A DNA stretch of 24,467 nucleotides, taken from IMG/VR virus record IMGVR_UViG_3300032288_002871, positions 1 to 24,467 of that record, one strand, 5' to 3'. The notes beneath the pieces were generated by a model. It saw nothing but the letters and a program-made list of their open reading frames with translations, was not told the DNA's origin and ran no database searches. Each line of letters starts with the position of its first letter. The first letter of the stretch is position 1. The translations under genes and the position numbers were made by a program. Source of the DNA: a virus. Below, piece after piece: positions 1 to 24,467 of this stretch.

Positions 1-1161
1 ATTGGTAAATACACCCAATGGTTACTTAAAAACTTTACAACACCTAACGTTCAACTAATTGGGATTACCGATCCTAATGATCCTGGGGTAAAAATGGCAA
101 TCAAACGATACCAAGAATTGTTTATGGAGGATTTATATAAGGTTACTGGTGATTTAATGAAATTTGAAAGATTTAAAAATAGATTACCTCAAGAAGCTAG
201 AGATATTAATAAATTAACTCCTGAAACTCTTTATGATCAAGTTAAAGATTTCAGTTTAGAAAAAACAAAAGCAACTGCAGACGAGAAAAAAGAAGCATCT
301 AAAACTTATCAACACCCTGGTGCTGAAATTGTTTACCGTGGTTCAGATTGGACTGTTGCTAAAATATCAGATACAGGACAATTAGGAAAAGATGCCGCTT
401 GTTTTTATGGTGGGTATTATTTAGAACCCACTAAAGGTGAAACAAGATGGTGTACATCGTCACCAGGATTAACTTGGTTTGATAGATACATTAAAGACGG
501 ACCTTTATATGTTGTTATCCCTAATTCACCAAGAAAATTCACAGGAAGTATGGATATTGGTGAAAAATCAGGATTACCGGCATTTAGATATCAGTTTCAT
601 TTCCCTTCTAATCAATATATGGACCCTGCTGATAGGCAAATTAATTTGGTTGAGTTCTTAATGCAACAAGAGCAAGGATTAAAAGATTACTTTAAACCTG
701 AATTTATGAAAGGTTTAACAAGTGGAGATAAACAAAAGAAAGTGTCTGTTAATTATCCTGGAGACAGTGCTTCAAAATTCATAGCATTATACGGGTTCGA
801 CGAGTTTTTTGAAACATTACCATCAGACATAATAAGATTAGAATTTATATCCAAAGGAGATGGAGGTATTGAGTTACCTATCCCTAATACTATTGGTAGA
901 TTTACTGAATTAACTTCATTACACTTAGTTGGTTGTGTCTCCAAAATACCGGAAAGTATTTGTAATCTTAAAAAATTACAATTCCTATCTTTACCTGATA
1001 ACCCAAATATGGAAAAATTACCATCTTGTTTATCAGAATTACCTAATTTAAGTTTGGTTAATTTGAGTAGGTCAAATCCTGAAAAAACTTTACCAGACAC
1101 ATTAAAACAAAGATTAGAAACAGATGAAGATTTCCACGTTTTCCCACCTGTAGCAACATAA
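1..1161 (+). CDS. PcfJ/WCT-type phage protein with C-terminal leucine-rich repeats (5' partial)
   Basis: The frame is open from base 1 and continues through the first ATG (94), so the gene starts upstream; 386 residues are visible. The pre-ATG residues (start IGKYTQWLLK) look like normal coding sequence. Around visible residues 145-170 there is an ETRWCTSSPG stretch followed by a DGPLYVVI strand, a pattern common in uncharacterised phage proteins that recalls the core of PcfJ-like proteins. From about residue 270 to 380 there are four to five leucine-rich repeats (for example LTSLHLVGCVSKIPESI, LQFLSLPDNPNMEKLP), a typical protein-interaction module. Function is unknown; binding of a host or virion protein by the repeats is inference. 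No signal peptide can be judged because the N-terminus is missing. Confidence 0.85.
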   Translation: MGKYTQWLLKNFTTPNVQLIGITDPNDPGVKMAIKRYQELFMEDLYKVTGDLMKFERFKNRLPQEARDINKLTPETLYDQVKDFSLEKTKATADEKKEASKTYQHPGAEIVYRGSDWTVAKISDTGQLGKDAACFYGGYYLEPTKGETRWCTSSPGLTWFDRYIKDGPLYVVIPNSPRKFTGSMDIGEKSGLPAFRYQFHFPSNQYMDPADRQINLVEFLMQQEQGLKDYFKPEFMKGLTSGDKQKKVSVNYPGDSASKFIALYGFDEFFETLPSDIIRLEFISKGDGGIELPIPNTIGRFTELTSLHLVGCVSKIPESICNLKKLQFLSLPDNPNMEKLPSCLSELPNLSLVNLSRSNPEKTLPDTLKQRLETDEDFHVFPPVAT

Positions 1162-1168
1162 ATAATTT

Positions 1169-1199
1169 TTTGTTTTTTTAAAAATTTATTTTATCTTTG
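1169..1199 (+). promoter_or_regulatory. Bacteroidota-type promoter (TTTG-N19-TATCTTTG)
   Basis: TTTG at 1169-1172 and TATCTTTG at 1192-1199 are separated by 19 bases, matching the Bacteroidota sigma-ABfr consensus. The start codon of the next gene is at 1220, so the leader would be about 14 bases. Confidence 0.7.
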
Positions 1200-1219
1200 T
1201 TTAAATTAAAAATAGTAAA

Positions 1220-1501
1220 ATGAAAAATTTAGACATAGAAATCTATATGAGTAATTTTAAAGGGTTTTTTGATAAAAATCCTGAACAACTTGAACTACTA
1301 ATAGGTAAAATCGATCCCAATAAATTTTTTGATGGAATTAGAATAATTCTTGAAACAAACTCTAAAGACGAGGAAAAACCAATAGAACCCACTAGAAAAC
1401 AAATAATTGATTTGATTGTAAATTTAAATGGGGGAAAGAAAATTGAAAAAACGGCTTTACCTGTTATGGAACATCATATGGGTAATATTATTATGAATTA
1501 G
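1220..1501 (+). CDS. hypothetical protein, 93 aa
   Basis: Not recognised. It is a small, soluble-looking protein with an acidic/amphipathic N-terminal half (NPEQLELLIGKIDP) and a C-terminus carrying two histidines next to methionines (MEHHMGNIIMN). There is no membrane segment or signal peptide. It has its own TTTG/TATCTTTG promoter, so it is probably transcribed early by the host polymerase. No Shine-Dalgarno site precedes the ATG. It sits between the LRR gene and the PcfJ-like gene, which may be read from the same promoter. Real-gene status rests on the promoter, the intact frame and the tight spacing. Confidence 0.75.
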   Translation: MKNLDIEIYMSNFKGFFDKNPEQLELLIGKIDPNKFFDGIRIILETNSKDEEKPIEPTRKQIIDLIVNLNGGKKIEKTALPVMEHHMGNIIMN

Positions 1502-1547
1502 ACCCAAAAAATTTGAATCTTATTGTTTAATTTTATATTGTTAACGT

Positions 1548-3251
1548 ATGTCAAATGCGATAGAAAAAACAATCAGTAAACTTATTAAGTTTGAAAATTA
1601 TAGAACACAAACTTATGAAGATCATAATATTATTATGACTCATCCGAAAGTTAATAAAAAGGGGATTTTTACTCCAAAAGATCTATCTTATTTAGAAGAG
1701 GATTTTGTAAAAAATTATGGAAATCCTTTGGCTTTTGTTGACGTTAATGAATCAAAAATGTTTATTGAAGAATCGGAAGACAAAATCTCAATAAAAATTA
1801 AACACTACAGTTCAAGTAGAAAAGTCGCAACAAAATACTTTGTCACAAGAAGAAGTACAACATTTATCACCTTCAACTATAAAACAAAAATGTTTTATGT
1901 GGGAAAAATTAATGCAAAAAAGAAAAAAGTCATAAATAAAACACTTAATATTAATCCGACATTTGTTCGTATTAGATATGTACTTGAATCGTATTGTAAT
2001 CAGCTTAAAGTGAATCCCGAAGAGTATTTTATGTTTTTTATTAGAAAAATATGGGATAAACTTGATTTGAAAAAAAATAGTAAATTCGAACTAAAAAATA
2101 ATTCCTTTTTAAACTATACCCTCACATACTATTTAGTAAATAATATAAAAATACCAAATCAATGGGAGAAATTTTCAAAAACCTTTTTCCTTAAAAAAGA
2201 TTTAAAAAAGAACAAATTTAATTTTGTTGACACGGTGATGTCAAAGTTAAATCTTAAAGGGAGTAAAGTAAAAAGACTATTAAACGAAGTTAAAGAATTA
2301 AATCTTCCAAAAATGAACTTTTTATTTCATCTTTTGGGTATTGATAAATTTAATAGTGTGCCTGATAAGGTTTTTGATGAATCATATGATGTGTTTAAAT
2401 TATCTTCGTTAGATGATGTTTACTATAACATTAAAGAATGGGATTGTTTCTACCCTGATTGGTATTTTTCACAATTTATAATAGATTTGACAGATAAAGA
2501 AAAAGATAGAATTGTAAACATATTACAAATAGAAGGTCATTTAGATTTAAACACTTTATGTGATCATTTGAATTTTAAAAAACAATTGAATCTTTTAGGT
2601 GAAAATGTCAAAATTAAATTTGAAAACATAAATGATTTTCATACAGAACACGAAGAATGGAGTGGACTTTTACAATCATATAAAACAGGGGACGTTGAAA
2701 GGTTTTACGGTAAAATTGAAAGTCTTTCAGAACCAATAGAATATAATAATGAAGTTTATTATCCGGTTCTTTTAACAAAAACTGATGATTTTGAAAAGGA
2801 ATCACAACACCAACACAACTGTGTAAGAACATATTCAGAAAAACCACACTGTATTATTTTTTCGGTTAGAAAAGGAAGTTCGGATGGCGATGAAAGAATG
2901 ACTATTGAGTTTCAATATAGAAAAAGACAACTGATTAATGTACAAGAAAGAATAAAGTATAATAGATTACCTGATGAAAACTTTTCACACGTCGGAAAAG
3001 AGTTACTTGTAAAGGCTAATTTTTTATATCAAATGGAGGTATTAAAATTACCAAAAATGACAAAAAAATACCCTAATCGGAGAATAATAGAAAGACAAGC
3101 AACTTTTGACTATGGAGATGATGTTATTGGGTTGAATATACATCAAATGACACCGGTTTGGGATAAATCATTGGCGGAAAATAATTATAACTACGATTTA
3201 GCACCTCAACCCGTAGAAAGATATGAGTTTTTTGATGATTTACTTCCATAG
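1548..3251 (+). CDS. PcfJ-like protein
   Basis: A 567-residue protein. The C-terminal third (about residues 395-495) carries the PcfJ-like signature: a Q-H-x-H-N-C-V-R-T-Y block with Cys425, a following IIFSVRKG strand, then MTIEF and an N-V-Q-E-R-x-x-x-N segment. PcfJ-like proteins are known from conjugative plasmids and are frequent in phages, but their biochemical role is not established. The N-terminal two thirds is lysine/asparagine rich, with no recognised domain. Start at ATG 1548, 46 bases after the previous stop. A weak promoter-like TTTG (1512-1515) and TATATTG (1534-1540) lie upstream but match the consensus poorly. The protein looks complete at both ends. Confidence 0.75.
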   Translation: MSNAIEKTISKLIKFENYRTQTYEDHNIIMTHPKVNKKGIFTPKDLSYLEEDFVKNYGNPLAFVDVNESKMFIEESEDKISIKIKHYSSSRKVATKYFVTRRSTTFITFNYKTKMFYVGKINAKKKKVINKTLNINPTFVRIRYVLESYCNQLKVNPEEYFMFFIRKIWDKLDLKKNSKFELKNNSFLNYTLTYYLVNNIKIPNQWEKFSKTFFLKKDLKKNKFNFVDTVMSKLNLKGSKVKRLLNEVKELNLPKMNFLFHLLGIDKFNSVPDKVFDESYDVFKLSSLDDVYYNIKEWDCFYPDWYFSQFIIDLTDKEKDRIVNILQIEGHLDLNTLCDHLNFKKQLNLLGENVKIKFENINDFHTEHEEWSGLLQSYKTGDVERFYGKIESLSEPIEYNNEVYYPVLLTKTDDFEKESQHQHNCVRTYSEKPHCIIFSVRKGSSDGDERMTIEFQYRKRQLINVQERIKYNRLPDENFSHVGKELLVKANFLYQMEVLKLPKMTKKYPNRRIIERQATFDYGDDVIGLNIHQMTPVWDKSLAENNYNYDLAPQPVERYEFFDDLLP

Positions 3252-3272
3252 TTTTTAATTTAAAATTTATTT

Positions 3273-3614
3273 ATGGAAAAAGAACCAATTTTACCGGATT
3301 ACGTTATTGACAAATATAAAACATTATTTAATAGTTTCCCCTTTCCTAACATTGTTAGGACTAGAAATATTACAAGAGAAGGTTTATATAGTTTGATTGA
3401 AAAAAACGAACTTAAATGGTCCTATTCTAATTTTGTACAATCGCATGATTACGTTGAGGGTATTGTGGGTTGGGGAAAAACGCCTACTCTAATATACTTT
3501 TCAAAAGTTGAAAATGAGTATACTTATAAATTATACATATTAACCAACAATTTAGACAATATAAAAATGTTGTTGGTTGCTTTAGATAAATTTTTTACAA
3601 TCGATAAAATATGA
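3273..3614 (+). CDS. hypothetical protein, 113 aa
   Basis: Not recognised. It contains several aromatic-rich strands (KTPTLIYFSKVE, YTYKLYILTNN) and ends in a helix (NIKMLLVALDKFFTI), so a compact alpha/beta fold is likely. It starts 21 bases after the PcfJ-like gene and its stop overlaps the start of the glutaredoxin gene by four bases (ATGA at 3611-3614), indicating translational coupling. It may therefore work with, or simply be co-expressed with, the glutaredoxin. No cysteines or membrane segments are apparent. Confidence 0.75.
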   Translation: MEKEPILPDYVIDKYKTLFNSFPFPNIVRTRNITREGLYSLIEKNELKWSYSNFVQSHDYVEGIVGWGKTPTLIYFSKVENEYTYKLYILTNNLDNIKMLLVALDKFFTIDKI

Positions 3615-3898
3615 AAGTTGTTGTGTTATTCACTATGAAAGGTTGTCCTTTTTGTGGTATGATAAAAGAAGTGTTAGATGACAAAAAAATTGAATATGTC
3701 GAAAGAGACATTGATGAAAATAGAGAGGAATATGATGCTTTCAGTGAGGCAACTCAAAATGAATTTATACCTGCTTTTATGCTTATGACTTTTGATGAAG
3801 ATAATCAGGTGCAAAATGTAAAACTTTGTGCACCTGATAGAGATTTTGAAGACATATTTGAGGGAGTTAAAATAGTAGAACAATACTTATCAGTATAA
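3611..3898 (+). CDS. glutaredoxin
   Basis: A 95-residue thioredoxin-fold protein. The redox motif C12-P-F-C15 follows the first strand (VVVLFTMKG), and the conserved cis-proline is visible as F52-I-P54-A, close to the usual family spacing. Phage glutaredoxins usually reduce ribonucleotide reductase or protein disulfides at the expense of host glutathione or thioredoxin reductase; no reductase is in this window, so the partner is unknown. The start overlaps the previous stop (ATGA). The 3' end overlaps the end of the converging minus-strand gene by nine bases (3890-3898). Confidence 0.9.
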   Translation: MKVVVLFTMKGCPFCGMIKEVLDDKKIEYVERDIDENREEYDAFSEATQNEFIPAFMLMTFDEDNQVQNVKLCAPDRDFEDIFEGVKIVEQYLSV

Positions 3899-4774
3899 AA
3901 TAATGTCTGACATCAAGTCTAATTTTAACCAAGAAGATTCATTATTTATTGGTGATTTTATATCATTTAATAAATCACAATTCATTAAATCTAATTTTTC
4001 TATAATTTCGTCACATTTGAATGGAAAGACATCCAGTATCAAGGATTCTAACCAAGGTTCATTAACGATTAATTTACTTCCTGATAAATTAACATTTACG
4101 TTATTATTATCAATACTGTCATAAAATGAGTCAGAATTTATACCAATATGTAATTTTGATGAAATACCTTTTTGAAACAAGTGGTTTTTAATATAACGTA
4201 AAAGTAAGTGGTAAGGTTTTTCAAAATTCATAGATAAACCATAAAACCTATCAGAGACATATGTTTCATTTGAAAAATCTGATTTTAATATTTTAAAATC
4301 ACTAAATTTTTTAGTTATCAAGTTTTTTACAACATCCTTATCTTTATCGTCACAGTCAAACAATATTGTTGAATTTTGTTCATCTAATTTACAATTAAAA
4401 AATAAATTATTTGAACTGTGATTATTAACGAATTCAGTGAAGGCATCGTAAAATGAGTTTTTTTCAAAAGTCTCATTTAACATAAGGTAGTTAAATGAAA
4501 AAGAAGAGTCATATAGTATAGTGTCAATAACTCTCAGATTTTCTGACACACCATTTGGTAAATTAGAAAGGTAGTCAGTAAGTAAATCAGTTATATTAAT
4601 TATCTTGTTGGAACTTGTCCTACCCTTAACAACAAAAAAATTCCCAACGTTTATTACCGATATTTCAGTTTTAACGTCGGGAGATTCTTTTTGTAATTCT
4701 TTAACAATAATATCTGCAAAAATATTACATAAATTTTTACCACTTAGGTAGTTATAAAAACATTTTAGATTCAT
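3890..4774 (-). CDS. uncharacterised protein, possible degenerate SAM-synthetase (MetK) fold
   Basis: A 294-residue protein on the opposite strand to most of the window. By eye its N-terminus (GKNLCNIFADIIVKELQKES, then an E-x-x-V-x-x-G strand) runs parallel to the start of methionine adenosyltransferase (HPDKIADQ helix, then the ETYVKTG strand). The C-terminal third (PYHLLLRYIKNHLFQKGI and LDVFPFKCDEIIEKLDL) runs parallel to the MetK AARYVAKN and FFDLRPYGLIQMLDL helices. The catalytic signatures GHPDK, GAGDQG and GGGAFSGKD are all absent, so a catalytic enzyme is unlikely; a structural or regulatory descendant is possible. This is recalled similarity, not a computed alignment. Start ATG at 4774 (complement). 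Confidence 0.55.
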   Translation of the reverse strand: MNLKCFYNYLSGKNLCNIFADIIVKELQKESPDVKTEISVINVGNFFVVKGRTSSNKIINITDLLTDYLSNLPNGVSENLRVIDTILYDSSFSFNYLMLNETFEKNSFYDAFTEFVNNHSSNNLFFNCKLDEQNSTILFDCDDKDKDVVKNLITKKFSDFKILKSDFSNETYVSDRFYGLSMNFEKPYHLLLRYIKNHLFQKGISSKLHIGINSDSFYDSIDNNNVNVNLSGSKLIVNEPWLESLILDVFPFKCDEIIEKLDLMNCDLLNDIKSPINNESSWLKLDLMSDIILY

Positions 4775-4858
4775 AATTAAGGTTTTGTATTTTTATTTTT
4801 TTTATAAGTTTAAATAAAAAAAAAATTACCTTAAACACTTAATTAATGTCAAATATGA

Positions 4859-4999
4859 TTATTTTTTTGTGTAATATTTTTCTACGACTTTTGTAATAAC
4901 ACTTTTAACAGATTCGTTTGTTTGCTGTTGTTGTGTTTGTACTGGTTGTTGTACAGTGGTTTGTTGACCATTGTTTTTATTTTTACATCCACACCCCAT
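4859..4999 (-). CDS. small MGCGC-leader, Gln/Thr-rich protein, 46 aa
   Basis: A short frame on the minus strand from ATG 4999-4997 to TAA 4861-4859. The product starts MGCGCKNKNN, continues with a Gln/Thr/Val linker (QQTTVQQPVQTQQQQ) and ends with an amphipathic helix (ESVKSVITKVVEKYYTKK). The closely spaced cysteines at positions 3 and 5 could bind metal or be modified; they are not in a lipobox because no hydrophobic segment precedes them. Coding is supported by the intact frame, the bias to A-ending codons and its position at the head of the minus-strand pair. Function unknown. Confidence 0.6.
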   Translation of the reverse strand: MGCGCKNKNNGQQTTVQQPVQTQQQQTNESVKSVITKVVEKYYTKK

Positions 5000-5074
5000 A
5001 AGATTAGTTTTTTAAAAGTTTATGTTTTAATATAAATATTTAATAATATAAAATAATCATTTGTAAATAACTAG

Positions 5075-5086
5075 TATTTATAAAAT
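5075..5086 (+). promoter_or_regulatory. TATTTATAA motif, putative phage promoter
   Basis: TATTTATAA at 5075-5083, first T 12 bases before the ATG at 5087. The same motif at the same distance (12-13) precedes 9935, 17357, 18797 and 21009. If it acts as a -10 element the transcript would be nearly leaderless. Confidence 0.5.
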
Positions 5087-6271
5087 ATGTCATTGAGGAG
5101 TCTTATAAGAAAAGTATTAATTGAACAAACTGAAGAAGAAGTTGTAAGAATCGATCCTGAAGAATACAAACAATTACTGAAGTATGTTAATGGAGACGGT
5201 TCTGCACTAAAAAAATTAAAACAATATAGAGGAAAAAAAATCATTATAGACGGAGATTTAGATATTGGTGAAAATGATAATGTCATAAATATAGACTCAA
5301 TAGATTATGTTGATGGTAATTTAGATATTAGTCATTCAGACATTAGTTATTTTGATAAGAGCAAAGTAAAAGGTAGGTTTAATTATTTTTACTCAAAAAT
5401 GTACATAATTGAAAGACAAAAGATACTTCAAAAAAAGATAGAATATCAAGAAGAGTTAAGACAACAAGACGAATGGAATATTGAAAATAACAAAAAAGTA
5501 TCAAATCAAACACAGGCTTTATTTAACCATTTAGTAAGTGAAGGAATAGTAAAAGAAGGAGAAGATAAGTATTATATTTATAAAGAAAATTATCAACACT
5601 ATGGAAGTGGTGGGTCATATACTTGGTTGGGTGAAGATGAATTTGAATCTGAGTGGGTAGTTTATAATAATGACGACATTCACGACGCAGCAAAAGAAAA
5701 TTTAGAAAATTTAGTAGATGAACTTGGAATAGATGCATTCCGCTCTTGGGTATGGGAAAATAATATTGATGATGATGCCGCAAGAAGATATCTTTATGAT
5801 GATTATGAATATTTGGTTAGAGAAGAACCCGAAGACTATAATGTCTCAAAGACACTAACCGATGAACAAGAAAAGACAATTAACGTATTTAGACAAAAGA
5901 TATCAAATCTACAAAAAAAACTAACAGATACGTCTTTAAGTCAAGATGATAAAGATAATATAAATAGACAAATTGAAGGTGCTAAAAACATTATTGAAGA
6001 TATTGAAGAGAACCCTGAAGGTGATTATGATGAAGATGAAATAGAATCTGCAATTGATAATTTGGTTGATGATAATGTAGATAATATTTTAGATATTTTA
6101 AAAGAAAGAGGTTTTGATAATAATTCACTAATTGATTTTATAGATGTTGATGGTGTTGTGGAAGATGTAATAAGGTCAGATGGTTATGGGCACATATTGA
6201 ATGGATATGATGGAAAAGATGATGAATATAAAATTAATGGTATTTGGTATCACGTAATGAGACATAATTAA
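5087..6271 (+). CDS. acidic, coiled-coil phage protein with N-terminal LIRKVLIE tag
   Basis: A 394-residue, strongly acidic protein of unknown function. It opens with MSLRSLIRKVLIEQTEEE, a short basic amphipathic helix followed by an L-I-E site, which resembles a removable capsid-targeting leader. Residues 40-105 contain a beta-solenoid-like stretch (IIIDGDLDIGENDNVINIDS). Residues 260-320 are a likely coiled coil (TINVFRQKISNLQKKL). The C-terminal part is rich in D/E/N and ends with a compact GIWYHVMRHN. No enzyme motif is seen. Its own TATTTATAA motif suggests expression with the other tagged genes. Packaging in the virion is inference. Confidence 0.75.
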   Translation: MSLRSLIRKVLIEQTEEEVVRIDPEEYKQLLKYVNGDGSALKKLKQYRGKKIIIDGDLDIGENDNVINIDSIDYVDGNLDISHSDISYFDKSKVKGRFNYFYSKMYIIERQKILQKKIEYQEELRQQDEWNIENNKKVSNQTQALFNHLVSEGIVKEGEDKYYIYKENYQHYGSGGSYTWLGEDEFESEWVVYNNDDIHDAAKENLENLVDELGIDAFRSWVWENNIDDDAARRYLYDDYEYLVREEPEDYNVSKTLTDEQEKTINVFRQKISNLQKKLTDTSLSQDDKDNINRQIEGAKNIIEDIEENPEGDYDEDEIESAIDNLVDDNVDNILDILKERGFDNNSLIDFIDVDGVVEDVIRSDGYGHILNGYDGKDDEYKINGIWYHVMRHN

Positions 6272-6319
6272 TTATTTACACATTATTTCTCTTATGTTAT
6301 TTTTTATATAAAATTTTAA

Positions 6320-7069
6320 ATGAAAACAGACTGGTTATTTCAAGAACCGATAGATTTGGAACACAAACAATACGTCTTGTTAAATTATTTACAAAAAATC
6401 GAAAAAAATTTAAACAGTTTTAAACTGTACCCACAATTTCAAGAGATTTCACTTCATTTAGCAAATATTAATTTATTAGTTGAAAAAAAACAATATCTCA
6501 CATTAAACAGAGTTTTAAAGGATTGTGATGATGAAATTTTATTATCAGATTTAAATGCTAATCAGTTACAAGAATTGAATGGAGAAGATTTATATGAAAT
6601 ATATAAAATATCTGAATATGCTTCTTCTAAATTAACTGACTGTTTTAATCATGCGAAGGCAATTTGGGAAATAGTTAATGACACAGTTTCAATCAACCCA
6701 ATTCAAAACAGAAAAAACATAGAACAAAAACAAGGACTTTTTTATTTGGAATATAACGACAAAACACTTCTTTATGAATTTATTATAAAACCAATAAAAA
6801 GAGGGGTTATTGAAACAAAATGTCACATAAAAAAAGTTGCAGAATGTGACAAAAAAGATTTTGAAACAAAAATAAAACAAGTCAAAAATCCGCTGATAAA
6901 AAATTTACAAGAAGAAGAGGTTCATACTAACCTTATACTTTTTAAAGTTAACCATAATAACGCATTTCCATTAAAAGAAACATTACTCCCAATAGCCAAA
7001 AGAAAAATAATGAATTATATGGTTCAATCCAAAATAATTAAAAACAAAAGTTTGACTAATAAATTATGA
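6320..7069 (+). CDS. hypothetical protein, 249 aa
   Basis: Not recognised at family level. The N-terminal segment (DWLFQEPIDLEHKQYVLLNY, residues 4-23) is a distinctive block that I associate with conserved unknown proteins of large phages. The rest is mainly helical and lysine rich, with a strand-rich centre (FYLEYNDKTLLYEFIIKP) and a basic C-terminus (IKNKSLTNKL). There is no transmembrane segment. It starts 48 bases after the acidic protein, and its stop overlaps the next start by four bases (ATGA at 7066-7069), so the two are translationally coupled. Confidence 0.75.
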   Translation: MKTDWLFQEPIDLEHKQYVLLNYLQKIEKNLNSFKLYPQFQEISLHLANINLLVEKKQYLTLNRVLKDCDDEILLSDLNANQLQELNGEDLYEIYKISEYASSKLTDCFNHAKAIWEIVNDTVSINPIQNRKNIEQKQGLFYLEYNDKTLLYEFIIKPIKRGVIETKCHIKKVAECDKKDFETKIKQVKNPLIKNLQEEEVHTNLILFKVNHNNAFPLKETLLPIAKRKIMNYMVQSKIIKNKSLTNKL

Positions 7070-7281
7070 TTTATTATGTTTTCAAACAAATGGGATTCAA
7101 TAAAAGATTTTTAAAAAAAGAAGGAATAATAAATAATGTACATAACATTATTAGATACCTAAATGCTGATGCAATATTTACTACCGATGATTTTTCAAAA
7201 AACGTGTTTGATTTATATACACAAGGGAAATCTGAAGAAGAAATTATAAAATATATAAATGAAAACAAAAATGAAAATTAG
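7066..7281 (+). CDS. hypothetical protein, 71 aa
   Basis: Not recognised. A small helical protein with a basic N-terminal part (FNKRFLKKEG) and an acidic C-terminal helix (GKSEEEIIKYINENKN). It is coupled to the preceding gene by an ATGA overlap, and its last codons overlap the start region of the glutamine synthetase gene, so it belongs to that transcription unit. No membrane segment is evident. Confidence 0.65.
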   Translation: MIYYVFKQMGFNKRFLKKEGIINNVHNIIRYLNADAIFTTDDFSKNVFDLYTQGKSEEEIIKYINENKNEN

Positions 7282-8593
7282 GTTGGAGTACGTTTGGCTT
7301 GATGGTTATCAACCCGAACCAAATTTGAGAAGTAAAGTAAAGATTGTTGATTACGAATCAATTAAAAACGCCTTGGCGATAGGAGTAAGTAAATTACCAA
7401 TGTGGAACTTTGACGGTTCATCAACAAAACAGGCTGAAACGGGTGATTCAGATAGGTTACTCAAACCTGTTAGAATGTATATGTCAACGGTTTTTCCCGT
7501 TGAACTTCATACGGTTTATATTTTATGTGAAGTATTGAATCCTGATGGAACACCACACAAAACAAACACAAGAAGTTTATTGAATGATGAACAAGAAGAT
7601 TTATGGTTAGGTTTTGAACAAGAGTATTTTATCCAAAGAGGATTTGGTGAAGGTATTTTAGGTCACGATAGAAGATTTGTAGAACCGCAAGGTAAGTACT
7701 ATTGTGGTGTTGGTAGTAACGTAGTTGGTAGAAAGTTTGTTGAAAAACATACAGATATGTGTTTGGAATATGGTATTGATATTACTGGAACAAATGCTGA
7801 AGTGGCTCTTGGACAGTGGGAGTACCAGGTATTCTCAAAAGGGAAACTAAAAGGAGGGGATGACTTATGGATGTCAAGATATTTCCTTTATAAAATTTCA
7901 GAAGAGTATGGTTACGAAATTACACTACACCCAAAACCATTACAACAGGGAGAATGGAACGGTTCAGGACTTCACACAAACTTCTCAACAGAAACAATGA
8001 GGGAAGGTGAAAACTATATGACACTATGGGAAAGAGAAGAGTATTTCAAATCAATCTTTTCAAGTTTTGAGTCAAGACATTTAGAACACATTAAAAACTA
8101 TGGTTCACAAAATGATTTGAGATTAACAGGTGAATATGAAACACAATCAATTGATAAGTTCAGTTGGGGCATTTCAGATAGAGGGGCATCGATTAGAGTT
8201 CCACAATCAACAGCTGATAAATGGACAGGTTATTTGGAAGATAGACGACCTGGTTCAAATGCTGACCCATATAAAATTGTTTACCAAATTATGGAAACAA
8301 TTAAAAACGCAGATGCCATTTATAAGATAAAATTAAAAATGAACTTTGATGGAGATGGAAGTAAGCATAGAGACAAATTCACTGGTGTTATTCCAAACGA
8401 TGAATTGTTAAGTGAGTATAGAAATGATGATGACTATGAAATGGGTGATTTAATGAATGGTTCTAAAAATAATGTTGAACCACAAGTTGGTGTTGATGTA
8501 GTACAAGAATATTTAGATGGTAAAGAAAATAAGGTAGACAACCCACTACCCGAAACATTAAAAAATGCAATGATGAACGCAAAAGAAATTTGA
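7259..8593 (+). CDS. glutamine synthetase, type II (GSII) family
   Basis: A 444-residue homologue of the eukaryotic/GSII glutamine synthetase, which makes glutamine from glutamate, ammonia and ATP. GSII signatures occur in order: WNFDGSST (residues 49-56), the metal-binding GFEQEYF (near 118), YYCGVGSN, the N-A-E-V-x-x-G-Q-W-E-Y-Q-V block (near 180-191), the ammonia/ATP-site GSGLHTNFS (near 235), RLTGxxET and the FSWG..RGASIRVP segment, and YLEDRRPGSN (near 325-334). Key acidic, His and Arg residues appear kept, so activity is plausible. Beyond the catalytic core there is an extension of about 80-100 residues, acidic and unlike normal GSII, which are about 340-370 long. ATG 7259 overlaps the previous gene by 23 bases; ATG 7271 is an alternative start. 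A phage-borne GSII would be an auxiliary metabolic gene acting on nitrogen assimilation. Confidence 0.92.
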   Translation: MKTKMKIRLEYVWLDGYQPEPNLRSKVKIVDYESIKNALAIGVSKLPMWNFDGSSTKQAETGDSDRLLKPVRMYMSTVFPVELHTVYILCEVLNPDGTPHKTNTRSLLNDEQEDLWLGFEQEYFIQRGFGEGILGHDRRFVEPQGKYYCGVGSNVVGRKFVEKHTDMCLEYGIDITGTNAEVALGQWEYQVFSKGKLKGGDDLWMSRYFLYKISEEYGYEITLHPKPLQQGEWNGSGLHTNFSTETMREGENYMTLWEREEYFKSIFSSFESRHLEHIKNYGSQNDLRLTGEYETQSIDKFSWGISDRGASIRVPQSTADKWTGYLEDRRPGSNADPYKIVYQIMETIKNADAIYKIKLKMNFDGDGSKHRDKFTGVIPNDELLSEYRNDDDYEMGDLMNGSKNNVEPQVGVDVVQEYLDGKENKVDNPLPETLKNAMMNAKEI

Positions 8594-8631
8594 CAATATC
8601 TATGTAAATTTTTATTTTTAAGTAAAAAATT

Positions 8632-8838
8632 ATGGAGAATACACTAAAATACAGATTGAACGAGTTAAGACAAGAAAAAGAGTATGGTTATAAAAACCCT
8701 ACAACTAAGATTGACTACAAAAAAGTCAATTTAAACCCACAACACATTATTGATTTGGTAAAAAAATACCCGAATGACACTGAATTGGGGAAAAATGTAA
8801 GGAGTTATTTAATTGATTTGGGCGTTTATGGAAAATAA
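8632..8838 (+). CDS. hypothetical protein, 68 aa
   Basis: Not recognised. A small charged protein starting MENTLKYRLNELRQEKEYG, with a predicted N-terminal helix and a second helix near the C-terminus (PQHIIDLVKKYP). It starts 38 bases after the glutamine synthetase and its end overlaps the DUF3310 gene start by 11 bases, so it belongs to the same unit as DUF3310 and the methyltransferase. No metal or nucleotide-binding motif is visible. Confidence 0.7.
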   Translation: MENTLKYRLNELRQEKEYGYKNPTTKIDYKKVNLNPQHIIDLVKKYPNDTELGKNVRSYLIDLGVYGK

Positions 8839-9052
8839 AGAACAGGTTAACCACCCAAGCCATTATGGTGGAGAAACAAACCCATATGAAGCAATTAAAG
8901 TTATAGATGCTTGGAATCTTGGATTCTCACTTGGAAATACCGTAAAGTATATTTCAAGAGCTGGAAAAAAAGAAAAAGATAAAGAATTACAAGACCTTAA
9001 AAAGGCGTTGTGGTATTTGGTGCATCACATTAATACATTAGAGAAAAAATGA
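8828..9052 (+). CDS. DUF3310 phage protein
   Basis: A 74-residue protein with the DUF3310 pattern: N-H-P-S-H-Y near the start, Y-E-A-I-x-V-I-D-A-W, then L-G-N-T-V-K-Y-I-x-R-A-G-K-K and a final helix (LQDLKKALWYLVHHI). Family members are widespread in phages and are sometimes annotated as nucleotide-kinase-like, without firm biochemical proof. ATG 8828 is chosen because homologues begin just before the NHPSHY motif; the frame is open slightly further upstream. The start overlaps the preceding gene and the stop overlaps the methyltransferase start (ATGA at 9049-9052). Confidence 0.88.
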   Translation: MENKEQVNHPSHYGGETNPYEAIKVIDAWNLGFSLGNTVKYISRAGKKEKDKELQDLKKALWYLVHHINTLEKK

Positions 9053-9897
9053 TAGAAACAGGAAAAATATTAAATGGGGATTGTATTGAGGTGATGAAAA
9101 CATTACCAGAAGGTAGTGTTGACTTAATTGTTACTAGCCCACCCTATGGTGTTGGTATTGATTATGATGTACACGAAGACGATGTACCATTTGATGAATA
9201 TTTGGTATTTGCTAAGAATTGGTTAACCGAAGCATATAATCTATTAAAGGACGATGGACGAATTGCCCTTAACATTCCTTATGAAATCAATAGACAAAAA
9301 AAAGGTGGAAGAATTTTCTTTGTGTCGGAGATGTGGCAAATAATGAAAGAAATTGGATTTGGGTTCTTCGGAATCGTAGATTTGGAAGAAGAATCACCTC
9401 ATCGTAGTAAGACAACAGCATGGGGATCTTGGATGAGTCCAAGCTCACCATATATTTATAACCCAAAGGAGTGTGTTATTTTAGCATACAAAAAACACCA
9501 CATTAAAAAGGTTAAAGGAGACCCTCAGTGGAAAGGGACGCCGACTGAAATTGAACAGGAGGATGGAACCATAAAAAAGAAAGTTGTGTATGAAGAAACA
9601 GATAAGAAAGAGTTTATGGAACTTGTTTTTGGTCAGTGGAATTACTTTGCAGATACTAAATCACTCACCAAGGCAACGTTTTCAATGGATATCCCAACGA
9701 AAGCAATCAAGATATTGTCCTACAAAAACGATGTGATATTAGACCCATTTGCTGGTAGCGGTACAACATTAGTTGCTGCTGAAATACTCGGAAGAAGATG
9801 GTTAGGTATAGAATTATCACCAAATTATTGTGAGGTGGCAAAAACAAGGGTTGAATACTTTAAAACTTTACAAACAATACAAGAACTCCCACTTTAA
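9049..9897 (+). CDS. DNA methyltransferase, beta class (N4-cytosine or N6-adenine)
   Basis: A 282-residue SAM-dependent DNA methyltransferase. The catalytic motif TSPPY is at residues 29-33 and the SAM-binding motif D-P-F-A-G-S-G-T-T at about 232-240, the IV-to-I order of the beta class. SPPY-type motifs occur in both N4-cytosine and N6-adenine enzymes, so the base modified cannot be decided here. A stretch between them (about residues 165-185) is likely the target-recognition region. No restriction endonuclease gene is adjacent, so it is probably an orphan enzyme, perhaps protecting phage DNA from host restriction. The stop codon lies inside a terminator hairpin. Confidence 0.92.
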   Translation: MIETGKILNGDCIEVMKTLPEGSVDLIVTSPPYGVGIDYDVHEDDVPFDEYLVFAKNWLTEAYNLLKDDGRIALNIPYEINRQKKGGRIFFVSEMWQIMKEIGFGFFGIVDLEEESPHRSKTTAWGSWMSPSSPYIYNPKECVILAYKKHHIKKVKGDPQWKGTPTEIEQEDGTIKKKVVYEETDKKEFMELVFGQWNYFADTKSLTKATFSMDIPTKAIKILSYKNDVILDPFAGSGTTLVAAEILGRRWLGIELSPNYCEVAKTRVEYFKTLQTIQELPL

Positions 9898-9911
9898 TAA
9901 GTGGGTTTTTT
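9888..9911 (+). terminator. intrinsic terminator overlapping the methyltransferase stop
   Basis: Stem CCCACT (9888-9893) pairs with AGTGGG (9900-9905), loop TTAATA, followed by six T. The stop codon TAA of the methyltransferase (9895-9897) is in the loop. Confidence 0.85.
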
Positions 9912-9922
9912 GTTTTGTATAG

Positions 9923-9934
9923 TATTTATATGAT
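9923..9934 (+). promoter_or_regulatory. TATTTATA(T) motif, putative phage promoter
   Basis: TATTTATAT at 9923-9931, first T 12 bases before ATG 9935, directly after the methyltransferase terminator. This arrangement requires a new transcription start here. Confidence 0.5.
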
Positions 9935-10789
9935 ATGAAAATTATCATCACAGAAAATCAACTTGAATTATTAAAAAAAACATCTTTAACTGAAAGTGAA
10001 GAACTAAATCAGTATGATTTAACTGCGGATGAAATGCGTCAAGTTGAAGAACAATCAGAACAAGATGTTAAGGAATACTATGAGAGCTTAAAAAAAGAAG
10101 TTAAGGAACTAAGAAAAAGAGTTAAAATGTATAATGACTTTGATTGGAATAAACTAGATGTTGAAAATACAAAAGTGATTAAAAAACAAATAGTCCAGCC
10201 AGAAATAAATAAATTAAAAAATCTTGAGGAACAACTTTCTAACTTTAATTTTGAAGAACGAAAGAAAGGACGAATAAATTGGAATCTAACAAGTGCAGGA
10301 GGAATTGGTTTTGCAATAAGGTATAAAAGATACCAAGATGAGGCATTGAATAGAAATCTAACTAAAGAAGATATAATTGACTTATTTGTGACAGCACTTG
10401 AGGGGGGTTCAAACTACTGGTATCATATGGATTTACCTGACAACATTAAATCATTCGGGGACTCAACATCAGAAGCGATAGGTGAATATATCCTAAAAGG
10501 TGGATACATAGTATTCTACGATGTTGAAGAATATGATAGAGTATTATGGAATAAAGAAAAAGGAGAATATAACATTCAAGGAGATGTAGAAGATGAAAAA
10601 TCTTTTAATGAGGATTTAGAAGAAACAAAACTTGGTTATGTTGATATGGATAAAATATTGGATACAATAACAATAATAAAAAGAGATTACCCTGAAGTTT
10701 GGGAAAACATTTTGTTGGAACAGGCAGATGCTGGAGACGCCGATGTTTTTCTTCAAATTTGTGTAATGGGTGAAGTAGTTTATGGATAA
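9935..10789 (+). CDS. MKIIITENQ-tagged protein, 284 aa
   Basis: Function unknown. It begins MKIIITENQLELLKK, the tag shared with the genes at 15593, 16135, 16479, 17817 and 20519. After the tag comes an acidic coiled-coil region (about residues 25-105, with E/K heptads) and then a globular part with aromatic residues (SNYWYHMDLPDNIKSFGD, DVEEYDRVLWNKE). The I-T-E within the tag fits a T4-type prohead-protease site. It starts a new unit after a terminator, and its end overlaps the start of the DHH-SET gene by eight bases if ATG 10782 is used there. A virion-internal role is inference. Confidence 0.75.
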   Translation: MKIIITENQLELLKKTSLTESEELNQYDLTADEMRQVEEQSEQDVKEYYESLKKEVKELRKRVKMYNDFDWNKLDVENTKVIKKQIVQPEINKLKNLEEQLSNFNFEERKKGRINWNLTSAGGIGFAIRYKRYQDEALNRNLTKEDIIDLFVTALEGGSNYWYHMDLPDNIKSFGDSTSEAIGEYILKGGYIVFYDVEEYDRVLWNKEKGEYNIQGDVEDEKSFNEDLEETKLGYVDMDKILDTITIIKRDYPEVWENILLEQADAGDADVFLQICVMGEVVYG

Positions 10790-12998
10790 TATGAGAAAAT
10801 TAATTAAAGAATCTGGAATTAGAGATATTAACAATATCGCAAAAAGATACAAGAAGGCTAAAATATACTTTCACCAAGATTTAGATGGTGTTACAACGGC
10901 ATTGGCAATGAAAAACTATTTGGAACAACAAGGTATTGAAGTTGTGGATGCTGAAGTTATACAATACGGAGATAAGGAGTTTTCAATTAAGAAAGCTGAT
11001 GCACAAGGAGAAGTGATGCCGGTACTTGTTGATTTTGCACACGGAAAACCAATGTTTGTAATACATACGGATCACCACGATACTCAAGCAGGTGCAGAAG
11101 AAACACAATCTACAAGTTTTAGACATTCAAGATCTAATGTTGAAACCATATCACAACTACTATCCCCAAAAGAAATATTCCCATCAGATGATATTATGTT
11201 GATATCTATAGTAGATTCTGCAAACTTCGCATCAAATGAAATCACACCAGAAATGGTAATGAACTACCTATTCAAGTATGATAAAGAAGCGTCTTTGAGA
11301 TCAAATAAAATGATGATGGGTTTAGTAACCAACAAACTTCTTTTGGCTTTTAAAAATAAACCAAGATTTTTAGAAGAAATTGTATTGAACGCTAAACCAT
11401 CACTATTGAGTATATTAAACAATATTAGAAAACAGGTAGATGAAAAAGGTTATGCTAAACCTGAAGAGTTAGTATCAAACCAAGCAAGTTATATTGAAAA
11501 ACAAAAACAGAATAAACAAGTTCAAAGAGTTGGAAATATTATAGTTCAATATGGTGGTGGAAGTATGACTAAGGCTGGTTCTTATGATAGATATACACCA
11601 TTCAAAAATAATCCAGATGCTGATTTTATTGTGATTGCTTGGCCGTTAGGGTTGGTACAAGCTTCCTGTAATCCGTTCAAACAAGAGAGAGCTTTGAAAG
11701 GTGTTGATTTAGGTGAAATGAAAAACGAAGTTTTAAGTAAGTTTGAAAATGAATTAAAAGGAATGACAATTACATTTGGAACACTTAAAAGAATATCTGA
11801 AACAAAGGCGGATTACCAGTCAGTCGGATTTACTTTCAAAGATATGTTAGCAATATATGGTAAATTACCATCATTTAAAATTAATGGTAATAGTGACAAC
11901 CTGATAAAAATATTAGAAAATGTGTCGAGTAAGTTATTTAAATCATTATCTGACAAACAAAAAGAATTATTAGATAAAGTAACAATAAATGGTTGGGATA
12001 TAATTCAAGCAAATTCAGGAGGACATAAGTGTATAACAAACATTTCAGGTATGTCTTTTCTTTATAGTAAAAGAAGAAAAGATGACGACAACCTTTCTGA
12101 CGATATGAAGTTAATTACCTACTATAAAGGAAATAATAGATTTGTTAAAGACATACAAGATAAACTTTCAAAATTTGGAAGGCTCTCAGACAAACAAATT
12201 GAAATGGCTCTTGATATTATAGGTAAAGAGACAAAATCAGACACACCTGAAATTACTTCGTATGTTGAATTAACAAAGGCAATACAACAAGAGTTTGTAA
12301 ATGTCTTGAATGAAAAAATTGAAAAAGGTTCGTTGAATGAAAGTAAAAACGAAACAAAAAAATATTATATTGATGACAGTAAAATCAAAAATGCAGGAAA
12401 AGGTGCTTTTGCAAAAAAAGACTTAAAGAAGGGAGAAAGAATAGGATTGTTACATACTATTAATAAGTTGTATACAGATTATGACTTTACTGAATTAGGT
12501 GAGATGCATAATCACAGCAACAAACCAACTTGTCATAACGAAAAGGTGGGTAATAAAAGATATTTAGTCGCATCAAAAGATTTGAAAAAAGGAGAAGAGT
12601 TAACCACAAATTATAGATTACAACCTGATTTAGAACAACCAAAAAAAGATTGGGGTTCTTTAAATGAAAATAAAATGTATAAGCCAGAAGTAGATGGTTA
12701 TAGAACTTACTCTCCATTTAAAAATTTACCATATATTATAGTAAATGGAAATGCTATCGATTGTAATAATATTGTGCATGATTTAATACTTTTAGGTGAT
12801 AATAAAAAAATTAAATATTGTAAAAAGAACTCAGGAATTTACACAATAAAAGGTGCGAATAATATTGTAGAGATACCAGTTCAACAAGGAGAAAACATTA
12901 AAGATATTTTCAAAGATTCCAAGTCAATTTCAGAATGGATTAGAAATAGAGTGAAAAAAATAGATAAAAACGGAGAAATTAAAAAAATGTTCTTCTAA
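10782..12998 (+). CDS. DHH-family phosphoesterase fused to a SET domain
   Basis: A 738-residue multidomain protein. Residues about 25-110 show DHH phosphoesterase motifs: HQDLDGVTTA, VDFAHG and HTDHHDTQ. D-S-A-N-F follows near 148 and the DHHA1-type G-G-H-K near residue 413. DHH enzymes hydrolyse oligonucleotides or cyclic dinucleotides, or act as RecJ-like exonucleases. Residues about 525-617 form a SET-type lysine methyltransferase module: GKGAFAKKDLKKGE, NHSNKPTCHN and KGEELTTNY. The SET domain is bracketed by near-identical GSLNESK (516-522) and GSLNENK (625-631). A third C-terminal domain of about 105 residues is unrecognised. ATG 10791 would give MRKLIKESG, which also fits the leader-tag pattern, so either start is possible. 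Confidence 0.85.
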   Translation: MDNMRKLIKESGIRDINNIAKRYKKAKIYFHQDLDGVTTALAMKNYLEQQGIEVVDAEVIQYGDKEFSIKKADAQGEVMPVLVDFAHGKPMFVIHTDHHDTQAGAEETQSTSFRHSRSNVETISQLLSPKEIFPSDDIMLISIVDSANFASNEITPEMVMNYLFKYDKEASLRSNKMMMGLVTNKLLLAFKNKPRFLEEIVLNAKPSLLSILNNIRKQVDEKGYAKPEELVSNQASYIEKQKQNKQVQRVGNIIVQYGGGSMTKAGSYDRYTPFKNNPDADFIVIAWPLGLVQASCNPFKQERALKGVDLGEMKNEVLSKFENELKGMTITFGTLKRISETKADYQSVGFTFKDMLAIYGKLPSFKINGNSDNLIKILENVSSKLFKSLSDKQKELLDKVTINGWDIIQANSGGHKCITNISGMSFLYSKRRKDDDNLSDDMKLITYYKGNNRFVKDIQDKLSKFGRLSDKQIEMALDIIGKETKSDTPEITSYVELTKAIQQEFVNVLNEKIEKGSLNESKNETKKYYIDDSKIKNAGKGAFAKKDLKKGERIGLLHTINKLYTDYDFTELGEMHNHSNKPTCHNEKVGNKRYLVASKDLKKGEELTTNYRLQPDLEQPKKDWGSLNENKMYKPEVDGYRTYSPFKNLPYIIVNGNAIDCNNIVHDLILLGDNKKIKYCKKNSGIYTIKGANNIVEIPVQQGENIKDIFKDSKSISEWIRNRVKKIDKNGEIKKMFF

Positions 12999-13065
12999 TT
13001 ATTTGACTTAAAAATTTATTTAATATATAATTACAATATAACTTAAACAATATTTAATAATATAT

Positions 13066-13215
13066 ATGTTAGAAACAACCACAAAAGAAGTAGAAAATAT
13101 CATTTACAGTTATGTGAATGATAAAAACGAAAAAGTACATACACCAAACTTGGAGTTTGCCAAAATTATGTCGTACAAATACGAAACATATAACGTGTTT
13201 GAAGAAAGGGAATAA
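13066..13215 (+). CDS. small hypothetical protein, 49 aa
   Basis: ATG 13066 to TAA 13213. The product begins MLETTTKEVENIIYSYVNDK and ends YETYNVFEERE. It has balanced charged and aromatic residues and no stop-rich neighbours, typical of a real short gene. A TATTTAATAA stretch lies 15 bases before the ATG, a variant of the phage promoter-like motif. It lies between the DHH-SET gene and the promoter of the large RNA. Not recognised. Confidence 0.6.
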   Translation: MLETTTKEVENIIYSYVNDKNEKVHTPNLEFAKIMSYKYETYNVFEERE

Positions 13216-13233
13216 AAAAAAATCCACAAAGTA

Positions 13234-13265
13234 CTTGACAAATAAAAATAAAAGTCGTAACTTTG
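13234..13265 (+). promoter_or_regulatory. Bacteroidota-type promoter for the large RNA
   Basis: CTTG (13234-13237), 20 bases, TAACTTTG (13258-13265). A transcript would begin near 13272, just before a 6-bp hairpin, and no convincing protein frame follows for almost 1 kb. Confidence 0.7.
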
Positions 13266-13271
13266 TAAAAC

Positions 13272-14205
13272 AAATTCGGAAACGTCCGAAATCGTTCTTT
13301 GAAAAATGAGAATATCCATTCAGGAAACTGATAAAAGATATTGGGCTGTGTATAGTCCTTAAATAAACTACGAAAGTAGGATAAAGTGAATCCACAAGTG
13401 TAATGGATTTGCGGTTTGGGAAACCGAACTCAAGTACACAAGCGGGATACCGTTTAACCTTTAGTACCGAGGGCAACGCTGTAGGGAAAGTGGTTAGATG
13501 ATTGGGCGATGTGGGTCGTCTGATTGAGGTGGGAACACCAATAGGAATAACTCGTAGGAATTTTGCAAAACATAGGGTTATCCAACTTTATTATTGCGAG
13601 TTCCAATATGATAGGATACTTAAAACCGAAAGGTATGTTAACGTACAGGTGGTGCTGTTATTAACCTTGATAAACCTCTACCAAGGGGTTAATCACGAAG
13701 TAATCTTGAAGTATGGAGATGGGGACATTTCAGAGAGTAGTTGAGTATCGGGTCGCTCAAAAGGTGGCTTGGCTCGGGTGGCGGACCACTACTTTCACAA
13801 TCCACGACACAAAAACTTTATGGAAAGTAATAAATCTATTATTAAACTACAGAAAGGAAAAGTGTCCGTCAGGTTTGGATGAAAGGTGACTACATAGTAA
13901 TGAGCCGTTCATTGCACACAGAGATCCCAAGTCAATGTGTAATTATCCGAAAAACCTTTAATCCCGCAAGGACGAACTGGGGAGGCATCCTCGGAAAGAG
14001 TCGATTAAGATGAGAGTAGTTCAAACCTCAAGGAGTGGTTCACCTAAATAACCGTCACTGAGAAATACTTCTCAAAAGGAAGTGGATAAGAGTAGAAAAA
14101 ATAATGACTCTAAAGGTTCTCAATGAAACGTGTAATCTCAACGTTCTTTTTTAGGTTTATCTTATAAGAAAAAAAATATGGGTACAAATGACTTTGTATC
14201 CTTTT
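13272..14205 (+). ncRNA. giant structured non-coding RNA candidate (GOLLD/ROOL-like or new class)
   Basis: About 930 bases without a credible gene, richer in G+C than its surroundings, bounded by a promoter (13234-13265) and a terminator (14180-14211). Local hairpins include 13275-13290 (6 bp, AACG loop), 13368-13379 (GAAA), 13389-13409 (6 bp), 13412-13426 (6 bp), 13528-13539 (GGAA), 13625-13634 (GAAA), 13661-13692 (9 bp with a GG bulge), 13897-13915 (7 bp), 13982-13992 (GAGG/CCTC) and 14059-14074 (6 bp). Longer-range helices include 13549-13554 with 13597-13602, 13733-13741 with 13788-13796 (9 bp, one G-U), 13958-13963 with 14003-14008, and a possible closing helix 13307-13313 with 14116-14122. 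Size, GNRA loops and location in a tRNA-rich phage recall GOLLD and ROOL RNAs. Class membership is not shown. Confidence 0.75.
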
Positions 14206-14211
14206 TTTTTT
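14180..14211 (+). terminator. strong intrinsic terminator of the large RNA
   Basis: GGGTACAAA (14180-14188) pairs with TTTGTATCC (14193-14201), nine pairs with one G-U, loop TGAC, then ten T. The 3' arm also carries the TTTG element of the next promoter. Confidence 0.9.
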
Positions 14212-14220
14212 GTATATTTG
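14193..14220 (+). promoter_or_regulatory. Bacteroidota-type promoter, leaderless gene
   Basis: TTTG (14193-14196) and TATATTTG (14213-14220) with a 16-base spacer, shorter than usual. The ATG of the next gene is only four bases downstream, so the transcript would start at or next to the start codon. Confidence 0.6.
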
Positions 14221-14224
14221 TCTT

Positions 14225-14605
14225 ATGAAAAACACAGATAAAGTAGGAAGGGCAATATCAGACAAAGAAATTAAAATCATTAATAAAATAGTCAAAAATA
14301 AAAAATATGAAGTCGACAATACTGTTAGATATTCAGAGTTTAATGATGCGTTTTTAAAAATAAATCGGGTAAGAAAATACCACACAAAGTGGAGTAATAT
14401 TTTTACCTATGAAGTTGAAGTTACTGTAAATTTAAGTGGATGTGATTTCTATACTAATAGTTATTGTACAAAAAATGCAAGAAGAGTTAATGGTTATTAC
14501 AATAGAAGTATTAAAAGCACTGTTTTTTCAGAATTAAAATATTTTGGTTTAGAGAGTGAAAATGATATTATAATTACAAAAATTAAATATGAATCATTTG
14601 AATAA
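14225..14605 (+). CDS. hypothetical protein, 126 aa
   Basis: Not recognised. ATG 14225 (MKNTDKVGRAISDKEIKIIN) is chosen because the frame's upstream extension would lie within the promoter -7 element. The protein is basic and rich in N, K and Y. It has an N-terminal helical half and a C-terminal strand-rich half (FTYEVEVTVNLSGCDFYTNS). The polarity and aromatic content suggest an exposed or nucleic-acid-contacting surface, but no family motif is visible. Expression probably needs no leader sequence. Confidence 0.7.
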   Translation: MKNTDKVGRAISDKEIKIINKIVKNKKYEVDNTVRYSEFNDAFLKINRVRKYHTKWSNIFTYEVEVTVNLSGCDFYTNSYCTKNARRVNGYYNRSIKSTVFSELKYFGLESENDIIITKIKYESFE

Positions 14606-14628
14606 TTAAATTATTTTTTTTAAATTTG
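14597..14628 (+). promoter_or_regulatory. Bacteroidota-type promoter
   Basis: TTTG (14597-14600), 20 bases, TAAATTTG (14621-14628), with ATG 14643 following. The -33 element lies in the last codons of the previous gene. Confidence 0.65.
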
Positions 14629-14642
14629 TATAAATAAAAATT

Positions 14643-14909
14643 ATGGCATCAATCAAACAAATAACAATCATACACCCAAAATTTGGTGAAATATTAAATG
14701 AAACTTTTGCTGATGAAACACAGTTTAAAATATTTTTGAATATGGTTCATAGTTCAATTGAGTTAAATAATAAACTAACTACTTTCAACGGAAAAGATTT
14801 CTTACTTCACATTCCTTACGACATACTTAAGGATTGTTTAGTGATAGGTAACACTAAAGAAGTTACAATGGCTGAAATGGTTGTTGCTAAATCCAAAATA
14901 GAATCCTGA
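14643..14909 (+). CDS. hypothetical protein, 88 aa
   Basis: Not recognised. It starts MASIKQITIIHPKFGEILNE and contains a helix of mixed hydrophobic/charged pattern (TQFKIFLNMVHSSIELNNKL) and a strand-rich centre (FLLHIPYDILKDCLVIG). It is soluble, with no Cys pair or signal peptide. It has its own promoter, and a structured 3' region with three hairpins follows the stop codon. Function unknown. Confidence 0.7.
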   Translation: MASIKQITIIHPKFGEILNETFADETQFKIFLNMVHSSIELNNKLTTFNGKDFLLHIPYDILKDCLVIGNTKEVTMAEMVVAKSKIES

Positions 14910-14915
14910 TAGTTT

Positions 14916-15005
14916 CTTTGTTAATCTTTAAAACAAAGTGGTGGCAGTTAGATTCACAATCCGTGAACGACCCGAAAAAAGTGAGAGTAGTTTCTCACTT
15001 TTTTT
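14916..15005 (+). terminator. structured 3' region with three hairpins ending in a terminator
   Basis: CTTTGTT (14916-14922) pairs with AACAAAG (14932-14938); TTCAC (14953-14957) pairs with GTGAA (14963-14967); GTGAGA (14981-14986) pairs with TCTCAC (14993-14998). The last stem is flanked by six A and seven T and forms an efficient, probably bidirectional terminator. The first two hairpins are not needed for termination and may mark a small RNA or 3'-UTR element. Confidence 0.75.
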
Positions 15006-15017
15006 ATTTTATTCACG

Positions 15018-15026
15018 TATTTATAA
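15018..15026 (+). promoter_or_regulatory. TATTTATAA motif
   Basis: Same motif as at 5075 but 21 bases before ATG 15039. It follows directly after a terminator, so a start site here is needed. Confidence 0.4.
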
Positions 15027-15038
15027 TAAAAAGTAGTG

Positions 15039-15593
15039 ATGAAAAAAATTATATCAGAAAATATGAATTATCATATTGAACACGGGATTAGATTATCTGA
15101 AAATATATTCAGACCATTTTCTAATGAATTTTTCAATTTAATAAATGAAGCTCGTGATTTATACAATGAGGGCGAAATTTTAGTTGATGATGAAGATTTA
15201 TGGTTAGTTGAATCTGATTTTGGAAAAAAAGTAAAACTTGAAAATGGTAAAATAGTAAGACTGGATGTTCCATACGTATCAGATACTTTGAATGAAGCAG
15301 AATATAAAGGAAGAAAAGTTCAAATTGGTAGACCTATGAGAAATACCGGAGGAGGAAAAAAATATGTAGTATACGTAAAAAATCCTTCAACAGGTAAAGT
15401 TAAAAAGATTAGTTTCGGAGATGTTCACGGGGGATTAACCGCAAAAGTATCAAACCCAAAGGCAAGAAAGGCGTTTGCTTCTAGACACAATTGTCAAGCA
15501 AAAAAAGATAGGATGACTGCCGGTTATTGGGCTTGTAGAATTAACAGATACGGACATCTTTGGGGTGGAAAAACATATGGAGGATATTGGTGA
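15039..15593 (+). CDS. phage protein with VQIGRPMR / RHNC-x(n)-YWACR domain
   Basis: A 184-residue protein, start ATG 15039 (a GTG lies one codon upstream). It opens MKKIISENMNYHI, a tag variant with an I-S-E site. A second processing-like site L-N-E precedes the globular part (about residue 84-86, then AEYKGRKVQIGRPMR). The C-terminal 100 residues contain a strand-rich YVVYVKNPSTGKVKKISFGD and then ARKAFASRHNCQAKKDRMTA followed by YWACR. I recall this combination from many T4-like and marine phage proteins of unknown, possibly virion, function. Cleavage after LNE would release exactly this domain. It ends TGATG, coupled to the next gene. Confidence 0.75.
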   Translation: MKKIISENMNYHIEHGIRLSENIFRPFSNEFFNLINEARDLYNEGEILVDDEDLWLVESDFGKKVKLENGKIVRLDVPYVSDTLNEAEYKGRKVQIGRPMRNTGGGKKYVVYVKNPSTGKVKKISFGDVHGGLTAKVSNPKARKAFASRHNCQAKKDRMTAGYWACRINRYGHLWGGKTYGGYW

Positions 15594-16138
15594 TGAAAAT
15601 CATAATTACAGAAGAACAATATAAAATATTAGAAAACACATCAGAAGAAGAAAGGGTTAAAAAAGTATTGTTTAAATTTTGGCAAAAAGAGTTAGAAATG
15701 AATGGAGAAATTGAATTTGATTCCGGAATTGCTAAATACGTAAACTATAATCCTGATAAAATTCGTGAAATGTTTTTTGAGTTTCTTGGAGGTTGGGATA
15801 AAATGACTGAAAAGGCATACCAACTAATGGGAAGAACTTTTGATACAATGGATTATGATTTTAGTGGTGGGTATGATTTTAGGTTCACTGTTAAAGGACA
15901 TAGGGATTTTGAAGAAGATGGGTATATGATGGTTGATTGCCAAATAGATAGTGATGGTAAAGTAACACTAATGATGGACAATATGGAAACCCGTTATTTA
16001 AAAGATTTAGAAGAAGATGAGGATTTGTGGTGGGAAGTTGATAGTGAAATACGTTCATTAATTGAAGATATATTGTATGTGGAAGTAACCAAAAAAACAG
16101 GAATCATTGTTGATATAAATTTGTGTTGGGTAGAATGA
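15593..16138 (+). CDS. MKIIITEEQ-tagged protein, 181 aa
   Basis: Function unknown. ATG 15593 overlaps the previous stop by one base (TGATG) and gives MKIIITEEQYKILENTSEEE; the frame is open upstream but the tag fixes the start. The body is acidic with alternating strands (FSGGYDFRFTVKGHRDF, GYMMVDCQIDSDGKVTLMMD) and a Glu/Asp-rich helix near the end. The C-terminal third (REMFFEFLGGWDK upstream; EVDSEIRSLIEDILYVE) is reminiscent of small phage proteins but not a named family. It is first in a run of three coupled genes with the same tag. Confidence 0.75.
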   Translation: MKIIITEEQYKILENTSEEERVKKVLFKFWQKELEMNGEIEFDSGIAKYVNYNPDKIREMFFEFLGGWDKMTEKAYQLMGRTFDTMDYDFSGGYDFRFTVKGHRDFEEDGYMMVDCQIDSDGKVTLMMDNMETRYLKDLEEDEDLWWEVDSEIRSLIEDILYVEVTKKTGIIVDINLCWVE

Positions 16139-16479
16139 AAATAATAATAACAGAAAATCAGATTAAGACTGTTGTATTTCAAAATGCGGTGGATATGGCT
16201 TGGCAAGATTTTAAGTCGGAATGTCCTGAAAAAGAATTTGGAAATGACTATTGCGATGATAGTGATTTTATAACTAAAATCGAAGTTGTTACCGCATATA
16301 AAACGAAAAATATCCTTGAGCTTGGAATTATATTTTATATTGATGTGGTTTTTGATACATTAGATATTGGTGAATATTTTTGGGAATTAGAACAATATTT
16401 AAAAAAATATTTAGGTAAAGACAATTTTAAATTGAAATTACTTAATGTCATAAATACAAACACAAACAGAGATTGGTAA
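16135..16479 (+). CDS. MKIIITENQ-tagged protein, 114 aa
   Basis: Function unknown. ATG 16135 overlaps the previous stop (ATGA). The first 27 bases differ from those of the 16479 gene at a single position, while the bodies share no obvious similarity. The rest of the protein is an acidic alpha/beta domain (TAYKTKNILELGIIFYIDVV, then EYFWELEQYLKKYLGKDNF). It ends TAATG, overlapping the next start by one base. A capsid-targeted role is inferred only from the tag. Confidence 0.72.
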   Translation: MKIIITENQIKTVVFQNAVDMAWQDFKSECPEKEFGNDYCDDSDFITKIEVVTAYKTKNILELGIIFYIDVVFDTLDIGEYFWELEQYLKKYLGKDNFKLKLLNVINTNTNRDW

Positions 16480-17060
16480 TGAAAATAATAATAACAGAAA
16501 GTCAGTATCAAAATCTATTAGAAAGTGACAAAAGTTTTGAAAAAACTAAAAAAATTGTTACAAATATGTGGGCAGATGGTATGGATATAGAAGACATAAA
16601 AACCTATACATCCTTGTCAGATGAACAAGTATTGATTTTATTAAAGGATTCTGATATGGAGATTGATTGTGAAATGGCATCTTATTTTGTTAATAAACTT
16701 TTTAATCTTGGTTTGGTTAAAAAAATACATATGTTTAATAATGATACTGTTGAACTTAGATTAGGTAATGTTGATATAAGTGGAACATTAGAGTTTGAAT
16801 ATAGTGATAAAAACTATATACTTATTGGGTTTGCAACACCATATTGGGATGGATGTTTTACCCCCGTTGATGGAAGTTATTTTGAAAATAAAATAGATGG
16901 TACATATACTGACACATACGATAATACAAATCAAATTTTTGATTGTCCTGAATACTTCTATTCTATTAACGAACTTATAGAATGGTTGAATAATGAATAC
17001 CCAAAAAAAGTTATGTCAAAAATACAAAATTTGTTAGAGTACTATATAAAATTTGATTAA
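16479..17060 (+). CDS. MKIIITESQ-tagged protein, 193 aa
   Basis: Function unknown. The tag MKIIITESQYQNLLESDKSF is followed by a helical segment with an HTH-like phrase (DIEDIKTYTSLSDEQVLILL, residues 38-57). Next come an acidic strand-rich centre (DTVELRLGNVDISGTLEFEY) and a C-terminal helix (LIEWLNNEYPKKVM). No catalytic motif is seen. The start is fixed by the TAATG overlap with the previous gene and by the tag. Confidence 0.72.
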   Translation: MKIIITESQYQNLLESDKSFEKTKKIVTNMWADGMDIEDIKTYTSLSDEQVLILLKDSDMEIDCEMASYFVNKLFNLGLVKKIHMFNNDTVELRLGNVDISGTLEFEYSDKNYILIGFATPYWDGCFTPVDGSYFENKIDGTYTDTYDNTNQIFDCPEYFYSINELIEWLNNEYPKKVMSKIQNLLEYYIKFD

Positions 17061-17062
17061 AA

Positions 17063-17338
17063 ATGATGGAAGATTTACCTTTTTCACAAATAGAGAACAA
17101 TAATAAAAAAATTAGAACTTTTGATGAGTCAATTAATGAAATAGAATTAAAGTGGCATCGAGACAAAGAAACAAGAAAAGTTAAAATTTTAGAGTCAAAT
17201 AATTGGAAATTTCAAATGGATAACCAACTTCCACTAACATTAAAAAAGGGGGATATTATACATATACCAAAAGAAACTTATCATAGAGTAATAAAAGGTG
17301 AAGGTAATCTTGTGATTGAGGTTGAATTTTTGGATTAA
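17063..17338 (+). CDS. small cupin-fold protein
   Basis: A 91-residue protein with a single compact cupin-like half: residues 40-90 run WKFQMDNQLPLTLKKGDIIH then IPKETYHRVIKGEGNLVIEV. This matches the G-D-x-x-x-I-P-x-x-x-x-H pattern of cupin motif 1-2 spacing, but most of the metal-binding H/E set of the first motif is missing. The role could be sugar or small-ligand binding. Two adjacent ATG codons (17063, 17066) are possible starts, two and five bases after the previous stop. No I-T-E tag is present, unlike its neighbours. Confidence 0.65.
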   Translation: MMEDLPFSQIENNNKKIRTFDESINEIELKWHRDKETRKVKILESNNWKFQMDNQLPLTLKKGDIIHIPKETYHRVIKGEGNLVIEVEFLD

Positions 17339-17343
17339 TAAAA

Positions 17344-17352
17344 TATTTATAA
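17344..17352 (+). promoter_or_regulatory. TATTTATAA motif, putative phage promoter
   Basis: First T 13 bases before ATG 17357, the same placement as at 5075, 9923, 18785 and 20996. Confidence 0.5.
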
Positions 17353-17356
17353 AATT

Positions 17357-17815
17357 ATGCACCAAAGTTTTATTATAACAGAAGAAGAAAAAAAAAGAAT
17401 TTTAGGGGTTCACCAAAATTCATCCAAAAACTTTTATCTTAATTTGATAAAAGAAAAAAACGAATCTGAGTCAATGATTTCTGTTGAAGAAATGCAAAGT
17501 TTTTTAGACGGTATTAAAAACACAATAAATACGACATTTGATAATGTTGACAAAAATAATATAGAAACAGAAAAAAGAAATTTAAAAAAACTTTTGGATT
17601 CAGTAGTCGAAAAAACAAAATCTTTAGGTTTCGATTTAATAAAAATACAAAGAGAAGTTCAAAGAGTTCAACAAATAATTGACAAACTAAGTTTACAAAA
17701 CATTCAACAAATAAAAAAAGAGTTTCCAACTTCATTTTTATCATTACATTCTTTAATTATAGATGAAACAAAGAAGTTGAATACAAAAGATAAAATGACA
17801 AGAAAAATATCTTAA
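17357..17815 (+). CDS. coiled-coil protein with FIITEEEKKRIL tag, 152 aa
   Basis: Function unknown. The N-terminus MHQSFIITEEEKKRILGVHQ is a second form of the tag (I-I-T-E followed by a helix ending in H). I have seen comparable leaders in large phages of Bacteroidota. Residues 45-150 are almost entirely helical, with heptad-like Leu/Ile/Val spacing (NLKKLLDSVVEKTKSLGFDL, QREVQRVQQIIDKLSLQNIQ), so an extended coiled coil is likely. Scaffolding-like or internal head protein roles would fit but are not shown. Its stop is followed after one base by the next ATG. Confidence 0.7.
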   Translation: MHQSFIITEEEKKRILGVHQNSSKNFYLNLIKEKNESESMISVEEMQSFLDGIKNTINTTFDNVDKNNIETEKRNLKKLLDSVVEKTKSLGFDLIKIQREVQRVQQIIDKLSLQNIQQIKKEFPTSFLSLHSLIIDETKKLNTKDKMTRKIS

Positions 17816-17816
17816 A

Positions 17817-18116
17817 ATGGGAAAAATAATTATTACAGAAAAACAATTAGAGCACGTTATAAAACAAATAAATGAAGAACACAAAGAGGGTTCTTATATG
17901 GCAAAACAACAACTTTTCACAATTGCAACACTTGCTTATAAAATGTGGGAAATGCTTGAAGACGATGAAACATTAGAGGATTGGATGGAAACAAAAATTG
18001 CACAATCAGAACAATCAATAAGTTCCGTTGTAAAATCTTTTATGTACGATGAGGTAGAAGAAAGAATGAAAGGAAATAACCAAATAGATTTAGATGATTT
18101 GGTAATTGGAAAATAA
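17817..18116 (+). CDS. MGKIIITEKQ-tagged protein, 99 aa
   Basis: Function unknown. It begins MGKIIITEKQLEHVIKQINE, the tag with one extra residue. The remainder is an all-helical acidic domain (LFTIATLAYKMWEMLEDDET, EDWMETKIAQSEQSISSVVK). I recall similar short helical proteins (LxxDExLexWvxxKI) from other large phages as conserved unknowns. It is separated by one base from the preceding gene and followed by a terminator at 18121. Confidence 0.75.
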   Translation: MGKIIITEKQLEHVIKQINEEHKEGSYMAKQQLFTIATLAYKMWEMLEDDETLEDWMETKIAQSEQSISSVVKSFMYDEVEERMKGNNQIDLDDLVIGK

Positions 18117-18120
18117 AATG

Positions 18121-18148
18121 AACCCTCTTGTTTGACAAGGGGGTTTTT
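18121..18148 (+). terminator. intrinsic terminator
   Basis: AACCCTCTTG (18121-18130) pairs with CAAGGGGGTT (18136-18145), ten pairs with one G-U, loop TTTGA, T-run to 18148. It closes the unit that ends with the 17817 gene. Confidence 0.88.
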
Positions 18149-18173
18149 CTTTTATATATTTAAAATAAAAAAT

Positions 18174-18353
18174 ATGTACGTAATCATTAAACACATCAAT
18201 ACTGGGAATGGAAAAACAAAACTTCCTGTTATACTTTTAAACACCGAAACTGAAATTTGGGAATTTGATACATATGAGGAGGCAGAAAAAATGAAAGATA
18301 TTTTTCAAGCAAATTCAGATTCAAACCACAAGTACGAAGTAAAAAAAATCTAA
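18174..18353 (+). CDS. hypothetical protein, 59 aa
   Basis: ATG 18174 (MYVIIKHINTGNGKTKLPVI) is chosen because the upstream part of the open frame runs through the terminator. It is a small alpha/beta protein with strands at both ends and one helix (TYEEAEKMKDIFQAN), a layout frequent in small phage proteins of unknown role. A TATATTTAAAATAAAA stretch before the start may act as promoter. Confidence 0.7.
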   Translation: MYVIIKHINTGNGKTKLPVILLNTETEIWEFDTYEEAEKMKDIFQANSDSNHKYEVKKI

Positions 18354-18358
18354 TTATT

Positions 18359-18475
18359 ATGGACGATATCTTTGAACAACTACATCAAGAATTTATTGAA
18401 AGTGAAGATTATATGAAATATCTTAAAGAACTTGATAGTAGTTCAGAAAAACTTTCTATTTTTGTAGAAAATTAA
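18359..18475 (+). CDS. small acidic protein, 38 aa
   Basis: ATG 18359 to TAA 18473. The product runs MDDIFEQLHQEFIESEDYMK and ends SSSEKLSIFVEN, one acidic helix and a short tail. It starts five bases after the preceding stop, and the next gene begins seven bases after its own stop, so it fills an otherwise empty slot. Function unknown. Confidence 0.6.
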   Translation: MDDIFEQLHQEFIESEDYMKYLKELDSSSEKLSIFVEN

Positions 18476-18482
18476 ATAATCA

Positions 18483-18773
18483 ATGAAAGGATTTGATGAC
18501 ATAATATTTGAACCACATCCTGTGGGTGAAGGATTTCACGGTAAAATTTTCTTTCCTAATGGATATGGAGTGTCTGTTGTTAGATTTAAAACACCACATA
18601 ATGTACTTTATGGGAGTTACACATCAAATGATAACGAATGGGAAGTTGCTATCTTGAAAGGGAACGAAAATGAGTGGGAAATTTGTTATGACACAGAAAT
18701 AACAGACGATGTTATTGGACATCAAACAGAAGGCGAAGTAACTTGGATAATGGTTAAAGTTCAGCAACTTTGA
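18483..18773 (+). CDS. conserved phage protein (FFPNGYGVSVVRF family)
   Basis: A 96-residue protein with the blocks HGKIFFPNGYGVSVVRFKTP, GSYTSNDNEWEVAILKGNEN and CYDTEITDDVIG. I recall this set from small, widely conserved unknown proteins of diverse tailed phages. A compact beta-rich fold is expected. Function is not known. No tag or membrane segment is present. It starts seven bases after the 38-residue gene. Confidence 0.8.
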   Translation: MKGFDDIIFEPHPVGEGFHGKIFFPNGYGVSVVRFKTPHNVLYGSYTSNDNEWEVAILKGNENEWEICYDTEITDDVIGHQTEGEVTWIMVKVQQL

Positions 18774-18784
18774 TTGTGTTTACA

Positions 18785-18793
18785 TATTTATAA
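18785..18793 (+). promoter_or_regulatory. TATTTATAA motif, putative phage promoter
   Basis: First T 12 bases before ATG 18797, identical in placement to 5075 and 9923. Confidence 0.5.
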
Positions 18794-18796
18794 AAT

Positions 18797-19735
18797 ATGG
18801 CAACAGAAATAACAAAACTTTTTAGCATTGCAAAGTCATTAGTTAAACTCGCACAATCAGAATATGGTGAAGGATACAATGGACTTTATAGTTTAAAATC
18901 TCTTTTTCAAACGGATCATTTTGCAAAACTTCTTTTATCAAAAATTCCAAATTTTGTAGAACAAGCTAAAGTAATTTACATTTGTTATTATCTATTAAAT
19001 GAAAAAAACAAAACACCAGAACAAATTGCAAACATTATTAATAATTTATATATTGTTACCATATATGAATATAATGATACAACAGTACCTTCTGTACCGT
19101 GCGATCATTGTGATGGTACAGGAGAAGAAGAATGTGATGATTGTGGAGGTAACGGGAGAGTAAGTTGTTCAACTTGTGATGGTGATGGACAATTTGACTG
19201 TGATAGTTGTGGTAGTGATGGTACTGAAGAATGTAGACAATGTGATGGGACAGGAAGAGAAACTGACTACGATGATGAGGATGAAGAAATAGAAGTTAGT
19301 TGTGATAATTGTGCCGGTACAGGAAAAGAAGATTGTAGAGATTGTGGTGGTGCCGGAAATTTTGAATGTTACGAATGTGAAGGTAGTGGAACTGAAAAAT
19401 GTAGTTCTTGTGATAGTTATGGTGAGGTGACTTGTGATTATTGTGGTGGTGATGGTGAAATTCAGGGTGATGAAGAACATTATTTCGTTACTGAAAGCGT
19501 TTATTTAACGACATCTCCCGATATTGATGAATACTTGGATGAACCAATCCCTGAAGAAGATTGGGACAGATATGAAGAGGATTTAATGCCAAATTCATTA
19601 AAAATAAAGTTTTATACCTCAACATCAGATGATTCGGTTGATTATATAAATAATCAATACGAAATGGACGGGTACTTTTTTATACCGGCAAGTGTTCGCA
19701 ATATTGAAAAAACTGATTTTAGAACACTTTTTTAA
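18797..19735 (+). CDS. zinc-ribbon protein with ten CxxCxxxG repeats (DnaJ-like central domain, no J domain)
   Basis: A 312-residue protein. Residues 102-220 hold ten consecutive C-x-x-C-x-x-x-G units (first CDHCDGTG, last CDYCGGDG), spaced about 11-12 residues. They fall in two blocks of five separated by an acidic insert (DYDDEDEEIEV). DnaJ/Hsp40 has four such units binding two zinc ions; ten would allow up to five. No J domain (HPD) is present. The N-terminal 95 residues are helical (ITKLFSIAKSLVKLAQSEYG); the C-terminal 80 residues are acidic with a strand-rich end. Binding of unfolded protein or use as a chaperone is a family-based guess. Confidence 0.85.
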   Translation: MATEITKLFSIAKSLVKLAQSEYGEGYNGLYSLKSLFQTDHFAKLLLSKIPNFVEQAKVIYICYYLLNEKNKTPEQIANIINNLYIVTIYEYNDTTVPSVPCDHCDGTGEEECDDCGGNGRVSCSTCDGDGQFDCDSCGSDGTEECRQCDGTGRETDYDDEDEEIEVSCDNCAGTGKEDCRDCGGAGNFECYECEGSGTEKCSSCDSYGEVTCDYCGGDGEIQGDEEHYFVTESVYLTTSPDIDEYLDEPIPEEDWDRYEEDLMPNSLKIKFYTSTSDDSVDYINNQYEMDGYFFIPASVRNIEKTDFRTLF

Positions 19736-19768
19736 CTAATCATAATATTTATTAATAAAATTCATATT

Positions 19769-20497
19769 ATGAAAAATTTAAACGAAGAAGTTAATAGATT
19801 TAGACAATTACTTAACGCCGAGCACGGTGTCATACATCCATATAGAATAGTTAAAGAAGATATTGAGGATATGGAATCCGATGAAGAGCTTTACCCATCT
19901 TATGACTCAGAAGGAGAATTTAAAGGCATGACAGAACCAATGGGTGATATGGAATCTTATGGAGATGAAGAATGGGGTGAAACCGACAAAGGAGAGCAAA
20001 AACTTCAAGATTTAATTGATGATGCGATACGAATCCTAAAAAACAAAAAGAAGTATTCAATGGGTATGGATGAGTGGGATATTATTGAACATTTATCTGA
20101 CGAAGGTTATGAAGATTTGGCTGGTGAAATTGAACATTTACTTTATCAAGAAGAATTTGATGAAGATGAACCATACGATTCAATCGGAGGACATTCACCT
20201 AAAGATGTTGAAAACGCCTTCAATAAAGTTATGAGAGGTAGAGAGTCAGATGAAGAATTAGACGAAGGTTGGGATGATGACTTTAGAAAACACAGATACG
20301 ACGATTACAACCCAAAAAATTTCAGAAGATTACCAAAGGATGCCTTGAGACCAGGGATGGAAGATTTTGAAGGAACAATGTTAATGGGTAGTGACGATGA
20401 CGATGAAATATATTCAAAATACTACGACGCCGATTTCAATGATGATGATTATGACGAACACGATGATTTTGATTACGATGACGAAGAATTCGTATAA
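19769..20497 (+). CDS. highly acidic tagged protein, 242 aa
   Basis: Function unknown. It opens MKNLNEEVNRFRQLLNAEHG, containing the L-N-E site seen in other proteins of this block. The body is very rich in D/E, with a long unstructured acidic centre and a C-terminal D/E/Y run (DDDYDEHDDFDYDDEEF). A helical segment (residues 70-125) is the only globular-looking part. Strong negative charge would fit a scaffold, DNA-mimic or internal head protein, but nothing decides between these. A TATTTATTAA motif lies 23 bases before the ATG. Confidence 0.72.
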   Translation: MKNLNEEVNRFRQLLNAEHGVIHPYRIVKEDIEDMESDEELYPSYDSEGEFKGMTEPMGDMESYGDEEWGETDKGEQKLQDLIDDAIRILKNKKKYSMGMDEWDIIEHLSDEGYEDLAGEIEHLLYQEEFDEDEPYDSIGGHSPKDVENAFNKVMRGRESDEELDEGWDDDFRKHRYDDYNPKNFRRLPKDALRPGMEDFEGTMLMGSDDDDEIYSKYYDADFNDDDYDEHDDFDYDDEEFV

Positions 20498-20518
20498 CCT
20501 ATTAAAAACAAATATTAT

Positions 20519-20926
20519 ATGAAATTTATTGTCACAGAAAATCAGTTTAAAAAATTAATAAAAACAATCAAAGAGGAAGAAAAATACTCTGAAGAAGAAT
20601 TAACCTATACCAATCCTGAAAATGGAAAAGAGTGTTTTATAAGAATTGCAAAGAAAAAGTTTTCAGAAGACGATAGAAACCAATACAGTGCGGTTCTTGT
20701 TTGTGATGAATTTGATAGTGGAAATTTAAACGTAGTTGCGGAATTACCAGTTAATGAACCAACATCAAAAAAGGCAAAACAAAAAATATGTGACAATATT
20801 GAAAGAATATATGAAATATTGGATGATATGTTTATGGAATACACAGGTGAAGGACAATTGGCAGAAGATATTGAATCATCAAGGTGGGAAGTAATGGACA
20901 CACCAATTTTTTGTAATATTGATTAA
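20519..20926 (+). CDS. MKFIVTENQ-tagged protein, 135 aa
   Basis: Function unknown. MKFIVTENQFKKLIKTIKEE is the tag with V-T-E in place of I-T-E. It is followed by an acidic linker and an alpha/beta domain (CFIRIAKKKFSEDDRNQYSA, AKQKICDNIERIYEILDDMF). It starts 21 bases after the acidic protein and is the last gene before the promoter of the tRNA leader. Confidence 0.72.
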   Translation: MKFIVTENQFKKLIKTIKEEEKYSEEELTYTNPENGKECFIRIAKKKFSEDDRNQYSAVLVCDEFDSGNLNVVAELPVNEPTSKKAKQKICDNIERIYEILDDMFMEYTGEGQLAEDIESSRWEVMDTPIFCNID

Positions 20927-20932
20927 AAAACA

Positions 20933-20963
20933 TTTGACAATTAAAAAAAAATACCTATATTTG
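20933..20963 (+). promoter_or_regulatory. Bacteroidota-type promoter of the tRNA operon leader
   Basis: TTTG (20933-20936), 19 bases, TATATTTG (20956-20963): a near-perfect match. No other such promoter is seen before the first tRNA at 21193. Confidence 0.75.
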
Positions 20964-20995
20964 TATCATAATTTGAATTTTTAGAAAAAACAATA

Positions 20996-21004
20996 TATTT
21001 ATAA
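20996..21004 (+). promoter_or_regulatory. TATTTATAA motif before the leader ORF
   Basis: First T 13 bases before ATG 21009. Together with the promoter at 20933-20963 it could give the tRNA operon two start sites of different type. Confidence 0.45.
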
Positions 21005-21008
21005 AACG

Positions 21009-21122
21009 ATGAAAACACAAATGAAACATAAGAACTTTAGCAACCCGTGTCAAAATTGGCTCGTGTCGTATCAGACGATTCGTATGGTTCATGGTCTTTC
21101 ATCAAACAAAATTATGGTATAA
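21009..21122 (+). CDS. 37-residue leader ORF of the tRNA array
   Basis: ATG 21009 to TAA 21120. The peptide begins MKTQMKHKNFSNPCQNWLVS and ends SSNKIMV. It includes at least one codon readable by each of the 16 tRNAs found downstream (Thr, Gln, Ser, Pro, Lys, Val, Tyr, Asn-type, Ile, His, Arg, Trp, Phe, Cys). It lacks Ala, Asp and Glu, for which no tRNA is visible. It also uses G/C-ending codons (CCG, CTC, GTG, TCG, ACG, CAG) unusual for this AT-rich genome. It lies between a promoter and a terminator, so a translated attenuator leader is the leading idea. With only 37 codons the codon match may partly be chance. Confidence 0.5.
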   Translation: MKTQMKHKNFSNPCQNWLVSYQTIRMVHGLSSNKIMV

Positions 21123-21182
21123 CGTATCATTTAATTATAACCACAAAATGAAAGACCCGAACTCAAAAAGTTTGGGTTTTTT
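21093..21182 (+). promoter_or_regulatory. putative attenuator: alternative hairpin plus intrinsic terminator
   Basis: Upstream hairpin: GGTCTTTCAT (21093-21102) pairs perfectly with ATGAAAGACC (21148-21157). Nested inside it, TGGTATAA (21115-21122, containing the leader stop codon) pairs with TTATAACCA (21135-21143, one bulge). Terminator: CCCGAACT (21156-21163) pairs with AGTTTGGG (21169-21176), one G-U, loop CAAAA, then six T. The two share only bases 21156-21157, so mutual exclusion is partial. The first tRNA begins 11 bases after the T-run, so the array must be reached by readthrough. Confidence 0.65.
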
Positions 21183-21192
21183 GTTTTAACAC

Positions 21193-21264
21193 GGTTTCTT
21201 AGTATAGTTGGTAATACCCCGGCTTTGTAACCCGGAGTCATCAGTTCGAACCTGATAGAAACCT
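21193..21264 (+). tRNA. tRNA-Thr (anticodon TGT)
   Basis: Acceptor GGTTTCT/AGAAACC, D stem GTAT/ATAC, anticodon loop TTTGTAA, T arm ATCAG/CTGAT with loop TTCGAAC. The innermost anticodon-stem pair is C-C. No encoded CCA. Confidence 0.9.
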
Positions 21265-21301
21265 CAAAAAGAAAACGTTCTTTGACATATTGGCATTAAA
21301 T

Positions 21302-21372
21302 TGTTCTCTCGTCTAATGGCAGGACACACGGTTTTGGTCCGTGGGATTGGGGTTCGAGTCCCTGGGGAACAA
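21302..21372 (+). tRNA. tRNA-Gln (anticodon TTG)
   Basis: Acceptor TGTTCTC/GGGAACA, anticodon stem CACGG/CCGTG with loop TTTTGGT, T loop TTCGAGT. The first base T pairing with A72 is typical of Gln tRNAs. No encoded CCA. Confidence 0.92.
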
Positions 21373-21378
21373 CAATAA

Positions 21379-21464
21379 GGAAGATGAATCACAGCGGCCT
21401 GTGACCCCGTCTTGAAAACGGGCGGTACCTTGACGGGTATTGGGATCGACACCTACTTCTTCCT
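21379..21464 (+). tRNA. tRNA-Ser (anticodon TGA)
   Basis: Anticodon stem CCCGT/ACGGG with loop CTTGAAA, a long variable arm (CGGTACCTTGACGGGTATTG region) and acceptor GGAAGA/TCTTCC. The T arm is weak (loop ATCGACA, one mismatch) and the discriminator appears to be T, not the usual G, so ends may be off by one. Confidence 0.8.
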
Positions 21465-21471
21465 CAAACAC

Positions 21472-21544
21472 AGGGTAGTTGACTAATTGGTAAGTCACCA
21501 CGTTTGGGACGTGGATTATGTCGGTTCGAGTCCGGTCTACCCTA
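21472..21544 (+). tRNA. tRNA-Pro (anticodon TGG)
   Basis: Acceptor AGGGTAG/CTACCCT, D stem GAC/GTC, anticodon stem CCACG/CGTGG with loop TTTGGGA, T arm GTCGG/CCGGT with loop TTCGAGT. No encoded CCA. Confidence 0.92.
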
Positions 21545-21551
21545 CAATAAG

Positions 21552-21626
21552 TCCTCGTAGCTCAGTTGGTTTTAGAGCACTCCACTTTTAATGGAGGGGT
21601 CACAGGTTCGAACCCTGTCGGGGACA
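21552..21626 (+). tRNA. tRNA-Lys (anticodon TTT)
   Basis: Acceptor GTCCTCG/CGGGGAC, D arm GCTC..GAGC, anticodon stem CTCCA/TGGAG with loop CTTTTAA, T arm ACAGG/CCTGT. No encoded CCA. Confidence 0.93.
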
Positions 21627-21630
21627 CAGA

Positions 21631-21699
21631 TTTAGAGAATGATAATCAAATACGGCTAGGGTGCACGAGTCAATGATATAAAGATTAAAATTCTCTAAA
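21631..21699 (+). ncRNA. rod-shaped RNA element 1 in the tRNA array
   Basis: TTTAGAGAAT (21631-21640) pairs perfectly with ATTCTCTAAA (21690-21699). After a 2x2 internal loop (GA/AA), TAATC (21643-21647) pairs with GATTA (21683-21687), and GGCT (21654-21657) with AGTC (21668-21671). It is not a tRNA: there is no anticodon or T arm. It fills the whole gap between tRNA-Lys and tRNA-Val. Confidence 0.6.
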
Positions 21700-21702
21700 C
21701 AC

Positions 21703-21776
21703 GCACCTTTAGCTCAGATGGTAGTAGCGGTTGTTTTACATACAACAGGTCACAGGTTCGATCCCTGTAGGGTGTA
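21703..21776 (+). tRNA. tRNA-Val (anticodon TAC)
   Basis: D arm GCTC..GTAGC, anticodon stem GTTGT/ACAAC with loop TTTACAT, T arm ACAGG/CCTGT with loop TTCGATC, acceptor GCACCTT/AGGGTGT with a terminal G-T pair. No encoded CCA. Confidence 0.9.
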
Positions 21777-21787
21777 CAAAAAAATAA

Positions 21788-21873
21788 GGGAGAGTTGAGC
21801 AATTGGTTGGCTCAGCGGTCTGTAAAACCGTCTTCTGTAATGGAACTTGGGGGTTCGAGTCCCTCCTCTCCCA
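21788..21873 (+). tRNA. tRNA-Tyr (anticodon GTA)
   Basis: Acceptor GGGAGAG/CTCTCCC, anticodon loop CTGTAAA, long variable arm (CTTCTGTAATGGAAC) as expected for bacterial Tyr tRNA, T loop TTCGAGT. No encoded CCA. Confidence 0.93.
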
Positions 21874-21881
21874 CAAAAAAT

Positions 21882-21970
21882 TGATGGGTGTCCCGAGATG
21901 GCCGAAGGGTCCGGCCTGTTAAGCCGACGAGAAGTATTCTCCACCGTGGGTTCAAATCCCACCCCATCAG
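21882..21970 (+). tRNA. class II tRNA with anticodon GTT (Asn codon, Ser-like body)
   Basis: Acceptor TGATGGG/CCCATCA with discriminator G, D arm CCC..GGG with a GG loop, anticodon stem (C)CGGC/GCCG(A) with loop CTGTTAA. It has a long variable arm with its own 5-bp hairpin (GAGAA/TTCTC, 21929-21941) and T arm GTGGG/CCCAC. A GTT anticodon reads Asn codons, but Asn tRNAs normally have a short variable loop; long arm plus G73 are Ser features. Amino-acid identity is therefore uncertain. Confidence 0.8.
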
Positions 21971-21993
21971 CTGATTTTTTCCGAACTATCAGA

Positions 21994-22003
21994 TATTTAT
22001 TAA
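21994..22003 (+). promoter_or_regulatory. TATTTATTAA motif before the HNH gene
   Basis: A close variant of the TATTTATAA motif, 27 bases upstream of ATG 22021. It may give the HNH gene a promoter independent of the tRNA operon. Confidence 0.35.
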
Positions 22004-22020
22004 TATAAAATGTTAATATT

Positions 22021-22566
22021 ATGGAAAGGTATTCGGAAAAAATTATATCTTTGAGGAAAGAAGGAAAAACCTACAAAGAGATTACTAAAATTTTAGGTTG
22101 TGCAATGTCAACTGTTTCGTATCATTGTCAGATACATAAATTGGGAGACAACAATCAAAAAGTAACTGAAGAGGAAAAAGAACAACTTCAAAAATTGTAC
22201 GATGAGATAGGTTCCCTAAAAAAAGTTGCAAAATTGACTGGTAGGTCTTTTCAAACCGTTAAAAAACACGTTAATAGTGTAAGTAGAGTTAAAAAGATTA
22301 GTGGTTCACAATCAGTTATATTATGGAGAAAGAGAACTAAAAATAAATTGATTGATTACAAAGGTGGTAAATGTGAGATATGCGGTTATGATAAATGTGT
22401 AAGAGCATTAGAGTTTCATCACAAAGACCCAACTGAAAAAGATTTTTCTATTTCAGGTAGAAGTTTGTCTTTTGACAGATTAAAAGAAGAGGTTGATAAA
22501 TGTATGTTGGTGTGTTCTAATTGTCATGCTGAAATACACGAAAACATAATAAAACCGCTCATCTAG
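22021..22566 (+). CDS. freestanding HNH endonuclease with N-terminal helix-turn-helix
   Basis: A 181-residue protein. Residues 10-75 contain two helix-turn-helix-like units (YKEITKILGCAMSTVSYHC and LKKVAKLTGRSFQTVKKHV), which would bind DNA. The C-terminal 70 residues form an HNH nuclease with two zinc pairs: C-E-I-C-G-Y-D-K-C, then LEFHHKDP with the catalytic His, then C-S-N-C-H-A-E-I-H-E-N. Such genes are typical homing endonucleases that insert near conserved sites such as tRNA genes. The stop codon TAG (22564-22566) is formed by bases 8-10 of the following tRNA-Ile, so the gene is fused into the array by a 10-base overlap. Confidence 0.92.
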   Translation: MERYSEKIISLRKEGKTYKEITKILGCAMSTVSYHCQIHKLGDNNQKVTEEEKEQLQKLYDEIGSLKKVAKLTGRSFQTVKKHVNSVSRVKKISGSQSVILWRKRTKNKLIDYKGGKCEICGYDKCVRALEFHHKDPTEKDFSISGRSLSFDRLKEEVDKCMLVCSNCHAEIHENIIKPLI

Positions 22567-22629
22567 CTTAATCGGGAAAGCACCACGCTGATATCGTGGA
22601 GAGAATCGGATCGTAACCGGTGATGAGCA
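22557..22629 (+). tRNA. tRNA-Ile (anticodon GAT)
   Basis: Acceptor GCTCATC/GATGAGC, D arm GC..GC, anticodon stem CCACG/CGTGG with loop CTGATAT, T arm ATCGG/CCGGT with the atypical loop ATCGTAA. Its first ten bases are also the last codons and stop of the HNH gene. No encoded CCA. Confidence 0.88.
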
Positions 22630-22646
22630 CAAAAAGGGGAATAAAT

Positions 22647-22684
22647 AGTGTGGGATCCCCAAGGAACTGCAGTCCTACCACACT
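22647..22684 (+). ncRNA. rod-shaped RNA element 2 in the tRNA array
   Basis: AGTGTGG (22647-22653) pairs perfectly with CCACACT (22678-22684). Inside, AGGA and TCCT flank ACTGCAG (22662-22676). It occupies the gap between tRNA-Ile and tRNA-Ser. Confidence 0.45.
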
Positions 22685-22687
22685 CTA

Positions 22688-22771
22688 GGAAGATAAACCT
22701 TGATGGTGATAGGGTCCGCCTGCTAAGCGAGATGTACCTTCGGGTATTTGGTTCGATTCCAGTGTCTTCCG
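22688..22771 (+). tRNA. tRNA-Ser (anticodon GCT)
   Basis: Acceptor GGAAGAT/GTCTTCC, anticodon loop CTGCTAA, long variable arm (GATGTACCTTCGGGTATT region with a TTCG hairpin loop), T loop TTCGATT, discriminator G. Anticodon stem has an A-C mismatch. No encoded CCA. Confidence 0.88.
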
Positions 22772-22780
22772 CAAACATAT

Positions 22781-22854
22781 GGTGGATATAGCTCAGTAGG
22801 TAGAGCATAGGATTGTGGTTCCTTGTGCCGTGGGTTCGATTCCCACTGTTCACC
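22781..22854 (+). tRNA. tRNA-His (anticodon GTG)
   Basis: The extra G-1 (22781) opposite C73 (22854) is the His identity pair. Acceptor GTGGATA/TGTTCAC, D arm GCTC..GAGC, anticodon loop TTGTGGT, T arm GTGGG/CCCAC with loop TTCGATT. No encoded CCA. Confidence 0.93.
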
Positions 22855-22860
22855 CAAATA

Positions 22861-22914
22861 TTCTATAAGTGTCCAAATGTGGTAAATAATATGTAGTTTT
22901 GGACAACTATAGAA
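22861..22914 (+). ncRNA. rod-shaped RNA element 3 in the tRNA array
   Basis: TTCTATA (22861-22867) pairs with TATAGAA (22908-22914). After a 2x2 internal loop (AG/AC), TGTCCAAA (22870-22877) pairs with TTTGGACA (22898-22905). Fifteen perfect pairs in all, built like element 1. Confidence 0.6.
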
Positions 22915-22917
22915 ATA

Positions 22918-23046
22918 AAAGAATTTACAACGGACAAGGCTTTGGCAAGTGAGTTGAGAATGAGTCGTAGGAGATATAATCGTTTGGACTACAAAATGTT
23001 TGATACAATAGATTGGTGGGATGCGAGTGGTTGACCAAAATTCTTT
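22918..23046 (+). ncRNA. larger structured spacer between tRNA-His and tRNA-Arg (element 4)
   Basis: AAAGAATTT (22918-22926) pairs perfectly with AAATTCTTT (23038-23046), enclosing 111 bases. Just inside, CAAC (22928-22931) can pair with GTTG (23030-23033). The interior is G+A rich, has no plausible ORF and no tRNA fold that I can see. It follows element 3 after three bases. Confidence 0.45.
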
Positions 23047-23050
23047 AATT

Positions 23051-23123
23051 ACCCCTGTAGTTTAATAGAATAAAACCCTAAACTACGAATTTAGAGTTGT
23101 GAGTTTGAATCTCGCTGGGGGTA
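23051..23123 (+). tRNA. tRNA-Arg (anticodon ACG)
   Basis: Acceptor ACCCCTG/TGGGGGT, anticodon stem CTAAA/TTTAG with loop CTACGAA, T arm GTGAG/CTCGC with loop TTTGAAT. A34 would need deamination to inosine by the host TadA. No encoded CCA. Confidence 0.9.
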
Positions 23124-23125
23124 CA

Positions 23126-23183
23126 ATAAACAAGAATTTGCACAATAAACAACATCTGTTTATCGTAGCAAAAACACGTTTAT
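23126..23183 (+). ncRNA. rod-shaped RNA element 5 in the tRNA array
   Basis: Three stacked stems: ATAAAC (23126-23131) with GTTTAT (23178-23183); a 5x5 internal loop; TTTGC (23137-23141) with GCAAA (23168-23172); a 3x4 loop; ATAAAC (23145-23150) with GTTTAT (23158-23163), closed by the 7-base loop AACATCT. It fills the gap between tRNA-Arg and tRNA-Trp. Confidence 0.6.
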
Positions 23184-23188
23184 CATTT

Positions 23189-23259
23189 GCGTCTCTGGTG
23201 TAATGGTAGCATGATGGATTCCAAACCCATCGGTCAGGGTTCGAAACCTTGGGGGCGTG
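23189..23259 (+). tRNA. tRNA-Trp (anticodon CCA)
   Basis: Acceptor GCGTCTC/GGGGCGT with discriminator G, D stem GTG/CAT, anticodon loop TTCCAAA, T arm CAGGG/CCTTG with loop TTCGAAA. No encoded CCA. Confidence 0.9.
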
Positions 23260-23267
23260 CATAGGAC

Positions 23268-23320
23268 GGGAGACAAGTGTTGGGGGTAAAACCGTTAGGA
23301 TACCCCAACCAAGTTCTCCC
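23268..23320 (+). ncRNA. rod-shaped RNA element 6 in the tRNA array
   Basis: GGGAGA (23268-23273) pairs with TCTCCC (23315-23320). Both sides of the internal loop read CAAGT (23274-23278 and 23310-23314). GTTGGGG (23279-23285) pairs with CCCCAAC (23303-23309). Thirteen perfect pairs. It lacks a following T-run, so it is not a standard terminator, and lies just before a promoter. Confidence 0.6.
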
Positions 23321-23333
23321 TGAAGAAATTATT

Positions 23334-23364
23334 TTTGGCAGTTTAATAATTTTTTGTATCTTTG
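23334..23364 (+). promoter_or_regulatory. Bacteroidota-type promoter, leaderless gene
   Basis: TTTG (23334-23337), 19 bases, TATCTTTG (23357-23364), ATG at 23369. The transcript would begin at or within a few bases of the start codon. It may also drive tRNA-Phe and genes beyond. Confidence 0.78.
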
Positions 23365-23368
23365 TGAT

Positions 23369-23869
23369 ATGAAAATGAAACTACCATACGAAATGACATC
23401 AAGGGCAATCAAAGGTTATTCAGAATCATTGACTGCAAAAGGGGAAACAAACGATTGTGTTGTAAGAGCATTTGCTTCTTCATTTGAACTTACTTATGAC
23501 GAAGCTCACAAGTACGTTGCGGAAGAATTCAGAAGAAAGCCAAGAAAAGGTACTTTTATGACAGCATCTAAAATGAATAAAATGTCAGATGCCAATACCA
23601 CAGTTAATGGTAAAAAAGTTTATCCTTTGGGTAAAGAAAGTAAATCAGTTTTTCTTCCATATTCACTTTCTTATGAGGTGAAAGTAAAAGGTGAAGTAAA
23701 GATGAGACAAATGACTGTTGGTGCTTTCATCAAGAAAAATCCAATCGGAACATTTTTCGTGTTAGTTAAAGGACACGCATTTACAATCAAAGATGGTGTT
23801 GTTATTGGAAATTGGGAAGACGCAGTTAAAACAAAACGACCTATGAGAGCAGCATTTCAAATTAAATAA
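23369..23869 (+). CDS. putative cysteine-peptidase-like phage protein, 166 aa
   Basis: ATG 23369 (MKMKLPYEMTSRAIKGYSES) is chosen because the upstream part of the frame lies in the promoter. A T-N-D-C-V-V-R-A-F block (Cys near residue 29) followed by a helix, and later GTFFVLVKGHAFTIKDGVV followed by I-G-N-W, give a Cys...His...Asn order. This resembles papain/C39-like phage proteins that begin NDCVVRA. Whether it is an active peptidase is not shown. It sits inside the tRNA array, with its stop codon TAA directly abutting the first base of tRNA-Phe. It is basic overall, with no signal peptide. Confidence 0.72.
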   Translation: MKMKLPYEMTSRAIKGYSESLTAKGETNDCVVRAFASSFELTYDEAHKYVAEEFRRKPRKGTFMTASKMNKMSDANTTVNGKKVYPLGKESKSVFLPYSLSYEVKVKGEVKMRQMTVGAFIKKNPIGTFFVLVKGHAFTIKDGVVIGNWEDAVKTKRPMRAAFQIK

Positions 23870-23944
23870 GGAACCCTGGTGTAAGCAGGTGTGTCACGTC
23901 TGACTGAAGATCAGAAGGTAACCGTTCGACTCGGTTGGGTTCCA
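23870..23944 (+). tRNA. tRNA-Phe (anticodon GAA)
   Basis: Acceptor GGAACCC/GGGTTCC, D arm GTG..CAC, anticodon stem TCTGA/TCAGA with loop CTGAAGA, T arm AACCG/CGGTT with loop TTCGACT. It begins on the base after the preceding stop codon. No encoded CCA. Confidence 0.93.
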
Positions 23945-23961
23945 CAACAAAAATAAAAGAT

Positions 23962-24414
23962 ATGGATAAGTTGTTTAGGACGATTCATAATGAGCCAATT
24001 GATGTGGTAAGTCACACGTTGGATATTCTCAAAGAATGTCCTTATGTTGAAATCCATATTGGAACTGACTCACAGAATCACAGAAGAAGTACCGTCTATG
24101 TTACAGTTATTGCGTATAGATACGGAAATAGGGGTGTTCATTATATTCTAACAAAGAGTAAAATGAAAAAAATTAGAGATAAGTGGACACGACTATGGAA
24201 GGAAGCTGAATATTCAATAAATGTTGCTGAATGGTTAACACAGAAAGTTAATGTCAATGTGGAAATAGATTTGGATTACAATTCTGAAGACAAATACTTC
24301 AGTTCCCGATTGGTGGCACCAACTGTCGGGTGGGCAAATTCGTTAGGTTTTAAAGCAAATATCAAGCCCGATAACCAAATCGCAACTAAAGCGGCAGATC
24401 ACCACTGTCGCTAA
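23962..24414 (+). CDS. YkuK/DUF458-like ribonuclease H-fold protein
   Basis: A 150-residue protein. ATG 23962 (MDKLFRTIHNEPIDVVSHTL) is chosen because the frame's upstream part lies in tRNA-Phe. Residues about 35-60 carry the family signature V-E-I-H-I-G-T-D-S-Q-N followed by a VYVTVIAYRYG strand. D-L-D-Y-N follows later (near residue 107), and A-N-I-K-P-D near 135. The conserved acidic residues fit a metal-dependent RNase H fold. The family (YkuK in Bacillus) has no firmly assigned substrate. In a tRNA array an RNA-processing role is tempting, but this is inference. It ends five bases before tRNA-Cys. Confidence 0.82.
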   Translation: MDKLFRTIHNEPIDVVSHTLDILKECPYVEIHIGTDSQNHRRSTVYVTVIAYRYGNRGVHYILTKSKMKKIRDKWTRLWKEAEYSINVAEWLTQKVNVNVEIDLDYNSEDKYFSSRLVAPTVGWANSLGFKANIKPDNQIATKAADHHCR

Positions 24415-24419
24415 TTTAT

Positions 24420-24467
24420 GGACCTATGACCGAGAGATTTAGGTGCCGGTCTGCAAAACCGGTTAGA
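24420..24467 (+). tRNA. tRNA-Cys (anticodon GCA), 3' partial
   Basis: 5' half only: GGACCTA, TG, D stem ACC/GGT, anticodon stem CCGGT/ACCGG with loop CTGCAAA. The window ends in the variable region, so the array continues downstream. Confidence 0.85.

What the first reader, a model, noticed from the sequence alone, without database searches (positions are those of the whole stretch)
13234..14211. About 0.93 kb giant structured RNA with its own promoter and terminator
Seen: no credible gene, higher G+C than flanks, a good promoter, a strong terminator, at least ten local hairpins (several with GNRA loops), and longer-range helices such as 13733-13741 with 13788-13796. Known: GOLLD and ROOL are giant RNAs of phages and prophages, often near tRNA genes. 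Inference: this is a member, a divergent relative, or a new class of giant ornate RNA. If new, it would be one of few such RNAs from phages of Bacteroidota.
Basis: partly seen in the sequence, partly recalled or inferred. Interest (0 to 1): 0.9.

Follow-up and report, generated by a model that had tools for sequence, protein, structure and literature searches.

The report
GOLLD RNA with rRNA-style antitermination leader
The stretch is a full GOLLD RNA, a known kind of giant phage RNA that builds hollow cages, here in a relative of the largest known phages; what looks new is that it starts with the same promoter-hairpin-boxA signal that bacteria use to transcribe ribosomal RNA.

Summary
In detail: 13235-14211 carries a Bacteroidota-type promoter, about 0.93 kb of structured non-coding RNA and an intrinsic terminator. 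It is not a new class. Rfam GOLLD (RF02032) matches 13733-14144 over its whole length at 324 bits (gathering 150). The 5' half, outside Rfam, is an ordinary GOLLD 5' domain: a covariance model of 13342-13449 also finds the matching place in an Acinetobacter phage GOLLD. The loop dinucleotide that makes the known cage contact B8 switches GC to CG as published. Relatives include the 642-kb and 635-kb megaphages. Mechanism: the RNA is expected to assemble into a hollow homo-oligomeric cage during infection (inferred from env-38). New here: 22 of 24 distinct leaders carry boxA (GTTCTTTRA), usually just behind promoter and hairpin, as in Bacteroidota rRNA operons. The same motif precedes tRNA arrays and tmRNA in these phages; its excess over a reversed-motif control equals the number of such sites. 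The phages thus appear to put their stable RNAs under the host's ribosomal antitermination complex (inferred, untested).

The parts
13235..13265 (+). Bacteroidota-type promoter TTGACA-N17-TAACTTTG (-33/-7); start of transcription about 13270 (inferred)
   Evidence: same motif at the same place in most distinct relatives; TAnnTTTG as Bacteroidetes promoter consensus, PMC10309648
13275..13290 (+). leader hairpin TTCGGAAACGTCCGAA, in the place of boxB
   Evidence: hairpin kept with changed stem sequences (CAGG/CCTG, TTGG/CCAA, CAGT/ACTG)
13294..13304 (+). boxA-like antitermination site GTTCTTTGAAA
   Evidence: 22 of 24 distinct leaders; shuffles mean 0.08; match to Bacteroidota rRNA leaders and spacers
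13313..13731 (+). GOLLD 5' (cap) domain, not covered by the Rfam model
   Evidence: covarying helices; sub-domain model finds Acinetobacter phage GOLLD (47 bits) and L058 (32 bits)
13342..13449 (+). best conserved part of the 5' domain (model R1), with loop 13348-13352 pairing 13435-13439
   Evidence: 23 of 23 sequences complementary, compensatory changes in four of them
13733..14144 (+). GOLLD 3' (ring) domain, full Rfam RF02032 model 1-416
   Evidence: 324.2 bits, E 1.6e-92
13797..13860 (+). variable single-stranded linker, corresponding to the disordered linker inside the cage of GOLLD env-38
   Evidence: alignment; Kretsch 2025, PMC12286853
13966..13967 (+). self-complementary dinucleotide GC of loop L21a (bridge B8 of the 14-mer); CG in L051, L052, L056, L114
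   Evidence: published GC/CG switch, PMC12286853
14180..14211 (+). intrinsic terminator: 9-bp stem and T10
21193..23945 (+). array of 12 tRNA genes downstream
21277..21292 (+). second boxA in the window, GTTCTTTGACATATTG, between tRNA-Thr and tRNA-Gln; identical over 16 bases to the 16S-23S spacer boxA of a genome related to Tamlana (L119)

Best explanation
Shown: 13235-14211 is a complete GOLLD RNA gene of a huge phage related to the 635-642 kb megaphages, with its own Bacteroidota-type promoter, a leader with hairpin and boxA-like site, a 5' cap domain, a 3' ring domain and a terminator. Inferred from the solved env-38 homologue: copies of the transcript assemble through kissing loops and A-minor contacts into a hollow homo-oligomeric cage (14-mer) during infection, with the linker inside; cargo and purpose are unknown, translation-related molecules (tRNA, ribosomes) being the likeliest. 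Inferred here: boxA in the nascent leader recruits the host NusB-S10 antitermination complex, so that polymerase crosses about 0.9 kb of untranslated structured RNA without Rho termination, and perhaps helps the RNA to fold, as for ribosomal RNA. The phages appear to use the same signal for tRNA arrays and tmRNA.
For: Rfam match. Relatives in megaphages LR756502 and LR745206. Covariation in both domains against simulated nulls. 5' domain shared with Acinetobacter phage GOLLD. B8 dinucleotide switch. Leader conservation. rRNA leader/spacer match in genomes related to Tamlana. Motif tally: 57 hits against 31 for the reversed motif in 3.6 Mb; 24 clear and 2 probable hits lie at GOLLD, tRNA or tmRNA genes.
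Against: No transcript, no NusB binding and no assembly was measured. GOLLD of the 642-kb phage (L052) and of the Acinetobacter phages (L118) lack the boxA leader, so it is not a universal GOLLD part. Quaternary contacts other than B8 could not be mapped; the B7 partner showed no clear covariation. Host phylum is inferred.
Confidence: 0.8

Rival explanations
1. The GTTCTTTGAAA element is not an antitermination site but a structural or processing part of the GOLLD RNA (for instance one strand of a closing helix).
For: RNAalifold pairs 13297-13299 with 13735-13737; the motif is fixed in most GOLLD leaders.
Against: Only three base pairs; the distance to the structured core varies widely between relatives; the same motif stands before tRNA arrays and tmRNA and in Bacteroidota rRNA leaders and spacers; one relative (L107) repeats promoter-hairpin-boxA in tandem.
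Confidence: 0.2
2. A new class of giant RNA distinct from GOLLD.
For: The 5' half has no Rfam match.
Against: The 3' half matches the whole GOLLD model at twice the gathering score, and part of the 5' half matches the 5' half of an Acinetobacter phage GOLLD.
Confidence: 0.01
3. Protein-coding region or degenerate sequence with chance hairpins.
For: An 80-codon TTG-start ORF exists at 13502-13744.
Against: ORFs broken in most homologues; covarying helices; conserved promoter and leader.
Confidence: 0.01

Closest known systems
GOLLD RNA (Rfam RF02032; env-38 cryo-EM 14-mer, Kretsch 2025, PMC12286853)
   Same: whole 3' domain; two-domain plan; over 800 nt; phage-encoded near tRNAs; linker; L21a GC/CG loop
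   Different: own Bacteroidota-type promoter and a boxA leader; own terminator; 7 kb from the tRNA array instead of inside it
GOLLD of Acinetobacter phages (Herod, AM24 and others; L118)
   Same: 3' domain at 225 bits and same 5' sub-domain (47 bits)
   Different: embedded in a tRNA operon without the promoter-boxA leader
Bacterial rrn leader with boxB-boxA antitermination sites (PMC10250234, PMC5725501)
   Same: order promoter, hairpin, boxA; second boxA after a tRNA; GTTCTTTGACATATTG shared with a Bacteroidota rRNA spacer
   Different: here on phage GOLLD, tRNA and tmRNA genes, not on rRNA
ROOL RNA
   Same: giant phage RNA near tRNAs that forms cages
   Different: sequence and structure unrelated; no Rfam match here

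Membership tests
GOLLD | covariance model of the conserved 3' domain above the gathering score | tested here: met
   324.2 bits against 150, model 1-416
GOLLD | less conserved 5' domain upstream, total over 800 nt | tested here: met
   about 930 nt; 5' sub-domain model R1 matches other GOLLD loci
GOLLD | covarying helices | tested here: met
   10 pairs with E <= 0.05 against 60 simulated alignments, all in helices
GOLLD | phage or prophage location near tRNA genes | tested here: met
   virus record; 12 tRNAs from 21193; tRNA-Met within about 20 nt of GOLLD in four relatives
GOLLD | self-complementary L21a loop (bridge B8) | tested here: met
   GC in 19 and CG in 4 of 23 sequences
GOLLD | homo-oligomeric cage | not testable with these tools
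   needs cryo-EM or mass photometry
GOLLD | expression rises at lysis | not testable with these tools
   no RNA-seq at hand
ROOL, HEARO, OLE | covariance model match | tested here: not met
   only GOLLD and a sub-threshold CsrC match at E up to 1
rrn-type boxA antitermination site | sequence close to G[CT]TCTTT[AG]ANA | tested here: met
   GTTCTTTGAAA at 13294; gamma-proteobacterial consensus GYTCTTTAANA in PMC5725501; Bacteroidota rRNA versions
rrn-type boxA antitermination site | place just behind the promoter, after a hairpin | tested here: met
   25-30 nt behind the promoter in most relatives
rrn-type boxA antitermination site | binds NusB-S10 and suppresses Rho termination | not testable with these tools
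   needs biochemistry

The most novel reading that the evidence does not exclude
Megaphages of Bacteroidota place their stable RNAs (GOLLD, tRNA arrays, tmRNA) under rRNA-like promoters with boxA sites and so take over the host's ribosomal antitermination and RNA-folding complex; GOLLD would be a ribosomal-RNA-like transcript by its mode of synthesis.
Probability: 0.6. Interest if true: 0.65.

Novelty: new member of a known kind. Interest (0 to 1): 0.45.

Why it matters
GOLLD's function is an open question. A boxA leader shared with ribosomal RNA, tRNA arrays and tmRNA says that the phage treats GOLLD as a stable, heavily transcribed RNA, and names a host factor (NusB-S10) through which synthesis and perhaps folding can be tested. 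It also places GOLLD in two of the largest known phage genomes, whose description (PMC7162821) does not contain the word GOLLD.

Tried and rejected
Pattern AAGGAGTGGTTNNNCCTAA gave 24 viral contigs of which only one had GOLLD: too weak a probe. Search for a kissing partner of L20 at the end of the 5' domain gave no significant covariation. A sample of 148 Bacteroidota genomes had no GOLLD, but no control rang, so this shows nothing. The 735-kb phage LR756501 has no GOLLD match, though it has boxA sites at tRNAs. A search of the phage collection with L058 found nothing. A 400-genome search failed on the server side.

Full report
What it is. Rfam's GOLLD model (RF02032) matches window 13733-14144, + strand, over all 416 positions at 324.2 bits (gathering score 150, E 1.6e-92); no other family reaches its threshold in the region. 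The model covers only the conserved 3' domain. The window is a 24,467-base virus fragment.

Extent. A promoter of the Bacteroidota type, TTGACA-N17-TAACTTTG, lies at 13235-13265, and a terminator (9-bp stem, T10) at 14180-14211. TAnnTTTG is the described Bacteroidetes promoter consensus (PMC10309648). The transcript would run from about 13270 to about 14205. Its G+C is higher than that of the flanks, it folds 4.2 sd better than shuffles, and its ORFs are broken in most homologues.

Relatives. blastn found two uncultured megaphages, LR756502 (642 kb) and LR745206 (635 kb), at 66-70% identity, and Acinetobacter phages over about 130 bases of the 3' domain. The covariance model confirmed GOLLD in both megaphages (275 and 287 bits) and found none in the 735-kb LR756501. 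Two window proteins are also closest to these three records. Phages above 634 kb were predicted to infect Bacteroidetes (PMC7162821). Pattern and protein scans of IMG/VR raised the set to 24 distinct GOLLD sequences, 51-89% identical to the window besides the window itself.

Structure. On 23 sequences (L058 left out) RNAalifold gives many helices in the 5' domain with both-sided changes. A test like R-scape (G statistic with average-product correction, against 60 alignments simulated on the fitted tree) found ten pairs with E <= 0.05; all are in helices, nine of them with 100% and one with 91% standard pairs. They include 13733-13796, 13343-13358, 13473-13479 and 13675-13688. Loop 13348-13352 is complementary to 13435-13439 in 23 of 23 sequences, with GTGTA/TACAC replaced by GCTTA/TAAGC (three sequences) and GTATA/TATAC (one); the single pairs are not significant by themselves. 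A covariance model of 13342-13449 finds the matching place upstream of the 3' domain in Acinetobacter phage Herod (47 bits, E 3.6e-10) and in the distant L058 (32 bits, E 4e-6), so the 5' domain is the usual GOLLD one, at least in this part.

Cage. GOLLD env-38 is a hollow 14-mer; its half-shells are joined by self-pairing loops, and the L21a dinucleotide switches between GC and CG (PMC12286853). The corresponding dinucleotide here, 13966-13967, is GC in 19 and CG in 4 of 23 sequences. Assembly itself is inferred.

Leader. Between promoter and 5' domain nearly all relatives have a hairpin of changing sequence and then GTTCTTT[GA]A, mostly 25-30 nt behind the promoter. The motif is found in 22 of 24 distinct leaders; dinucleotide shuffles give 0.08 on average, 1 at most. 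It resembles boxA, the RNA site that recruits NusB and S10 in rRNA operons, where boxB, boxA and boxC follow the promoter and a second set precedes the 23S gene (PMC10250234; gamma-proteobacterial consensus GYTCTTTAANA, PMC5725501). Genomes related to Tamlana (Flavobacteriaceae; the genome behind L088) carry close forms of GTTC[TA]TTGACATATTG in the 16S leader and the 16S-23S spacer.

Test of specificity. In 13 phage records (3.6 Mb) GTTCTTTGANA occurs 57 times against 31 for the reversed motif. I looked at the surroundings of these hits. Ten are GOLLD leaders (one leader holds two), eleven are clearly in or just before tRNA arrays, three stand within about 30 nt before tmRNA genes, and two more are probably tRNA sites; the rest look like chance hits, mostly in coding DNA. 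The excess over the control, 26, equals this count. In the window itself the only two hits that fit GTTCTTTGANA are the GOLLD leader (13294) and the spacer between tRNA-Thr and tRNA-Gln (21277).

Mechanism. Shown: identity, domains, leader anatomy, association of boxA with stable RNA genes. Inferred: recruitment of the host complex, protection from Rho, help in folding, cage formation and its role. Not all GOLLDs have the leader: L052 and the Acinetobacter phages, where GOLLD stands among tRNA genes, lack it.

Limits. Most relatives are close, so covariation tests have modest power; the null has a floor of about 0.017; the sorting of the 57 motif hits was done by eye; host phylum is inferred from promoter and relatives; the held library of papers is incomplete, so 'not reported' for boxA at GOLLD rests on searches and on my own knowledge.

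Noticed in passing
21277-21292: rRNA-type boxA GTTCTTTGACATATTG between tRNA-Thr and tRNA-Gln; motif hits at the same kind of place in relatives L040 (12008) and L085 (11128).
   Followed up: yes
L140:998-1013, L150:1017-1031, L151:923-953: boxA sites within about 30 nt before phage tmRNA genes; in G072 (L151) the tmRNA lies next to GOLLD.
   Followed up: partly
L107 (reverse strand), upstream of GOLLD: Promoter-hairpin-boxA repeated about three times in tandem before GOLLD, like tandem rRNA promoters.
   Followed up: no
L059:696-800 and L065:6630-6720: An extra structured element, GGAGGTCTGGTGTGAACC...CGGTAGCA, between promoter and boxA or behind a second promoter; no clear Rfam family, function unknown.
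   Followed up: partly
L060:4370-4470: GOLLD copy lacking about 66 nt of the 3' domain (window 14034-14099); real deletion or assembly error.
   Followed up: no
window 7259-8593: Phage-encoded glutamine synthetase-like protein (Pfam Gln-synt_C), also in the 635-735 kb megaphages at 45-52% identity.
   Followed up: partly
window 10782-12998: 738-aa protein joining a DHH-type N-terminus (weak match) with a SET domain.
   Followed up: no
L113:247-434: Group I intron (Rfam, 61 bits) about 600 nt upstream of a GOLLD leader.
   Followed up: no
L131:13653-13715: freshwater-1 RNA (RF02979) inside a phage tRNA array.
   Followed up: no
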